Position numbers and translations under genes: made by a program
NCBI GenBank assembly: GCA_030533385.1
Contig: JAUNJG010000004.1
Location: 17,319 to 81,318, forward strand
DNA: 64,000 nucleotides
Origin: Eubacteriales bacterium
GTDB taxonomy: Bacteria; Bacillota; Clostridia; Lachnospirales; Lachnospiraceae
Direction: 5' to 3'
The notes under the pieces: model-generated
What the model was told of the DNA's origin: nothing
Database searches by the model: none
The model's input: only the letters and a program-made list of their open reading frames with translations
Shown here: positions 1 to 64,000 of the stretch, piece after piece
Layout of the letters: each line of letters starts with the position of its first letter
Position numbering within the stretch: position 1 is the stretch's first letter

Positions 1-2
1 TG

Positions 3-179
3 GCATGTTGCGTAGGTTCTCTGTTCTTTGGCTACTTCAATGACAGCTATTTCTGGGTGGTCAACCGTACTCTTGGGGTAAAAGAGGCAAAGGATCAGCT
101 GACCATCTGGTCTGTAACTTCCACAATTGCGTGGGCTATCGGTGTAGTAGAGGTTGTGATTTTGAGCTTTTTCATGTAA
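3..179 (+). CDS. GntP-type permease, C-terminal end (partial)
   Basis: An open frame enters from the left edge in frame 3 and stops with TAA at 177-179, giving 58 residues. It contains GYFNDSYFWVV, which matches the conserved FNDSGFW-type segment near the C-terminus of GntP gluconate/organic-acid permeases, followed by a hydrophobic last helix (IAWAIGVVEVVILSFFM). The family takes up gluconate and related sugar acids by proton symport. The substrate cannot be told from this fragment. The DeoR regulator that starts 39 bases downstream probably controls it. Confidence 0.75.
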   Translation, partial: ACCVGSLFFGYFNDSYFWVVNRTLGVKEAKDQLTIWSVTSTIAWAIGVVEVVILSFFM

Positions 180-218
180 AATGGTAGAAGACAAGAAAAA
201 TCATAAGAGGTGATACGC

Positions 219-959
219 GTGCTGGCAGCAGAACGTCAGGCAAAAATTGTAGAGATTATTCGCAGCAGGGGCAGTGCTCAGGTGGACGATTTGGCACAGG
301 AGTTACACGTCAGTTCCATGACAATTCGCAGGGATTTAGAAAAATTGCAAGAATACAACGTATTGCAGCGATGTCACGGTGGTGCGGTGGCAAAGCAGGA
401 AGTGACATACGAAGACAAGCGTGTCATCCATAAAGAAGAGAAGGAGGTTCTGGCGGGGATCTGTCAGAACCTTGTCTCAAAGGGGGACACGATATTTCTG
501 GATGCGGGGACGACGACGTATGAGATTGCAAAAAGAATAAAAGAGATTCCGGAGATTATGGTTGTGACCAATGATCTGGAGATTGCGAGATTGTTGAAGG
601 ACAGTCCGGCGGATCTGTTCTTGTGCGGAGGTTCCCTGCAGAAAGCAACGGGGAGTATGTTGGGCTATTATGCGACTCAGATGCTGGCCGATTTTCATTT
701 TGACGTAGGTTTTTTTGGTGCGGCATCTATCAATGATGAGATGGAGGTCTTGACGCCGACGGTGGACAAAGCTTTTTTGAAGCGAGCCGCAGTACAAAGA
801 TGCCAGCAGGCTTACCTGGTAGTGGACAGTTCCAAGTTCGGCAGGAAGGCAATGACAAAAATCAATCATCTTAGCGATTATACGGCAGTGATTACGAACA
901 AAGCACTGACGGGCGACCAGCGCAAAGAAGCAGAAAAAGCAGGCATTCGATTTTTTTAA
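219..959 (+). CDS. DeoR-family transcriptional regulator
   Basis: A 246-residue DeoR regulator. Residues 1-55 form the winged helix-turn-helix, with AERQAKIVEIIRSRG and the recognition segment SSMTIRRDLEKL. The rest is the sugar-phosphate-binding DeoRC domain, with the GDTIFLDAGTTT segment that binds a phosphorylated sugar effector. A GTG at 210 is in frame but touches the AAGAGG ribosome site; GTG at 219 has proper spacing and gives the typical MLAAERQ start. It follows the GntP-type permease, so it most likely represses a sugar-acid catabolic operon that lies mainly left of the window. A terminator follows the gene. Confidence 0.88.
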   Translation: MLAAERQAKIVEIIRSRGSAQVDDLAQELHVSSMTIRRDLEKLQEYNVLQRCHGGAVAKQEVTYEDKRVIHKEEKEVLAGICQNLVSKGDTIFLDAGTTTYEIAKRIKEIPEIMVVTNDLEIARLLKDSPADLFLCGGSLQKATGSMLGYYATQMLADFHFDVGFFGAASINDEMEVLTPTVDKAFLKRAAVQRCQQAYLVVDSSKFGRKAMTKINHLSDYTAVITNKALTGDQRKEAEKAGIRFF

Positions 960-979
960 ATCAGGTTTATGCTGTAAGG

Positions 980-1033
980 AAAGAGAGTATACAAAATCAT
1001 CAAATCAGATGATGGAGCGATGCTCTCTTTTTT
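980..1033 (+). terminator. Rho-independent terminator after the DeoR gene
   Basis: AAAGAGAG (980-987) pairs with CTCTCTTT (1023-1030), with an inner ATCATC/GATGAT stem, and a T-run ends the element. It separates the permease/regulator unit from the flavin genes. Confidence 0.75.
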
Positions 1034-1071
1034 AGACATTGTAGCCAAGGGATAATAGGAGAGATAGCTAT

Positions 1072-1605
1072 ATGAAGAACGTTTTAATAATATCAGGCAG
1101 TCCGAGAAAAAATGGTAATTCTCAGGCGCTGTGCGAACAATTTGCATCCGGTGCAAAGGAAGCTGGAAACCAGGTTCATTTGATTAGATTGGCCGAGAAA
1201 AATATCGGGTTTTGTTATGCCTGTGATGGATGTATGCGGAATGGGGGAACCTGCGTTCAGAAAGATGATATGGCGGAGATACTGCATTTGTTTCAGGAGA
1301 CTGATGTGCTTGTATTGGCAACGCCAATTTATTTTTATGGCATTACCGCTCAGATGAAGACGTTTATTGACAGGACATACCCAATCTGGCAGCATCTGGG
1401 TAAGAAAGAAGTTTATTATATTGTTTCAGCCGGGCTAGGTCAGGATATCGTGGAACGCTCTCTTGGAGACTTGGATGGTTTTGTGGAGCATCTGGAGAGT
1501 TATGAGATAAAGGGAAGAAATTACGCTGCCAATGTGATGGAGGCAGGTCTTGTAAAAGAAACAAAATTGATGGATGAGGCCTATACCATGGGTAAAAATG
1601 TGTAA
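1072..1605 (+). CDS. Flavodoxin-fold NAD(P)H-dependent FMN oxidoreductase
   Basis: This 177-residue protein of the NADPH-dependent FMN reductase / iron-sulfur flavoprotein family opens with IISGSPRKNGNS, the FMN phosphate-binding loop. It carries CYACDGCMRNGGTC at about residues 48-61, the Cys-rich stretch seen in Clostridia flavoproteins of this type, and TPIYFYGITAQMKTFIDR, the conserved TPVYF-type flavin-contact segment. It is cytosolic and probably reduces quinones, nitro compounds or an electron carrier. A GGAGAG ribosome site precedes the ATG. The FMN-binding PPOX gene starts 29 bases downstream, so the two are likely co-transcribed. Confidence 0.85.
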   Translation: MKNVLIISGSPRKNGNSQALCEQFASGAKEAGNQVHLIRLAEKNIGFCYACDGCMRNGGTCVQKDDMAEILHLFQETDVLVLATPIYFYGITAQMKTFIDRTYPIWQHLGKKEVYYIVSAGLGQDIVERSLGDLDGFVEHLESYEIKGRNYAANVMEAGLVKETKLMDEAYTMGKNV

Positions 1606-1634
1606 GGAAGGAAACATAACAGGAGGACAAAGGG

Positions 1635-2120
1635 ATGTTTCGTAAGATGAGGAGATTTCGGCAGCAGTTGCCGGAAGAGGAAGTAATCGAGATTTTAGAG
1701 CAGGAAAATACAGGCATTTTGAGTGTGGTTGGTGACGGTGGTTACCCGTATACCATTCCTATTAATTATGTCTATGAAGATGGAAAAATCTATTTGCACG
1801 GGGCCAAGGAAGGACATAAGGTGGATGCCATCAAGCAGTGCGACAAGGTCTCGTTTTGCGTGATAGAAAGAGATGAGGTGGTGCCTGAAAAATTAACGAC
1901 GAAATATCGCAGTGTGATTGCCTTTGGCAGGGCCAGATTTTTGGAGACAGAAGAAGATATTTTTCATGCGGCAAAAATCCTGAGTCTAAAATATTATGAT
2001 GATGTAGATTTCATAGAAAAAGAAATACGGAGAGAATGGAATGGCTTAAGCTGCATAGAAATCAAGATAGAACATATGACAGGAAAAGAAGGGCTGGAGC
2101 TGCTGAAGCTGAGAAGATAA
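1635..2120 (+). CDS. Pyridoxamine 5'-phosphate oxidase-like FMN-binding protein (NimA-like)
   Basis: A 161-residue split-barrel FMN-binding protein. It has the GILSVVGDGGYPYTIPINYVY strand pair that opens this family and the LHGAKEGHKVDAI segment that contacts flavin phosphate in NimA-type proteins. Relatives reduce nitroimidazoles or bind heme/flavin; the substrate here is unknown. AGGAGG stands 7 bases before the ATG. It probably forms a two-gene oxidoreductive-stress or xenobiotic unit with the FMN reductase before it. Confidence 0.82.
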   Translation: MFRKMRRFRQQLPEEEVIEILEQENTGILSVVGDGGYPYTIPINYVYEDGKIYLHGAKEGHKVDAIKQCDKVSFCVIERDEVVPEKLTTKYRSVIAFGRARFLETEEDIFHAAKILSLKYYDDVDFIEKEIRREWNGLSCIEIKIEHMTGKEGLELLKLRR

Positions 2121-2170
2121 TCCGTATGGAAAAAGCGGTTTTGTGAAAATAAAATAAGAAGTATTTGGTC

Positions 2171-2199
2171 GGGTGTATTCAATGGAATATGCCCTTTTT
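2171..2199 (+). terminator. Terminator after the PPOX-like gene
   Basis: GGGTGTATTC (2171-2180) pairs with GAATATGCCC (2185-2194), with two G-T wobbles and a four-base loop, then TTTTT. It ends the flavin-gene transcript. Confidence 0.75.
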
Positions 2200-2330
2200 G
2201 CTTTTTTGATCTTCCTATCTGCCTGGCCTGTAAAATGTCAATGGACTTTGGTGTTTCTTTTTGCAGTTTAACTAGGTATAATAAAAACAGTACATAATTT
2301 TTTAACCTTAGAGATAAAGGGGGAGTAAGC

Positions 2331-3170
2331 ATGAAAGTACATATTCTTGTGGAAAATACTTCCTGTGGAGAATGTGCGGGTGAGCACGGGCTGAGCCTGT
2401 ACATTGAACACGAGGGCAAAAACTATTTGATTGACACCGGGGCGACGGGCCTCTTCTCTGAAAATGCAGAGAAAATGGGCGTGGATTTGGCGGAGATTGA
2501 TGAGGCTTTTCTGTCTCATGCCCACTATGACCATTCCGGTGGATTCCGGGAATTTTTTGCTCAAAATCAGAAAGCAAAAGTATATTTACAGGAGGCCTGC
2601 AAGAAAAAATATTATTATAAAATAACGGAATCTGCGAAGAAATACATAGGCATCCCGGCTGATATTCTGGACATTTATGAGGATAGATTTGTCTATGTGG
2701 ATGGATACCGGAAGCTGGGCGACGGCGTATTCATCTGTCCCCACACAACGCCGCAGTTATGGGAGAGGGGACGGCGTGCCCATATGTTTGGCATCCTGGA
2801 TGCTACAATCACCGCCGATGATTTTGCCCATGAACAGACCATCGTTTTTGAAGAAAAGGGAGGTCTGTACCTGTTTAACAGCTGCTCCCACGGCGGGGTG
2901 GAAAATGTCATAGAGGAAATCAAGGCGCAATTTCCGGGAAAAGTAATCAAAGCCTTTTTTGGCGGCTTTCATATGATGGGAGCGAAAGGAGTGGATTCCT
3001 GCAATTTTACCGAGGAGGAGGTAAAACAGGTGGGAAGCACTCTGCTTCGGACCAGTGGGGCAGTGTTCTACACTGGACACTGTACCGGAAATGTAGCCGG
3101 CGTATGGCTTAAAGAAGTGATGGGCGACCGATTCAAGCCGTTTCACAGCGGGATGGAAGTAGAGGTGTGA
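2331..3170 (+). CDS. MBL-fold metallo-hydrolase (dihydropterin phosphate synthase-like family)
   Basis: A 279-residue metallo-beta-lactamase-fold protein. The two-metal motif SHAHYDHSGG gives H63, H65, D67 and H68. The later NSCSHGG and GGFHMMG segments mark the subgroup annotated as 7,8-dihydropterin-6-yl-methyl-4-(beta-D-ribofuranosyl)aminobenzene-5'-phosphate synthase. In bacteria the true substrate of this group is unsettled. It is a full-length, cytosolic protein with a GGGGGAG ribosome site. It stands alone between a terminator and the two-component/ABC module. Confidence 0.83.
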   Translation: MKVHILVENTSCGECAGEHGLSLYIEHEGKNYLIDTGATGLFSENAEKMGVDLAEIDEAFLSHAHYDHSGGFREFFAQNQKAKVYLQEACKKKYYYKITESAKKYIGIPADILDIYEDRFVYVDGYRKLGDGVFICPHTTPQLWERGRRAHMFGILDATITADDFAHEQTIVFEEKGGLYLFNSCSHGGVENVIEEIKAQFPGKVIKAFFGGFHMMGAKGVDSCNFTEEEVKQVGSTLLRTSGAVFYTGHCTGNVAGVWLKEVMGDRFKPFHSGMEVEV

Positions 3171-3189
3171 GAATTGCTTTACCTGTGTA

Positions 3190-3330
3190 AGCCGGCGTGT
3201 TCGGATACGGTCCGTCTGTCCGTCCAGACGGATATTCTCTGTCTGCGCGGACGGAAACGATGTAACCGGGTTCGTTACCGGTGTATTGGGGCATATTCTC
3301 CGCCTGCGCAGTTGGAAAGGCTTGTTTTTA
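3190..3330 (+). other. Structured leader of the response-regulator gene
   Basis: No gene is seen between 3171 and 3365. TCCGTCTG and CAGACGGA form a perfect 8-bp hairpin at about 3220-3241. GTAAC/GTTAC forms another further on. Two related segments, GGATATTCTCTGTCTGCGCG and GCATATTCTCCGCCTGCGCA, repeat about 60 bases apart. The stretch starts with GGCGTGTTCGGATAC, a word that recurs near 14592 and, less exactly, near 28662 and 60638. Its role is unknown. Confidence 0.4.
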
Positions 3331-3365
3331 AAAATGTTGTTTGTTGGAAGAAAAAGGAGAACACT

Positions 3366-4046
3366 ATGGAACAGATTATGATTGTCGAGGACGACAGAAC
3401 CTTGAATGAGGGGCTGTGCAAGACATTAAAAAAGTCGGGCTATCCGGTGGTTTCCTGTCTGAATCTGGCTTCGGCAAGGGATCAGCTCCTCTGCGGAGCG
3501 GTGTCTCTTGTCCTGCTGGATGTGAATCTGCCCGACGGCAGCGGTCTGGATTTTCTGAAGGAAATGAAGAAAAAGCTGCCGGAGCTTCCCGTTTTGCTGT
3601 TGACGGCCAACGATACGGATTTTGATATTGTGGAGGGGCTGGAATGTGGAGCGGACGATTATATTACCAAACCGTTTTCTTTGTCGGTGCTCCGGGCCAG
3701 AATCCGCACCCAGCTTCGCAAGGCACGCCGTCAGGAGCATGAGGCAGTTTTTCGGCAGGAGGAGTATTCCTTTGATTTTGAGCGAATGCTCTTTCAGGTG
3801 GACGGGGAGCCGGTGGAACTGAGTAAAACGGAACAAAAGCTCCTCCGCATCCTTGTGGAAAATGCGGGAACCACTGTCAGTCGTGGAACTCTGGTGGACC
3901 GAATTTGGACCGACGGGGCGGAATATGTGGAGGAGAACGCTCTCTCGGTGACGGTAAAGCGGCTGCGGGACAAGCTCCGTGCCCAGCGCTGTATCCGCAC
4001 AGTTTACGGCATCGGCTATCGCTGGCAGTCTCAGGACGATGAATGA
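3366..4046 (+). CDS. OmpR-family response regulator
   Basis: A 226-residue regulator starting at ATG 3366, preceded by AAGGAG. Residues 1-120 are a receiver: the acidic pair in IMIVEDDRT, the phospho-acceptor Asp in LVLLDVNLPDGSG, and the conserved Lys in DDYITKPF. The C-terminal winged helix has LSKTEQKLLRILVENAG and TVYGIGYRW. It is immediately followed by a kinase and an ABC transporter, as in Bce/Van-type peptide-antibiotic sensing modules. It probably activates the ABC genes; repeated GAAAGAATC words in front of them are candidate sites. Confidence 0.93.
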   Translation: MEQIMIVEDDRTLNEGLCKTLKKSGYPVVSCLNLASARDQLLCGAVSLVLLDVNLPDGSGLDFLKEMKKKLPELPVLLLTANDTDFDIVEGLECGADDYITKPFSLSVLRARIRTQLRKARRQEHEAVFRQEEYSFDFERMLFQVDGEPVELSKTEQKLLRILVENAGTTVSRGTLVDRIWTDGAEYVEENALSVTVKRLRDKLRAQRCIRTVYGIGYRWQSQDDE

Positions 4047-4116
4047 TAGGAACGGATGAGGCAGGTGGAAGCTTTCCGGATTGGGGCGCATCCATCGGCC
4101 TGAAAGGGAGATGATT

Positions 4117-5028
4117 ATGGAACATTTGATATTAGCGGCTTCTCTCCTTTGTATTTTGGTGTTGCTTCTGCTATTGTATCGGAGCCGCCGTTATGCCAGG
4201 CGGATGACGGAGACCATCGAGAGGATGCTGGACGCTGCATTGGAGGGAGAATATTCGGAACAGGCTTTTGATGAGTCCCGGCTTTCCGCATTGGAAAGCC
4301 GTTTTGTTCGTTATCTGTCGGCGTCCACCCTCTCTGCTGCCAGTGTCCGGCAGGAGAAGGATAGGATTAAAGAGTTGATTTCCGATATTTCCCATCAGAC
4401 TAAGACGCCCATTGCCAATCTGCTTTTATATTGTGATTTGATTTCTGAGGAGGAGCTGACGGAGGAGCTGCGGGCCAATGTGAATGCGTTGCAGCAGCAG
4501 GCGGAAAAGCTGCGATTTCTCATTGACTCTCTGGTGAAGCTGTCCCGTCTGGAGACGGGGATTCTGGCATTTTCACCCAAACCGGCGTCTGTTCTTCCCA
4601 TGCTGGAGGATATTTACCAGCAGTTTCTGCCCCTTGCCGGAAGCAAAAATCTGATGCTCACGCTGGATGCGCCGGATTTGAGGGCGGTTTTTGATGAAAA
4701 ATGGACCACGGAGGCTCTGGCAAATCTGGTAGACAATGCGGTGAAATATACGCCGTCGGGGGAGATTTCCCTCTCTGCGGTGGCCTATGAGCTCTTTGTC
4801 CGCATCGACATCCGGGACACAGGTATCGGCATCCCGGAGGAAGAGCAGGCCGAAATATTTGGACGGTTTTACCGCTCGGAGGCGGTCAGAAATCAGCCCG
4901 GTGTGGGTATCGGCCTGTTTCTTGCCAGAGAGATCATCACCGGGCAGGGCGGCTACATCAAGCTGACCTCCACACCCGGAAAAGGCTCCGTGTTCTCCCT
5001 ATTCCTCCCGACCACGCCTGAAATGTGA
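4117..5028 (+). CDS. Membrane-bound sensor histidine kinase (BceS-like arrangement)
   Basis: A 303-residue kinase. A single hydrophobic helix near the N-terminus (about 4-22) is followed directly by cytoplasmic linker, with no extracellular sensor. The H-box is ISDISHQTKTPIANL, the N-box LVDNAVKYTPSG, and the G-boxes DTGIGIPEEE and GVGIGLFLAREI. Lack of an input domain fits intramembrane-sensing kinases that read the state of their partner ABC permease. ATG 4111 and TTG 4081 are upstream alternatives, but 4117 has the best spacing to GGGAG. It partners the regulator upstream. Confidence 0.92.
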   Translation: MEHLILAASLLCILVLLLLLYRSRRYARRMTETIERMLDAALEGEYSEQAFDESRLSALESRFVRYLSASTLSAASVRQEKDRIKELISDISHQTKTPIANLLLYCDLISEEELTEELRANVNALQQQAEKLRFLIDSLVKLSRLETGILAFSPKPASVLPMLEDIYQQFLPLAGSKNLMLTLDAPDLRAVFDEKWTTEALANLVDNAVKYTPSGEISLSAVAYELFVRIDIRDTGIGIPEEEQAEIFGRFYRSEAVRNQPGVGIGLFLAREIITGQGGYIKLTSTPGKGSVFSLFLPTTPEM

Positions 5029-5035
5029 CAAAACT

Positions 5036-5076
5036 GAAAGAATCTTTTTTCCCGTGGAAAGAATCTGGAAAGAAGC
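5036..5076 (+). promoter_or_regulatory. Candidate response-regulator operator (direct repeats)
   Basis: GAAAGAATC occurs at 5036-5044 and 5057-5065, and GAAAGAAGC at 5068-5076. Spacings of 21 and 11 bp put the repeats on one face of the helix, as OmpR-type dimers need. They lie about 250 bases before the ABC genes, just after the kinase stop. The gap to 5326 holds no gene. Confidence 0.4.
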
Positions 5077-5326
5077 TTGTGAGATACTCTATATACAACA
5101 GTTGATCCATACTTCACGAGAAAGTCATTCCTGATGATAATGGAAGTAAACCGAATGTTTCTCTCATCCTGTGACCATCCTTGTTCCCGGCAGCAATTTA
5201 TGTCTGTTGGGCTGTTCTGCCTGTTTTTTATCAAACAGCTGTGTCACCAAGGTATACACTTTGGATATATGGAAGCCGGTTCGCTCCAAAATCATCAATG
5301 AAATGATACATAGTAAAGGAGGAAAC

Positions 5327-6007
5327 ATGTATATTTTAGAGACAAAGGATTTAAAGAAAATCTATGGTTTTGGCGAAAATGAGGTTCGGGCGCTGGACGG
5401 GGTGAATCTATCTGTGAAAAAGGGAGAGTTTGTGGCCATTGTAGGTACGTCGGGCAGCGGAAAATCCACCCTGCTGCATATGATGGGCGGATTGGATCGG
5501 CCCACCTCCGGGGAGGTCATGGTGGGCGGAAAGTCCATTTTTTCTTTGAAGGATGAAGCGTTGACTATTTTCCGTCGTAGGAAAATCGGTTTTGTATTTC
5601 AAAATTATAATCTGGTTCCCGTGTTAAACGTGTACGAAAATATCGTGCTGCCTTTGCAGTTGGACGGGGTGAAGCCGGACGAGGCTTTTATTCAAAGCAT
5701 TGTGGAGACACTGAGTCTGGAAAAGCGGCTGGAGAGCCTGCCGGGACAGCTTTCCGGCGGACAGCAGCAGCGGGTGGCCATGGCCAGGGCGCTGGCATCA
5801 AAGCCGGCCATTTTGCTGGCCGATGAGCCGACGGGAAATCTGGATTCCAAAACCAGCCAGGATGTGCTGGGTCTTTTGAAAATCACAGGACAAAAATACG
5901 GGCAGACCATCGTGATGATTACTCACAATGAGGAAATCGCCCAGCTGGCCGATCGAATCATCCGCTTGGAAGATGGCCGGATTATCAGCGGACAGCGGGA
6001 GGGATAG
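5327..6007 (+). CDS. ABC transporter ATP-binding protein (MacB/LolD type)
   Basis: This is a 226-residue ATPase. Walker A is GTSGSGKST, the Q-loop lies in [17 protein letters not shown], the signature is [15 protein letters not shown], and Walker B is [12 protein letters not shown] followed by the switch His in MITHNE. These are hallmarks of the MacB/BceA/LolD group that power FtsX-type permeases acting on peptides, lipoproteins or antibiotics. AAAGGAGG precedes ATG 5327. The permease starts 2 bases after the stop, so translation is coupled. Confidence 0.94.
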
Positions 6008-6009
6008 AG

Positions 6010-8643
6010 ATGAAGGTAAAAAATCGAGCTTATATCCGGACGCTGAGCCGGCGGCAGCTTAAAGCCGGAAGGACAAGAAATCTGGTGGCCATAGCCGCCA
6101 TCATTCTGACCACCCTTCTGTTTACTTCCCTGTTTACCCTGACCTTTTCCATCAATGCGTCCTATCAGGAATATGCCTTTCGGCAGATGGGCGGATATGG
6201 CGACGGTACCTTTAAGGACATCGACGAAGAAAAAATCAATGCCATTGCCGGAACCGGAAAAATTGACGCCTATGGTCTTAGGACGGTCTGCGGCATGACC
6301 AGCGACCCGCCTTTTTCCAAAAAAGGAGCAGAGGTATCTTACATGGATGAAAACTGTACCCGCTGGTCTTATGCCATGCCGACGACAGGACATATGCCAA
6401 AACAGGAGACGGAGATTGCCATGGATACGGAAGCACTCCGGCTGTTAGGCATTCCGGCAAAGGTGGGAGAAAAAGTGACGCTGACCTACATGGCGGGAAA
6501 CCCGGAGTTTGGCACAAAGCCGAGGACGGACACCTTCACTTTGTCGGGTTATTGGAAGTACGACCCGGTCATGCCTTGTCATTATTTCAATGTCTCCAAA
6601 GAATATGTGCAAAAGGTAGAGACGGACTACTTGGCGTCCGGAGGGGAGGCCTTTCGCACCGACATGAATGTGATGATGCCGCCAACCATGGATTTGGAGG
6701 CGGATATGCAGAAGATTTTGACAGATTTGGGATATCAATGGGAGGATCGGGAGGCCGACAACTGTGTGAGAATCGGTGTGAACTGGGGGTTGACAACGGA
6801 AAATCTCCAGTCCGCCATGGATGCGCAGACGGCAGCTTCCCTGGCCGCAGTGCTGCTTTTGATTCTGCTTACGGGCTATCTGATTATTTACAATATTTTT
6901 CAGATTTCTATCAGCACGGACATACGGTTTTACGGATTGCTGAAAACTATCGGAGCCACCCCAAGACAGCTGAAACGGATGGTGCGGCTGCAGGCATTGT
7001 ATCTTGGCGCGGCGGGAATCCCCGTGGGATGTCTGGCGGGATACGGTGTGGGCGTTTTTTTAACTCCCATTGTCTTCTATTCCATATCCAATGAGGAGAT
7101 GATGGTGAAAAACAGTGCTTCTCCGCTGATTTTTCTTTGTTCCGCCCTTTTTGCTTTCTTTACCCTGTGGGTTTCCTCCATGCGTCCGGCAAGAAAGGCT
7201 TCCAAAATTTCGCCGGTGGAGGCGGTCCGCTACACGGAGACTGTCAGCAAAGGAAAAAAGAAAAGAGCCACAAAGCAGGCAGGAATTGGACGGATGGCCT
7301 GGCGCAATCTGGGAAGAAATCGGATGAAGACCGTCCTGGTGGTGGCTTCCCTGTCCTTGTCTCTGGTTTTATTAAATGCGGTGTTTGCGTTCATCAAAAG
7401 CTTTGATATGGAAAAATATCTGTCGAAGTTTTCTCCGGTGGATTTTGTGGTAGGCAGCACAGAGTATCTGGTCAATTTTTCGCCGGAGGCAGATTTGGAT
7501 GATGCGGTGGTGCAGGATGTGGCAAACAAGGTTTCTTCTTCCATGGCGGGCTGCAGTTACACCTGTCCTTCTGCCCTTTGCTGGGTGGCTCAGGAAAAGT
7601 ATCTGGATTCTTTGTACATGGTGGGGGATTCACCCCAGGAGTGGCTGGACTTTGCAGAAAAGAAAGGGGATTTGTACGGAGCCAAACTGCTTCTGGAAGG
7701 AATGGACACCCCGCTCTTAAAGAAGCTGAAACTATATGAGGGCAGCTTGGAGCCCATGGCGGAGCCGGGCAGTCATGTCATTGCCATGGCGGTTGAAATG
7801 GATGAGGAGGACGACAAGCCCATGAAGGTGCAAAGCTGGAAGCCCGGGGATACTATCACCGTAGCCTATGTGGATGAGGAAGCCTGGTTTGACAGCAGAA
7901 CACACACCCCGGCGGACGAGACGACACCGGAAGAATACAGGGTGCTGGAAACGGTAAAAAGTCATGATGTGACCTATACTGTCTGCGCCCTGGTGGAAAT
8001 CCCGTACAAGCTGAGCTTCCGCTATACCACGGACGGCTTTTCCGGGGTGCTGCCCGCCGATGTGTTAAAGGAGGACAGCCGTCAGAAGCTGCAGCGTCTC
8101 TATTATGCTTTTGATACCCCGTCCGGGGCAGCGGAGGCGGACGCAGAGCAATTTCTCTCCGCATACACCGGGGAGGCAGACAACTTATCCTACGAGAGCA
8201 AAGCGGTGATGAAAAATGATTTTCAGAAATTTAAGCAAATGTTTGCCCTGGTGGGCGGTATGCTCTGTATCATCATCGGAGTGATTGGCATTCTGAATTT
8301 CTTCAATGCCATGTTCACCGGCATCCATGCAAGGCGTCGGGAGTTCGCCATGATGCAGTCCGTAGGCATGACCGGCAGACAGCTTAAGCAGATGCTCATG
8401 GCGGAAGGCTTCTTTTATGCCCTTGCCACCATCACCGCCGCCACCTTGCTGTCTCTCATCCTTGACCCGCTCGCCGGCAATTTGCTGGAGACCATGTTTT
8501 GGTTCTGTACCTATCGGTTTACCCTGCTGCCGATTCTGCTCATCGCCCCGATCTTTTTCCTGGGAGGCAGCCTGCTCCCGCTGGCACTGTACCGCGTACT
8601 GGCCAAAAAGACCATCGTGGAACGGCTGCGGGAGGCGGAGTGA
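6010..8643 (+). CDS. FtsX/MacB-type ABC transporter permease
   Basis: This 877-residue permease has two FtsX repeats. One helix at about 25-48 is followed by a large outside domain (about 50-270) and three helices (about 275-390). A second set begins with a helix near 440-460, then an outside domain and three helices (about 740-870). This 8-helix layout differs from the 10-helix BceB. With the ATPase it probably removes or shields against membrane-active peptides and signals to the kinase. The last codons (TIVERLREAE) recur almost exactly at 9563-9603, beyond the toxin-antitoxin pair. Confidence 0.92.
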   Translation: MKVKNRAYIRTLSRRQLKAGRTRNLVAIAAIILTTLLFTSLFTLTFSINASYQEYAFRQMGGYGDGTFKDIDEEKINAIAGTGKIDAYGLRTVCGMTSDPPFSKKGAEVSYMDENCTRWSYAMPTTGHMPKQETEIAMDTEALRLLGIPAKVGEKVTLTYMAGNPEFGTKPRTDTFTLSGYWKYDPVMPCHYFNVSKEYVQKVETDYLASGGEAFRTDMNVMMPPTMDLEADMQKILTDLGYQWEDREADNCVRIGVNWGLTTENLQSAMDAQTAASLAAVLLLILLTGYLIIYNIFQISISTDIRFYGLLKTIGATPRQLKRMVRLQALYLGAAGIPVGCLAGYGVGVFLTPIVFYSISNEEMMVKNSASPLIFLCSALFAFFTLWVSSMRPARKASKISPVEAVRYTETVSKGKKKRATKQAGIGRMAWRNLGRNRMKTVLVVASLSLSLVLLNAVFAFIKSFDMEKYLSKFSPVDFVVGSTEYLVNFSPEADLDDAVVQDVANKVSSSMAGCSYTCPSALCWVAQEKYLDSLYMVGDSPQEWLDFAEKKGDLYGAKLLLEGMDTPLLKKLKLYEGSLEPMAEPGSHVIAMAVEMDEEDDKPMKVQSWKPGDTITVAYVDEEAWFDSRTHTPADETTPEEYRVLETVKSHDVTYTVCALVEIPYKLSFRYTTDGFSGVLPADVLKEDSRQKLQRLYYAFDTPSGAAEADAEQFLSAYTGEADNLSYESKAVMKNDFQKFKQMFALVGGMLCIIIGVIGILNFFNAMFTGIHARRREFAMMQSVGMTGRQLKQMLMAEGFFYALATITAATLLSLILDPLAGNLLETMFWFCTYRFTLLPILLIAPIFFLGGSLLPLALYRVLAKKTIVERLREAE

Positions 8644-8648
8644 GGCAG
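8608..8648 (+). repeat. 41-bp direct repeat, copy 1 (permease 3' end)
   Basis: The sequence covers the last codons of the permease and the next five bases. Copy 2 lies at 9563-9603 with 39 of 41 bases identical, and both differences are synonymous in the permease frame (GTG/GTA and GAA/GAG). The copies are 955 bp apart and enclose the AbrB/PIN module. Confidence 0.85.
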
Positions 8649-8659
8649 GCTCATTTCAC

Positions 8660-8697
8660 AAAAACGGTGTAACGCTGGTTATAGTTACACCGTTTTT
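8660..8697 (+). terminator. Terminator of the two-component/ABC operon
   Basis: AAAAACGGTGTAAC (8660-8673) pairs perfectly over 14 bp with GTTACACCGTTTTT (8684-8697), with a 10-base loop and a T-run in the right arm. Confidence 0.88.
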
Positions 8698-8781
8698 GTA
8701 TATCCAATTATCTGTAACCAATGAGCTTTGAGGTGTTGTTTGATTTTTTTCATTCATTTTTTTGGACAGGACTACATTGAA

Positions 8782-8829
8782 AAATTATCAACTAAAAAAG
8801 TTGATAATTTGCCCCGAACCGGATATACT
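8782..8829 (+). promoter_or_regulatory. Promoter and palindromic operator of the AbrB/PIN module
   Basis: AAATTATCAAC (8782-8792) and GTTGATAATTT (8800-8810) form a perfect 11-bp inverted repeat around a 7-bp spacer. The right arm contains a -35 box TTGATA (8801-8806), and a -10 box TATACT follows at 8824-8829, spacing 17. An operator covering the -35 box fits the autorepression usual for antitoxins. Confidence 0.7.
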
Positions 8830-8879
8830 AAAAGTAGGAAAAGTAGGGATTACTCTGCCAGACAAAAGGAGTGAATGAT

Positions 8880-9152
8880 ATGGCAAATATGATAGTTGAT
8901 AACGCAAAGGTAATGTCAAAGGGGCAGATTACCATTCCAAAAGAAATCAGAGAACAGCTCGGAATTGGAACAGGGGACAGGGTAACTTTGATTTGCGAAG
9001 ACAATCAGGTCGTTATGATGAATGCGGCTGTGTATGCGATGAGGATGCTTCAGGATGGTATGAAAGATGAGGCAGAGAAAAGCGGTCTTGAGACAGACGA
9101 AGATATTGATGCTCTGGTTCGCGAAGTGCGTAAGGAAGTGGAGGGACTATGA
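8880..9152 (+). CDS. AbrB/MazE-type antitoxin
   Basis: This 90-residue antitoxin has a swapped-hairpin AbrB DNA-binding domain at residues 10-55 (KVMSKGQITIPKEIREQLGI, then GDRVTLI). A charged, probably disordered tail (about 60-90) would wrap the toxin. GTG 8871 is in frame but lies in the AAGGAG ribosome site; ATG 8880 is 8 bases downstream of it. The stop overlaps the PIN gene start (ATGA), typical of toxin-antitoxin pairs. The palindrome over the promoter is the likely own operator. Confidence 0.9.
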   Translation: MANMIVDNAKVMSKGQITIPKEIREQLGIGTGDRVTLICEDNQVVMMNAAVYAMRMLQDGMKDEAEKSGLETDEDIDALVREVRKEVEGL

Positions 9153-9550
9153 GGGTACTGATAGATACGAATATTCTTATCTCAGCAGCACTCAATCCTC
9201 ATGGTACACCCTACAAAGCATTTTTAAAAGCAGTGACTTATCCGAATAAGGGGATAATTTGCGACCAGAATATTGACGAGTTAAGGAGGATTTTTAACCG
9301 AAAATTTCCGACAAGGATAAACATGCTTGAAAAATTTCTGGCTTATTCCTTAGCTGTGATTGAAGTAGCTCCGATACCACAAATGGAATCTGAGTCAGAA
9401 AAACTGATTCGTGATGTAAAAGATAGACCAATATTGCGGGCTGCAATCAATGCGAAAGCAGACGTGCTGCTGACAGGAGATAAAGATTTTTTGGAATCTG
9501 AAGTAATGAGCCCGGAAATATTGACAGCAGCAGAGTTTTTGGATAAATAA
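9149..9550 (+). CDS. PIN-domain toxin (VapC-like endoribonuclease)
   Basis: The 133 residues form a PIN-domain nuclease of the family named 'putative toxin component, PIN family'. The first acidic residue is in VLIDTNILISAAL, a middle acidic set lies in NIDELRRIF, and the last two are in VKDRPILRAA and LLTGDKDFL. All four acidic positions of a Mg-dependent RNase appear intact. It overlaps the antitoxin by four bases. The target RNA is unknown. The module sits between two copies of a permease 3' end, suggesting insertion by recombination. Confidence 0.9.
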   Translation: MRVLIDTNILISAALNPHGTPYKAFLKAVTYPNKGIICDQNIDELRRIFNRKFPTRINMLEKFLAYSLAVIEVAPIPQMESESEKLIRDVKDRPILRAAINAKADVLLTGDKDFLESEVMSPEILTAAEFLDK

Positions 9551-9562
9551 AGGGCATATAGG

Positions 9563-9603
9563 AAGACCATCGTAGAGCGGCTGCGGGAGGCGGAGTGAGG
9601 CAG
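9563..9603 (+). repeat. 41-bp direct repeat, copy 2 (orphan permease tail)
   Basis: A second copy of the permease C-terminal codons (KTIVERLREAE, then TGAGGCAG), with no permease gene attached. Since its two differences are silent, it probably came from a paralogous permease rather than from a fresh duplication of copy 1. Confidence 0.8.
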
Positions 9604-9677
9604 CGTGAATCTTCTTTAAAATAGGAAAGTCTGGTATTTACATTTTGAATAGATATTAGAAGATATAGAAAAAAGGA

Positions 9678-9709
9678 AAGGACGACATCCGGGAATAGAT
9701 GTCGTCCTT
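9678..9709 (-). terminator. Terminator of the hicAB operon
   Basis: AAGGACGACATC (9678-9689) pairs perfectly over 12 bp with GATGTCGTCCTT (9698-9709), with an 8-base loop. Read on the minus strand it is followed by TCCTTTTTTC. It lies just after the hicB stop. Confidence 0.82.
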
Positions 9710-9723
9710 GTGTCATAGTAAAT

Positions 9724-10125
9724 TTATGAACGCATTTGCAGTTTGGCAATTAATGCTTCTTGCAAGACTTTTGAAAAGTTGATACCGTAATTTTCACATG
9801 CAGTATTAAGCCATGCAGGGATACTTAATGTTTTTTTGACTGCCTTATCATTGTATGCACGGGCATATTCGTCGAGGTTGACACAAATCAAATTGACAAG
9901 TGCCGTATCTTCGTCTTTTTCGATTGCATCAAGAGGGGTCGGTGCGGGAAGAACATCACCATCACGCAAGGATGTAAATAAATACTGACCGCAAGCTTCT
10001 TGAGCCATCGCAAAAGCGTCGGCAAGGTTATCTCCGTAAGTTGCTAAATCATTGAGGTCAGGAAAGATAACGGAATATTTCCCATCGTCCTCCGGATAAA
10101 AGACAGCAGGATAAATATAATTCAT
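9724..10125 (-). CDS. hicB: HicB antitoxin
   Basis: A 133-residue HicB. The N-terminal half is the degenerate RNase H-like fold (YPAVFYPEDDGKYSVIFPDL, then ATYGDNLADAFAMAQEA). The C-terminal part carries a ribbon-helix-helix segment, KKTLSIPAWLNTACENYGIN, for operator binding. AAAGGAG lies 8 bases before the chosen ATG; a frame opening 21 bases earlier would overlap that site. It is the second gene after hicA. HicB blocks the HicA nuclease and represses the operon. Confidence 0.92.
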   Translation of the reverse strand: MNYIYPAVFYPEDDGKYSVIFPDLNDLATYGDNLADAFAMAQEACGQYLFTSLRDGDVLPAPTPLDAIEKDEDTALVNLICVNLDEYARAYNDKAVKKTLSIPAWLNTACENYGINFSKVLQEALIAKLQMRS

Positions 10126-10158
10126 GATAACGCTCCTTTCTTTCATCGTTGGCAGGTC

Positions 10159-10341
10159 TCATTTGAGACCCGCCTGCTTTAGTATGGAGTTGACAACTCT
10201 TTGAGGAATGTCGCCTCGATGATTTGGGATTGTTACTTTTCCCGTTTTGGTTGGATGCTTATATTGGTGATGGGAACCTCTCACATCTGCCAATATCCAA
10301 CCGTCATTGAGGACCATTTTTTCAACTTCTCGAAATCTCAT
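10159..10341 (-). CDS. hicA: HicA mRNA interferase toxin
   Basis: This 60-residue HicA has the double-stranded-RNA-binding-like fold: FREVEKMVLNDGWILADVRG, then GSHHQYKHP with the catalytic His, then VTIPNHRGDIPQRVVNSILKQAGL. It cleaves mRNA in a ribosome-independent way when HicB is lost. GGGAGG stands 10 bases before the ATG. hicA comes first and hicB second, the standard HicAB order. It is convergent with the AbrB/PIN module. Confidence 0.92.
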   Translation of the reverse strand: MRFREVEKMVLNDGWILADVRGSHHQYKHPTKTGKVTIPNHRGDIPQRVVNSILKQAGLK

Positions 10342-10367
10342 TTGTATTGTTCCCTCCCTACAAATAT

Positions 10368-10396
10368 ATATTAACACGTATTATACGTAATATCAA
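10368..10396 (-). promoter_or_regulatory. hicAB promoter with palindromic operator
   Basis: On the minus strand TTGATA (complement of 10391-10396) and TAATAT (complement of 10368-10373) are 17 bases apart. The spacer contains the palindrome ACGTATTATACGT (10376-10388), a likely HicB site. Confidence 0.62.
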
Positions 10397-10474
10397 TATA
10401 ATATAAGAAAAAGGTTTTACACTACGAATGATAGACGGAACGACCTTAAACTCTCGATAATGTAATTATATATA

Positions 10475-11353
10475 TTATATAAAAAAGGTGTCTGGGCTAC
10501 TCTCTTTTCCCCAGCATTCTCCGAAAATGGCGCCGCCGATGATGAAAACAGCGCCCAGAAGCTGTATCGGCAGCATGGTTTCTCCCAGAAGTACCATGGA
10601 GAAAATCACTGCCGACAACGGCTCCAGATAGCCGCAGATGGCGACGGTCTGTACCGGCAGTTTTCCGATGGAGGAAAAGTAGAAATAGCAGCCGATTCCC
10701 GTGTTTAAAAGTCCCAGAATCATTACCCAGGGAAAATCGGCGCCGGAGACAGAAAGCCGGTATCCCGTTTTGAAGCCGACAAAAACTGCCACTGTGAGAA
10801 AACTTGTGAAAAGCTGCAGGATGGAATTTTCCAATCCCTGCACTTTTTTTGACTTTTTATTGAAGGTCACCATGAAGGCATACATGACTGCGGACATCAG
10901 ACCGCAGAAGATGCCGAAGGTATCCGGCCGTTCCCCCGTAGCGGTTCCGTTGACAAGCACAATACCGAGAACTACAGATAGAAAGCCGATGATTTTACAG
11001 GAAGTCAGCTTCTCCTTGAACAAGATGGGCGAAAGAGCCATGACAATGACCGGGCCGCAATAGTAGGAGAGGGAGGCCAGGCTCACCCCAATTCGGGCGT
11101 AGGCTTCATAAAGAAACATCCAGCTCGTTCCCATGGCAATGCCCGAAAGAATCACAAAAAGGGCATCTTTTTTATTTTGCAGGAAAGTAATCTTTTGCCG
11201 GGCGGCGAAGAAGATTCCCATCAAAAGCAAGCTGCCGATGAGAGTTCGCCAGAACACGATTTCATAGCTGGAAAGGTGAATGTGGCTGGCAACGATTCCG
11301 TTGGAGCCAAAAAGCAGTAAAGCGAAAATATATTTTAAATATGCCTGTTTCAT
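10475..11353 (-). CDS. EamA/DMT-superfamily transporter
   Basis: A 292-residue membrane protein with two EamA repeats, about ten helices in total. Repeat 1 starts YIFALLLFGSNGIVAS and repeat 2 starts near GIFCGLMSAVMYAFMV; each has the typical W/Y-rich helix pair and the SPILFKEKL / MVLLGETML motifs. The family exports amino acids, metabolites or drugs. It is transcribed away from the LysR gene at 11740, a layout in which the LysR protein usually controls the transporter. Confidence 0.88.
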   Translation of the reverse strand: MKQAYLKYIFALLLFGSNGIVASHIHLSSYEIVFWRTLIGSLLLMGIFFAARQKITFLQNKKDALFVILSGIAMGTSWMFLYEAYARIGVSLASLSYYCGPVIVMALSPILFKEKLTSCKIIGFLSVVLGIVLVNGTATGERPDTFGIFCGLMSAVMYAFMVTFNKKSKKVQGLENSILQLFTSFLTVAVFVGFKTGYRLSVSGADFPWVMILGLLNTGIGCYFYFSSIGKLPVQTVAICGYLEPLSAVIFSMVLLGETMLPIQLLGAVFIIGGAIFGECWGKESSPDTFFI

Positions 11354-11739
11354 CGTTTTTGTTCTCCTTTAAATATAATTTCTGAGCTGAGGTCTTTTAT
11401 TATTTTTATAAAAAGCTTTTCGCTGCCTGCGGTGCAATCCTCCATAGTAATTACCTCGCCGGTATCATGCCTGCGGTGCAATCCTCCATGGTAATTGCTT
11501 CGCCGGTATCAGCCCGTTCAAAGGGAAGGCACCGTTCAAAAAAGGGAAGCATACAACTTTTTGGAAGCTCCGACTGCATATGGGAAGACTTTGATGTTGG
11601 GATGACATCAACATAAAACATAAGAATAACCTCATCATCTTGAATTTTGTACCTGCTCAGTGTATCATACCGATATACATCTGAAAAACGAATGTTTATC
11701 ATATTTATCATTACAAAAACGCATGAAAGGAGATGCGGC
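11354..11739. promoter_or_regulatory. Divergent EamA / LysR promoter region
   Basis: A 386-base gap with no convincing gene. It holds start signals for both genes and a 44-bp tandem duplication (11424-11511). A weak minus-strand frame here reads through the repeat and has no ribosome site or family features. Confidence 0.5.
11424..11511. repeat. 44-bp tandem duplication
   Basis: Two adjacent 44-bp units (11424-11467 and 11468-11511), each starting TGCCTGCGGTGCAATCCTCC and ending GCCGGTATCA, match at 41 of 44 positions. They are between the divergent EamA and LysR genes, where a change in copy number could alter control. Confidence 0.88.
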
Positions 11740-12597
11740 ATGGATGGGAATATCCTGAAATATATGGCATTGGTTAAGACGGTGGAGTGTGGGAGCTTTA
11801 CGAAGGCGGCGGAGCTGCTGCATTATTCCCAGTCGGGTATCAGCCGGATGATTGGAGATTTGGAGAAAGAATGGAAGATACTTTTACTGGAGCGCAGCCG
11901 CACCGGTGTAAAGCTCACCTCAGACGGGATGCGCCTGCTTCCTTACGCTAGAAATGTATGTGAAGAATACCGGAAGCTGCAAATGCAGGTGGACGATTTG
12001 ATTGGTCTGCAATCCGGTCTTATTCGCATCGGCACCATTTCCAGTATTGCTACCCATTGGCTGCCCAATATCATTGCAGAATTTCAGAAAAAATATCCCA
12101 ATATCGACTATGAGCTGCTCCTTGGTCACTATACCGATATTGAAGGCTGGGTGAAGGAGGGGAGGGTGGATATGGGTTTTACAAGGGTGCCCACCCAGTC
12201 TGATTTGGAGACAGAATTTCTGGAGCAGGACAGGCTGCTGGTGGTTCTTCCCGAAAATCATCCTCTGGCCGGCTGTGACAAATTTCCTGTGTCTGCCTTG
12301 GCAAAATACCCCTTTATGCTGCTCGAAAAGGGAGAAAAAGCGGACATATCGGAAATTTTTGATAGATGTGGAATTACTCCTAACATCCGTTTTACCACCG
12401 TGGATGATTATGCCGTCATGTCCATGGTGGAAAAAGGGCTTGGCATCAGCATTTTGCCGGAGTTGATTTTGAGAAGAACGCCGTATCATATCGTGATAAA
12501 GGAGCTGGACGTGCCAGCTTATCGGAAGCTGGGGGTAGCCATGAAGGACCGGAAAAATATGTCTGTTGCCGTCAGGAGGTTTTTAGAGTACCTGTAA
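11740..12597 (+). CDS. LysR-family transcriptional regulator
   Basis: A 285-residue LysR regulator. The N-terminal helix-turn-helix is LVKTVECGSFTKAAELLHYS plus QSGISRMIGDLE. The C-terminal periplasmic-binding-like effector domain starts near GLIRIGTISSIATHWLP. Start ATG 11740 has AAAGGAG 7 bases before it. It most likely controls the divergent EamA transporter; the ligand is unknown. A bidirectional terminator follows. Confidence 0.92.
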   Translation: MDGNILKYMALVKTVECGSFTKAAELLHYSQSGISRMIGDLEKEWKILLLERSRTGVKLTSDGMRLLPYARNVCEEYRKLQMQVDDLIGLQSGLIRIGTISSIATHWLPNIIAEFQKKYPNIDYELLLGHYTDIEGWVKEGRVDMGFTRVPTQSDLETEFLEQDRLLVVLPENHPLAGCDKFPVSALAKYPFMLLEKGEKADISEIFDRCGITPNIRFTTVDDYAVMSMVEKGLGISILPELILRRTPYHIVIKELDVPAYRKLGVAMKDRKNMSVAVRRFLEYL

Positions 12598-12642
12598 AAT
12601 GTAGAGATTATTTTTGAGGGGAATGTGGGGATTTTGCAAAAA

Positions 12643-12677
12643 AAATCGAGGGAGAAGTTTTTCTTCTCCCCCGATTT
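12643..12677. terminator. Bidirectional terminator
   Basis: AAATCGAGGGAGAA (12643-12656) pairs with TTCTCCCCCGATTT (12664-12677) with one A-C mismatch, with A-rich sequence before it. It separates the LysR gene from the convergent NTF2/SDR pair. Confidence 0.75.
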
Positions 12678-12787
12678 GGGATAAACCTGAATAGCGTGAA
12701 GATATCAGAGGCCGGCTGTCCCGTATGTTCATTTAAGAAGGTATTGCGTGTAAAACACCCGCAAAGTATGGCTGGATTATTACAAAA

Positions 12788-13126
12788 TTATAATGGATAG
12801 ATGTTCAATCTCTGGATTTTTCCATTTTCATCGGTGCCGGCAAGGAATGCAGCCACCGGAAGAATCTGATTTCCGTACTGGATGAAGTACCAAACCTGGT
12901 CTTCTCCCTGGTATTTTTCACTGTAGATTTTAAAAGGGCCGCCATTAAATCCAAACTTGTGGTGGAACATCATCTCTACGGCCATCTTTCCTTCCAGATG
13001 CATTGCATCTCCGGTTACTTTAATAAGGGATGAATCGTGGAGTACCCCATAATCGTTAAACAAATCGGCCAGACCTACATTGTCTCCCCGTTTCATGCAA
13101 TCTAAATACTGTTCTAAAATAGTCAT
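12788..13126 (-). CDS. NTF2/SnoaL-fold protein
   Basis: A 112-residue single-domain protein of the NTF2-like cone fold: LEQYLDCMKRGDNVGLADLF, a conserved HDSSL segment, MFHHKFGFNGGPFKIY, and VWYFIQYGNQILPVAAFLAG. Enzymes of this fold include ketosteroid isomerase and the bile acid 7-alpha-dehydratase BaiE; many others are only binding proteins. The gene lies 19 bases after a 3-alpha-hydroxysteroid dehydrogenase-like SDR, so a linked role on a hydrophobic alcohol or steroid is plausible but unproven. Catalytic residues cannot be assigned with confidence. Confidence 0.78.
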   Translation of the reverse strand: MTILEQYLDCMKRGDNVGLADLFNDYGVLHDSSLIKVTGDAMHLEGKMAVEMMFHHKFGFNGGPFKIYSEKYQGEDQVWYFIQYGNQILPVAAFLAGTDENGKIQRLNIYPL

Positions 13127-13145
13127 CTTTGTTCTCTCCCTTCTT

Positions 13146-13919
13146 TTAGAAACGCTCCGAGCGCATTAATGCATCGATTCCACCATCGACAAACAGAACG
13201 ATACCGTTAATTCCACTTGCCTGCGGGGAAGAAAGGAACAACATACCATTCGCAATCTCCTGGGCATCGAGGAATTCTCTCTTGCCGTACCGCATCGGAA
13301 TCGGAATCAAAAGTGCCGCATCCATCTGGGCCTCTGTCAGACCCTGCGTCATCGGTGTTGTCGTATTGCCGGGAGCGACCGCATTGATGCGAAGCCCGTC
13401 AACTGCCCAGGATGGAGAGACTCTTCTCACCCATCTTGCCAGAGCGTGTTTGGAGGAACTGTATGCAGAAGCCGCCAAAGTGCGCGGAATGTCATCTGCC
13501 ATCGCAAGGACTCTCTCTTCATCCATAACGTTGGACATCATGTCCACCCAGTCGCGGCGAACGGTCTGGTTGGTGATGGAGTTGGAGGAGGTCATCACAC
13601 AGCTGCCTTTTTTCTTTTTCAGCAGGGAGCGCAGCCCTTCTGCAATCTCAATTCCCGCAAAGAAATTCAAGCTGAAAATCAGTCTAGGAGGAGCGGTCGG
13701 GCCTACGCCGGCATTACAAAACAGTCCGTCGATTCCGTCAGGATAGCGATCTTTTACAGCCTGAATGGCTTTTTGCCGATCCTCTCTGTTTGACAGGTCT
13801 GCCAGAAAATCGCCGCCCTTTAAGTCAATGTTAAACACTTCATGACCCTGTTCCAGCAATGAGTTTCTAACTGCTGCCCCAATTCCTGTGGTTCCCCCCG
13901 TAATTACATAGATGCTCAT
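13146..13919 (-). CDS. Short-chain dehydrogenase, 3-alpha-hydroxysteroid dehydrogenase-like
   Basis: A 257-residue classical SDR. The cofactor loop is TGGTTGIGAAVR, the NAG motif is FCNAGVGP, the catalytic Ser is in VMTSSNS and Tyr-Lys in AYSSSKHAL. The closing VDGGIDALMRSERF and the order of segments resemble what I recall of Comamonas testosteroni 3-alpha-HSDH (HsdA), which ends VIDGGIDAVMR. It is probably an NAD(P)-dependent oxidoreductase of a hydroxysteroid or similar alcohol. GAAAGGAAGG precedes the chosen ATG. It is the first gene of a two-gene operon and faces the MerR operon. Confidence 0.86.
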   Translation of the reverse strand: MSIYVITGGTTGIGAAVRNSLLEQGHEVFNIDLKGGDFLADLSNREDRQKAIQAVKDRYPDGIDGLFCNAGVGPTAPPRLIFSLNFFAGIEIAEGLRSLLKKKKGSCVMTSSNSITNQTVRRDWVDMMSNVMDEERVLAMADDIPRTLAASAYSSSKHALARWVRRVSPSWAVDGLRINAVAPGNTTTPMTQGLTEAQMDAALLIPIPMRYGKREFLDAQEIANGMLFLSSPQASGINGIVLFVDGGIDALMRSERF

Positions 13920-14675
13920 ATAAAACCTTCCTTTCAAAATGTTTTTATTTTTTAAATGGATTTTCACATGTATTGCTCATGTTTCTAACATTAGCACGAT
14001 GAATATAAACTGTCAATTTAATTTATATTTTATCAATAGACTGACAAAATATAGGCAAACAAATTATGGCATGAAAAACAGTATTTTTTCGTTATTTTTT
14101 TACAAAGAATAAAAAAGAAAAGATAGATAAACATCAGAAAAATAGATAAAAAATATTGTATAGATATATGTATCATGTCCATAAGTTTTAGGATGTCCGT
14201 GTCTATAACAAAATATTCTCTTTTATAACAAAATATTATCCGGTATCCTGCATAATTTTAAAACTATTTTTTTGTGAGTTTTTTCTTTTGAAGGATTACA
14301 TAACAAAGGGGGGATTTTACGAGTTCCTGATTTGCAGGGGACAAAGTCCTCTGCCAGAGAAGGTATTGTCCTGACAAATTGTCAAATAAGTCAGAAAAAT
14401 TTCTGTAAAAATACGAGAGTTAGACAAAGAAACTACAAATAAAAATAGAGATTGATATATTTTTTCACAAGTAATTTTCTTTCCTATTCATAATGTGCCT
14501 TATTACTTGACGTTGTGTGTCAAGTAGAATAAAATATTCGTGTCTGAAAGAAGAAAGATGCGTAGGCAGACGGGGGAAATTCATTCCCTCAGGCGTGTTC
14601 GGATACTGTCCGTTCATCGGAGAAAAAGGCGCATCAGATGAGACACTATTCAGGAAAAGAGAGGTTTATGACAAA
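13920..14675. promoter_or_regulatory. AT-rich divergent control region (SDR / MerR operons)
   Basis: About 750 bases without a gene, very AT-rich. Two palindromes stand out: TGACAAATTGTCA near 14373, and ACTTGAC (14505-14511) with GTCAAGT (14519-14525), a perfect 7-7-7 inverted repeat. The second is a good candidate site for the MerR protein or another dimeric regulator. The stretch ends with GGCGTGTTCGGATAC near 14592, a word shared with the leader at 3196. Confidence 0.5.
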
Positions 14676-15491
14676 GTGAGAAAATATAAAATCGGGGAGA
14701 TTTCTAAAATGCTTGGAATCAGTTCGGAGACCATTCGGAATTACGAAAAAAAGGGGCTGATTCACCCGTGTAAAGATGAATATTCTAACTACCGTTATTT
14801 TGATATCATACAGCTAAACCAGATTTTAAACATTCAGAGGCTCCATCAATATGGATATTCTCTTCATGAGGTGGGAGATTTGCTGGAAGAGCCTTGCATG
14901 GAGAAGCGGGAGGCCTACCTGGAACAAAAAGAGATGGATTTGATCCGGGAGATTTATTATATGAATCTCAGGCTGGAGAGCCTGCGCACGACCATCTCCT
15001 CCATGGAGCAGGCAAGGCACGCAAAAACAGGATGCTTTTTCGGAGAGCGGCCCGCCCTGTACTACGTCAGCTACCAGAAGCAGTTTGATCTGATTTTGGA
15101 CCAAAAGGTGCAGGAGGAGCTGGTCAGGTGGCTTCACCACGCAGACCTTCCGTTTATGTCTGGGAGAGCCTCCAGAGAGACGATTCAGGCGGGGAAGCAT
15201 GAATTTGAGTTCGGATTTTGCCTGGATAAGGCGACGGCGGAGTTCATGGGAATCAGAGAGAACGACGTGGTAAAGTATTACCAGTCTTGCCCGGCCATCA
15301 TTTTTTATTATGAGGCAACTCCGGACAGCCAGATGAAGGAGGCGTCGGGAATGCTTCTTGATTTTCTGGAAAAGCATCAATTAAAAATAAAGGAAGAAAG
15401 TCTCTCCAGGGTAATTTTTGCCGATTGGAACCAGAATGATTACACAATTTCTCATCTTGTATGGGTTCCTTATGAGACTTTGAATAAATAA
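14676..15491 (+). CDS. MerR-family regulator with effector-binding domain
   Basis: A 271-residue MerR regulator. The winged helix starts YKIGEISKMLGISSETIRNY and continues EKKGLIHP, then a dimer helix (residues about 80-120), then a GyrI-like ligand domain. The frame is open further upstream, but the homologous part begins at GTG 14676, with GAGAGG 11 bases before. No metal-binding Cys set is seen, so a small organic effector is likely. It heads the MFS / M20 / DUF554 genes and probably controls them. Confidence 0.88.
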   Translation: MRKYKIGEISKMLGISSETIRNYEKKGLIHPCKDEYSNYRYFDIIQLNQILNIQRLHQYGYSLHEVGDLLEEPCMEKREAYLEQKEMDLIREIYYMNLRLESLRTTISSMEQARHAKTGCFFGERPALYYVSYQKQFDLILDQKVQEELVRWLHHADLPFMSGRASRETIQAGKHEFEFGFCLDKATAEFMGIRENDVVKYYQSCPAIIFYYEATPDSQMKEASGMLLDFLEKHQLKIKEESLSRVIFADWNQNDYTISHLVWVPYETLNK

Positions 15492-15584
15492 TTTTTTTTA
15501 TCTATTGACTCTAAAGCTAATTGAAGGTTTATGATGAAGCTGTTTTAGAACAAATACAAAAGAATAAAGAATGGAGAAACGATT

Positions 15585-16769
15585 ATGAAGTTAACAAAAA
15601 ATCAATGGCTTGTATTTGTCGTTATCTGCTTCATCGGTACGTTTGCCAACCTTGACAAGAGTATGATTGGATTTACGGCAGATAAGCTCATCAGTACTTA
15701 CGGATTTACAAAAGCGCAGATGGGAAACCTTTCGTCGGTATTTTACGTCAGCTTTATTTTGGTGACGATTCCCGGCGGATGGCTGGTGGACCGGTTTGGA
15801 TATAAGAAGTTCGTTGTATTATCCCTCGGAATACTGGCAATCTTTTCGTTCCTGTTTGGAAATGCCAGCAGCCTGGCAGCCATCCTGTTTCTGCGGTTCA
15901 TGGTTGGATTTGGACAGGCTGGATATACGAACGGAGCGCCGAAAATCATCAGTATGCACTACCAGAATGACCAGTGCGCAAAGGTGCAGTCTTTGGTTGT
16001 TGCCACGGCGGGAATCGGCGGCATTTTAGCCAGCACGGTGGGAGAGACCATCATCCAGAAAAACTGGCATAATGCTTACTATTTCCTTGCCGCAGGTTAT
16101 CTTATCGCCATGCTGGCGGTGATTTTCCTGATGAAGGAGAAAAAAGAGACTGCCACGGCCACGAAAAATGTGCAGCAGAAGGCAGGATTTTTTGATGCAT
16201 GGAAGAACAAGAACACGTTGCTTCTTGCATTAGCGGTGTTGTTTAGCAACCTGGTGGGTGTTGCCCTGATGTTCTGGCTGCCAAACGTGCTTCGTGTCAA
16301 TTTCGGAGTGGAAGACCAGATTGTGCTTTCTAAGATTATGGTGGTATTTTACATCATCATGACCATCGCCACAGCATCCAGCGGAACAGTCATCACGAAG
16401 TATTTTAAAGGAAAAGAGTTAAAGTTTATCTTTGTAACCTCTGTTATCACGGCAGCGTGCCTTCTTGTGTTCATCATGGCTCCTGTCTATTCTGTGGCTC
16501 TTGCGGCGCTGTATGTCTCCGTGTTCACGATGATGATGGCCTTTGCCGGACTGTTGGCCGTGCCATATCAGCTCGTGCCTGCTAACATTATCGGTGCATC
16601 CTTTGCGGTGCTGAACATCGGTGCGTTCGCCGGCGGAATTATTTCGCCGCAGTTGGTCAGCATGTTTGCACAAAAAGACAGCTATCTGTATTCATTCATC
16701 TGCCTTAGTGTGTGCATGATTATCTCAGGTGGTTGTGCTTTATTGGTAAAGAAGACAAAAGAAGCGTAA
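15585..16769 (+). CDS. MFS transporter (anion:cation symporter-like)
   Basis: A 394-residue, 12-helix permease. FANLDKSMIGFTADKLI at the first helix and IPGGWLVDRFGYKKFVV between helices 2 and 3 are typical of the organic-anion/hexuronate (ACS) branch of the major facilitator family. The M20 amidohydrolase follows 12 bases after the stop, so the pair probably imports a conjugate (for example an N-acyl amino acid) and splits it inside the cell. It follows the MerR gene. Confidence 0.88.
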   Translation: MKLTKNQWLVFVVICFIGTFANLDKSMIGFTADKLISTYGFTKAQMGNLSSVFYVSFILVTIPGGWLVDRFGYKKFVVLSLGILAIFSFLFGNASSLAAILFLRFMVGFGQAGYTNGAPKIISMHYQNDQCAKVQSLVVATAGIGGILASTVGETIIQKNWHNAYYFLAAGYLIAMLAVIFLMKEKKETATATKNVQQKAGFFDAWKNKNTLLLALAVLFSNLVGVALMFWLPNVLRVNFGVEDQIVLSKIMVVFYIIMTIATASSGTVITKYFKGKELKFIFVTSVITAACLLVFIMAPVYSVALAALYVSVFTMMMAFAGLLAVPYQLVPANIIGASFAVLNIGAFAGGIISPQLVSMFAQKDSYLYSFICLSVCMIISGGCALLVKKTKEA

Positions 16770-16781
16770 GGAGGAATCATA

Positions 16782-17948
16782 ATGAAAGAGTGGTTTGATA
16801 AAATACCTGTAAAAGAAATGATAGAGTGGAGAAGACATATTCATCAAAATCCTGAGTTGTCTTTTAAAGAATATAAGACATCAGAGTTTGTCAAAGAAAA
16901 GCTTCGCTCTTTTGGAAATATAGAAATAGTGGAACCGGCAGGCACAAGCGTGCTGGGTATCTTAAAAGGAGATTTTGAAGGAAAGACCATTTTGCTCCGG
17001 GCTGACATGGACGCTCTGCCAATGCAGGAGGAGAGCGATGTTCCATATCGTTCTGCCTGTGAAAATGTGGCGCACACTTGCGGACATGATGTCCACACTG
17101 CCATGCTTTTGGCTACAGCGAAGGTTCTCTCAGAGATGAAAGACCAGCTGCACGGAACGGTAAAATTTATCTTCCAGCATGCTGAGGAACTGAATCCGGG
17201 CGGTGCAAACGACATCGTAAAAAGCGGCGTTTTAGATGACGTCGATGCGGTGATTGGTCTTCATGTCATCACCAATCTGGAAGCCGGAAGCATTCATGTT
17301 CATCTGGATGGACCGTCTACTACCGCAGTAGATGCCTTCAGCCTGAACATCCAGGGAAAAGGAAGCCATGGTTCCATGCCGCAAAACGGAATTGACCCGA
17401 TTATTGTGGGTGCGGATATCATCAACGGATTGCAGAAGATTGTCTCCCGATATGTAACGCCGGGAGAGCTGACCGTCATCACAGTCGGAGAGTTTAAGGC
17501 GGGAGATGCGCCGAACATCATTCCGGATAAAGCGTACATGAGCGCTTCTATCCGCACGGTAAATGAGGAGACGAGGCAGAAGGTGGCACAGAGGATCCGC
17601 GATGTCATAGATAAAACCTGCCAGATTTACGGAGCGACCTACGATTTGGATTATACATTCTCCTACCCGGCGGTGATCAATGACAAAGACGTTTCCAAGC
17701 TGGTGATGGACAGTGCAAAAGAAGTGCTGGGAGAGGACAAGGTAGCAGAGATTTCTCTGACGAGCGCCAGCGAGGACTTTGCCTACTACCGCCAGATTGC
17801 GCCGGTTTCCTTCGTACAGCTCGGCGGCGGAACTGCCGAGGACGGATGCGGCTACGCAAATCATCATCCTAAATTCGCAATAAAAGAAGAAGCGATGGAA
17901 GCCGGTGTAAAAACCGAAGTACAGAGCGTATTAAACTTTTTAAAATAG
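16782..17948 (+). CDS. M20-family amidohydrolase (N-acyl-amino acid hydrolase type)
   Basis: A 388-residue M20D zinc hydrolase. HIHQNPELSFKEYKTSEFV is the family opening, and metal ligands lie in AHTCGHDVHTAML, FQHAEELNPGGA and YANHHPKF. A dimerisation insert starts near GKGSHGSMP. Relatives cleave N-acetyl-, hippuryl- or indole-acetyl amino acids. Co-transcription with an MFS importer suggests a dietary or host conjugate as substrate. Full length and intact. Confidence 0.9.
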   Translation: MKEWFDKIPVKEMIEWRRHIHQNPELSFKEYKTSEFVKEKLRSFGNIEIVEPAGTSVLGILKGDFEGKTILLRADMDALPMQEESDVPYRSACENVAHTCGHDVHTAMLLATAKVLSEMKDQLHGTVKFIFQHAEELNPGGANDIVKSGVLDDVDAVIGLHVITNLEAGSIHVHLDGPSTTAVDAFSLNIQGKGSHGSMPQNGIDPIIVGADIINGLQKIVSRYVTPGELTVITVGEFKAGDAPNIIPDKAYMSASIRTVNEETRQKVAQRIRDVIDKTCQIYGATYDLDYTFSYPAVINDKDVSKLVMDSAKEVLGEDKVAEISLTSASEDFAYYRQIAPVSFVQLGGGTAEDGCGYANHHPKFAIKEEAMEAGVKTEVQSVLNFLK

Positions 17949-18061
17949 GACGATAGTTTTATCCAAGAGGCAGGAGAAAAGGACATCGGAAGACCGGGAG
18001 AGAAGCAAGTAATAAATAGAAGAAAACGAGATAAAAAAGTAAGATGGAAAGAGGATAGTGC

Positions 18062-18754
18062 ATGATATATATTTTTTTGAATATGGTTGGAATTGAAGTC
18101 GGGGGACTTCTCAGTCGATTGGCAAAGAAGTTTATTTCGGACAGGCAGATTGCCGGCGTGTTGATTATTGCGAATCTTTGTATCGCAGTAGTTGGAATCC
18201 AGGGGGCGATTACGACAGAGAATGCGGCGTTGATGATTATCAGCTGTGTGCTTGGTACTCTGGTTGGAGTGGGTGTTGACCTGGATGAGAAGTTTAACCG
18301 CTTTGGAGAGTTCCTGAAATCTAAATTCAAAAATGCAGATGGAAACTTTGTGAAAGGTTTTATCACGGTTTTCATGATTCAGTGTGTCGGTTCCATGGCA
18401 ATCGTCGGTCCTTTGGATATCAGACTGAAGGGTGATGCCTCTATTTTGACTTTTAAAATTGTTTTGGATACTTGTAGCTCTTTGATTTACGGCGCAGTGT
18501 ACGGGCCAAGCGTCATGCTGTCCGGGCCTTTCGTTTTCATATATGAGACGATTATTTTCCTTCTGGCAGGTGCGATTCATCCATTTTTGACGGAGGCCGT
18601 GATTAATGAAATTTCAGCCATCGGCTCTCTGCTCATTTTTGGCATGTCTTTGGATCTGCTGGATATCCTGCATCTGAAAGTTGCGAACTACTTGCCGGCG
18701 CTGTTGGGACCGATTGTGTATCACCTCATTCTCACAGCGGTCGGAGCGGCGTAA
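18062..18754 (+). CDS. DUF554 family membrane protein
   Basis: A 230-residue integral membrane protein of the DUF554 (YdfK/YqgA-like) family. It has about seven helices, and the opening MVGIEVGGLLSRLAKKF plus LGTLVGVGVDLDEKFNRFG is typical. Function is unknown for the whole family. It lies 113 bases after the M20 gene in the same direction and may belong to the same regulon. Confidence 0.85.
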   Translation: MIYIFLNMVGIEVGGLLSRLAKKFISDRQIAGVLIIANLCIAVVGIQGAITTENAALMIISCVLGTLVGVGVDLDEKFNRFGEFLKSKFKNADGNFVKGFITVFMIQCVGSMAIVGPLDIRLKGDASILTFKIVLDTCSSLIYGAVYGPSVMLSGPFVFIYETIIFLLAGAIHPFLTEAVINEISAIGSLLIFGMSLDLLDILHLKVANYLPALLGPIVYHLILTAVGAA

Positions 18755-18801
18755 GAGGTTCCTTGTATTTGACAAATAGGTGGTTTCGTGTCACAATAAT
18801 T

Positions 18802-18837
18802 TGAGCGGTAATCCTTCGGGATTACGGCTCATTTTTT
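18802..18837 (+). terminator. Terminator after the DUF554 gene
   Basis: TGAGC-GGTAATCC (from 18802) pairs with GGATTAC-GGCTCA (to 18831) around a TTCG loop, followed by TTTTTT. Confidence 0.88.
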
Positions 18838-18896
18838 CCGTGTAGAAAAAAATAAATGAAGAAAAGTGATTGCAGGAAATAGAGAGGATAAGAACC

Positions 18897-19175
18897 ATGA
18901 TTCGTAAGCATGTAGTCGTTCGGGGAAGGGTGCAGGGAGTAGGATTTCGATATGTGACGGCGTCCATCGCCGCTAAATATAAAGTGACCGGATGGGTCAG
19001 AAACTGCTTCGACGGCAGTGTGGAACTGGAAGCCCAGGGAGCAGAACACCGGGTGGAGATGTTTTTGCAGGAAGTGTCCGCCGGAAACCGTTTTGCGAGG
19101 GTGGACTCCTTTGAGGTGACGGACATTCCCCTGGTCAGCGCTGTGAAAGAAAAGCATTTCCGGGTGACATATTGA
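18897..19175 (+). CDS. acyP: Acylphosphatase
   Basis: A 92-residue acylphosphatase. VVVRGRVQGVGFRYVT holds the phosphate-binding loop and catalytic Arg, and GWVRNCFDGSVELEAQG holds the catalytic Asn. It hydrolyses the mixed anhydride of acyl phosphates in the cytosol. A TTG 27 bases earlier is in frame; ATG 18897 with AGAGAGGA before it matches family length. mutS2 starts 19 bases downstream, so the two are likely co-expressed. Confidence 0.93.
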   Translation: MIRKHVVVRGRVQGVGFRYVTASIAAKYKVTGWVRNCFDGSVELEAQGAEHRVEMFLQEVSAGNRFARVDSFEVTDIPLVSAVKEKHFRVTY

Positions 19176-19194
19176 GAGAGGAAGGAATAAAAAA

Positions 19195-21567
19195 ATGAAC
19201 CAACGAGCGTTATCAATTCTGGAATATGACAAAATCATTTCCAGGCTGGAGACTTTTGCGTCTTCTCCGATGGGAAAAAAGAAATGTGCGGCCTTGCTGC
19301 CCTCCGCAGATTATGAGGAGATTTTGCATGCCCAGGAGGAGACGAGAGATGCGTTAAGCCGGGTGTATAAAAACGGCCCGCTGTCTTTTCAGGGACTGGC
19401 AGACATCCGGCCTCATCTGCGGCTGCTGGAAATAGAATCTGCGCTGACGGCGGGAGAGCTGCTGGACATTGCCAGACTGCTGGCGGTGACAGCTCAGGTG
19501 AAAGAATATGGAGAGACGGAGGATGAGGACATCAGCTTTGACAGCCTTCATCCTTATTTTGATATGCTGGAGCCGCTGGAGTTTCTTCACAGGAGAATCA
19601 CTTCCTGCATCTTGTCCGCCGATGAGATCAGTGATGATGCTTCTGCTGCACTGCGGGATATCAGGAAGGAAATCAAGCAGACCAACATCGCCATCCATAA
19701 TAAGCTGGCCTCCATCATCAATGCCCAGAATAACCGGACGGTGCTTCAGGACGCTCTGATTACCATGCGAAACGGGCGGTACTGTGTGCCGGTGAAGGCA
19801 GAATATAAAAATTCTTTCAAGGGGATGATTCACGATCAGTCCGCCTCCGGCTCCACGCTGTTCATCGAGCCGATGGCGGTTGTGCAGCTTAATAATAAAA
19901 TCAAGGAGCTGGACATACAGGAACAGGTGGAAATCGAAAAGATTTTGCAGCAGTTGAGCAGTCAGGCGGCGGGATGTACCAGAGACTTGCAGGAAAATCA
20001 AGATATATTGACAAAGTTAGATTTTATTTTTGCCAAGGCAAAATTTGCAAAATCTTATCAGGGGTCGGAGCCTCTGTTTAACACCGATGGTATTTTGGAC
20101 ATCAAACAGGCGAGACATCCCCTGTTGGATCCGACCAAGGTGGTTCCGGTGCATATTTATATCGGGGAGGAGTTTCAGATGCTTCTTTTGACCGGGCCGA
20201 ACACCGGCGGTAAAACCGTCTCACTAAAGACGGCGGGACTGTTTCAGCTCATGGGACAGGCGGGACTCCATATCCCGGCCTTTGAAGGTTCCCGGCTGGC
20301 GGTGTTTTCCGATATCTTTGCCGATATCGGCGATGAGCAGAGTATAGAGATGAACCTGAGTACTTTTTCTTCCCACATGACCAATATCATCGGGATTTTG
20401 AAGGAGGCGCAGCCTGATTCCCTTGTGCTGCTGGATGAGCTTTGCGGCGGAACGGATCCGACGGAGGGGGCGGCTCTTGCCATTTCCATTCTGGATGATT
20501 TGCACACCGCCGGCATCCGAACCATCGCCACCACCCATTATTCCGAGCTGAAAATGTACGCCATGGAGACGGACGGGGTGGAAAACGGATGCTGCGAGTT
20601 TGACCTTGAGACGTTGTCGCCGACCTACCGTCTGCTCATCGGGATTCCGGGAAAGAGCAATGCCTTCGCCATTTCCAGGAGGCTGGGATTGCCGGAGTAC
20701 ATCATTGATCAGGCACACTCCCAGATTGACGCCACCGCCATTGATTTTGAGACCATGCTATCAGAATTGGAAAAAAATAAGGCGGAGATTGAGCGGGAAC
20801 AGGCAGAGCTTTATCAAACCCGGCAGGAAATCGAGAGTCTGAAAAACCAGTTAAAGGAGCGGCAAGACGACATCAAAGAAAAGCGGGCGGAGCTGCTCAG
20901 ACAGGCCAGGGAGGAAGCGCACAACATTCTCACGGAGGCCAAGGAAGTGGCAGATGCTTCCATCAAGAAATACAATGCCTGGGCAAAGCATCCGGGACAG
21001 GATAACACGAAAAAAATGGAGGCTCAGAGAAGTAATCTTCGGGGGCGGATGTCCAAGCTGGAAAAGCAGCTGGCCTACAAGACAAAAAAAGCGAAAAATG
21101 TGCGAAGTCCCGAAGATTTCAAGGTGGGGGATGCGGTGTTCGTCACCACCCTTTCTTTGAAGGGGACGGTGCAGTCCGCCGCCAACAAAAACGGAGATTT
21201 GGTGATTCAGATGGGATTTCTAAGTTCCACCGTCAACTACAAAAATCTGGAGCTTTTGGACAAAGAAAAAGAGAAGCCGCAGGATAAGCCGAAGGATCGC
21301 TACAGCATCAACAAGGCAGCCACCATCTCGCCGGAAATCAATCTTCTTGGTCACACCGTGGACGAGGCCGTCGCCAAGCTGGAAAAATATCTGGATGACG
21401 CCATGATTGCGGGGCTTTCCTCCGTTCGAGTGGTACACGGCAAGGGAACGGGAGCACTTCGCAAGGGGATTCACGAGTATTTGCGCCGCCAGAAGTTTGT
21501 CAAGTCGTATCAGCTCGCCGAGTTCGGGGAGGGAGACGCCGGAGTGACGGTGGTGACGTTTCGGTAA
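19195..21567 (+). CDS. mutS2: Endonuclease MutS2
   Basis: A 790-residue MutS2. It lacks the mismatch-recognition domain of MutS and starts with the core/lever region. The ATPase has Walker A LLTGPNTGGKTVSL and Walker B SLVLLDELCGGTDPTEG. A long charged coiled coil (about 515-630) follows, and a C-terminal Smr nuclease domain carries INLLGHTVDEAV and VRVVHGKGTGALR. MutS2 in Firmicutes limits recombination and also acts on collided ribosomes. The protein is full length with no sign of damage. Confidence 0.96.
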   Translation: MNQRALSILEYDKIISRLETFASSPMGKKKCAALLPSADYEEILHAQEETRDALSRVYKNGPLSFQGLADIRPHLRLLEIESALTAGELLDIARLLAVTAQVKEYGETEDEDISFDSLHPYFDMLEPLEFLHRRITSCILSADEISDDASAALRDIRKEIKQTNIAIHNKLASIINAQNNRTVLQDALITMRNGRYCVPVKAEYKNSFKGMIHDQSASGSTLFIEPMAVVQLNNKIKELDIQEQVEIEKILQQLSSQAAGCTRDLQENQDILTKLDFIFAKAKFAKSYQGSEPLFNTDGILDIKQARHPLLDPTKVVPVHIYIGEEFQMLLLTGPNTGGKTVSLKTAGLFQLMGQAGLHIPAFEGSRLAVFSDIFADIGDEQSIEMNLSTFSSHMTNIIGILKEAQPDSLVLLDELCGGTDPTEGAALAISILDDLHTAGIRTIATTHYSELKMYAMETDGVENGCCEFDLETLSPTYRLLIGIPGKSNAFAISRRLGLPEYIIDQAHSQIDATAIDFETMLSELEKNKAEIEREQAELYQTRQEIESLKNQLKERQDDIKEKRAELLRQAREEAHNILTEAKEVADASIKKYNAWAKHPGQDNTKKMEAQRSNLRGRMSKLEKQLAYKTKKAKNVRSPEDFKVGDAVFVTTLSLKGTVQSAANKNGDLVIQMGFLSSTVNYKNLELLDKEKEKPQDKPKDRYSINKAATISPEINLLGHTVDEAVAKLEKYLDDAMIAGLSSVRVVHGKGTGALRKGIHEYLRRQKFVKSYQLAEFGEGDAGVTVVTFR

Positions 21568-21666
21568 AAGTGATGGCAGTGTCTGAATCAACGTGAAGAG
21601 GAGACGGATTGCCAGGACTTGATTATCCGAATGATTGTAACGGGGAGTTTGATGGGAGGAAGAAAT

Positions 21667-23097
21667 ATGAAGAAAAGAAGTCAGAGGAAATGGAAATGTT
21701 GCACAATATTATGTATATTGCTGCTTTTTTTGGCAGTTGGTTTTGGGGTGGATACGAGGCAGGCCGCAGCGGCGTCTCCCTATAAAAAGAATGGACGTCT
21801 TTCGGTGAAAAAAGGGAAGATAGTGAATAAAAAGGGGCGTCCTTTTGTGATACAGGGGGTGTCCACCCACGGTTTGTCCTGGTTTCCGGAGTATGTTAAC
21901 AAGAGGGCATTTTTGACGCTGCGAAACCAGTGGAAAGTCAACACCATCCGTCTTGCCCTGTACACTGCGGAGTACAATGGCTATTGCAGCGGAGGAAACA
22001 AAAAAGAGTTGGAGCAGCTCATTGATAAGGGAGTGCGGTATGCTACCGATCTGGGTATGTATGTCATCATCGACTGGCATATTTTAAGCGACGGCAATCC
22101 GCTGACCCACAAAAAAGAGGCGAAGAAATTTTTTCGGAAGATGGCGAAAAAATATAAAAATTACGGAAACGTCATGTATGAGATCTGCAATGAGCCAAAC
22201 GGAGGGGGAGGCTCGTGGAAAAACATCAAAAAATATGCAAAACCGGTCATAAAAACCATAAGGAAGGTAAACAAAAAGGCCATTGTCATCGTGGGGACGC
22301 CCACCTGGTCTCAGGAGATTGACAAGCCGCAAAATGACCCGATAACGGGGTATAAAAACGTGGCTTATTCCTTCCATTTTTATGCCGGAACCCACAAGGC
22401 GGATTTGAGGTCAAGGCTGAAAACGGCGGCAAAGAACGGGGTACCCGTCATAGTGACGGAGTTTGGAATCTGTGATGCATCGGGCAATGGAAATATGAAT
22501 CCGAAGGAGGGAAACCTCTGGATGCGTCTGTTGAATCAATATAAAATCGGACGGGTTTGCTGGAGTCTGGCCAACAAGGCAGAATCGGCATCTTTGTTAA
22601 AAAGTTCCTGCAAAAAGACCGGAGGATGGAGAACGCAGGATCTGTCGGCCTCGGGCAAGTGGCTGCGGCAGGCTTACACCAAAAAGAAAAATGGGGTAAA
22701 TGAGGACGATACGTTGTACGAGGATGAGGAGGAGAATACGGAGAACCCATCCCAGGAGACGGAACAGGAGTACGGAGAACCCCATGTGACGGGGCAGGCG
22801 GAGAAGGTGAACAGCTGGGGAAGTGATGGCGACTGGCACAACCAGTATAAGATTCTTCTCCGAAATGACGGCACGGCTTCCGCCAAAGGGTGGAAAGTGG
22901 TTCTTCAGATGAAGGAAGCCGCCTCTTTGGAAAATAGCTGGAATGGAACGTTTCAATGCAGCGGCCGCACCGTAACCATAGACCCGGCGGATTATAATCA
23001 AAAGATAGAAGCCGGCGGCGTCATAGAAATAGGATGCATCATCATAAGTGCGGCGCCTCAGGAAATTTTGTCCGTGGAGGCGACCCCTCTCAATTAA
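21667..23097 (+). CDS. Secreted GH5 cellulase with C-terminal CBM2-like domain
   Basis: A 476-residue extracellular endoglucanase. A signal peptide covers about residues 1-35 (positive start, CTILCILLLFLAVGFG, then QAAAASP). The GH5 barrel spans about 42-340: acid/base E176 in EICNEPNG and nucleophile E265 in VTEFGICDASG, with HFYAGTH supplying the conserved His. An acidic, Glu-rich linker (about 345-375) leads to a CBM2-like domain (about 378-476; VNSWGSDGDWHNQYK and GWKVVLQM). No dockerin or sortase signal is seen, so it is probably freely secreted. GGGAGG precedes ATG 21667. A terminator follows. Confidence 0.93.
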   Translation: MKKRSQRKWKCCTILCILLLFLAVGFGVDTRQAAAASPYKKNGRLSVKKGKIVNKKGRPFVIQGVSTHGLSWFPEYVNKRAFLTLRNQWKVNTIRLALYTAEYNGYCSGGNKKELEQLIDKGVRYATDLGMYVIIDWHILSDGNPLTHKKEAKKFFRKMAKKYKNYGNVMYEICNEPNGGGGSWKNIKKYAKPVIKTIRKVNKKAIVIVGTPTWSQEIDKPQNDPITGYKNVAYSFHFYAGTHKADLRSRLKTAAKNGVPVIVTEFGICDASGNGNMNPKEGNLWMRLLNQYKIGRVCWSLANKAESASLLKSSCKKTGGWRTQDLSASGKWLRQAYTKKKNGVNEDDTLYEDEEENTENPSQETEQEYGEPHVTGQAEKVNSWGSDGDWHNQYKILLRNDGTASAKGWKVVLQMKEAASLENSWNGTFQCSGRTVTIDPADYNQKIEAGGVIEIGCIIISAAPQEILSVEATPLN

Positions 23098-23159
23098 ATT
23101 ATTTTTATTTTATTTAACCCAATGATTTCAAACATTTTTGCCCGTCAGGCGGAAAGAAG

Positions 23160-23199
23160 AAAGCGGATGCAGGTGTTAGCCTGTCATCCGCTTTTTGTT
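23160..23199. terminator. Terminator between the convergent cellulase and permease genes
   Basis: AAAGCGGATG pairs with CATCCGCTTT, followed by TTTG on the plus strand. It overlaps the 3' end of the minus-strand permease gene. Confidence 0.75.
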
Positions 23200-24231
23200 T
23201 TCAATCCGCAGGTTCATGATTAATGCGAAGGTGATGATGCCGTACACCACGAAGCTTCGGAAATATTCCCCCAGGGCGGTGTTGGCGAACAGGTTTTGCC
23301 CCGCGATGGAGGAGACTACGAACAGGGTGTGCATGATGAGTACGCCCACCATGGCATTTTTTACGTTGGCGCGTCGGATGCTGGCGCCTCCGACCAAAAG
23401 GGCGGCGCAGGAGAAGGTATCCACGTTTAAGTGTTCGGTGTAGGTGTTCAATGTCCCGATGTTTTGCAGATAGATAAACTGTCCGATGCCTGCCAGCACC
23501 GAGGAGGCAATCATCACATAAATGCGGTAGCGGTCGATGGGGATGCCCAGGGTCTGCGCTTTTTTTTCATCATATCCCATGACTTGAACCTGCTTTCCAA
23601 AAGGCGTGTGGAGAAGGTAGAACATGCCGAAAGCCAGAAGAAACACCATGAAAATCAAAAAAATGGAGATGGGAATCTGGGCCACCTTCACGGAGCCGAA
23701 GCTGTTGAAAAATTCTTTATAGGTTTTTAAATCTACCATGCTCTCCACCCCGACCCCGTTTTTTAAAATGATGTTTTCGTTGTGGACGGGGAGGATTGTT
23801 CCGTATCCGGCGATGAAGATGAGCTGATAAAGATAGTTGGAAAGGGAGCCGATGACGATGGAGGTCACCATCTCCTTTCCTTTTACCAGATTCATGATTT
23901 TTCCGAGAACAAAGCCGATGATCAGGTTAAAGATGATGGTCATGACAAAGACCGCCAGCACGCCGGGACCGCCATAGAGGTTATGGTTTAAACTGATAAT
24001 GTAGGCGGCCTGGGCAGCCATGGCGCCCACCGTGACGCAGAAGTTCAGTCCCATGCCGGCCACCACCGGGAGAATCAGGGACAAGACGAGAACGCCGTTT
24101 CGGATGAAGCGGACGGACACCTGTTCCACCAGAAATCCTGTGGACACCCTGGACAGAATGAAACAGAGAATGTCGATGAGGATAAAAAGAACAGGCACTA
24201 TAATTTCTGCTTTCCATATTTTCTTAATCAT
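23176..24231 (-). CDS. RbsC-like ABC permease 2 of the DUF3798 system
   Basis: A 351-residue permease with about eight to nine helices. GLNFCVTVGAMAAQAAYII and the loop GYDEKKAQTLGIPIDRYRIYV (the EAA-like coupling segment) place it with the branched-chain amino acid/ribose-type (BPD_transp_2) permeases. It is the last gene of the operon; its ATG lies 8 bases inside the end of the preceding permease gene, so translation is coupled. Two distinct permeases imply a heterodimeric channel. Substrate unknown. Confidence 0.88.
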   Translation of the reverse strand: MIKKIWKAEIIVPVLFILIDILCFILSRVSTGFLVEQVSVRFIRNGVLVLSLILPVVAGMGLNFCVTVGAMAAQAAYIISLNHNLYGGPGVLAVFVMTIIFNLIIGFVLGKIMNLVKGKEMVTSIVIGSLSNYLYQLIFIAGYGTILPVHNENIILKNGVGVESMVDLKTYKEFFNSFGSVKVAQIPISIFLIFMVFLLAFGMFYLLHTPFGKQVQVMGYDEKKAQTLGIPIDRYRIYVMIASSVLAGIGQFIYLQNIGTLNTYTEHLNVDTFSCAALLVGGASIRRANVKNAMVGVLIMHTLFVVSSIAGQNLFANTALGEYFRSFVVYGIITFALIMNLRIENKKRMTG

Positions 24232-25252
24232 GTTTCCTCCTGTTCTGCTGTAAAAAAGCATATAAAATAATTCCGTTGGTGACAATCATTCTCGTGATCT
24301 CCGAAAGCTCCGGAATCAGCACGGCGTTGGCGATGGGAGAGGAGAGAAGATAGATGGTCTGGTAAAGATAAGTTCCGAGCATGGCCTGAAAGACGCCGGA
24401 TTCCTTGCCGATGTACCCTCCGATGATGATGGAGGAAACCGCCGGAAAGGCGAAGCCGCTTGGCCCGTTGTAAAGCTCCACGAAGCCGTAGGATTGTGCG
24501 TACACAATGATGCCGACGCCGCCGATGAGGGTGGAGAGAATGATGGCAAGATGTCGGATTTTTTTCACGGGAATGCCGGCAAGATAACAAAAATCTTCGT
24601 TTTGTCCCAGCGCCTCCATGGCCTCCCCCGTCCTGGTCTTGAAAAACAAAAAAAGGAGGAGGGCGATCAGGCTGTAAAACAAGAGAAGACCCGTCGGAAT
24701 GGTCAGTCCGGCAAGCTCAAAAGACCAGAGGTTGTCGAGGACGGATCCGAAATAATTTTCCAGACTGATTTTCGGGCGAAGTCCGCTGCCGCCGATGGGA
24801 TAGAGCATTTCCCGGTTGGTAAAAGGCGCCACCGTCCAGAAAAAGTCCATGAGGGGGATGACGGAATAGCCGATAAAGATGGCGGCGATGTCTTCCTTTC
24901 CCTTCACATGGTCCAGGATGAGAGCGTAGAGAAAGCCGAAAAAGAGGGCGACGGGCAGGGTAAACAGCAGGGCGCAAAAGAAGCCGCCCATCCCCGAAAG
25001 CCGCAGCTGTATGCTCAGGCACATACCCACAAGGCCGGAAATGATGCCGATGGGAAGGCCGAAATTCAGCCCGGCTCCCGCCTTTAACATGGGAATCATC
25101 GCCAGTACCATAACGCCGTTCATGGCAAATTTGGTAAAGGAGGTGCTAATCAAAGTTTTCATATTAAATCCCAGCATGTGAGCAGTGGCAAATAAACACA
25201 GCATAAACCCTGCGATGATGAGCTGGGGAAGTCGTAAATTTTTTCTAATCAT
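24224..25252 (-). CDS. RbsC-like ABC permease 1 of the DUF3798 system
   Basis: A 342-residue permease of the same fold: AGAGLNFGLPIGIISGLVGM near the start, EALGQNEDFCYLAGIPVKK as coupling loop, and the SSIIIGGYIGKESGVFQAML helix typical of the family. The start was set at MIRKNLRLPQL, which overlaps the ATPase gene by 8 bases; the frame is open further upstream but only as the ATPase gene's shadow. It is the partner of the second permease downstream. Confidence 0.88.
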   Translation of the reverse strand: MIRKNLRLPQLIIAGFMLCLFATAHMLGFNMKTLISTSFTKFAMNGVMVLAMIPMLKAGAGLNFGLPIGIISGLVGMCLSIQLRLSGMGGFFCALLFTLPVALFFGFLYALILDHVKGKEDIAAIFIGYSVIPLMDFFWTVAPFTNREMLYPIGGSGLRPKISLENYFGSVLDNLWSFELAGLTIPTGLLLFYSLIALLLFLFFKTRTGEAMEALGQNEDFCYLAGIPVKKIRHLAIILSTLIGGVGIIVYAQSYGFVELYNGPSGFAFPAVSSIIIGGYIGKESGVFQAMLGTYLYQTIYLLSSPIANAVLIPELSEITRMIVTNGIILYAFLQQNRRKHD

Positions 25253-26813
25253 GAGTCCATTCTCCTGCGTAGGCAAGTCCAAAAGCTTCTTCTGTGGCAT
25301 CGGGTGGAAGGATGGCGGAAAGAGTTCCTTCGCAAAGTACGGCGATTCTGTCACAGACCCGCACCAGTTCGTCCAACTCGCTGCTGATCATCACGATGGT
25401 AGTCTGTTCTTCTTTATTCATGCGAACCAGCAGCTCCAGGATTTTTTCCTTTGCCTCCACGTCCACCCCTCTGGTCGGCTCATAGACAAAAAGAACTTCC
25501 GGATTCATGGCCGACGTCCGGGCAATACAGACCTTCTGCTGATTGCCTCCGCTTAGCTCGCCGGAAGGCTGCTCCGGCGAGGAACATTTGATCTGAAGGC
25601 GGGATATCATTTGGGAGGCGTAGGCGCTGGCGGCCTTTTTATCCTTCACAAAAAACAGTCCGGCTGCCCGCTTCTGGAAGCGTGCTCCGGCGTGAAAAGC
25701 GGTGAAAACAATGTTGTCCGTCACGCTTTTGTCCGCCAAAATTCCCTGCTGTTTTCTGTCATCAGGGAGGAGGAGAATGCCCTGCCGCATCAGCTTCGTG
25801 GCGGAGAAGGAGGAAATCTCCTCTCCGTGAAACTGTACCCTTCCGCTGGAGGGAAACATGCCCATCAGGCCGTAGCCGACGGCAGATTTTCCTCCGCCGG
25901 AAAGGCTGGAAATGCCGAGAATCTCTCCACGCAGCACGGAAAGGTTCAGCCCTCGAAGTTCATCAGCGGGCATGGCGACCTGGTAATCCGAAAATTGTAA
26001 GATGGTCTCCCCGGAGGATGAGGAGGCAGTTTTATGTACCGTCCGTATGGTGTGTCCGATCATGGCTTTTGCCATGCGGTCAGGGCGCATCTCCTGTCCG
26101 GTGTACTCGTCCACCTGCTTCCCGTCTCGCAAAACGATGACCCGGTCGCAGATCCGGCAGATTTCCTGAAGCCGGTGGGAGCAAAAAAGGATGCTGACTC
26201 CTCTTCCGGCCAGCTCTCGCAAAGTTTGGAGAAGAAGGAGGGAGTCCTCATAGTTCAGAGCGGCGGTGGGTTCATCAAGGAGAAGAAGGCGGAGAGGGTT
26301 TCTGGAAATTTCTCTGGCGATTTCTACGAACTGACGAAGAGTGATGGAGAGAAACTTCACGGGCGTTTTTGGTGGGATGTCCATTCCCAGGCTCTCCATG
26401 GTTTTTTTGCAGAAGGCCTGATTTTTCGTCTGATTCAGCCATCCCAGGGCATGATTTTTTTTGTGAAAAAGAGAAGAGGAAGCCTCCTTGCCCATGGTGA
26501 CATTCTCTTCCACGCTCATTTCAGGAATGAGCATAAACTCCTGATGCACCATGCCAAGGCCAAGACGGATGGCATCGGCGGAGGAAGGAATCTCGACCTT
26601 TTCGCCGTCGATGTAAATTTCTCCGGTGTAGCCGCCGGTCTCGGAGATGATACTGTTTCCAAATAAAATGTTCATCAAAGTCGTTTTTCCGGAACCGTTG
26701 GCACCAACGACGCCCAAAATTTCTCCTCGGTGAATGGATAAATTCAGATTGGAAAGAGCGTCGGTGCTTCCAAAGGATTTGGAAAGATTTTTTGTTTCTA
26801 AAAAAGGTGTCAT
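25245..26813 (-). CDS. Double-domain ABC ATPase (RbsA/MglA type)
   Basis: A 522-residue fusion of two ATPase domains, as in sugar-type (CUT2) systems. Domain 1 has Walker A GANGSGKTT and Walker B LLLLDEPTAALN, but its signature reads SITLRQFVEIARE rather than LSGGQ. Domain 2 has a reduced Walker A (SLSGGGKSAVGYG) and a clean signature, LSGGNQQKVCIART, with VLFVYEPTRGVD. As in RbsA, one site is likely the active one. The start at 26813 has GGGAGA before it. It feeds both permeases downstream. Confidence 0.9.
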   Translation of the reverse strand: MTPFLETKNLSKSFGSTDALSNLNLSIHRGEILGVVGANGSGKTTLMNILFGNSIISETGGYTGEIYIDGEKVEIPSSADAIRLGLGMVHQEFMLIPEMSVEENVTMGKEASSSLFHKKNHALGWLNQTKNQAFCKKTMESLGMDIPPKTPVKFLSITLRQFVEIAREISRNPLRLLLLDEPTAALNYEDSLLLLQTLRELAGRGVSILFCSHRLQEICRICDRVIVLRDGKQVDEYTGQEMRPDRMAKAMIGHTIRTVHKTASSSSGETILQFSDYQVAMPADELRGLNLSVLRGEILGISSLSGGGKSAVGYGLMGMFPSSGRVQFHGEEISSFSATKLMRQGILLLPDDRKQQGILADKSVTDNIVFTAFHAGARFQKRAAGLFFVKDKKAASAYASQMISRLQIKCSSPEQPSGELSGGNQQKVCIARTSAMNPEVLFVYEPTRGVDVEAKEKILELLVRMNKEEQTTIVMISSELDELVRVCDRIAVLCEGTLSAILPPDATEEAFGLAYAGEWTHD

Positions 26814-26955
26814 GGCAAATTCTCCCGTTGTCCTCCCGTTGAGGGCAGGATTGTCGCAGATACACAAGACAAGGGCTGTCTCCCTGTCTGGCGGATGCGT
26901 TGCCGCAAATCCGCAGTCAAAGGGGCAGCCCTGTGAAAGCTTGTTCAGATAAAAT
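26814..26955 (-). other. Structured spacer between lipoprotein and ATPase genes
   Basis: AGGGCTG and CAGCCCT (about 26873-26934) pair to enclose a second stem, GCGGAT/ATCCGC. A stable hairpin after the binding-protein gene would slow decay of its mRNA and lower read-through, giving more binding protein than transporter. This is a common arrangement in ABC operons; the effect here is inferred. Confidence 0.5.
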
Positions 26956-28125
26956 TTAGTAGTAGATGGACTCCATGATGAATCCGATGTAGTTGTCGTA
27001 GGAAGTTCCCTCGTAATCGATAGGAGCAAACTCTACGTCATAGCCAAATTTTTCTTTGGCAAGCGCCTGTAAATTGGCGGTATCGCAGTAATTATAACCG
27101 TTATCCTCGATGTATTCCATGGCGATGTAAGTGGCCATCTCCGGCAGGAATACGGAGGTGGACATCGGCCATCCGGACAGGCGGCCTGTCATGTCGGCTG
27201 CCGCTGCTTTTTCTGTAATCATCTGGTTTAATTTTTCCCAGTTGGTAGAATCCTCCTCAGAAATTTCCAGTCCAAGTACGGTAGGATATGCCTGAGTAGG
27301 CGTCGGGCAGCACTGCTCTGCAACCATGTATTTCAGCTTGAAGGCCTCGTCGATGATGACGTCGTACATTGGGCAGTTGGTTCCGAAAATATTGGTGTCC
27401 GGGCCGTATTTTTCAATCTGGCGTGGAATATCTTCCCGGAGGAACTGCTGCATTGCCTCCCGGCTGTCACCGGTCTGTGGGTCCGGGGTTTCCACTTCCA
27501 CCCAGGTCATGCCAAGCTCATCTGCCTTTGCCTTCATGGCATCTTTTCTGCCGGAGATCAGAGGTTTGGATAAGTGGGTAGGGAAAGAATAATGGATGAA
27601 GGTTTTCGCTCCCATGTCATAAGCTTTCTGTGCAATCTCGGAACCACGTTTGATCTGGTCGGTGTCCAGGTTCAAATCGATATTTTCTGCCATCTGGTCT
27701 GTCTCGTCATAAATTGCCGCAGAGATGGTGAGAATCTCAGGATTTTTTTCTTTAATCTGCTGCATGGCAGGAATCAGGCCGGACTGTCCGGAAGCGATGA
27801 TGACCGCCTTCATCAGCGGGTCGTCGGCAGCGGACACGATGGTGCTGATACCGGTCTCGATTTCCTCGCTGAAATTTTCAGGGAGGGTCAGGTGTTTCAC
27901 GATATCAGGATATTTTTTTGCCATCTCCTCCCCGGCGCGGTACTCGTCCTCGCTGATGGAGAGAGTAGGAGTGACGATAGCGATGTGATAAGCCTCTCCT
28001 GTTTCCGTGTTTGCGGCCTGGTCGCCGGTGGCCTGAGACTCAGAGCCGTTGGAACTGCCGCATCCTGTCACCAGCGTCAATACCATGACTGCCAGCATCA
28101 GGAAACTAAGTAATTTTTTCTTCAT
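26956..28125 (-). CDS. DUF3798 solute-binding lipoprotein
   Basis: A 389-residue lipoprotein. The signal peptide ends in the lipobox LVTGC with Cys22 as lipidation site, followed by a Ser/Gln-rich linker. The mature part is a DUF3798 domain, a two-lobe binding protein: HIAIVTPTLSISEDEYRAGEEM at its start, FIHYSFPTHLSKPLISGRKD, then GTNCPMYDVIIDEAF. It is anchored outside the membrane and hands its ligand to the RbsC-like permeases downstream. The ligand of this family is not known. AAGGAG precedes ATG 28125. Confidence 0.9.
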   Translation of the reverse strand: MKKKLLSFLMLAVMVLTLVTGCGSSNGSESQATGDQAANTETGEAYHIAIVTPTLSISEDEYRAGEEMAKKYPDIVKHLTLPENFSEEIETGISTIVSAADDPLMKAVIIASGQSGLIPAMQQIKEKNPEILTISAAIYDETDQMAENIDLNLDTDQIKRGSEIAQKAYDMGAKTFIHYSFPTHLSKPLISGRKDAMKAKADELGMTWVEVETPDPQTGDSREAMQQFLREDIPRQIEKYGPDTNIFGTNCPMYDVIIDEAFKLKYMVAEQCCPTPTQAYPTVLGLEISEEDSTNWEKLNQMITEKAAAADMTGRLSGWPMSTSVFLPEMATYIAMEYIEDNGYNYCDTANLQALAKEKFGYDVEFAPIDYEGTSYDNYIGFIMESIYY

Positions 28126-28520
28126 GTCTTTTGTCTCCTTTTCGTTTTTTTGTGTGTCAGTAAGCTGAAGCGCCATGCCCTGAATATGCCTGTTGCCGGA
28201 CATGGTTACACATTAAATTTATACTAACAGAAAAAAGAGAAAAACGCTAATCAAAAAATAGTATAAATGAGAAAGGTTTATAGAGGATATCTATAAATCA
28301 AGAAAGAAGGCGTTTTCTCTCTTTCTCCTTCCTCGTTTCTGAGATTGATATCAATAAGAATTTGATGATAGGAAAAGATAATATAATATTATATAAAGTA
28401 TAATATAAAAAGAAATATAATATTAAGATGCAGAAGTGCAAAGTGAAGAAAAAGGTGAAAGAACTTTGCAAAAAAGGTGGAAAAACAGGCGGATTTTGCG
28501 GGCAGATGCCGTCGGATTGG

Positions 28521-28550
28521 TTGACATTTTGGCGTGGGGGGGGGTAAAAT
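28521..28550 (+). promoter_or_regulatory. Promoter with a G9 tract in its spacer
   Basis: TTGACA (28521-28526) and TAAAAT (28545-28550) are 18 bases apart, and the last nine spacer bases (28536-28544) are all G. Loss of one G would give the optimal 17-base spacing. It points toward the GGDEF-EAL gene about 550 bases downstream. Confidence 0.6.
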
Positions 28551-28915
28551 AAACCTACATAAAATCTGTACAGTCTGCGCCTGTGAGGCGTCCAATCGGC
28601 GGAATATGCGGCCGGTGCATTGCAGTCTTCTCCTGATGAAAATGGACGGGTCGACCAATTGGAGCAGGCATGTTCGGATTCTTTCTGTCGGTCTAATCAA
28701 ATTGAGGATGATCAATCTCCGGCTCTTTGCCGCAGATGACTTTTTAGGAGCCGGAGTTGCTGCGACCTACAAAATATCTGCAAACTGTGACAAAGTTGTG
28801 ACAAAACATTTCAAAAAAATCCTTTTTTTGTTGAAAAAGAATAGAATTTTCCGTAAAATATAAAAAAGCCCTGTCGAAATAATCCCCCTGTTTGATGATA
28901 TAGAAATGCAAGAAT

Positions 28916-28985
28916 GCCCCGGCATTCCCGGGGCGGCGCACGGGCCAGAAAAGTCTGGCGTTTTACAGGTCTGTGCGTTTGCTGT
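28916..28985 (+). ncRNA. Structured leader element A upstream of the GGDEF-EAL gene
   Basis: A perfect hairpin GCCCCGG-cattc-CCGGGGC (28916-28934) is followed by GGCGCACGGG, an inner hairpin GCCAGA-aaag-TCTGGC (28944-28959), and GGTCTGTGCGTTTGCTGT (28968-28985). Element B at 44911-44988 has the same order of parts and 17 of 18 bases of the last segment. No known RNA family is recognised. Confidence 0.45.
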
Positions 28986-29103
28986 CACAGGTTTTTGATA
29001 TGTATGGAAGAAGAGGAGTGAGAACGTCTGTTCTGCCGTGGGGGGGGGGCGGAAAAACTGCTGGGAAATTACTGGTGGGAACCATAGAATGGAGGAAGGC
29101 ATA

Positions 29104-32100
29104 GTGGACAAGCAAGAAAAACAGATATCGAACCTGCCCGCAAATGAGTTGTGGAACCACTATGAAGAAATGAAAGAGATTGCATCCAGAGATGCGTTGA
29201 CGGGGGTACTCAACCGGTATGCGCTGGAGAGGGAGATTAATGAACGGCTGAGGACGATGGGAGAGTCGGAGTGCTGCGCTCTTTTCATCGTAGATTTGGA
29301 CAATTTTAAGGCTGTCAACGATACCCTCGGCCATCAGGCCGGTGATCAGGTCATTATAAAAGCTGCCCGCCTTTTGTCAGGTATGTTCCGTGCCACGGAT
29401 ATCGTGGGACGGCTGGGCGGCGATGAGTTTATCATTTTTTTGAGTGGGAGCCTGACGGAGGAGATGGTGCGAAGCAAGGGACAGGTCATCTGCGACCAGC
29501 TTCAGTATGTGATGGGGGTCAGTTCTCAGGTGGTGGTGACCGCCAGCGTGGGGATTCATCTTTCCGTCGGAGGGAAAAGCTTTGAGTATTTGTATCATTC
29601 GGCCGATCTGGCGCTTTATAAGGCGAAGAAAAGTGGGAAGCAAAGCTATTGTATCAAGATGAACACAGATGAGCAGGAAGAGATGCAGCAGGAAAAACTG
29701 GCGGCAGTCAATGCGGTGAGAATTCGCTCTTTGTTAGATTATATTGACAGTGGAGTAGCGATGATCGACGTGGGTGAGCCTATGACCTTCGTTTACGCCA
29801 GTTCCGCCTTTGCCAGAATGCTTGGCATAGATAAAAAGGAGTTGGAAAAGACTTCTGTTGTGGAATTCATTCATCTTGACGACAGGAATATGGTTCTGGA
29901 ATTATTTAAGAAGAAAGTCATAGAAAAAAATGAGACAGTCAGCCAGGTCACCCGGGTAATTTCCAGAGATGGACGGATTCACTGGTGGAGAGTTCACGCA
30001 GTCCGGGTGGAGTATGGCGAGAAGAAGCCTCTGGTTCTCATCACCGTCGTAGACATTTCTGATTTTAAAGAAAAAGAATCCACTCTGGAGCAAAAAAATG
30101 ACGTGTTGCAGATGGCAATGAATCAGACGACCCAGGGCATCTGGGAATTGGAGCTTGCCTCGAGGAGTTTTCACATGATGGGGGAGAACGAGAGCTTCCC
30201 CAAGGAGCTTTCCGAGACGCAGAACTTTCCTGAGGATCTGATCGAATCTCAGTGGATTTCTCCGGAATCGGCGTCAGCTTTCCGGGATTTTGCCGAGGAG
30301 ATTTTTAACGGGCGGATACAGGGCTATGCCAATTTTAAGATCCGCTACTGCCCTGCCGACCATTATGGATGGGCTTCTTTTTCCTACCGGGCAGTGTTCA
30401 ACGAGGAAGGGTTGCCGATTCGGGTGGTGGGTGTCATCGAAGGAATGAATTATGAGGGAACAAAGGAGGAACATCGGCTGAAGAGCATCTCTCTGCCGGG
30501 AAATCTGATGGATTCTCTCGTGTTCCAGTTTAACGGAAATCTGACGGCGGGCACTGTGGTTCAATGCTGGCGGGAAGGCAAGGACATGATCGGAGAAAAG
30601 GGCTTTCAGAGTTGCAGCCGGGTGCTGCGCTCCGAGATGAAGCGGACGTTTACGCCGGAAAAAGGGGTGCAGTTTTCCAAGATGCTCTCAAAAAATGCCC
30701 TTCTGCTTGCCTACAGGGAACGAAAAACCCGCTGGATGAGCTACGAGTACAGAAGAATCGACAGCGGAGGGATGATCAGCTGGGTTTCCTGCGTGATTAA
30801 CTTGTACGCTGATCCGCAGACCGATGAGGTTTATGTTGCCATGTGGATCAGTGATCTGGAAAAACGCCATCGGTGGGAGACCAAGTTTGACGTCAACATA
30901 TATAAGGATCCCATCAGCAAGCTGTATACCCGCTCCACGGTCAGAGAACTTTCCAGCCGGCTGTTGGAACAAAAAAAGCATAAGCTCTGCGGACTGGTGA
31001 TGGTGGAAATCGGCGGCATGGCAAGCATGTATGCCCAGTATTCGGGCAATATGGACGAGAAATGGAAAGGCGTGGTCACGGCGCTGATGCTGGCTATGGG
31101 CACCCGCTGCGTACCGGGACAGTTTGGGACGGACCGGTATCTTTTCTTCTTTCCTTCTGTTGCCAGCGAGGATGCCTTAAAAAGAAAGCTGGAACATGCC
31201 ATCTTATTCGTAAGAAACATCACTTCAGATTTGGTGGATGGCCGATTCCTGCGATTTATGGTGGGTGGTATCTGCCGATATCAAAACGAGACGAGCTACA
31301 ATATCCTGATGAAAAAGGTGCAGACGGTTTGTCAGAAATGGACCAATGCCTCTGGCGACAGGATCGTGTTTGCTGATGATTCAAAGGAGGAGGGATGGGA
31401 GCAGCTCAAAAAGAGCATTGTGAGCGACCAGCTCCGTATGCCTCAGGAGGAAGTGACAAGGCCTCTTTTGGAGTTGGAGAAAGATGCAGCCTTTCAGTGC
31501 GTCCTTGGTATGTTAAACGCAGACTCTTTGGCGGAGTCCGCCCGGTGCGTGCTGAAGACGCTGGGAGAGTATTATGAGGCAGATCGGGCCTATATTCTCG
31601 TTCCGGTGGACAGAGGGAACATCGTCACGATGCCTCACGAGTGGACGTCCAGCCAAAAGGCGAGCATCCAGCATGTGGTGTCGGGCATGATCACGTCCAA
31701 GTTTCCTCTGCTGGAGCGATGTGTCAGGGAGAACAAACCGGTGTTTTTGTCGAGGCAGACACCGATGATGGATGAAAAAAACAAAGAAGATTACTGGAAT
31801 TTTGCCATCTTCCCGATGCGGGATGAAGGGGAGATACAGAGTTTTTTGTGCATAGAAAATGCCCGGAACTACATAGCTGACGCCACCTTGCCATCCCTGC
31901 TCAGCTCCTGTCTGCTAAAAGAGAGGAAAAAATATTTAAAGCATGCCAGGCCGTCAGTGAATGAGAACGGGCTGCTGGACGTAGATTTGCCAAACCAAAA
32001 CAGCTACATGGAGAATATTTATACTTATAATTCCGATGTTTACAGCGCCCTGGGGGCGGTCTGCGTGGATGTGCCGGAGTTTTCCCTGATCAACGGAACC

Positions 32101-33240
32101 CGTGGCTTTGAGTACGGTCGCAAGCTGCTCTGGTATGTGATGCAGACAATGTCAGATATTTTTGGACGCGGTATGCTCTACCGGACCTGGGATGCAGAGT
32201 TTGTGGCGCTTTGCCCGAATACGACCCAGCAGATTTTCTTCGGAAAATGTGCCCGGCTCCGGGCAGCTTTGTCAAGAAGATATCCTAAGGACTTTCGTCT
32301 TGGCTATACCTGGACGGACAATGTGTTTAATGGAAAGACGCTGGTGGATGAGGCCAAAGTGTTGATGCGCTGTGACGTTCCCGACAAGATTCAAGTTCCG
32401 GCCAACAGCCTCCCTTCCGCTCTTTCTTCTTATAAGAATGTGGGGGACATGATAAACGCCGGAAGATTTACCGTATATTTTCAGCCGAAAATGGACATAA
32501 AAACCGGAAAGCTTGTCGGAGCGGAAGCGCTGGTGCGAGGCGTGGAAAAGTCAGGAAAAATCATTCCCCCGGGGCAGTTTGTGGAAGAACTGGAAAAGAA
32601 CGGATCCATCCGGGATCTGGATTTGTTCGTGCTAAACTATGTGATGCGAATTTTGGAGAAGTGGAAGACGGAGGGGAAAAAACTTGTTCCCATCTCCGTG
32701 AATTTTTCCAGAGTCACCCTCTTTGATCCTCGGATTCTTTCTTCGGTCATGGCGATTCAGAGCAGATATCCTGATTTGGACAGCGGGCTGGTTGAGTTGG
32801 AGATTACGGAGAGTGCCGGCAATGTGAGTCAGCAGACGCTGACCGAGGTTATGGAGAAGTTTCGGGAGCAGGGACTTTCTTTTGCCCTCGATGATTTTGG
32901 CTCGAAGTATTCCAATCTGGCGATTTTTACCAACGTCTATTTTGAGTCCATCAAGCTGGATCGGAGCCTGGTGGCGGATATCGCCAGCAATGAGAACAAC
33001 CAGATGATGGTGAGGGACATCATAAAGATATGCAAAAATAAAAAGATACGTTGCATCGCAGAAGGGACGGAGACAGAGGAACAGATTGCCACCCTCGCAA
33101 GGGTAGGCTGTGACTATGCCCAGGGATATTATTATGATAAGCCTTTAAAAGAAAAGATTTTTTATCAGAAATATTTGCGCTCAGAGAGAAAAGAAGAGCA
33201 GGTCGAAGTAGAACATAAAGAACAAAAACAACAAGAATAA
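29104..33240 (+). CDS. Multidomain GGDEF-PAS-GAF-EAL cyclic-di-GMP protein
   Basis: A 1378-residue cytosolic protein that may both make and break c-di-GMP. Residues about 25-185 are a GGDEF cyclase with intact GRLGGDEF (near 105). Two PAS-like domains follow (about 205-325, ending DISDFKEKE, and about 330-440), then a region with a third PAS-like fold, a degenerate GGDEF (FGTDRYLFFF), a GAF domain (about 800-960) and another degenerate GGDEF. The C-terminal EAL domain is intact: EALVR (E near 1141), SVNFSR, ELEITES, LDDFGSKYSN, SIKLDRS and EGTETEEQ. GTG 29104 has GGAGG 8 bases before it; ATG 29089 is an alternative. No membrane segment is seen. Confidence 0.9.
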   Translation: MDKQEKQISNLPANELWNHYEEMKEIASRDALTGVLNRYALEREINERLRTMGESECCALFIVDLDNFKAVNDTLGHQAGDQVIIKAARLLSGMFRATDIVGRLGGDEFIIFLSGSLTEEMVRSKGQVICDQLQYVMGVSSQVVVTASVGIHLSVGGKSFEYLYHSADLALYKAKKSGKQSYCIKMNTDEQEEMQQEKLAAVNAVRIRSLLDYIDSGVAMIDVGEPMTFVYASSAFARMLGIDKKELEKTSVVEFIHLDDRNMVLELFKKKVIEKNETVSQVTRVISRDGRIHWWRVHAVRVEYGEKKPLVLITVVDISDFKEKESTLEQKNDVLQMAMNQTTQGIWELELASRSFHMMGENESFPKELSETQNFPEDLIESQWISPESASAFRDFAEEIFNGRIQGYANFKIRYCPADHYGWASFSYRAVFNEEGLPIRVVGVIEGMNYEGTKEEHRLKSISLPGNLMDSLVFQFNGNLTAGTVVQCWREGKDMIGEKGFQSCSRVLRSEMKRTFTPEKGVQFSKMLSKNALLLAYRERKTRWMSYEYRRIDSGGMISWVSCVINLYADPQTDEVYVAMWISDLEKRHRWETKFDVNIYKDPISKLYTRSTVRELSSRLLEQKKHKLCGLVMVEIGGMASMYAQYSGNMDEKWKGVVTALMLAMGTRCVPGQFGTDRYLFFFPSVASEDALKRKLEHAILFVRNITSDLVDGRFLRFMVGGICRYQNETSYNILMKKVQTVCQKWTNASGDRIVFADDSKEEGWEQLKKSIVSDQLRMPQEEVTRPLLELEKDAAFQCVLGMLNADSLAESARCVLKTLGEYYEADRAYILVPVDRGNIVTMPHEWTSSQKASIQHVVSGMITSKFPLLERCVRENKPVFLSRQTPMMDEKNKEDYWNFAIFPMRDEGEIQSFLCIENARNYIADATLPSLLSSCLLKERKKYLKHARPSVNENGLLDVDLPNQNSYMENIYTYNSDVYSALGAVCVDVPEFSLINGTRGFEYGRKLLWYVMQTMSDIFGRGMLYRTWDAEFVALCPNTTQQIFFGKCARLRAALSRRYPKDFRLGYTWTDNVFNGKTLVDEAKVLMRCDVPDKIQVPANSLPSALSSYKNVGDMINAGRFTVYFQPKMDIKTGKLVGAEALVRGVEKSGKIIPPGQFVEELEKNGSIRDLDLFVLNYVMRILEKWKTEGKKLVPISVNFSRVTLFDPRILSSVMAIQSRYPDLDSGLVELEITESAGNVSQQTLTEVMEKFREQGLSFALDDFGSKYSNLAIFTNVYFESIKLDRSLVADIASNENNQMMVRDIIKICKNKKIRCIAEGTETEEQIATLARVGCDYAQGYYYDKPLKEKIFYQKYLRSERKEEQVEVEHKEQKQQE

Positions 33241-33250
33241 AAAGTGCCGA

Positions 33251-33350
33251 AGACGGGAGTTCGGGGGATTGTCCTCCCGTCTGCGGCGCTGGGAGATGGC
33301 CGCCGAAATCCAGGAGATTTGCCTGGAGTTTGACGGCCGGTTTATTTTTT
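33251..33350 (+). terminator. Paired hairpins and terminator after the GGDEF-EAL gene
   Basis: AGACGGGAG (33251-33259) pairs with CTCCCGTCT (33274-33282). A longer stem, GGCCGCCGAAATCCAGG with CCTGGAGTTTGACGGCC (33298-33338), then runs into TTTATTTTTT. The rest of the gap to 33829 shows no gene apart from the MarR promoter. Confidence 0.75.
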
Positions 33351-33670
33351 GAGAGGGTGATTTTGGCGGGAGGAAAGTTTTCTGATGAGAGAAAAAAATT
33401 GTCATGGAAGAAAAATTGTGGTAATCTGTCAGAAAAGAAAATGAGATAAGTTTTATGGGGGTATGCAGATGCCGCGTGTCCGGCGGCATTTCGGGAGTAC
33501 CACAGAGAAGAATAAAAGGGACGAACTTGCTGTTTTTTGTACATAAAGAAAAATATACGATAAAATCATGACGAAAAAAGTTCATTTTCTTATGAAAAAG
33601 TATGTTTTTACTTCTTTTTTTCGGGTACTTCGGTTTGTATTGTTTATATTTGATGAATATCACACATTCA

Positions 33671-33702
33671 TACTTGACAAAATCAAGTATATAAAATATA
33701 GT
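33671..33702 (+). promoter_or_regulatory. Promoter and operator of the MarR gene
   Basis: TACTTGA (33671-33677) and TCAAGTA (33683-33689) form an inverted repeat over the -35 box TTGACA (33674-33679). The -10 box TATAGT lies at 33697-33702, spacing 17. A second ACTTGACAAAAT half-copy begins at 33729. Autorepression by the MarR protein is likely. Confidence 0.68.
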
Positions 33703-33829
33703 TAATTTACCGTACAGAACGAAATTAGACTTGACAAAATATTCGATGCATCATGTTTTGTGCGAAGCATACCCCCATTCTGCACCGGATTTCGCCAAAG
33801 CGGATTCCGAGAAAGAAAGAGGTGAAAGT

Positions 33830-34285
33830 ATGTTTGATACCCTTGCTTATTTTACCCTGACCTTTTATAAAGATTTTTCAAAATATACTGCTGAAAAACT
33901 ACAGGAGCTGGACGTGAATTATGGCTCCCTGTTTTTCATCCTGTATGTGGGAGTACACCCGGGATGTACTCCTTCAGAGTTGACCAGGGTGCTGGAAGTG
34001 GATTGGGGACACTCCCAGCGCAGCATCTCCAAATTGGTAAAGGATGGTCTTATTACGAAGGAAAAAAAGGGTCGCACCTATCGTTTGAACTTGACAAAGA
34101 AGGGACATCAGGTTTTTCAGGTATGCCATCAGGTGTTTTTTGACTGGGATGAAAAGAGACTTTCTATCCTGACAGAGGAGGAACAGCGGGAGCTGTTCCG
34201 GTTGGTCTGGAAGCTATTCCCCGAGGAAAATAGGCGGGAGAGAGATAAAAAAACACTATTACAGTATGGCGAGTTTTCCAGTTGA
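33830..34285 (+). CDS. MarR-family transcriptional regulator
   Basis: A 151-residue MarR protein. The winged helix is CTPSELTRVLEVDWGHSQRS, then ISKLVKDGLITKEKKGRTYR (the DNA-contacting wing), followed by LTKKGHQVFQ and C-terminal dimer helices. Start ATG 33830 has AAGAGGTG before it. It precedes a flavodoxin-like gene, the same order of types as bilQ and bilS in the bilirubin-reductase operon, but no bilR-like gene lies between them. An operator-like palindrome covers its promoter. Confidence 0.88.
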   Translation: MFDTLAYFTLTFYKDFSKYTAEKLQELDVNYGSLFFILYVGVHPGCTPSELTRVLEVDWGHSQRSISKLVKDGLITKEKKGRTYRLNLTKKGHQVFQVCHQVFFDWDEKRLSILTEEEQRELFRLVWKLFPEENRRERDKKTLLQYGEFSS

Positions 34286-34438
34286 TGTCAGCGTCAGGCA
34301 AAGAGTGATGCCCCGGATGCTGACATACAATGCGCCATTCACAACGGCAAGGCCATAAATATTATGGAGAAGGTGGCTTTGCGCCCGGCTATGACGGGAC
34401 GATTTTTGTCTGCGGGACAAGTAGAAAGGAAAATGGGG

Positions 34439-34951
34439 ATGAAATATGCGATTGTATTCAGCAGCAGATCGGGAAATACAAAAATGCTGGCTGATGCTAT
34501 ACGGGAAGAGTTACCACAGGATAAGTGCGTATACTTCGGCGCTCCTGATGAGAGCGCATTGAAAGTATCGCGGCTGTACATTGGTTTTTGGACGGACAAG
34601 GGAATTTGTGATGCTGAGGCGAAATGTTTTTTAGAGAGGCTTCAGAATAAAGAAGTGTTTCTTTTCGGAACGGCAGGCTTTGGGGCTTCCAAAGCCTACT
34701 ATAAAGAGATTCTCCACAAGACAGCAGGAGTGATGAACGACAGCAACCATACCTTCGGCGCTTACATGTGCCAGGGAAGAATGCCCGTGTTTGTAAAAGA
34801 CCGCTATGAACAGTTGATGAGAAATCCGAATCATGGCTCCGATGTGGAGCAGATGATGGATAGATTTACAAAATCTTTGACTCATCCCGATGAAAATGAT
34901 TTGAGGGGAGTAAGAAGGGCGGTAAGAAAGGTCACAAAGCTGACCAAATAA
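34439..34951 (+). CDS. Flavodoxin-like protein
   Basis: A 170-residue flavodoxin-fold protein. The FMN phosphate loop is FSSRSGNTKMLADAI. LFGTAGFGASKAYYKEIL supplies the second flavin loop. The tail is basic (RRAVRKVTKLTK). It likely shuttles electrons or helps a partner reductase. ATG 34433 is just upstream; 34439 has better spacing to AAAGGA. It follows the MarR gene by 153 bases and is probably under its control. A BilS-type role is possible but not shown. Confidence 0.8.
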   Translation: MKYAIVFSSRSGNTKMLADAIREELPQDKCVYFGAPDESALKVSRLYIGFWTDKGICDAEAKCFLERLQNKEVFLFGTAGFGASKAYYKEILHKTAGVMNDSNHTFGAYMCQGRMPVFVKDRYEQLMRNPNHGSDVEQMMDRFTKSLTHPDENDLRGVRRAVRKVTKLTK

Positions 34952-35280
34952 CAAACATATGAGGAGAGGGAAGGGGGAGCTGCCGAGCGTCCCGAGGGAA
35001 GGCCGGCGAAGCTTCGCCTTTTCGATTCTTCACAGCCTGAATATTGACTTTGCAGGGGGGATTTGTTAGAATTGTTACAGATTAAGGATAAAAAAGCAGG
35101 GATGTCATGTTCTTGGGCAAGAATGCCTGGTTCTGATGTCCCCTTTTTTCTAAGTGAAAGAAAAATAGATTTGCAGATGGGTCGCAGGATGGCGGCGGTT
35201 CGTGAAAACAACACGGGACGTGCTGCGGATGTGCGCCCGCCGGGTATCAGTTTAGCCGTCAGGTGCAGCGGAGGCAGGAA
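34952..35280 (+). other. Gap with terminator-like hairpins before the HD-GYP gene
   Basis: About 330 bases with no gene. GGCGAAGCTTCGCC is a 14-bp palindrome followed by TTTT near 35007-35024. GGGATGTCA pairs with TGATGTCCC (two wobbles) around an inner TTCTT/AAGAA stem and is followed by CTTTTTT near 35100-35150. Both look like terminators of the flavodoxin transcript. Confidence 0.55.
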
Positions 35281-37320
35281 ATGAAAGAAGGATTAAAGCA
35301 GATTCTTGTTGTTGATGACAGTAAAATAAATCTTACCATGGTCAGGCAGGCATTGCCGCAGTATCAGGTGACGCCGGTACTTTCGGGAAGACAGGCACTG
35401 AAGTTTCTGGAAAGAAAGACGCCGGATTTGATTTTGCTTGATGTCAATATGCCGGAGATGGATGGAAAAGAAACACTAAAAGAAATCCGGCGGCAGGAGC
35501 ATCTAAAAAAGATACCGATTATTTTTCTGACTGCGGACAATTCCACGGAGACCGAGGTGGAATGTCTGGAACTTGGGGCAGATGATTACATCGCAAGACC
35601 CTTCATCCCGGAAGTGATGCGCCAGAGAATCAGCCGCATCTTAGAGTTGTGGGAGCTTCGTCATGATCTGGAATATCAGTTGATACAAAGGACGAGTCAG
35701 ATGGAGAAAGTCACCTTTCAGTCCATCACGGCGATTGCCTATGCCATAGACGCCAAAGACCCTTACACCCACGGACACTCCGTTCGGGTGGCCCAGTGTG
35801 CGGTGGAGATTGCCAAGCGGTTAAACTGGAGCAAGGAAGACCGGCAAAATTTATTTTTTTCGGCCCTGTTGCATGACATTGGCAAAATCGGGGTTCCCGA
35901 TTCTATTTTAAATAAGGCTTCCGCCCTGACCAAAGAGGAGATGGATGTGATGAAGAGGCATCCTCTCATCGGCGGGGACATTCTAAAGGATATCAAAGCC
36001 ATCCGCCATGTGGAGGACGGCGCCCGGTATCATCATGAAAGGTACGACGGCGCCGGATATCCCTACGGCGTGGAGGGAGAGAGGATTCCTCTTATAGCAA
36101 GGATTATCGGGGTGGCGGACGCCTATGACGCCATGACCTCAAACCGGGCTTACCGGAAGCATCTGCCTCGGGAAAAAGTGATAGAGGAGCTGGAACATGG
36201 CAGGGGAACACAGTTTGACCCAATCTTGACGGATTTGTTTTTGGAGATGCTTCACGACGGATTTTATCTGACAGCCGAGGAGGGAGAGGCCTCCTCTTCT
36301 GCGGAGGAGGAAGAAGGGTTGATTATCCGCAATATAACCGCAAAGGATAAGCCGGATGTCTCCCACCATCTGTCCATGGACGCCCTCACCGGCCTGCACA
36401 GCAGAAGGTACGCCACGGAGATGATGGACCAATACCTGGAAAGCCATTCCAATCACGGCACTTTGTTTGTCGTCGGAGTGGACAATCTAAAATATCTGAA
36501 TAAGCATTTCGGATATCTCCACGGGGATATTTTGCTGAGGGGAACGGCGAGCCTGCTTCAGCAGGAAATCAAAGAGGACGGTTTTGCTGCCCGAGTCAGC
36601 GGAGATGAGTTCCTGCTGTTTTTTGAGAAAGCGTTTGACAAAGAGGAAATCGTAGGGCGGGCGCAGGCGATTTTGAAAGACTGCCGCAATCTTGCCAGAA
36701 ATGCCTCTTATGGAAAATACATGAGCTTTTCCATCGGCATCTCGGTGGCGCCGGAAGATGGAAGAACTTTTGAGGAATTGTACGAAAATGCAGATAAGGC
36801 CCTCTATTTTGCCAAGAGAAGCGGAAGCTGGACTTTTCACCAGTTCAGCCAGGAGGAGGAAGTCGGACAGACGGAAGCTTCCCACGCCGATGAGACCATA
36901 TTGCGGCAGATCATGAGGGGAAGAAAGCCGGTTTTGTCCGTGGGGACGGTTCACGGAGATGCGGAAAAGTTTGACGCACTCTGTGCGCTTCTCCACCGGA
37001 GTGTGGAGAGAAACAGACGGCCGGTGCAGCTGGTTCTTCTGACCTTGTCGGATGTTTCCGGTGCTTCGGGAAAAAGTGACCCGCAAATTATAGAGGAGGC
37101 CATGGAGATGCTGGAGAGTGCCATCCAGGCATCGGTTCGGAAGGGAGATATCTCTTCCCGGTACAGCAGCTGCCAGGTCTTTGTGGTGCTGGTGGACTCT
37201 GACCTGGAAAATGGAAGGTTGGCGATGGAGCGCATCGTCGGGCAGTTTAAAAAGATTTATCCAACCCAGAGGATTCAGATTGCCTATAACATTCAGGAAA
37301 TTCTTCCGGAAAAAGAGTAG
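35281..37320 (+). CDS. Response regulator with HD-GYP and GGDEF domains
   Basis: A 679-residue soluble protein. The receiver (1-125) has D12/D13, phospho-acceptor D54 in LLDVNMPEMDG, but Arg107 (DDYIARPF) where Lys is usual. The HD-GYP phosphodiesterase (about 140-335) has HDIGKIGVPDS (H199, D200) and HHERYDGAGYP, so it should split c-di-GMP. A GGDEF domain (about 360-520) carries RVSGDEF (S440-F444), a variant often still active. A C-terminal second GGDEF-like domain (about 550-675) has SSCQVF in place of the motif and is inactive. GGAGG precedes ATG 35281. It heads the phosphorelay run and is the likely final phosphate acceptor. Confidence 0.93.
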   Translation: MKEGLKQILVVDDSKINLTMVRQALPQYQVTPVLSGRQALKFLERKTPDLILLDVNMPEMDGKETLKEIRRQEHLKKIPIIFLTADNSTETEVECLELGADDYIARPFIPEVMRQRISRILELWELRHDLEYQLIQRTSQMEKVTFQSITAIAYAIDAKDPYTHGHSVRVAQCAVEIAKRLNWSKEDRQNLFFSALLHDIGKIGVPDSILNKASALTKEEMDVMKRHPLIGGDILKDIKAIRHVEDGARYHHERYDGAGYPYGVEGERIPLIARIIGVADAYDAMTSNRAYRKHLPREKVIEELEHGRGTQFDPILTDLFLEMLHDGFYLTAEEGEASSSAEEEEGLIIRNITAKDKPDVSHHLSMDALTGLHSRRYATEMMDQYLESHSNHGTLFVVGVDNLKYLNKHFGYLHGDILLRGTASLLQQEIKEDGFAARVSGDEFLLFFEKAFDKEEIVGRAQAILKDCRNLARNASYGKYMSFSIGISVAPEDGRTFEELYENADKALYFAKRSGSWTFHQFSQEEEVGQTEASHADETILRQIMRGRKPVLSVGTVHGDAEKFDALCALLHRSVERNRRPVQLVLLTLSDVSGASGKSDPQIIEEAMEMLESAIQASVRKGDISSRYSSCQVFVVLVDSDLENGRLAMERIVGQFKKIYPTQRIQIAYNIQEILPEKE

Positions 37321-37378
37321 GCCTGGACGCAAGCAGGGGAGAGAAGGCCGGAAACAGGGGGCGGAGGGAGACAGAACG

Positions 37379-39499
37379 ATGAAAAAAATAAGAAAATGGC
37401 TTCATTATGAGGATGACGCTCCAAAATGGGAAAAAGCGATAAAGTTTGGAAATATTTTTTCGTTTATTTGTCTGGGAATCGGCTTGCTTCACATCGTATT
37501 GATGTTTTTTGGCTACATTGATATTATGGCGCTCTGGGCGGCCTTTGGCAGTGCCCTTGCCATCCATGCCGGAGTCTGGTTTGGAAAGAGGAATGATAAC
37601 ATAAAAATCACGGTGGCGATTTTCTTTGTCGGTCTGCTCTTGTTTGGACATTATAGCTTTGCCATGGGGGGCGGCGATGGAACCGGCCCCTACTGGTGCT
37701 TTTTGCAGCCGATGATTGCCATGTATGTACTGGGGCTTTATTATGGGACGCTCTTTGTTGTCATCCAGACCTTTCTTCTGTTCCTTTATTTTTTTGTCCC
37801 GCTTCCTTTTTCTGTCTGGCCTTACACGGAAAGCGAGATTGTGTTTATCCCGCTGGCTTACATCTCTCTCTCGGCAGTCACCATCTTTTCACAGATGCAG
37901 ATACGAAAGACGGAGGCGGAACAAAAGGAGTTAATACGGGAGGCGGAAAGGGCCAATGCTTCCAAAAGTGATTTTTTGGCCAACATGAGCCATGAAATCC
38001 GCACGCCGATGAATGCCATCATGGGGATGTGCGAGATGACTCTGAACGGGGAGGTTTCCGAGGAGACGAGAGAGAACATCAACAGCGCCCTGGTGGCAGG
38101 AAATAATCTGATGGGCATTATCAATGACATTCTTGATTTTTCCAAAATCGACTCAGGAAAGTTGGAAATCATCGAGACGGTCTATGAGACGACGTCCCTT
38201 CTGAACGATGTGGTCAACCTGGTGGAGAGCAGAAAAAAGGATCAGAACCTGGAGTTCATGGTGGATTATTCTCCGGAGATTCCCTGTAAGCTCATAGGAG
38301 ACGAAGTGCGCATCCGGCAGATTCTGGTGAACCTGCTGACCAACGCGGTGAAATATACGAAGAAGGGCGGCGTGCTTTTCACCGTGTCTTTCCGGGAGGA
38401 GTCTTACGGTATCAATCTGAGATTTTCCATCAAGGATTCGGGCATCGGAATTAAAAAAGAAAATATAAAAAAGATTTTTACTTCTTTTTCTCAGGTGGAT
38501 ACCAAGAAAAACCGGGAGGTGGAAGGAACCGGTCTGGGGCTTCCCATTGCCAGGCAGCTGGCGGAAGCCATGGGCGGCTTTATCCGGGTGGAGAGCGTGT
38601 ATGGGAGAGGAAGTGAGTTTATCCTGATTCTTCCTCAGAAGGTGGCGGACTTCCGACCGATGGTGGAAGTGCCGGACAGGGAGAAGATAAAGGGGCTTTA
38701 TTATATAGATTTTGAGAAGTACGGACACCCTTTTGTGAAAAGCGGGTATCAGCAGGTGATCTCTCATGCTATTTCGGGACTTCATTTTTCCTGTGATTAC
38801 TGTAAAAATGGGGAGGAGCTGAGAGAAAAGCTGGCGGAAGGTTATGAGTATACTCATCTGTTCGTGGCGAGAGAGGAGTTTTTGAAGGAAAAAGAACTGA
38901 TAGAGAGAGCGGCGCTCCATATGCAGGTGCGGATTATACAGGGACGTTACAGCCATGCGGCGATTCCGAAAAATATGGTGTCGGTCTTTAAGCCGGTTCA
39001 TGTAGTTTCCGTGGCGAATGCCTTAAAATATAAGAAAAGAGGAGAGGAGGCCGACAAAAAGAGCAGAGAAAAAAGTTTCCAGGCGCCGAGTGCCAAAATT
39101 CTCGTGGTGGATGACAACATCATCAATCTCAAAGTGGCGATGGGGCTGATGATTCCTTATCGGGTGCAGACAGAACCGGCGGAAAGCGGGCAGGAGGCCA
39201 TCGAGAAGCTTAGAGCCTCCAGGGACTATGATCTTGTATTCCTTGACCACATGATGCCGGGGATGGACGGAGTGGAGACGGCGGCGCAGATTCGCAGCAT
39301 GGAGGGAAAATACTATGCCGAACTGCCCATCGTGGCGCTGACGGCCAACACAGTGAGCGGCATCAGGGAAATGTATCTGTCCCGGGGATTTCAGGATTAT
39401 CTTGCAAAGCCGATTGAGCTTAACCAGCTGGAACAGATTTTGAGAACGTGGATTCCGGAGGAAAAGCAGGAGAAGGCGGGGGAAGAAAACGATGAATAA
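37379..39499 (+). CDS. Hybrid sensor histidine kinase with receiver
   Basis: A 706-residue membrane kinase. Residues about 22-175 form five to six helices with short loops and no large outside domain. The H-box is FLANMSHEIRTPMNAIMG; the ATPase has LLTNAVKYTKKG, DSGIGIKKEN and GTGLGLPIA. A degenerate receiver-like spacer (about 440-560) follows, then an intact receiver (about 570-690) with ILVVDDNIINL, phospho-acceptor in VFLDHMMPGMDG and Lys in DYLAKPIE. No HPt domain is present; the HPt needed downstream is on the protein encoded at 40391. It overlaps the DegV gene by 8 bases. Confidence 0.93.
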   Translation: MKKIRKWLHYEDDAPKWEKAIKFGNIFSFICLGIGLLHIVLMFFGYIDIMALWAAFGSALAIHAGVWFGKRNDNIKITVAIFFVGLLLFGHYSFAMGGGDGTGPYWCFLQPMIAMYVLGLYYGTLFVVIQTFLLFLYFFVPLPFSVWPYTESEIVFIPLAYISLSAVTIFSQMQIRKTEAEQKELIREAERANASKSDFLANMSHEIRTPMNAIMGMCEMTLNGEVSEETRENINSALVAGNNLMGIINDILDFSKIDSGKLEIIETVYETTSLLNDVVNLVESRKKDQNLEFMVDYSPEIPCKLIGDEVRIRQILVNLLTNAVKYTKKGGVLFTVSFREESYGINLRFSIKDSGIGIKKENIKKIFTSFSQVDTKKNREVEGTGLGLPIARQLAEAMGGFIRVESVYGRGSEFILILPQKVADFRPMVEVPDREKIKGLYYIDFEKYGHPFVKSGYQQVISHAISGLHFSCDYCKNGEELREKLAEGYEYTHLFVAREEFLKEKELIERAALHMQVRIIQGRYSHAAIPKNMVSVFKPVHVVSVANALKYKKRGEEADKKSREKSFQAPSAKILVVDDNIINLKVAMGLMIPYRVQTEPAESGQEAIEKLRASRDYDLVFLDHMMPGMDGVETAAQIRSMEGKYYAELPIVALTANTVSGIREMYLSRGFQDYLAKPIELNQLEQILRTWIPEEKQEKAGEENDE

Positions 39500-40340
39500 A
39501 GTGATAATATCGACAGACTGCGTTGCAGATTTGCCGGAGGAGGCAAGGAAGAGACTGCACATTCCAGTGATGCATTATTATATCTCCACGAGGAAGGCGA
39601 GATTTCAGGATATGTTTGAGATGGACTCCGGCGCCCTGATTGATTATATTGAAGCTCATGAGGATTTTCCGAGAAGCAGCAGCGCCTCGGCAGAAGAATA
39701 CCGGGAGTATTTTCTCAAGCTTCAAAAATCCGCTCCGGCGGGAATCATCCACATCAGCATGGCAAAAAATTCTTCGGAAGGATTTCAAAATGCGACGGAG
39801 GCCGCCAGGGGCATGGAGCAGGTATATGTGGTAGATTCGGGGGTGCTTTCCAGCTCCGTGGCGATTCTTGTACTTTATGCCGCCGATTTATCCCGGCGGG
39901 GTTGTCCGCTGCCTGTTTTGCTGGAGGCCATCGAGAAGAAGAAAAAGAAGCTGAGCAGCAGCTTCGTGGTGAGGGACGTGGAGTATATGATTCGGGGAGG
40001 AAAGATGAATGAGAAAATCGGAGACATCGTGAAAGGCCTGCGTTTACAGCCACTTTTTATGCTCAAAGACAGCAAGATTATCTTGCAGGATTTTTTCCTC
40101 GGCGGAGAAAAATATTATGCCAGAAGCTATATTAATTACATCCTGAGAAGGCAGAGTACCATAGACCCTTCCGTGTTGTTTATCACGACGGCCGGGTGCA
40201 CGGAGGCATTTCAAAACTGGCTCTGCGAGGAGGCAAAAAAGAAGGTGAAGTGGGACAGGATTATTCTACAGCCCGCATCGGCAACCATATCCTGCAACTG
40301 CGGTCCCGGCTCCTTCGGCTTTTTGTTTGCGAGAAAATAG
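39492..40340 (+). CDS. DegV-family fatty-acid-binding protein 1
   Basis: A 282-residue DegV protein. The typical opening VIISTDCVADLPEEARKRLHI and the SSSASAEEYREYF and MIRGGKMNEKIGDIVKGLRL segments form the two-lobed lipid-binding fold. Relatives such as FakB present fatty acids to FakA kinase; no FakA-like gene is in the window. It starts inside the hybrid-kinase gene, so it is made together with it. This is unusual and suggests that the bound lipid may be part of the signal. Confidence 0.9.
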   Translation: MNKVIISTDCVADLPEEARKRLHIPVMHYYISTRKARFQDMFEMDSGALIDYIEAHEDFPRSSSASAEEYREYFLKLQKSAPAGIIHISMAKNSSEGFQNATEAARGMEQVYVVDSGVLSSSVAILVLYAADLSRRGCPLPVLLEAIEKKKKKLSSSFVVRDVEYMIRGGKMNEKIGDIVKGLRLQPLFMLKDSKIILQDFFLGGEKYYARSYINYILRRQSTIDPSVLFITTAGCTEAFQNWLCEEAKKKVKWDRIILQPASATISCNCGPGSFGFLFARK

Positions 40341-40390
40341 GCGGGTGCGGCAATCCATGAGACATTGTCCGGGAGGAGAGGAGAGAGAAT

Positions 40391-42919
40391 ATGAACAAAG
40401 CAGATAAGTTCGACAGGAGAATTAAAATTTTCTTTTTTCTGAGCTGTGCCATGCTCTTTGTATTTTTTCTTTATGGAAGAATTTGTCTGCCCCAGAGAAA
40501 TTTATTTTCCGTGGAGAAGGCAAAACCCTATGAAGGAGAGTGGGTGCAGATCGGCAAAGACGGAAGCCGGGCGGAGAAAAAGCCTCCGTGCAGACTGGAA
40601 GGAGAGAGGGGGGAGGAGGTCGTCGTGGAGACGGTGCTTCCCGAATCTTTGACGGACAATACGGTGATGAGTTTTTATTCCCTGTATCAGGAGATGCATT
40701 TTTATGTTGGGGGAGAACACCGCTTTTCTTATGAAAAAGAAAAAAAGGCGTTTTTTTCTGAGTATCCGGTGAGAGGATTCATTCCTCTTTTTTTGTCAGA
40801 GGAAGATGGGGGAAAGACTCTGCGCATCAAGATAACCGGATGGGGCGGGCATGATGCCGGAAAATTTTACGATGTTTACATGGGGACGATGGACCAGGTG
40901 ATTTTGCGCGTCGCGGGGAATCATATCGGGAAAGTTGTGATGACCTTTGTGTTCCTGGTGATTTTTTCGCTGACGGGGGTGGCTACCATCGTGTTTGGCA
41001 ATATGATACATCGAAGACTGTCCATGGTCTGGCTTTGTGTGGGGATCTGTCTTTTGATGGTCTGGACGTTGGCAGATTCTTATATGCGGCAATTTTTCCC
41101 GGTGAATGACACCGTTTTGGTGAGCATCGCCTATCTGGTGGTGATGCTGGTGCCCATCGCATTTTGCCTGTATTTGGACGGTATCCAAAGACAGCGCTAT
41201 CACGGCATATACCGCAAGTTGGAGATGGCCTCCGCATTGGCCTTTGTGGTGTTTTTTTCTCTGAATCTGCTGGGTGTGGATTTCATTGAGATGAGTTCCT
41301 GGGTCTATTATTTCTTGTTGGGTGCCATTGCGGTTTTTGGCATCAATCTCATCCGGGATCTGGTGAATCGACATATCAAAGAGTATCGGTATGTGGCAGC
41401 GGGAATGATTATGACATTTTTCTGCGGTATGATAGAAATTTTTCTTCTGCTCGGCCACATCAACAAGATGAGGCAGATAGGACTGTTTTCTTCCCAGCTG
41501 TTTTTCCTTCTCATGGCCTGTGTTCAGACCATCACGGATGTCCGCCGTTCCATGGAGTTGGAGAGCGAGAAGGCCAAGGAGGCAGACCAGGCGAGAGAGG
41601 AACTGACTTCGGCCCTGTCGGAAGAACTGCTTCCGCTGATGAAGGAGTTGAACCGGGAAGTCAGACAGCTTCATCTTGAAATCGGCAGAGAGAAGTCAGA
41701 AAAATTAGAGATGGAGATGGAGACGGTCATTTCTTTTTTTACTTCCATACGAGATTTGTCCGGTTTTCAGAAAAACGCAGAGTATGGAGAGAAAGATTGG
41801 TACGAGACGGAATCTTTCATGGAGAGTGTGGAATCTTTCCTGAAAATCCGCACGAAGGCGAAAGGGCTGGATTATGAGCTTGTCGTGGACGATGCGCTGC
41901 CCCGTCGTCTCTACGGAAATATGGAGTGTTATAAGTACATTTTCGTGAATCTGGTAGAGTATGCGGTGCAGCATACAAAAGAAGGATATGTGGTATGCAG
42001 CATCGGCGCAGAGCGAAAGGAAGGAAAGCTTTGTGCGAAACTGTCCGTGGCTTCCACGGGCAGCGGGCTGACCAGGGCGCTGGCAGATAGATTAGAAAAC
42101 ATGGAAGAAGAAATGTTTCGGGGCGGGGATATCCGTCTGTTTTCTGTCAGGCAGATGGTACGCCGCCAGGAGGGCATCCTGGAGATAGAGACAATGGAGG
42201 AAGAAGGTTTTTTGATTACCGTGCTGCTTCCTTATGCTTCTGCCGAGGGAGAGGACAGGGAGCTGGTGTATGCCGCTTCCATGTGGGAGGAGGACGGCGA
42301 GAATGTCTCGCAGGGAGAAAAGGAACAGGAAGAAGAGCCGCCGACAGAGAGCCTGCCTGAGGAGAAGGAAGAAGAACGGCAGATTGATGCTGATGTGGGC
42401 ATTGTCTACTGTGGCGGAAATGAAGAAATGTATCTGGAGATTCTGGAAGCCTATATTAAGACGGGCAAAGAGTCCAAAGAAAAGCTTCGCTCTTTTGTGG
42501 AAAAAGAGGACTGGGAAAATTACCGCATTTTGATACACAGCATCAAGAGTACTTCTTTAAATATCGGGGCGAAGAAGCTTTCTGAGAAGGCAAAGGCCCA
42601 GGAGAAGGCGGCAAAGGAAGGACGATGGGAGGACATTCTTGTCGGTTTCGAGGAGCTGATGCAGCTTTATCACAGAGTTCTCTGGGAGGCGGAGGAGCTT
42701 TTGCCAAAAGAGTGGCTGGAAAAAATGGAAGAAGAGGAAGAAGATGGTCTTTCTAAGGTGGCCGCCTATCTGAATGATTACGAGATAGAGGCCGCCTTGG
42801 AGGAAATACAGGTTTTGAGAGAAAAAGGGCTTGTGGAAGAAGAAAAGCTGGATAAAATTCAGGAAGCGCTGGAAGACTTTGATTATGAGGAAGCCCAGAG
42901 ACTGCTTGACCAGCACTGA
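40391..42919 (+). CDS. 7TMR-DISM-like pseudokinase with HPt domain
   Basis: An 842-residue membrane protein. One helix (about 13-30), an outside domain (about 31-175), seven helices (about 180-382), then a coiled kinase-like region. The H-box position reads ALSEELLPLM, so the usual His is Glu411; the N-box catalytic Asn is Tyr524 (NLVEYAVQHT) and the G1 Asp is Ser555 (STGSGL). Thus it should neither bind ATP normally nor autophosphorylate. After an acidic linker (about 620-665) comes an HPt domain with H716 in LIHSIKSTSLNIGA. The tail (about 785-842) is helical and charged. It likely passes phosphate from the hybrid kinase to a regulator. Confidence 0.88.
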   Translation: MNKADKFDRRIKIFFFLSCAMLFVFFLYGRICLPQRNLFSVEKAKPYEGEWVQIGKDGSRAEKKPPCRLEGERGEEVVVETVLPESLTDNTVMSFYSLYQEMHFYVGGEHRFSYEKEKKAFFSEYPVRGFIPLFLSEEDGGKTLRIKITGWGGHDAGKFYDVYMGTMDQVILRVAGNHIGKVVMTFVFLVIFSLTGVATIVFGNMIHRRLSMVWLCVGICLLMVWTLADSYMRQFFPVNDTVLVSIAYLVVMLVPIAFCLYLDGIQRQRYHGIYRKLEMASALAFVVFFSLNLLGVDFIEMSSWVYYFLLGAIAVFGINLIRDLVNRHIKEYRYVAAGMIMTFFCGMIEIFLLLGHINKMRQIGLFSSQLFFLLMACVQTITDVRRSMELESEKAKEADQAREELTSALSEELLPLMKELNREVRQLHLEIGREKSEKLEMEMETVISFFTSIRDLSGFQKNAEYGEKDWYETESFMESVESFLKIRTKAKGLDYELVVDDALPRRLYGNMECYKYIFVNLVEYAVQHTKEGYVVCSIGAERKEGKLCAKLSVASTGSGLTRALADRLENMEEEMFRGGDIRLFSVRQMVRRQEGILEIETMEEEGFLITVLLPYASAEGEDRELVYAASMWEEDGENVSQGEKEQEEEPPTESLPEEKEEERQIDADVGIVYCGGNEEMYLEILEAYIKTGKESKEKLRSFVEKEDWENYRILIHSIKSTSLNIGAKKLSEKAKAQEKAAKEGRWEDILVGFEELMQLYHRVLWEAEELLPKEWLEKMEEEEEDGLSKVAAYLNDYEIEAALEEIQVLREKGLVEEEKLDKIQEALEDFDYEEAQRLLDQH

Positions 42920-42956
42920 TGCACCGGAACTTTTTCTGTCACAAATTTGGTATTTC

Positions 42957-42971
42957 ATGCTATAATTTTGT
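42957..42971 (+). promoter_or_regulatory. Extended -10 promoter of the second DegV gene
   Basis: TGCTATAAT is an extended -10 element with TATAAT at 42961-42966. The 15 bases ATGCTATAATTTTGT recur exactly at 46188-46202 ahead of another signalling gene. Confidence 0.6.
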
Positions 42972-42989
42972 CTGACTGAACCGTCAGAT

Positions 42990-43098
42990 GTGCCGAATGG
43001 AATGATTTTGCAACGCAGGTTTGCGGGAGCATCGTGTTTTTGTGAGGAGCCATCCGCCGAAGAAGGACGAAGGAGCGTGTTGCGTGAAATATCGGCAC
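42990..43098 (+). other. Structured leader of the second DegV gene
   Basis: GTGCCGA (42990-42996) can pair with TCGGCAC (43092-43098), closing a 100-base domain that itself contains CAACGC / GCGTGTTG pairing. It lies between the extended -10 promoter and the DegV start. No known RNA family is recognised. Confidence 0.35.
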
Positions 43099-43200
43099 AC
43101 CGGAATCGAGGGAGTTTTTCTGTCGTCTCGATTGTAAAATTGGATAGAAAAAAATCAGGACAAGCCGAGAGGAGATTAAGGAGAAGAAAGGATAAAAATT

Positions 43201-44064
43201 ATGGATAAAAAAATAGCATTTATTGCAGATTCCTGTGCAGATCTGCCCGGGGAGACACTAAAAAGAGAGGATGTGTTCGTCCTGCCTGTCACCGTGTCCT
43301 GTGAGGGAAAAGATTACCTGGATGGAAAGGACATCCACGCTGATAGAATTTATGAGCTGCAAAAAAAAGGAGAGCTGCCTTCCACCTCCCTGCCGTCGGG
43401 AGAGCAGGTGGAGACCCTTCTTCAAAGGGTAAAAGATGGGGGCTATGATAAGGCGGTGGTGATCACCATGTCCTCGGCCATCTCCGGCACATGGAATATG
43501 TGCAGACTGCTGTGCGGAGAGTACGTCGGGCTGGACTGTCTGGTGTTTGATTCCGGCATGGCCAGTCTGGCGGAAGGTGCGCTGTTGGTGGAGCTGATAG
43601 ATGAGGTGGATGCGGGTCTGGTAGACTGGGAGGGGATTCCGGAACGCCTAAAAGAACTAAAAGAGAACACCCATCCTTATTTCGGGCTGGATACCCTGGA
43701 ATTTTTACAGAAAAACGGGCGGATAGGAAAGGCGGCGGCGATGGCGGGCAATCTGCTGAATCTGATGCCGATTTTGTCCTTTGATGAAAAAGGGGTCATC
43801 ACTCCGGTGGAGAAAGTAAGAGGAAAGAAGAAGCGCCTGCTTCATCTGAAAAATCATGCCGTCGAGATGGCAAAACAATACGGAAAATGCCGTCTGTATT
43901 TTGTGGACGGCGGATGCACGGAGATGGTGGAGGAACTGAAACAAAGTATTTTAAAAGAACTTGGGGAGGATGTCAAAACGATGACTTCGCCTCTTGGCTG
44001 TGCGCTGGCAGTGCACCTTGGAGAAAATCTGGTGGGCGTCTGCGTGCAGGAGGTAAAAGAGTAA
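43201..44064 (+). CDS. DegV-family fatty-acid-binding protein 2
   Basis: A 287-residue DegV protein. It opens IAFIADSCADLPGETLK and contains PSTSLPSGEQVETLL, VITMSSAISGTWN (lipid carboxylate contact) and LEFLQKNGRIGKAAAMAGNLL, all standard for the family. It differs clearly in sequence from the DegV at 39492, so the two probably bind different acyl chains. It has its own promoter and structured leader and lies just after the pseudokinase gene. Confidence 0.92.
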   Translation: MDKKIAFIADSCADLPGETLKREDVFVLPVTVSCEGKDYLDGKDIHADRIYELQKKGELPSTSLPSGEQVETLLQRVKDGGYDKAVVITMSSAISGTWNMCRLLCGEYVGLDCLVFDSGMASLAEGALLVELIDEVDAGLVDWEGIPERLKELKENTHPYFGLDTLEFLQKNGRIGKAAAMAGNLLNLMPILSFDEKGVITPVEKVRGKKKRLLHLKNHAVEMAKQYGKCRLYFVDGGCTEMVEELKQSILKELGEDVKTMTSPLGCALAVHLGENLVGVCVQEVKE

Positions 44065-44146
44065 GGATTCATGGCAGGATGAAAAGCACTCTGTTGATGG
44101 GGGATAACATTGTCAATGTATTCATGTATTTTAGGAGGAATGTTGT

Positions 44147-44620
44147 ATGGGTAAAACATTAGTTGCGTATTTTAGTGCTACCGGGACTACGGCGAAAGTG
44201 GCAAAGAGACTGGCGGATGTCGTCGGGGCAGATTTGCATGAGATTGAGCCGGAGATACCGTACACTGCGGAAGATTTGAACTGGATGAACAAAAAAAGCC
44301 GAACCGGCGTGGAAATGGAAAATAAATCTTTCCGTCCGGCCATCAGAAACCGGGTAGAAGACATGGCGCAATATGATACGTTGTTTGTCGGCTTTCCTAT
44401 ATGGTGGTATGTGGCACCGACCATTATCAATACCTTTTTGGAGCAGTATGAGTGGAGGGGAACGAAAATTATCCCCTTCGCAACATCGGGAAGCAGTGAG
44501 ATTGAAAAGACCAACAGTGAGTTGGTTGGATCTTGTCCGGGGGCGGATTTGAGAGAAGGCAAACGGTTTAGCGCCGACGTGCGGCCGGAGAAACTGAAAG
44601 CGTGGGCGGACAGTTACTAA
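44147..44620 (+). CDS. Flavodoxin
   Basis: A 157-residue flavodoxin of the Flavodoxin_4 group. The FMN loop is YFSATGTTAKVAKRLAD, the aromatic loop is GFPIWWYVAP, and FATSGSSEIEKTN gives the last flavin contact. It is a cytosolic electron carrier. AGGAGG precedes the ATG. It lies between signalling genes and has no obvious partner enzyme. Confidence 0.9.
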   Translation: MGKTLVAYFSATGTTAKVAKRLADVVGADLHEIEPEIPYTAEDLNWMNKKSRTGVEMENKSFRPAIRNRVEDMAQYDTLFVGFPIWWYVAPTIINTFLEQYEWRGTKIIPFATSGSSEIEKTNSELVGSCPGADLREGKRFSADVRPEKLKAWADSY

Positions 44621-45066
44621 AAGATTCAGGGAAGCCTGAGAGTCATGACGTGATGCCGCAATTGGGGGAGATTTTCTTCGTAAAAAAGTGCAGAAAAAAT
44701 AATTTTTTTAACTTTTTTGTTTTTTGGGTAAAATGTATAATATATTAAGGGGAGAAATATTATATTTGTAAGGTCTGTGATGAAATTGAAAGATTTATTT
44801 CTGTTTATGACAAAAAAATAGGTTAACATTTCGCATAACTCATGGTAAAATGTACAGTAGTATGTATAATTATTGTTGATACTAAAAAAGATTCTGGTTT
44901 TTATATTCGAGAACGTGCGGCGTTCTTGTGACGGCGTACAGGCTGGCACATGCTGACATCATGTCGGTCTGTGCGTCTGCTGTGCGCCGAAGGTTTTAAC
45001 CTCAGATTTTCCACAAAGTGAGAAGAAAGTGACCGGAAGTGTATGCGGAAAAGAAAGGAGAGGTAT
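44621..45066 (+). other. Long leader region of a GGDEF gene
   Basis: About 450 bases without a gene. The first half is very AT-rich and contains TATAAT near 44865. The second half carries the structured element B (44911-44988). Confidence 0.5.
44911..44988 (+). ncRNA. Structured leader element B upstream of a GGDEF gene
   Basis: Hairpin GAACG-tgcgg-CGTTC (44911-44925), then GGCGTACAG (44933-44941) pairing with CTGTGCGCC (44980-44988), enclosing an inner stem CTGAC/GTCGG (about 44953-44967) and GGTCTGTGCGTCTGCTGT (44966-44983). The order of parts matches element A at 28916 while the stems differ in sequence, which hints at conserved structure. Confidence 0.45.
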
Positions 45067-45972
45067 ATGAAATGCGGAGAAAATATTACAAAACATGATT
45101 TGTTATGCTATATCAAAGATTTAAAAATGGTATTTGACAGCGTGCGCATGGTGGATCCTTATGGACTTCAGGTGCTGGGCGATGATTTGAAGGCGAGCAA
45201 TCCCAACAATGCCTGCTATAAAGTGTGGAGCAGGAATTTAAGGTGCAGCAACTGCATCAGCCTGAAAGCACACATAGATTTTCGACGAAAAATTAAATAT
45301 GAATTTGAGGGAGACAATGCTTTTTTTGTCGTTGCCATGCCGTTTCGATTGGTGGATGAAAATAACCGTATCGTCGTGGTGGAGATGATGAACGACGTGT
45401 CCGAGGAGATGCAGGTCAGAACGGTGGGCAGAGAGATCGTTGCCAAGACCATGAACGAGATTGACCACAAGCTTTACATGGATTCCCTCACGAGGACGTT
45501 TAACCGCAGGTACTTTGATGACCATATGTTTATTTACCAGACAAAAAGGGCGCTGTCAAGAAAAATCGGATTTATCGTGTGGGACGTAAGAAAGTTCAAG
45601 GAGATTAACGACACCTATGGACATGCCGGAGGGGACAAAGTGCTGAGAAAGGTGGCGGAGATTATGCTGCTCAACACCCGGGACGATGAGGCCGTGATTC
45701 GGATAGGAGGAGATGAGTTTCTCATTATCGTGCAGGGTTGCTCGGAAGAAGATTTGAGGAGGATGATAGAAAGAATCCGAGAAAAGATTGAAAATATGAA
45801 CATGCCTGAAATGCCGGGACATTGCTTTAAAATCAACGTGGGATATTCCTATACGGATGGTTTTGATATGAGCTGCGAGATGATTCAGGACATGATGCGG
45901 ACTGCGGATAAGCAGATGTATAAAGATAAGGTGGAAAGCTACCGGGATGACCTGGAAGAGGCGGTCGTGTAG
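45067..45972 (+). CDS. Diguanylate cyclase with Cys-containing sensory domain
   Basis: A 301-residue soluble protein. The N-terminal part (about 10-125) resembles a PAS-type sensor and carries a Cys set: NNACYKVWSRNLRCSNCIS, possible ligands for a metal or heme, or a redox switch. The C-terminal GGDEF domain (about 135-295) has DSLTRTFNRRYFDDH, DVRKFKEINDTYGH and intact RIGGDEF, so it should make c-di-GMP. AAAGGAGAGG precedes ATG 45067. A structured leader lies upstream. Confidence 0.9.
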   Translation: MKCGENITKHDLLCYIKDLKMVFDSVRMVDPYGLQVLGDDLKASNPNNACYKVWSRNLRCSNCISLKAHIDFRRKIKYEFEGDNAFFVVAMPFRLVDENNRIVVVEMMNDVSEEMQVRTVGREIVAKTMNEIDHKLYMDSLTRTFNRRYFDDHMFIYQTKRALSRKIGFIVWDVRKFKEINDTYGHAGGDKVLRKVAEIMLLNTRDDEAVIRIGGDEFLIIVQGCSEEDLRRMIERIREKIENMNMPEMPGHCFKINVGYSYTDGFDMSCEMIQDMMRTADKQMYKDKVESYRDDLEEAVV

Positions 45973-46272
45973 CAGCAAAAGATAAAGTCGGTGCATACTT
46001 ACGGTTTCCCATAGAATGATGAGGGCAGGCGCCCCGGGGAAAAGTCGTGAGGAACCGGCTTTTTTTGTTGTGCGGCAATCATGGAAAAAGTCTTGTTTTA
46101 TTTTGTGCAAATATGATATATTCATAATAAAAATATAGGAAAACATTACACTTTTTACTAAAAAATTGTAGAAAATCCCGTGATGTTATGCTATAATTTT
46201 GTTGACAGTGCGATGGAGAAAAAGAAACAGTTTCGCACAAAGACAGGAGAAATATGAAAAAGAAGGAATGGT
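45973..46272 (+). promoter_or_regulatory. Gap with terminator-like end and promoter
   Basis: About 300 bases without a gene. A GC-rich stretch, GCGCCCCGGGG followed by AACCGGC and TTTTTTT near 46030-46070, looks like a terminator. An extended -10 promoter TGCTATAAT (TATAAT at 46192-46197) serves the next gene. Confidence 0.55.
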
Positions 46273-47658
46273 ATGGAAAAAGGAAGAAAGCAAGGAGCCG
46301 GCGGAATTAAAATAAAAAATGTTGCCTGGGCAGGTATGTCAGTTTGCATTGTCTTGATGCTGGTTACTTATCTGGGAATTTCCCGGGTGAAAGATAGCTA
46401 TGAGCATCTGATGGATAGCAGCAGTTGCTGCGTGGAGGGATACCGGTGTGCAGTCAGCCTGGAGCGCTCTTCTGATTATCTGACGGAGGAGGTCAGAATG
46501 TTCGTTTTGACGATGGAAGCGCAGCATATGTGGAATTACTTTGAGGAAGTTGACAGCCAAAACAGAGAAAAGACGGTAAAACGACTGGGAGAAATCTGTG
46601 CGGAGGAAGACGGGGAGGCAGTCAGCCAGCTCAGAGCGGCTCTGGAAGAATCCAAGGAACTGGAAGAAAGAGAAGTACATGCCATGAAGCTTATCTGTAC
46701 CAACCTGGGCATGGAGGAGGAGAGGCTCCCGGCTTCCGTGGCGGAGTGGGAGCTGACGGAAGAAGAGCGGGACATGACGAAAAAGAAGCGGGAGGAAGAA
46801 AGCTACCGTCTCGTCTACGGAAAAGGATATTTGAGCAGCAAACACACCATAAAGAGAAACACGGAGAAAACCCTGATTCTCCTGGCAGACAAGATGGAAA
46901 GCCGCCAGAAGATCAGTGGAGATGACTTAAAAAAGACCCTCGCCGTCCAGAAGATTTATACTTTTCTGATGATGTTGCTGGTATGTATCGTCATCGGTTT
47001 GGTGGGAATTCTCGTCGTCTACCCGGTGACGGAGCATGTCCGTTCCATCGAGGAGAACCAGCCGTGGAAAAATATTGGCGGGTATGAGATTCGCTGCCTG
47101 GCGTCGGTCTATAATCAACTGTATGCAAGAAACAACATGTATCGGGAAGAATTAAAATATAAGGCAGAGCATGATACCCTGACGGGCATTTGTAACAGGG
47201 AAGTATTTCAGGAACGCAAAAATGCACTGATGGGAAAGGATGTGGGCGTTGCGCTCCTTCTGGTGGATATTGATGAGTTCAAACATGTGAATGACTCGAT
47301 GGGACACGATGTGGGAGATGAGGTGCTTCGCCGTGTGGCGCAATCTTTAAAGAAAATGAACATAGAGGAGAGATACTGCGTGGCCCGCATCGGCGGAGAT
47401 GAGTTTGCCCTGATTTTGAGAGGGGTCACGACGGAAGATTTTTCCTGGATTGCGTCGGAGATAGATAGATTGAACGAACAATATAAAGATGGAGATGAAG
47501 TGTTGCCGCCGATTTCCATCAGTGGAGGCATTGCATTCTCGGAGAGTGGATATGTCGACACCCTGTTTCATCAGGCGGACAAGGCGCTGTATTACACGAA
47601 GCATAACGGAAGAAGGGGATGTACGCTCTATGACCCGACGATGGAGACGCAGCAATGA
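46273..47658 (+). CDS. Membrane-anchored diguanylate cyclase
   Basis: A 461-residue protein. TM helix 1 lies at about 17-37 and TM helix 2 at about 228-252; the roughly 190-residue segment between them is outside the cell and mostly charged helix, like a four-helix-bundle sensor. After a short HAMP-like linker comes the GGDEF domain (about 295-455): DTLTGICNREVFQE, DIDEFKHVNDSMGHD and intact RIGGDEF. It should make c-di-GMP in response to an outside signal. It has its own extended -10 promoter. Confidence 0.92.
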   Translation: MEKGRKQGAGGIKIKNVAWAGMSVCIVLMLVTYLGISRVKDSYEHLMDSSSCCVEGYRCAVSLERSSDYLTEEVRMFVLTMEAQHMWNYFEEVDSQNREKTVKRLGEICAEEDGEAVSQLRAALEESKELEEREVHAMKLICTNLGMEEERLPASVAEWELTEEERDMTKKKREEESYRLVYGKGYLSSKHTIKRNTEKTLILLADKMESRQKISGDDLKKTLAVQKIYTFLMMLLVCIVIGLVGILVVYPVTEHVRSIEENQPWKNIGGYEIRCLASVYNQLYARNNMYREELKYKAEHDTLTGICNREVFQERKNALMGKDVGVALLLVDIDEFKHVNDSMGHDVGDEVLRRVAQSLKKMNIEERYCVARIGGDEFALILRGVTTEDFSWIASEIDRLNEQYKDGDEVLPPISISGGIAFSESGYVDTLFHQADKALYYTKHNGRRGCTLYDPTMETQQ

Positions 47659-47972
47659 AAAGTCCGGCGGACGCTCATATATGATGGAGGGAGAGAAAAA
47701 AATAAAATTTTCGTAGAAAAAATGAAAATTTTAAAAAAATAGATAAAATTTCATAGAAAATGTGACCTGGGTCACAGATTTTCAACCATAAGATTTGATA
47801 ATATAATGGCATAATTTGATAAAATATTATCAAGTTAGAAACAGAGAAGACTTGCGAGGTTGATTGATAAAAATTTAACATACCTATGTTTTGAAAATCA
47901 TAAAAAGCCGAAAATTACCGATAGTACAGTTTCGCAGGTTTCAAAAGAGGAAGATGGTTGAAAGGAGACAAA
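47659..47972 (+). promoter_or_regulatory. Control region of the asr-nar operon
   Basis: About 310 AT-rich bases without a gene. They contain a CRP/FNR-type box (47761-47776), a -10 box TATAAT (47802-47807) and the palindrome TTGATAAAATATTATCAA (47816-47833) just past the start point, a possible repressor site. Confidence 0.6.
47761..47776. promoter_or_regulatory. CRP/FNR-type binding site
   Basis: TGTGACCTGGGTCACA has the consensus TGTGA-N6-TCACA with 7-bp perfect arms. Its centre lies about 42-45 bases before the expected start point from TATAAT at 47802, as for class II activators. An anaerobic or nitrosative-stress CRP/FNR regulator probably switches on asrABC here. Confidence 0.75.
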
Positions 47973-48962
47973 ATGGGATACCAGTTACCAAGACAAGATG
48001 CCGATGAGCTGTTTAGCGCATGGGCGAAGAAGTATGACATTTTTGCACCTGTGACGAAAAAGGGAGACGGATGCTTTTCCGATACCGACGTAGTTCGTTA
48101 CGATAAGGTAGAGCGTTTCGATGATATCGAGTGGAGTAAAAAATCAGAATATTCCTTTAAGGAGACTTTGCTCAGAATCAACGAGACGCTTTTTTATTTT
48201 ACAGAAGATACTGCCACCGTTCCTAAAGGGCCGGAAAAGGAGATTCTCATATTTTTGAGAGCCTGCGATTTGCATGCGGTCAAACGTCTTGACCAGATGT
48301 ATTTAAAGAATGGATTTGCAGATTTTTACTATGGCAGGATCCGGGAGAAGGCGAAGTTTATTCTTATGGGTTGTGAGAGTACCTGTCAGACTGGATTTTG
48401 CGTCAGCATGGGAACGAATAAGGCAGACGATTATGACGCTTACATTAAATTGGACAAAAATTACTGTTTCATGGATGTAAAGTGTGAGGATTTGGTGCCG
48501 GAGGGAGCTGAACAGACGGAGGTACATCCGGACTATGTGACGGAGAACAAGGAGAAGGTGACTCTGCCGAAAAATCTGTCCAACGAAAGTTTTTCCAAAG
48601 ATATCTGGAAGGAATACGGAGATCGGTGTATCGGCTGCGGCCGCTGCAACTTTGTCTGCCCGACCTGCACTTGCTTTACCATGCAGGACATTTTTTATAA
48701 AGATAACTCCAAGGTAGGAGAGAGAAGAAGAGTGTGGGCGTCCTGTCAGGTGGACGGTTACACTGACATGGCGGGTGACATCTGCTTCCGAAAGTCTCAG
48801 GGAGAGAGATTCCGCTTTAAGGTGATGCATAAAATATACGACTATGAAAAACGATTCGGATATCCGATGTGCGTAGGCTGCGGCCGCTGCGACGACGTCT
48901 GTCCGGAGTACATTTCCTATTCAAACTGTGTGAATCGACTGGCAAAGGAGGAAGAAGCCTAA
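47973..48962 (+). CDS. asrA: Anaerobic sulfite reductase subunit A
   Basis: A 329-residue AsrA iron-sulfur subunit. Two ferredoxin-type motifs lie near the C-terminus: CIGCGRCNFVCPTCTCF and CVGCGRCDDVCPEY. Further Cys residues (ACDLHAVKR; GCESTCQTGFC) complete the HdrB/AsrA-like pattern. It passes electrons from the flavin subunit AsrB to siroheme in AsrC. A TTG 15 bases earlier lies in the ribosome site; ATG 47973 has AAAGGAG before it. First gene of the operon; its stop overlaps the asrB start (TAATG). Confidence 0.95.
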   Translation: MGYQLPRQDADELFSAWAKKYDIFAPVTKKGDGCFSDTDVVRYDKVERFDDIEWSKKSEYSFKETLLRINETLFYFTEDTATVPKGPEKEILIFLRACDLHAVKRLDQMYLKNGFADFYYGRIREKAKFILMGCESTCQTGFCVSMGTNKADDYDAYIKLDKNYCFMDVKCEDLVPEGAEQTEVHPDYVTENKEKVTLPKNLSNESFSKDIWKEYGDRCIGCGRCNFVCPTCTCFTMQDIFYKDNSKVGERRRVWASCQVDGYTDMAGDICFRKSQGERFRFKVMHKIYDYEKRFGYPMCVGCGRCDDVCPEYISYSNCVNRLAKEEEA

Positions 48963-49753
48963 TGAAGAACGAATACATTCCTCAGTTATCTACCATCCGC
49001 AAGGTGGTGAAACATACCGATATAGAATATACGTTTACTATGGATTATGAGGGCGACGTAAAGCCGGGACAGTTCTTTGAAGTGTCTATCCCTAAGTACG
49101 GAGAGGCGCCGATCTCCGTCAGCGGCATCGGCGAGGGAACGGTTGACTTCACTATCCGCCGGGTGGGAAAGGTAACCAACGAAATTTTTGAGAACTATGT
49201 GGGAGACAGCTTCTTTATCCGGGGGCCTTACGGAAACGGTTTTGATATTGACATCTATAAAAACAAGGAGCTGACTGTCATCGCCGGAGGAACGGGTCTC
49301 TCCCCGGTAAGGGGCGTGGTTGATTATTTTGCCCGTCATATGGACGAGGTGAAGAGCGCTTCTTTGATCGCCGGATTTAAGTCTCCGGATGACGTGCTGT
49401 TCAAGGATGATTTCACATTCTGGAAAGAGAAAATGAACGTGATTCAGACCGTGGACGGGGCGCCGGAAGGCTACGAAGGCCCGGTGGGCATGGTAACCAA
49501 ATATGTGCCGGATTTGAAGTTTGATAACGTTGAGGAGGCCGTCTTCATCTGCGTCGGCCCGCCGGTCATGATCAAGTTTACCGTGATGGAAATTTTAAAA
49601 CTGGGGGTTCCGGAAGAAAATATCTGGGTATCCTATGAGCGTAAGATGTGCTGCGGTCTCGGAAAATGCGGCCACTGCCGTATGGGTTCCACCTACATTT
49701 GTCTGGACGGCCCGGTATTTAACTATGTGGACAGCAAAGAGCTGATGGATTAG
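48962..49753 (+). CDS. asrB: Anaerobic sulfite reductase subunit B
   Basis: A 263-residue flavin/NAD(P)H subunit of the ferredoxin-reductase fold. PISVSGIGEGTVDFTIRRVG is the FAD-binding strand set, IAGGTGLSPVRGVVDYF the nucleotide loop, and CVGPPVMIKFTVMEIL the NAD(P)-pocket end. The C-terminal CCGLGKCGHCRMGSTYIC binds a [2Fe-2S] cluster. It takes electrons from NADH into the complex. Between asrA and asrC with one-base overlap on one side and 11 bases on the other. Confidence 0.95.
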   Translation: MKNEYIPQLSTIRKVVKHTDIEYTFTMDYEGDVKPGQFFEVSIPKYGEAPISVSGIGEGTVDFTIRRVGKVTNEIFENYVGDSFFIRGPYGNGFDIDIYKNKELTVIAGGTGLSPVRGVVDYFARHMDEVKSASLIAGFKSPDDVLFKDDFTFWKEKMNVIQTVDGAPEGYEGPVGMVTKYVPDLKFDNVEEAVFICVGPPVMIKFTVMEILKLGVPEENIWVSYERKMCCGLGKCGHCRMGSTYICLDGPVFNYVDSKELMD

Positions 49754-49764
49754 GAGGTACGAAG

Positions 49765-50739
49765 ATGGGATTGGATATCGATACAAAGAAATTAAAGAAA
49801 AATGCGTTTCGTGTCTCAAAAGTCCGGGGCATCGGCGCATCCAGAATCCGGGTGCCGGGCGGATATCTTAACGCAAAAGTTTTGGGCATGGTGCAGGAGA
49901 TTGCCGAGGAGTACGGCAACGGTTATGTGCATCTGACCACGAGGCAGGGATTTGAGATTGAAGGAATCCGATATGAGGACATGGACGCCATCAACAAGAA
50001 GCTTCAGCCGATTATCGAGATGCTGGAGATCAACCAGAAGGATCCAAATACCGGTTATCCTGCTTCGGGAACGAGAAATATCAGCGCCTGTATCGGAAAC
50101 CAGGTATGTCCTTTTGCCAACTACAATACGGCGGAGCTGGCAAAGAGAATTGAGAAGGCGATCTTCCCGAATGACTTGCATTTTAAAATTGCCCTCACCG
50201 GATGCTCCAACGACTGTGCCAAGGTGCGGATGCACGATTTCGGCATCATCGGCATGACCATTCCTCAGTATGATCCGACCCGCTGCGTGCATTGTCAGGC
50301 GTGCATCAGGGGCTGCAAGACGCTATCCGTCAGTGCCCTGCACTCTGAAAACTACAAGATTGTCCGGGACGAGGACAAGTGCATCGGCTGCGGCGTCTGC
50401 GTCACCAAATGTCCGACGAGAGCCATAACCCGCAGCGAGAAAAAATATTACAAGCTCACCATCATGGGAAGAACAGGAAAGAAAAATCCGAGACTGGGTC
50501 AGGATTTCCTCGTGTGGGCAGATGCGGACAATATCATTAAAATTATTTTAAACACTTATAAATTTGTGGAAAAATATATCTCCCCGGATGCGCCGGCCAG
50601 AAAAGAGCATATCGGTTATATCATCGACAGAGTAGGGTTTGAAGAATATAAAAAATGGGCATTGGACGGCGTGGAACTGATGCCGGAGACCATCATGAAA
50701 TCCAGCGTTTACTGGGGTGGAATTCACTTTAACAGGTAG
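49765..50739 (+). CDS. asrC: Anaerobic sulfite reductase subunit C (siroheme)
   Basis: A 324-residue siroheme catalytic subunit. The siroheme/[4Fe-4S] Cys set is CIGNQVCPFANYN and TGCSNDCAKV, followed by two ferredoxin motifs, CVHCQACIRGCKT and CIGCGVCVTKCPT. It carries out the six-electron reduction of sulfite to sulfide. Siroheme reductases of this type can also take nitrite to ammonia. The next gene, a nitrate-reductase-like molybdoenzyme, starts 12 bases after the stop, so a nitrite-reducing role is worth testing. Confidence 0.95.
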   Translation: MGLDIDTKKLKKNAFRVSKVRGIGASRIRVPGGYLNAKVLGMVQEIAEEYGNGYVHLTTRQGFEIEGIRYEDMDAINKKLQPIIEMLEINQKDPNTGYPASGTRNISACIGNQVCPFANYNTAELAKRIEKAIFPNDLHFKIALTGCSNDCAKVRMHDFGIIGMTIPQYDPTRCVHCQACIRGCKTLSVSALHSENYKIVRDEDKCIGCGVCVTKCPTRAITRSEKKYYKLTIMGRTGKKNPRLGQDFLVWADADNIIKIILNTYKFVEKYISPDAPARKEHIGYIIDRVGFEEYKKWALDGVELMPETIMKSSVYWGGIHFNR

Positions 50740-50751
50740 GAGATGGCGTCT

Positions 50752-52860
50752 ATGAAAAAAGTACAATCGACTTGCAATTATTGTGGCATTGACTGTAATC
50801 TGGACTTTTATGTGGAAAACAACCGGGTGGTGAAGACGGTGCCGACCAAAGGGTATCCGGTCAATGACGGCTTCTCCTGTATCAAAGGTCTTTCTTTGGA
50901 CAAACAGCAGACGGCGGTGAAGCCGAACGCCCTGCCAAAAATCCGTCAGGCTGACGGGACGATGAAGGAAGTAAGCTGGGAGGAAGCCTTCACCCATGTG
51001 GCGGACAAGCTAAAAGCGTTACAGAGCAAGTATGGCACGGAGAGCGTGGCAGGCATCAGCACCGGGCAGCTCACGGTGGAGGAGTTTGCCATCTTCGGGC
51101 ATGTGATGAGAAATTATCTCCATGCCAACGTGGATGGAAATACCCGCCTTTGCATGGCGACGGCGGTGGTAGCCCATAAACAAAGTTATGGTTTTGATGC
51201 GCCGGGCTTTACGCTGGAAGATTTGGAATTGTCAGACACCATCATTTTTATCGGAGCAAACCCGGTGGTGGCTCATCCGATTGTGTGGGGCAGGGTGCGC
51301 CAAAATCAGGTGCCGGGGCATAAGATTGTCGTCATCGACCCGAGAAAGTCCGAGACGGCCATGAACGCAGATTACTGGTATGGATTGAAACACCGCAGCG
51401 ATCTGCTGCTGCTTTACACCGTGGCAAACCTGCTCATTGAGAAGGACTATCTGGACCACAGGTTCATCGAAGATCACACGGAGCATTTCGAGGAATTTTC
51501 CCGTTTCGTCAAAAGCTATACGCTGGACAGAGCGGTGGAAGGAACCGGGCTGAGCCGGGAGCAGATTTTGGAGCTGGTGGAACTGATTCACCGGGGAAAG
51601 CGGGTGTCCTTCTGGTGGACCATGGGAGTCAATCAGGGGTATGAGGCGGTGAGAACTGCGCAGGCCATCATCAATCTGGCGCTGATGACCGGAAATATCG
51701 GCAAGCCGGGAACGGGAGCTAACTCCATCACCGGCCAGTGCAACGCCATGGGTTCCAGGACATTTAGCAACACGTCGGCGCCTTTTGGGGGAGGAGAGTT
51801 CAGCGACCCGGCAAGAAGGAAGCGGGTGGCTTCCGTGCTGGGGGTGGATGAATCCATGATTCCTCAAAAGCCGACCAAGACCTACAATGAGATTATCGAG
51901 GGCATCAACGCCGGAGAAATCAAAGGTCTGTGGATTTTGTGTACCAACCCAAGGCACAGCTGGGTCAACAATGAGACCTTTGCCTCGGCGGTAAAAAAAC
52001 TGGAACTGTTTGTGGTGCAGGACATTTACGATACCATAGAGAGTGCCGAGGACTGCACCGTTTTCTTCCCGGTTGTTCCGGGATTAAAAAAAGAGGGAAC
52101 CTACATCAACATGGAGCGGCGCCTTTCCGCCATGCGCCAGGTCTTAGAGCGGGAAGAAAATGAGATTTCCGATTATGAGGCGGTGCTGGGCGTGGGAAAG
52201 GCCCTTGGCATGGGAGAAGCTCTAAAAGGCTGGGAGACCCCGAGAGACTGCTTCAATCTGATGCGGGAGTGTTCCCGGGGCATGGCCTGTGATTTCACCG
52301 GGGTGACCTGGGAGATGCTGGAAAACTCCCACGGAATCCAGTGGCCGTACCCGGAAGGGAGAGAAGAAGAGTTATCGGCGGAGCAGAGAAGGCTCTACGG
52401 CGACGGACAGTTCTTCACCCCGTCAAAGAAGGCACAGTTCGTTTTTGAGGAAGTGATGGAAAACCCTCTGCCAACCAGCGAGGAGTTCCCTTACATTTTC
52501 AATACGGGCAGGGGAAGTGTGGGCCAGTGGCACACGCAGAGCCGGACGAAAGAAGTGAAGTTCGTGGAGGATGTCTCGGTAAAAGACGCCTATCTCTACA
52601 TGAATACAAAGCTGGCAAAGGAAAAGGGAATCCGGGAGACAGAGCGGATTCGCGTGTATTCGGTCAATGGAGAAAATGCCGTATTCACCGTAAAGGTCAC
52701 AGACAACGTGGGATACGGAGAACTGTTTGCGCCGATGCATTATATAGAATGTAACAAACTTACGCCGTCACTTTATGACGCCTATTCCAGGGAGCCATCT
52801 TACAAGGCGACACCGGTTCGCTTTGAAAAATGTGAGGAGGTGTTCCATGTACCGAATTAA
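50752..52860 (+). CDS. Molybdopterin oxidoreductase, nitrate reductase-like (NarB/NapA type)
   Basis: A 702-residue cytosolic molybdoenzyme. The [4Fe-4S] motif at the N-terminus is CNYCGIDC plus FSCIKG. The molybdenum ligand Cys lies in NTRLCMATAVVAHKQSYG, and ANPVVAHPIVWGRV matches the HPI-W-R segment of Nap/Nas nitrate reductases, not the selenocysteine/His type of formate dehydrogenase. QCNAMGSRTFSN and FNTGRGSVGQWHTQSRT belong to the cofactor-binding domains. No TAT signal is seen. ATG 50743 touches the ribosome site; 50752 is better spaced. The gene set that follows resembles the Clostridium perfringens narABC operon. Substrate nitrate is inferred. Confidence 0.85.
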   Translation: MKKVQSTCNYCGIDCNLDFYVENNRVVKTVPTKGYPVNDGFSCIKGLSLDKQQTAVKPNALPKIRQADGTMKEVSWEEAFTHVADKLKALQSKYGTESVAGISTGQLTVEEFAIFGHVMRNYLHANVDGNTRLCMATAVVAHKQSYGFDAPGFTLEDLELSDTIIFIGANPVVAHPIVWGRVRQNQVPGHKIVVIDPRKSETAMNADYWYGLKHRSDLLLLYTVANLLIEKDYLDHRFIEDHTEHFEEFSRFVKSYTLDRAVEGTGLSREQILELVELIHRGKRVSFWWTMGVNQGYEAVRTAQAIINLALMTGNIGKPGTGANSITGQCNAMGSRTFSNTSAPFGGGEFSDPARRKRVASVLGVDESMIPQKPTKTYNEIIEGINAGEIKGLWILCTNPRHSWVNNETFASAVKKLELFVVQDIYDTIESAEDCTVFFPVVPGLKKEGTYINMERRLSAMRQVLEREENEISDYEAVLGVGKALGMGEALKGWETPRDCFNLMRECSRGMACDFTGVTWEMLENSHGIQWPYPEGREEELSAEQRRLYGDGQFFTPSKKAQFVFEEVMENPLPTSEEFPYIFNTGRGSVGQWHTQSRTKEVKFVEDVSVKDAYLYMNTKLAKEKGIRETERIRVYSVNGENAVFTVKVTDNVGYGELFAPMHYIECNKLTPSLYDAYSREPSYKATPVRFEKCEEVFHVPN

Positions 52861-53278
52861 GATAGACCGCAGCCGTTGTATCGGCTGCCTGACTTGTGTG
52901 ACCGCCTGCGTGGTCAGCCATGAGACGGAGAGCGGGGATGCCAGAAACCGGGTGGTCATCGACAGCGGAACAAAGCCGGCGCCGATTTTCTGCCGCCACT
53001 GTGAGCGGCCGGAGTGCGTCTACACCTGCATGAGCGGCGCCATGAAAAAGAATCCGGAAACCGGATATGTGGAGTACGATAAAGAAAAATGCGCCAGCTG
53101 TTATATGTGCATCATGTCCTGCCCTTACGGTGTCCTGAAGCACGACAGCATCCACAAGCTGGAGATTATGAAGTGTAACATGTGCGTTCATCGAAGCGAG
53201 GATGGCAAGACGGCGAAGCCGATGTGCGTGGAAAAATGTCCGATGCAGGCCATTACACTGGAGGAGGTGCGGGAATGA
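52847..53278 (+). CDS. Four-cluster ferredoxin subunit (NarB-like of C. perfringens)
   Basis: A 143-residue DMSO-reductase-type electron-transfer subunit with 16 Cys: CIGCLTCVTAC, CRHCERPECVYTC, CASCYMCIMSC and CNMC with CVEKC, enough for four [4Fe-4S] clusters. It carries electrons to the molybdenum subunit, whose gene it overlaps by 14 bases. GAGGAGG precedes the ATG, within the end of that gene. Its stop overlaps the flavoprotein start (ATGA). Confidence 0.92.
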   Translation: MYRIKIDRSRCIGCLTCVTACVVSHETESGDARNRVVIDSGTKPAPIFCRHCERPECVYTCMSGAMKKNPETGYVEYDKEKCASCYMCIMSCPYGVLKHDSIHKLEIMKCNMCVHRSEDGKTAKPMCVEKCPMQAITLEEVRE

Positions 53279-54519
53279 AATATGTAGTACTGGGTTCCTC
53301 TGCGGCGGGAATCAATGGCGTCAGAGAGCTGAGAAAACGGGATGAGAGCGCTGAGATTGTCCTGATTTCCAAGGACGAGGCAATTTATTCCCGATGCATC
53401 CTTCACCGGTATTTGGCAGGAGAGCGGGACATGGACGGCCTGTGTTTTGTGGAAAAAGATTTTGCAGAAAGATATGGCGTCAACTGGAAAAAGGGCGTGG
53501 CCTGCACCGGGGTGTGCCCGGAAGAAAAGCAGGTGCTTTTAGAAAACGGAGAGACGGTGTCCTATGATAAGCTGCTGATTGCCACCGGTTCCCACACTTT
53601 TGTGCCTCCTGTAAAAAATTTAAAGGAGGCCGAAAATGTGTGCGGCTTCCGAAACATTGAGGATATGGAAGTGTTGAAGGAAGTGGCAAGGACGAGGAAG
53701 CATGTGATTGTCATGGGTTCCGGACTGGTGGGACTGGACTGTGCTTCCGGTTTTCTTGGCCTGGGCGTGAAGGTGACTTTGGTAGAGATGGCAGGGTGGC
53801 TTTTAAACCGACAGCTGGATGAGAAGGCGGCCGAGTGTTACGAGGAGGCCTTTCGGAGAGCCGGCGTGAAGCAATACTACGGCGTTGGCATCGCAGAGGT
53901 CGTCCTGAATGAAAAAAAGGAGATTACAAAGGCGATTCTCACCGACGGCACGGAGTTGCCGTGCGATTACGTGGTAGTGACGGCGGGCGTCCGGTCTAAT
54001 GTGGAATTTCTGAAGGATTCCGGCATCGCACTCGGGAAATTCGGGCTGCTTTACGATGCGACCGGAAAGACGAGCGACGATGACGTATACGGCGCCGGAG
54101 ATGTGTCCGGCACCAGTCCAATCTGGCCGGTGGCGGTGAAGGAAGGTATCATCGCAGCTGCCAATATGACGGGAAGCAATGCGAAGATGACGGACTTTTT
54201 TGCCAGCAAGTCCACCATGAATTTTCTTGGGATTCCTACCATGTCTCTGGGTGACGTGAATCCGGATGGGGAGGAATACGAAGTGGAGGTCAGGGAGACG
54301 AAAGATTCCTATCGGAAGATTGTCCACAAAGACGGGAAAATCACCGGGGCAATTTTGCAGGGAGACCTGGCCTACGGCGGTGTGCTTCAGCAGTTGATTT
54401 CCAGAAAGATTGACGTCAGAAAAGTAAAGAAGCCACTGTTTGACATCGACTATTCCGATTTCTTTCATATGAAAGATAATTTTGAATATTATTACGAGAC
54501 AGCGCCGGAGAAGCTGTAA
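53275..54519 (+). CDS. FAD/NAD(P)H-dependent oxidoreductase (NarC-like)
   Basis: A 414-residue pyridine nucleotide-disulfide-type flavoprotein. FAD loop VVLGSSAAGINGVRELR, NAD loop IVMGSGLVGLDCASGFLGLG and the second FAD motif DDDVYGAGDVSG are intact. It resembles NADH oxidase/rubredoxin reductase and the small NarC of C. perfringens nitrate reductase. It likely feeds NADH electrons to the ferredoxin subunit. The start overlaps the ferredoxin stop by four bases. No redox-active Cys pair is seen. Confidence 0.9.
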   Translation: MKYVVLGSSAAGINGVRELRKRDESAEIVLISKDEAIYSRCILHRYLAGERDMDGLCFVEKDFAERYGVNWKKGVACTGVCPEEKQVLLENGETVSYDKLLIATGSHTFVPPVKNLKEAENVCGFRNIEDMEVLKEVARTRKHVIVMGSGLVGLDCASGFLGLGVKVTLVEMAGWLLNRQLDEKAAECYEEAFRRAGVKQYYGVGIAEVVLNEKKEITKAILTDGTELPCDYVVVTAGVRSNVEFLKDSGIALGKFGLLYDATGKTSDDDVYGAGDVSGTSPIWPVAVKEGIIAAANMTGSNAKMTDFFASKSTMNFLGIPTMSLGDVNPDGEEYEVEVRETKDSYRKIVHKDGKITGAILQGDLAYGGVLQQLISRKIDVRKVKKPLFDIDYSDFFHMKDNFEYYYETAPEKL

Positions 54520-54666
54520 CGTTCGGACGTTATGACAAAATGGCTGACGGGGCAGCGGCGCATGGGGAAGGTTGCGAAGATTTTTCCCTGTGAGATTTGA
54601 GAGAGAAGAAAACGCCGCAGGAACGCAGCACATAAAAGCCATCTAAAAAGAGAGGGATAAGTGCCA

Positions 54667-55596
54667 ATGGAGCGATTAGAAAGGATTCCGGTTCCCGTGC
54701 TTCCAAGCTTTGTGGGAGCATTGACGCTGAGCAATGTGTATGCGGGGATGGGATACGTCTGGGTCAGGCATCTGACTATGTGGGCGGCCACCATCCTGAT
54801 CGTTTGTTATATGATCAAAATAATCAAATATCCCCGAACCTGCCTGGCGGAGTACAGGCAGGTCGTTCCCTGTAGCCTTTATGCCGCCTTTCCCATGATA
54901 CTGATGATTTTGGGAAGTTATTATTATGACTATGTGCCGGTGGCGGGCAAGGCGGTGTGGCTGGGGGCCATCTGTATGGATGTTTTGCATATTTTGATAT
55001 TTACTTACAGAAATGTAATTAAGGAGAGGCAGATAGACACCTTTGTGCCATGCTGGTATGTGACCTACAACGGCATCATGGTAAGCTGTTCCGTGGGCGG
55101 CGCCATGAATATGCCGGGGCTGCTTTGGTGTATTGTGTGCTACGGCATTGTCATTTACTTTGTGATTTTGCCGTTTATGATCAGAAGGCTTTGCACTGTG
55201 GAGATGAAACCGCCGGTGTATCATACCATGGCGGTGGTGCTGGCGCCGTGCAGTCTATGCGTGGTGGGCTATCTGAATGTGGCAGAGCATCCCAGAGCGG
55301 CTCTCGTGTATCTTTTGTACGGCTGTGTGCTGGCATCCCTTCTTTTTGTCCTCATCAAGCTGCCCGCATTTTTTTCCTTCTCCTTCGTGCCGGGCTTTTC
55401 GGGCATGACCTTTCCCATGGCCATCGGAATTGTCGCCACCAACAGGATGACCACTTTTCTGGCGGAGCAGGGGCAGGAGGAGTTTTCCAGAATCACGGCA
55501 CAAATCAGCGGGATTCAGATTTATGTAACCACCATGATCATCGGCTATGTGCTGCTGAATCTGCTCATGATGGCGCTGGGGACAAAACGGCGGTGA
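54667..55596 (+). CDS. TDT-family anion channel/transporter (TehA/SLAC1-like)
   Basis: A 309-residue membrane protein with about ten helices. VPVLPSFVGALTLSNVYAGMG at the start and FVPGFSGMTFPMAIGIVATNRM near helix 9 mark the tellurite-resistance/dicarboxylate transporter family, which passes anions such as malate, nitrate, sulfite or chloride. Between nar-like genes and molybdenum-cofactor genes, it may move nitrate/nitrite or sulfite. GTG 54661 is in frame; ATG 54667 has better spacing to AGAGGG. The 147-base gap before it carries a small TAACGT/ACGTTA hairpin. Confidence 0.82.
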   Translation: MERLERIPVPVLPSFVGALTLSNVYAGMGYVWVRHLTMWAATILIVCYMIKIIKYPRTCLAEYRQVVPCSLYAAFPMILMILGSYYYDYVPVAGKAVWLGAICMDVLHILIFTYRNVIKERQIDTFVPCWYVTYNGIMVSCSVGGAMNMPGLLWCIVCYGIVIYFVILPFMIRRLCTVEMKPPVYHTMAVVLAPCSLCVVGYLNVAEHPRAALVYLLYGCVLASLLFVLIKLPAFFSFSFVPGFSGMTFPMAIGIVATNRMTTFLAEQGQEEFSRITAQISGIQIYVTTMIIGYVLLNLLMMALGTKRR

Positions 55597-55597
55597 G

Positions 55598-55620
55598 AAG
55601 GGGGATTGCTCCCCCTTTTC
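55598..55620 (+). terminator. Terminator-like hairpin after the TDT gene
   Basis: AAGGGGG (55598-55604) pairs with CCCCCTT (55611-55617) around ATTGCT, followed by TTC. The T-run is short, so some read-through into the mob gene is likely. Confidence 0.6.
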
Positions 55621-55666
55621 CTGTCGGATGGAAGTCGAAAATAGTTTGAAGGGTTGGAGAGAAACG

Positions 55667-56809
55667 ATGGATAAAATGACAATCAGCCTGGTCGTTTTGT
55701 GCGGCGGCAAAAGCAGCCGCATGGGGAGGGATAAAAGTATGCTCCCTGTTGATGGCGAAACGATGCTGGAGCGGATTCTCGGGAGGCTGAGAACGCCGGG
55801 AGAAAGAGTTGCGGTGGATGATGTGGTGCTGTCGGTCGGCGATGCATCAGAGCCACAAAGATATGAGAAGATAACGGGAGTTCGATCTGCCTATGACGAA
55901 TCTCCGGGGTGCGGCCCGCTGGCCGGTTTCGAGGCCGCCTTGCAGGCCTGCCGTCATTCCACGGTTTTTGTTACGGCCTGTGACATGCCGGAGGTGGATA
56001 TGGAGCTTGTGGAGGAGCTTTTTTTCCATGTCGCTTTGGGGACAGAAGCTGTGATTCCTGTGGATAAACAGGGGAAAATGTACGGTCTTTGTGGATTGTT
56101 TCACAAAAAAGCCGGGGGAGCGGCAAAAAGATGTCTTCGGGAAGGGCGATATCGTGTGAGAGATTTGCTTCATGAGCTGTCAGTAGTCAAAGTTCCGGTG
56201 GAACGGTTGATGGGCGGAACGCATAAATTACAAAACATCAACACGAAAAAAGAGTACGAACATTATGTGGAGGCGGAAGCGGGATTTCCGATTCCGGTTT
56301 TTTCGGTGGTGGCCTATTCGGGCGTGGGAAAGACGACCTTTTTAGAACGGCTGATTCCGGAGCTGAAAAAGAGGGGGCTTCGGGTGGCGGCGGTCAAACA
56401 CGATGCCCATCAATTCACCATTGACAAAGAGGGGAAAGATAGCTGGCGGATGACGGAGGCCGGCGCCGACGTGACCGGACTGATGTCAGAGCGCCGGGCC
56501 GTCTTGATGGAAAACCGCCCGGTGGATACGGAAAAGTGGATTCGCACCATCAGGGACGTGGATATCATTTTGACGGAAGGCTATAAGTTTGGCCCGTGGC
56601 CCAAGCTGATGCTTCACAGGGAGGCCGCCGGAAAGCCTCTGCCCCTGCCGCCGGAACAATGTCTTGCCGTCATCAGCGACGTGCCGGTTTTGGGGGCGAA
56701 GCGGATGTTTTCTCTGGAAGATGAGGCCGCGGTGGCAGAGTTTCTTGCCGGAATGTTACAAAATCAGAAAAAATATAAGTTTTATGGAGAGCTTTCGTTG
56801 CCCTCATGA
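55667..56809 (+). CDS. mobA: MobA-MobB fusion for molybdenum cofactor maturation
   Basis: A 380-residue fusion. Residues 1-205 are MobA: LCGGKSSRMGRDKSMLPVDG binds GTP, and FVTACDMPEVDMEL carries the metal site. It adds GMP to molybdopterin. Residues about 210-380 are MobB: Walker A VAYSGVGKTTFLERLI, then VKHDAHQFTIDKEGKDSW and DIILTEGYKFGPWPK. The product, a guanine dinucleotide cofactor, is what the NapA-like enzyme just upstream requires. The GGAGAG ribosome site fixes ATG 55667. Confidence 0.93.
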   Translation: MDKMTISLVVLCGGKSSRMGRDKSMLPVDGETMLERILGRLRTPGERVAVDDVVLSVGDASEPQRYEKITGVRSAYDESPGCGPLAGFEAALQACRHSTVFVTACDMPEVDMELVEELFFHVALGTEAVIPVDKQGKMYGLCGLFHKKAGGAAKRCLREGRYRVRDLLHELSVVKVPVERLMGGTHKLQNINTKKEYEHYVEAEAGFPIPVFSVVAYSGVGKTTFLERLIPELKKRGLRVAAVKHDAHQFTIDKEGKDSWRMTEAGADVTGLMSERRAVLMENRPVDTEKWIRTIRDVDIILTEGYKFGPWPKLMLHREAAGKPLPLPPEQCLAVISDVPVLGAKRMFSLEDEAAVAEFLAGMLQNQKKYKFYGELSLPS

Positions 56810-56818
56810 GATGTCATG

Positions 56819-56850
56819 GCTGAATCCTCGTTGATTCAGCTAAAATTTTA
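56819..56850 (+). terminator. Hairpin after the mob gene
   Basis: GCTGAATC (56819-56826) pairs perfectly with GATTCAGC (56833-56840), followed by TAAAATTTTAT. It is a weak terminator ahead of moeA. Confidence 0.55.
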
Positions 56851-56987
56851 TCAGAAGTATTGCCGGAAGAGGACGGCAGGATGACAGTGGGAAAAAGAAT
56901 ATTCTTTGTTTTGTGGTGGGATTCGGAAAGGACAAATGCGAGAAAGATGGACGGAAACAGGAAAGAAAAGGGACAGGAGGATGGAAG

Positions 56988-58190
56988 ATGAAGCGTTTGA
57001 CGCTGGAGCAGGCGAGACAATATATGACGAGCGGAGCAGAGGCGGTGGGAACAGAATGGGTTTCGGTTTATGACAGCATCGGACGGGTGCTGTCGGAAGA
57101 TATCACTGCGGCCATGAGTCAGCCACCCTTTCCCCGCTCTGCCATGGACGGCTATGCGCTAAGATGGGAGGACGTTCAGGGAGCCTCCCGGGAAAATCCG
57201 GCGGTACTTCGGGTCGCAGGCCGTCTGTGTGCCGGGGACGAGGGAATGCCTCTTGGGAAAGAAGGAGTGGCCATACGGATTATGACCGGCGCCGTGATTC
57301 CTCCGGATGCCAACTGTGTGATTCGCCAGGAGGATACCGACTATGGGGAAGAATGGGTGAAGATTTTTGCGGAGGGGCGTCCGCAGATGAATTGTTGCCC
57401 GGCGGGGGAGGACTTTGCGCAGGGGGAAAAGCTGGCATCCGCCGGGATGCTGGTAGATGCCTATCTGGCATCTGCGGCGGCGTCCGCCGGAATGGCGGCC
57501 CTTCCGGTGAGAAGAAGGGTGAAGGTGGCTCTCATAAGTTCCGGTGAGGAGTTGTGTCTGCCGGGAGAGCCGCTGTCGCCGGGCAAGATTTATGACTCCA
57601 ACCGGGTCTACCTGACGGCCCGCTGTCGGCACTTTGGCTGTGACGTGGTGCTGTCAAAGACCGTGGGCGATGATAAGGAAGCCATTGCCGGGAATCTGAA
57701 GGAAGCCCTCGCTGCGGCGGATTATGTGATTACCACCGGGGGCGTCTCCGTGGGACAAAAAGATCTGATGCCGGGAATCATCAAAAATTATCCGGGGGCG
57801 GAGCCGGGATTTCATGGCATCTTAGTCAAGCCGGGGATGCCCACCCTATTCGCCCGGATTTGTGGCAGACCGGTGCTTTCTTTGTCGGGAAATCCCTACT
57901 CTGCCGCAGCCATATTCGAGTTGCTCGGCGTGCCGCTTCTCCATGCGTTGCAGGGAAGACGGGATGCAGGCCCTTTTATGCACACCGCCGTGCTGGCGGA
58001 GGCATTTCCCAAAAAAAGACCCTGCCTTCGCATTGTCCGGGGTTATTATGACGGGGAGAAAGTCCTCGTGGCGGCAGGGCAGAAAAACGGGCAGATGAAG
58101 GCGGGAATCGGCACGAACTGTCTGGTCTTACTTCCCGCCGGCACGGCTCCCATCCCAGCCGGGGAGACGGTGAAGGTGTACCAGATATGA
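56988..58190 (+). CDS. moeA: Molybdopterin molybdenumtransferase MoeA
   Basis: A 400-residue MoeA. PPFPRSAMDGYALRW, MTGAVIPPDANCVIRQED, SSGEELCLPGEPLSPGKIYDSN (shortened here: the MPT-binding domain), TTGGVSVGQKDLMPGI and SLSGNPYSAAAIFELL are all in place. It inserts molybdate into adenylated molybdopterin. AGGAGG lies 7 bases before ATG 56988. It ends the run of genes that build and use a molybdenum cofactor. Confidence 0.95.
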   Translation: MKRLTLEQARQYMTSGAEAVGTEWVSVYDSIGRVLSEDITAAMSQPPFPRSAMDGYALRWEDVQGASRENPAVLRVAGRLCAGDEGMPLGKEGVAIRIMTGAVIPPDANCVIRQEDTDYGEEWVKIFAEGRPQMNCCPAGEDFAQGEKLASAGMLVDAYLASAAASAGMAALPVRRRVKVALISSGEELCLPGEPLSPGKIYDSNRVYLTARCRHFGCDVVLSKTVGDDKEAIAGNLKEALAAADYVITTGGVSVGQKDLMPGIIKNYPGAEPGFHGILVKPGMPTLFARICGRPVLSLSGNPYSAAAIFELLGVPLLHALQGRRDAGPFMHTAVLAEAFPKKRPCLRIVRGYYDGEKVLVAAGQKNGQMKAGIGTNCLVLLPAGTAPIPAGETVKVYQI

Positions 58191-58237
58191 AAAAGGCGGG
58201 GCGCAGGTGACATTGCGGCGGAGGATGTCGGAAATCG

Positions 58238-58639
58238 CTAACGTTGCAGCAGATCCTCCACTGTTTTTCCATAAAAGAAATCAGTGACGAGGGTGTAAAA
58301 TTCTTTCCAGAGGGGGAGGGTGCGGCATTCTCTCGCTCTTTCGCAGGCATAGTCGGAATCGGCAAGGCAGGCGACGGGGGAGAGTGTTCCCTCCATCACT
58401 TCCAAGATTTCTCCGATGGGGTATTCGCCGGGAGTGCGAGTCAGACGGTAGCCGCCGCCTCTTCCGCTGGTGCCTGCCACAAGGCCGGAGGTGACCAGCG
58501 CCTTGACGATAATCTCCAGATATTTTTTGGAAATTCCCTGTCTTTGGGCAATTTCTTTTAAAGGAACGAGAGTTCCTTCCGGCTGTTCGGCCAGATCAAT
58601 CATCACTCTGAGGGCGTATCTGCCTTTTGTTGAAATCAT
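58238..58639 (-). CDS. Rrf2-family regulator with Cys cluster
   Basis: A 133-residue Rrf2 protein. MISTKGRYALRVMIDLAEQ starts the winged helix, EIAQRQGISKKYLEIIVKAL is the recognition part and GTSGRGGGYRL the wing. Three Cys residues in CLADSDYACERAREC (spacing 7 and 5) could bind an Fe-S cluster, as in IscR. It is divergent from the sulfhydrylase and cysK genes, so it probably senses sulfur or Fe-S status and controls them. Candidate sites containing CCTATT overlap the promoter region. AAGGAG precedes the start. Confidence 0.92.
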   Translation of the reverse strand: MISTKGRYALRVMIDLAEQPEGTLVPLKEIAQRQGISKKYLEIIVKALVTSGLVAGTSGRGGGYRLTRTPGEYPIGEILEVMEGTLSPVACLADSDYACERARECRTLPLWKEFYTLVTDFFYGKTVEDLLQR

Positions 58640-58760
58640 AATTTTATCTCCTTTTTCAGTCATGATCTTACAGAAATTCATAGAGGTATAATTACCTATT
58701 ATATCCCAGGGTAAAAGAGGAAGGCAAGGAGTTTTCCTTTGTTTTTTTGTACATAAAAAA

Positions 58761-58793
58761 CCTATTGACATAGTAGGCAAATGATGGTAAGAT
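58761..58793 (+). promoter_or_regulatory. Promoter and candidate Rrf2 operator of the sulfhydrylase operon
   Basis: TTGACA (58765-58770) and TAAGAT (58788-58793) are 17 bases apart. CCTATT-gacat-AGTAGG (58761-58777) is a near-perfect inverted repeat over the -35 box. Another CCTATT lies at 58695-58700 on the Rrf2 side. Confidence 0.65.
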
Positions 58794-58834
58794 AAATCCA
58801 TCGAATCATTAGAGAAAAGAAAGGGGAAAGAAAG

Positions 58835-58978
58835 ATGGGTTTTTCTTATTCTATTTGGAAAAAAGAATCTATGTGTTGTTGTCGAATGTGTAACTCCCGG
58901 GCAGTCAATATGGCTGGGGTGCCTTTTGCAGCCGCATGCGCCCCTGATAACGTCTTGGTTCAATCGTCTGATGCATAA
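58835..58978 (+). CDS. Cysteine-rich leader peptide (candidate attenuator)
   Basis: A 47-codon frame starting at ATG 58835, with AAGGGG before it, about 35 bases after the predicted start point. It reads MGFSYSIWKKES and then MCCCRMCNSR: Cys codons 14, 15, 16 and 19, plus one at 35, four of the five clustered. Ribosomes short of Cys-tRNA would stall there. A terminator follows at 59094-59118, ahead of the sulfhydrylase gene. This is the layout of amino-acid attenuators. The peptide itself need have no other role. Not confirmed by comparison. Confidence 0.6.
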   Translation: MGFSYSIWKKESMCCCRMCNSRAVNMAGVPFAAACAPDNVLVQSSDA

Positions 58979-59093
58979 GAAACTTGCCGGCGGATAAGAG
59001 ATTTTCCAATGGGCAAGATTTACGGATTGATTTTTAATAAATAAGTAAGGATTTTCCATCAGAATGAACATAGATGATAGATACAGCCATTTG

Positions 59094-59118
59094 TCCGGGA
59101 GAAAACAGTTCCCCGGAT
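59094..59118 (+). terminator. Leader terminator ahead of the sulfhydrylase gene
   Basis: TCCGGG (59094-59099) pairs with CCCGGA (59112-59117), followed by TTTTTTT. Its left side, CCGGGAG (59095-59101), is also complementary to CTCCCGG (58894-58900) inside the leader peptide gene just after the Cys codons, so an alternative pairing could prevent the terminator. Confidence 0.7.
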
Positions 59119-59237
59119 TTTTTTGTATGCAAAAGTAATTGCCGGGTGCAGGAACGGAACGCAAGTCGGCGCAGAGCGATTCTATTTGCAATGAAAGTTC
59201 AGAAAAAATGAGAGTTCAGAAAAGAAGAGGAGATACG

Positions 59238-60533
59238 ATGATGAGCAATTATAGATTTGAAACATTACAGCTTCACGTTGGACAGGAACAGCCGGATGTG
59301 GCGACGGGGGCAAGGGCGGTGCCGATTTATCAGACCGCCTCCTATGTCTTTCATGATTCCGCCCATGCGGCGGCCCGGTTCGGATTGGCGGATGCGGGGA
59401 ACATTTACGGAAGGCTGACCAACTCCACCCAGGAGGTGCTGGAAAAAAGAATTGCCGCCCTGGAGGGTGGCGTGGCGGCATTGGCTCTGTCCTCGGGAGC
59501 GGCGGCTGTCACTTATGCCATCCAGGCGCTGGCGGAGGCGGGAGAGCATATCGTGGCGCAAAAAACCATCTATGGAGGAAGTTATAATCTGCTGGCGCAC
59601 ACCCTGCCTAAATACGGCATTGCCACGACTTTTGTGGACGCCCATAATCTGGCGGAGCTGGAGGGAGCTATACAGGAAAACACCAAGGCGATTTACCTGG
59701 AAACGCTGGGCAATCCAAACAGCGACATTCCGGATATTGATGCCATTGCGGACATCGCCCACAAACATGGATTGCCGTTGGTTATCGACAACACTTTCGG
59801 CACGCCGTACCTCATCCGGCCGATAGAGCATGGGGCGGATATCGTCGTACACTCCGCGACCAAATTTATTGGCGGCCATGGAACGACATTGGGAGGAATC
59901 ATCGTGGATTCAGGCAAATTTGACTGGGCGGCCAGCGGAAGATATCCATCCATATCCGCTCCGAATCCGAGCTATCATGGCGTGTCCTTCACCGACGCCG
60001 CCGGTGCGGCGGCCTTTGTGACTTACATTCGTGCCATCTTGCTGAGAGATACGGGTGCGACCATCTCTCCATTTCACGCATTTTTGCTGTTACAGGGGGT
60101 GGAGACCCTTTCCCTGCGGCTGGACAGACATGTTGAAAATACCAAAAAAGTGGTAGAGTACCTGGCGAATCATCCGCAGGTGGAGCATGTCAACCACCCT
60201 TCCCTGCCGGGACATCCGGACCACGAGCTGTACCGAAGATATTTTCCGGAAGGCGGCGCATCCATTTTTACTTTCGAGATAGCGGGCGGGCAGGAGGAAG
60301 CTCACAAGTTTATTGACAATCTTTCCTTGTTCTCCCTGCTTGCAAATGTGGCGGATGTCAAAAGTCTTGTAATCCACCCGGCCACCACCACCCACTCCCA
60401 GCTGACGGAGGAAGAATTAAAGGATCAGGGAATCCGGCCGAATACCATTCGCCTCTCCATCGGAACGGAGCATATTGATGACATTCTGGCCGATTTGGAA
60501 GCGGGCTTTCAGGCAGTAGCAGAAGGAAGATAA
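59238..60533 (+). CDS. metY: O-acetylhomoserine sulfhydrylase (Cys/Met metabolism PLP enzyme)
   Basis: A 431-residue gamma-family PLP enzyme of the length typical for Met[21 protein letters not shown] and [20 protein letters not shown] open it. The PLP Lys lies in [16 protein letters not shown], and [16 protein letters not shown] and [20 protein letters not shown] line the active site. It joins sulfide to O-acetylhomoserine to give homocysteine. Sulfide would come from AsrABC. GAGGAGAT precedes ATG 59238. Expression is probably set by the Rrf2 protein and the Cys leader. Confidence 0.93.
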
Positions 60534-60581
60534 TTGAAAGCCATGAGGAGAATCAGGGGGATTTTACAGAAGAAAATTCTC

Positions 60582-60609
60582 TTGCATTCATCATGAGGAA
60601 TGTTACAAT
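60582..60609 (+). promoter_or_regulatory. cysK promoter
   Basis: TTGCAT (60582-60587) and TACAAT (60604-60609) are 16 bases apart. The short leader that follows contains CTGTCAGGTGTGTTCGGACG and CCTGTCAGCGCAGG, the last relative of the GTGTTCGGA repeat. Confidence 0.55.
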
Positions 60610-60694
60610 AGATGAAAAAAGACGAGCGGGGAATGTTCTGTCAGGTGTGTTCGGACGCCGCCTGTCAGCGCAGGAAGAAGGAGGAAATGAAAGC

Positions 60695-61627
60695 ATGGCA
60701 AAAATATACGAAAACATTACAGAACTGATTGGAAAGACGCCTCTGGTGGCGCTTCACAATGTGGAGAGAAAATGGGGGTTGGAGGCCCGTTTGCTTGGGA
60801 AGGTAGAGTCGTTAAATCCGACGGGCAGCGTGAAGGATAGAATTGCCATTGCCATGGTGGAAGATGCGGAAGCGAGGGGGATTTTAAAGCCGGGAGGCAC
60901 TATCATCGAGCCGACGTCGGGAAACACGGGCATCGGTCTTGCCGCAGTGGCGGCGGCGAAAGGATACCACATGATTCTTACGATGCCGGAAACCATGAGC
61001 GTGGAGCGAAGAAATATCGTGAAGGCATACGGCGCGGAGGTGGTACTCACCGACGGTGCGAAGGGAATGAAAGGCGCCATCGAGAAGGCAGAACAATTAC
61101 AAAAAGAGATTGCCGGAAGTTTCGTGCCGGGGCAGTTTGATAACCCTGCCAACCCGGAAAAACATGAAAAGACCACCGGCCCCGAAATATGGGAGGATAC
61201 CGATGGGGCGGTGGATATTTTTGTGGCCGGCGTGGGCAGCGGAGGCACGCTGACGGGAACCGGGCGTTATTTAAAGAGCAAAAATCCTAAAGTACAGGTC
61301 GTTGCCGTGGAGCCGGCAGATTCTCCGGTGTTATCCGAGGGGCGGAGCGGCGCCCATAAAATACAGGGCATTGGAGCCGGGTTTGTGCCGGGCAATCTGG
61401 ACACGGCAGTTTATGACGAGGTGATTACCGTAAAAAATGAGGAGGCCATCTCAGCGGCGAAAGAGCTGGCAAAAGCGGAGGGAATCCTCACCGGAATTTC
61501 TGCCGGAGCGGCCCTCCATGCCGCCGCTGTCCTGGCAAGAAGATCGGAGAACAAGGGAAAGAATATCGTGGTGATTTTGCCGGACAACGGAGATCGATAT
61601 TATTCCACCGCCCTGTTTACCCAATGA
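60695..61627 (+). CDS. cysK: Cysteine synthase A
   Basis: A 310-residue O-acetylserine sulfhydrylase. The PLP Lys lies in [12 protein letters not shown], the substrate loop is [19 protein letters not shown], and phosphate binding is by [17 protein letters not shown]. The closing segment [15 protein letters not shown] is also typical. It makes cysteine from O-acetylserine and sulfide. GAAGGAGG lies before ATG 60695. It follows the sulfhydrylase gene with its own promoter. Confidence 0.96.
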
Positions 61628-61929
61628 CAAAAAAACAGGAGGAAACAGACAAAAATACCCCTTGCTTCCGGTGATGTATTCCATTTATAATATAGCTATA
61701 CTTAGAAGCAAATAGGATTTGCTGGAAAAACCGGAATGAAAAAAAATCACAGATTCTTGTAGTATATGCATGAAAGAGGACGATCTGGTATAAAAGCTCG
61801 ACAGGGCATAAGTACATGGGTATCGTCCGTCGGGTTGACACTTCGCAGATGGACGTTAGGGACATCATTGAGGTCATTGAGGAAACGTGCATGGAAATAC
61901 GACAGAATAAAAGGAAAAGGGGGAAAACA
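61628..61929 (+). other. Gap before the surface-protein gene
   Basis: About 300 bases. TATAATATAGC near 61688 could be a -10 region. No gene, hairpin terminator or known RNA element is recognised. Confidence 0.4.
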
Positions 61930-62889
61930 ATGAAGAAAAAAGACCGGAAACTTGTTACGGCGATGGTTTTTGGAGGAGTTTTGGGAGTCATGTTTGCGAC
62001 CGGCGGTGTCTTTGACGGCGCACCGAAGTCCTGTGGGACGGTGCAGGCAGCTACGCCCCGCCTGAACAAGAGGAAGGCTGCCGTTAAGATGGGAGGGAAG
62101 GTGACGCTGAAAGTAAGTGCGCCTACTTCAAAAGTAAAATGGAAGGTGAACAAACGGAAGGTTTTAAAGATTGAAAAGATCAGAGGCCCTAAGAAAAACA
62201 CGGTTGTACTTCGGGGGCTTAGGAAGGGAAAAGCCGTTGTAACCGCACGGGTGGGAGGAAGAAAGTTAAGATCCACGATCACGGTGAAGCATACCCATGC
62301 CTGCACCATACCGGCCACTTGTACGGAGCCGGCAAGATGTGTCTGCGGAAAGACTTATGGGATGCCGGCGGGGCATAGCTACTCGACGGCCACCTGCCAG
62401 ACTCCGGCTACCTGCGTGCGCTGCGGAGCTACCACCGGAGGGGTAAGCGCCCACAACTTTGATGCGTCTACCCGTCGCTGTGTTTGGTGTAATATCCATA
62501 ATTTGCCTGAGTTGATTCATTTCAGTCTGTCCGGAACCGCTCTCGATGGCGAGGATTGGTATAATACGACTTCAATAGCCCTGGTTATATCAAATAACGG
62601 TTTCGAGCCGTTTGTCGTTGATGCGACTTCTCCGGGTGTTATGGTGCCTGCAAGCGGCGCTGCACCGATTAACCTGTTCCCGGTGAACAGGAGTGGGGTA
62701 GCCTATATCGATGTGGCTGTTTTGCCTGCCTTTACATCGAATCGCGTATTGTGGTGGCACACGATGAACTCTTCGACAAGATTCACCTTTACTCCGCAGG
62801 GAACGCTCAGTTTTAATGCCAAATACGATGGCATCAATTATCGCATTACCATAAAAATAGATGGTACTTACACTTTTGTTCGCATATAG
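61930..62889 (+). CDS. Secreted protein with Ig-like and Cys-repeat domains
   Basis: A 319-residue exported protein. A signal peptide (about 1-41) has a basic start, MVFGGVLGVMFATGG and a likely cut near VQAA. Then comes a very Lys/Arg-rich bacterial Ig-like (BIG2) domain (about 42-118). Three short Cys/His units follow (about 120-190): HACTIPATC with CVCGKTYG, HSYSTATCQTPATCVRCGAT, and HNF with CVWCN, as found in many Firmicutes surface proteins. The C-terminal 120 residues are beta-rich and unassigned. No sortase motif or membrane anchor is seen. GGGGGAAAAC precedes the ATG. Confidence 0.8.
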   Translation: MKKKDRKLVTAMVFGGVLGVMFATGGVFDGAPKSCGTVQAATPRLNKRKAAVKMGGKVTLKVSAPTSKVKWKVNKRKVLKIEKIRGPKKNTVVLRGLRKGKAVVTARVGGRKLRSTITVKHTHACTIPATCTEPARCVCGKTYGMPAGHSYSTATCQTPATCVRCGATTGGVSAHNFDASTRRCVWCNIHNLPELIHFSLSGTALDGEDWYNTTSIALVISNNGFEPFVVDATSPGVMVPASGAAPINLFPVNRSGVAYIDVAVLPAFTSNRVLWWHTMNSSTRFTFTPQGTLSFNAKYDGINYRITIKIDGTYTFVRI

Positions 62890-62947
62890 TTCATATATGA
62901 TAGGAAGGAAACCGCCGCCGCATTTTTGAGGCGGCAGTTCCGGGAAA

Positions 62948-62982
62948 GCAAAAGCCTCCGGCGATCTGCCGGAGGCTTTTGC
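62948..62982. terminator. Bidirectional terminator
   Basis: GCAAAAGCCTCCGGC (62948-62962) pairs perfectly over 15 bp with GCCGGAGGCTTTTGC (62968-62982), separating the surface protein from the convergent Rrf2 gene. Confidence 0.88.
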
Positions 62983-63013
62983 TCCTTCGTGGGAGAAGAT
63001 ATTCCCCGCCTGC

Positions 63014-63457
63014 CTAGCTGCGGATTTGGGAGGTGATGGCGGAGTAGCGATAATAATTTTTAATGATATCTTGTAGAGTAATGTCCTTCATTTTTTGTTC
63101 CGCAGCATCCTGAACGAAATTATAGTACTGTTGGATAGAGTACTGAATGTTGACCCCGACGCCACATTCCGGGTTCGTGTGAGTGTCCAGATGAAGGAGG
63201 GGTTTGTCACCTTCCACCGCTTTGTAGATGGAAAAGAGGGTGATGTTCTCCGGTTCTCTGGCAAGGGCCGGCGTGGGATGTCCGGGGACGCTGGTGATGA
63301 TTCCACCCTTTTTTAAAAGCCCCATAATCTGGCGGACAAAGGCCGGGTTGGTCTTGATGCTGTTAGCAAAGGCGGCACTGGTCAGGTTTTCCAGAGGATT
63401 CAGTGCAATCAGAACAAGAATGTGAATGGCGTCGCTGAGTTTTGTGGAATATTTCAT
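63014..63457 (-). CDS. Rrf2-family regulator (YwnA-like)
   Basis: A 147-residue Rrf2 protein. MKYSTKLSDAIHILVLIALN starts the domain and NSIKTNPAFVRQIMGLLKKG is the recognition part. Instead of the IscR three-Cys cluster it has only one Cys (NPECGVGVNIQ), so a thiol or small-molecule sensor is more likely than an Fe-S cluster. AAAGGAC precedes the start. It is unlike the Rrf2 at 58238. Its target is unknown; nothing is divergent with it inside the window except the riboswitch transcript. Confidence 0.88.
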   Translation of the reverse strand: MKYSTKLSDAIHILVLIALNPLENLTSAAFANSIKTNPAFVRQIMGLLKKGGIITSVPGHPTPALAREPENITLFSIYKAVEGDKPLLHLDTHTNPECGVGVNIQYSIQQYYNFVQDAAEQKMKDITLQDIIKNYYRYSAITSQIRS

Positions 63458-63847
63458 AATGAAGTCCTTTCTATGTGTTGGCAAAAATGTTCGCATGAAA
63501 CGCCCATTGTCTAAAATCAGGGAATCGCCTGCCTCGCAGCCTGTCCTCTTTGCAGGTTTCAAAAGAGGAAGTTTTTTTAAGATGCCGGGCAGGGCGAAGG
63601 AAACTCGCCGGGATTGGTGTGGGATATCCGGCAAATATCGATGGCGTAATGATGGAGCGTTTTGCACACTCTGATAGGTGTTTGGATGTCTAAATGTAAG
63701 AAATATTATAACAACGATTGGCGGGAACGTCAAGAAAGGGAGGAGGGCGACAGAGGGTTGTCGCAAGCCCTTTTATGCCAGATGACGCATCCTATCGGCC
63801 TTGTAGAGAAATTGTTATATAAAAGAAAAATTAGACCAAAATATCTC
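63458..63847. other. Gap between the Rrf2 gene and the riboswitch
   Basis: No gene is supported. GCGACA/TGTCGC forms a small hairpin near 63748-63765 with CCCTTTT after it, a possible terminator. Confidence 0.4.
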
Positions 63848-63876
63848 TTGTGTTTTTGAGAAAACACGGGTATAAT
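63848..63876 (+). promoter_or_regulatory. Promoter of the riboswitch transcript
   Basis: TTGTGT (63848-63853) and TATAAT (63871-63876) are 17 bases apart, with the riboswitch starting about 25 bases later. Confidence 0.68.
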
Positions 63877-63899
63877 AAAAAAATAAGTAATGAATTCCA

Positions 63900-63998
63900 T
63901 ATGAAAGGCAAAACCGTCGAAAGACGGCGACGCAAAGCTATAGGGCCGGGAGTTTGACAGTTGAATAATGTAAAAATGTACCGCAGGGCTTATATTTC
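63900..63998 (+). ncRNA. Cyclic-di-GMP-I (GEMM) riboswitch
   Basis: AAAGGCAAAACC, a GAAA tetraloop in CCGTCGAAAGACGG, GCGACGCAAAGC and TATAGGGCC are the signature parts of the GEMM-I aptamer in the right order. The P1b stem GTC-GAAA-GAC is intact, and the second stem lies between GGGCC and the GGGCTT near 63985. It binds c-di-GMP and controls the gene downstream, beyond the window edge. This links the signalling island to an output. Confidence 0.88.
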
Positions 63999-64000
63999 CT

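Follow-up and report, generated by a model that had tools for sequence, protein, structure and literature searches.

The first of two poly-G tracts upstream of a GGDEF-PAS-EAL gene in a Lachnospiraceae genome is probably a spacer switch in the sigma-70 promoter of that gene, of the kind known from porA of Neisseria meningitidis, and a member of a set of c-di-GMP loci bearing such tracts. The gene lies in the window, the whole 64,000-nucleotide stretch of DNA that was analysed (Table 1). The G9 tract forms the second half of the spacer and abuts the -10 box, and near-consensus boxes thus surround a homopolymer of at least eight bases, as in porA-type promoters. Because the tract is wholly within the spacer, its length sets the -35/-10 distance. 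The original prediction had described nine G in the 18-base spacer between TTGACA and TAAAAT and ten G ending 54 bases (29050-29103) before the GTG start, and both are borne out by the sequence. Slipped-strand mispairing would add or remove G residues in the G9 tract, the distance between the boxes would change, and transcription of the gene would be altered heritably and reversibly. Slippage in this strain, use of the promoter and an effect on c-di-GMP are what we infer from this layout. The locus would be one of a set, as 8 of 28 GGDEF genes have an upstream run of at least eight G, positioned in promoter spacers (two phosphodiesterase-like genes and the dual gene of the window), near the ribosome site at three cyclase-like genes, or at other upstream places. 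The cells of one clone would then be expected to have different c-di-GMP set-points.

Table 1. Features of the window gene and its upstream region (window positions).
Feature	Position	Strand	Basis
Sigma-70-type candidate promoter, TTGACA-N18-TAAAAT	28521..28550	+	sequence; consensus scan 11/12
-35 box, TTGACA	28521-28526		
Spacer, 18 bases	28527-28544		
First tract, G9	28536-28544		sequence
-10 box, TAAAAT	28545-28550		
Second promoter-like site, TTGAAA-N17-TAAAAT, without poly-G	28831..28859	+	consensus scan 10/12
Small upstream frame, 34 codons (ATG 29000, TAG 29102-29104)	29000..29104	+	translation
Second tract, G10, in leader	29040..29049	+	sequence
GGDEF-PAS-EAL gene, 1378 aa (GTG 29104)	29104..33240	+	Pfam (longer frame from 29038); motifs

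Two properties of the upstream region count against a promoter switch. The poly-G promoter ends 553 bases before the GTG, implying a leader of about 550 nt, and the second promoter-like site sits between the G9 tract and the gene, where it could possibly bypass the switch. It is conceivable, though unlikely, that the poly-G promoter is minor or unused, that this second site drives the gene and that both tracts have little effect. The spacing of the second site, 17 bases, is the textbook one, and the first tract lies about 560 bases from the start codon, compared with 142 and 309 bases at two other genes of the genome with poly-G spacers (C111 and C128, see below). However, this explanation accounts neither for the enrichment of G runs before GGDEF genes nor for the location of the genome's three exact TTGACA/poly-G promoters, every one of which stands in front of a GGDEF/EAL gene. 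Between the poly-G promoter and the gene, the + strand gave no terminator-like site in the scan.

The G10 tract could serve a different mode of control. It is crossed by the small upstream frame, for which GTG 29018 is an alternative possible start, and since the TAG of that frame overlaps the GTG of the main gene, the tract may act on translation. A switch working mainly in this way, with a change of one G uncoupling or fusing the two frames, is a little less probable still than a dominant second promoter. The overlapping stop and start codons speak for it, and three other GGDEF genes carry G9-G10 tracts 4, 5 or 8 bases from the start codon. On the other hand, the upstream starts have weak ribosome sites, whereas the main start has a GGAGG of its own, as read from the sequence; moreover, the leader matches no known RNA family (Rfam, up to E 1) and its folding is not unusual (z -1.1). 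The two tracts share an 18-base match with 16 of 18 positions equal.

An invertible promoter, as at pdcB and pdcC of Clostridioides difficile, would act on a target gene of the same kind. These two genes encode phase-variable c-di-GMP phosphodiesterases with a degenerate GGDEF and a conserved EAL domain (PMC9286219, accessible part) and they switch by DNA inversion, not by slippage. At the window locus inversion is highly improbable and was rejected, as no inverted repeats of at least 12 bases occur in 28100-29200.

The window protein has both catalytic motif sets. The GGDEF motif is preceded, five residues upstream, by a RATD I-site, and EAL, ExE, DDFG, IKxD, EGxE and QG motifs are present; we take all of these to have their usual catalytic meaning. 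With both sets, the protein may make and break c-di-GMP. In the same genome it has a full-length paralogue, C136, 39% identical. No orthologue for comparison of the tract was found in 60 other genomes among the matches listed, which cover one domain or the last third only at 27-43% identity. A protein scan of genome contigs, from which records near the window's own were possibly excluded, likewise gave none, and the flank pattern of the window has 0 matches in viral contigs. The window holds further c-di-GMP genes, one at 35263-37320 (receiver-HD-GYP-GGDEF-like on sequence reading) and two with GGDEF matches at about 45475-45930 and 47164-47613, as well as a c-di-GMP-I riboswitch near its end (63897-63968, + strand, 43.9 bits).

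It is the placement of G runs, not their number, that sets c-di-GMP genes apart. The window has five overlapping G8 matches against a mean of 4.6 in dinucleotide shuffles, and the number of runs there was therefore not used as an argument. At 2.70 Mb in 174 contigs (92% complete), the assembly contains 25 runs of at least eight G, compared with 0-12 each (73 in total) in 23 other species of the genus, whose assemblies differ in size and completeness; in the whole genome, GGGGGGGGTA has 14 matches and the reversed pattern 2. Nine of the 25 runs stand on the same strand before eight of the 28 GGDEF genes (31 GGDEF matches, counted as 28 genes), with about 0.1 expected by position (P ~4e-15). Counted by gene and with the window gene and its runs left out, the proportion is 7/23 (P 4e-9 to 2e-8, assuming 2000 or 2500 genes for this unannotated genome). 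Relatedness among several of the eight genes means that their tracts may be partly inherited. Collapsing paralogues or genes with a common domain build (C111/C128/C159, window/C136 and C1/C106) leaves 4/20 (P 7e-5 to 1.6e-4) and, without the window's group, 3/19 (P 0.001-0.002), both with the gene number likewise assumed.

The runs lie within 600 bases of the gene at the window locus (two runs), C111, C128, C136, C159, C1 and C95, and about 780 bases away at C106. C1, C95 and C106 have a GGDEF motif without an EAL domain, C136 a GGDEF motif and a degenerate EAL domain, and C111, C128 and C159 EAL motifs with a degenerate GGDEF, which makes the latter three similar to pdcB and pdcC; in the window protein both are intact. 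Makers and breakers of c-di-GMP are thus both represented among the eight. The TTGACA/poly-G spacer promoter occurs three times in the genome (four overlapping rows of the scan), each time before a GGDEF/EAL gene, and the reversed pattern 0 times. Its spacing is 17 at C111 (G8, to TAATAT), 18 at the window gene (G9) and 19 at C128 (G10, to TATTAT). By contrast, the tracts at C1, C95 and C136 (G9-G10) are ribosome-site tracts, separated from the ATG by 5, 8 and 4 bases, respectively. At C159 the run is 104 bases from the start and follows a TTGACA-18-TAAAAT site; read as a promoter, the tract itself (TAGACA-16-TGAAAT) was too weak to count, and so was a promoter at the C106 tract. These positions hint at a division among seven genes, with runs in or near promoters at the four EAL-motif genes and at the ribosome site of the three with a GGDEF motif but no intact EAL.

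C111, C128 and C159 belong to a set of nine paralogues, the other eight being 33-66% identical to C128 over nearly the full length; the best match to this type in 60 other genomes, among the matches listed, is 31%. The remaining six paralogues have no run of at least eight G in the 420 bases before their starts. As for outputs, PilZ has no match in the genome, but there are 4 c-di-GMP-I riboswitches, one of them that at the window's end. Another (G000:C106:21294-21379, - strand, in L165) lies between the G9 tract at C106:21651 and the SBP_bac_3-GGDEF cyclase gene starting at C106:20871, so that this cyclase may be responsive to its own product as well as bearing a slippery tract. An EAL gene with one in-frame TAG was observed at G000:C52:30953-31657 (- strand). 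The wider reading of the set, namely that poly-G contingency loci make up at least 8 of 28 GGDEF genes, of both the cyclase and the phosphodiesterase type, and let a clone sample many combinations of c-di-GMP inputs, is put forward tentatively, as it falls somewhat short of even probability; it includes both the spacer tracts at phosphodiesterase-like genes and the ribosome-site tracts at cyclase-like genes.

In the genus, TTGACA followed by G7 is found in this genome only (1 of 24); none of the 23 congeners has it, although one of them (G016) has a match to the reversed pattern, which counts against the switch. In 397 genomes of Lachnospiraceae, scanned for TTGACA-N3..12-G7-N0..4-TANNNT, the promoter type occurs in 51, own genome included, and the reversed control in one (two matches, G237). 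The 81 match rows correspond to 75 sites once overlapping readings had been merged, with preference given to the longer reading or to one with TATAAT; the row of C128 was extended by three bases to reach TATTAT. The tract (7-11 G) abuts the -10 box in 60 of the 75 sites, the box being TATAAT in 20, TAAAAT in 18 and TAGAAT in 10. Spacers of 19 bases are the commonest (21 sites), followed by 18 (16 sites). The original prediction had held that one G fewer would give ideal spacing at the window promoter. This agrees with the textbook spacing of 17 but not with the family, where 18-19 prevails; it may be that populations mostly occupy a weak state, or that the optimum is different for poly-G spacers. 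As to the predicted control through a promoter spacer, the layout is real and is seen again at two more GGDEF/EAL genes of the genome and in 50 further family genomes, where some related copies differ in G number.

In named genomes, a stricter pattern gave at least 119 stretches; among the 80 listed, many are titled Clostridia or Lachnospiraceae, and Bacilli, Treponema, Helicobacter, Moraxella, Streptococcus and more are also represented. For each promoter, the downstream frame was taken, independently of annotation, to be the longest of those that begin shortly after it. Such frames are signal-like in 45 of 69 family cases compared with 34 of 91 control frames from the same DNA (P 7e-4, signal peptides being called by a simple hydrophobicity rule). 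Of 72 sites outside the own genome, three close to the end of a contig (two in G107, one in G259) were left out and L215 had no frame. Pfam analysis of the 68 frames obtained gave GGDEF in one (L209 of G349); the 25 commonest of 59 Pfam families include LRR_5 (5), ABC transporter (4) and solute-binding, Big_2 and choline-binding (2 each). Initially 20 of 69 frames were incomplete; 17 were extended, of which 4 still lack an end, and extension revealed no GGDEF motif in any. In the named set the motif match gave GGDEF in 0 of 74 frames, 24 of which are cut by the stretch end; 9 further sites have no frame, and the contig of L262 is identical with that of L184 in the family set. The porA-type spacer layout is thus a common putative device in the family, mostly before other genes and often before those of secreted proteins. 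That it so rarely precedes GGDEF genes elsewhere (1/68) counts against a c-di-GMP switch; the contrast with the own genome (3/3) is significant (P 7e-5, or 0.001 with C111 and C128 taken as one), and this species seems to have wired the device to c-di-GMP enzymes, makers and breakers.

Some related copies of such promoters differ in tract length. C111 and C128 have similar bases around tracts of G8 and G10. The paralogues L199 and L200 of G125 (89% identical) have nearly matching flanks, and the tract, G9TG versus G7, is their only difference between -35 and -10. Furthermore, the orthologues L194 and L196 of two congeners (81% identical) carry G11 and G9, L277 and L278 (78% identical) G10 and G9, and L207 and L208, similar promoters of one genome, G7 and G8. 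Equal lengths, which count against slippage, were found in L274 and L294 (similar promoters, both G9, with adjoining DNA 95% and proteins 38% identical), the L279 pair (proteins 42%), three copies in G259 and C13/C132 of G123. Alternatively, the tracts might be a side effect of biased mutation in which G runs with a T behind them grow longer (GnT hotspots; PMC12344412, accessible part), with growth halted by the selected T of the -10 box and without any switching. The 60 of 75 tracts that abut the -10 box, which starts with T, fit this explanation, as do the 25 runs here against 0-12 in 23 congeners. Nevertheless, a bias by itself picks neither GGDEF genes nor signal-bearing proteins, and the GGDEF enrichment speaks against it as the whole story; we consider it a rather remote alternative to the spacer switch.

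The best-known examples of phase variation concern surface structures. The spacer switch proposed for the window gene resembles porA, in which a poly-G tract likewise lies between -35 and -10 and its length sets their distance (PMC7864442, in part); the same excerpt, citing van der Ende 1995, names 17 as optimal there. The two cases differ in that porA encodes a surface protein of a Gram-negative bacterium, whereas here the gene is for a signalling enzyme in a Lachnospiraceae genome. In Treponema pallidum, tprL (and tprE/G/J) also have a promoter poly-G whose length affects activity (PMC7864442, same part). Phase variation of a phosphodiesterase in the E. coli sfa operon is likewise linked to c-di-GMP, yet that switch is epigenetic, unlike poly-G (PMC11868660, accessible part). 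Pilus switches of the gut commensal Bifidobacterium breve also use G-tract slippage but act on the coding frame rather than on a promoter spacer, and further G-tracts, located in promoter spacers, are noted by the same authors (PMC9187656, from an excerpt). The nearest precedent found is a speculation, in the portion available of PMC8115180, about joint action of c-di-GMP enzymes and homopolymer indels in P. aeruginosa. The review PMC11868660, in its accessible part, calls the link between phase variation and c-di-GMP a novel insight and names inversion and epigenetic examples. No simple-repeat switch of a GGDEF/EAL gene was found in the literature searched, which consisted mostly of papers outside subscription and included part of PMC5084427. 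The predicted novelty in this group therefore fits the literature for c-di-GMP enzymes but does not extend to the promoter type itself, which is widespread. If true, the control of several c-di-GMP enzymes of one genome by simple repeats would add a third route to the type of target known from C. difficile, and heritable second-messenger heterogeneity would be directly testable by G counts in reads. Single cells of this gut-type bacterium could reset their lifestyle at random via G runs. Moreover, the family-wide poly-G promoters provide a list of candidate switches in Lachnospiraceae.

Other runs of the genome lie within or close to genes of different kinds, assigned by sequence reading. G8-G9 runs occur in long open frames of C13 (L022/L078; a 398-aa frame beside sugar-modification-like genes), C62 (L025/L083; surface-type), C136:11220 (L031/L092; chemotaxis-like, near the end of the frame) and C164 (L100; 1002 aa, on the other strand), and these are candidate frame-shift switches. 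Finally, the G9 at L101 (C167:64847) is another ribosome-site run, with 4 bases between it and the ATG of a regulator-like gene.
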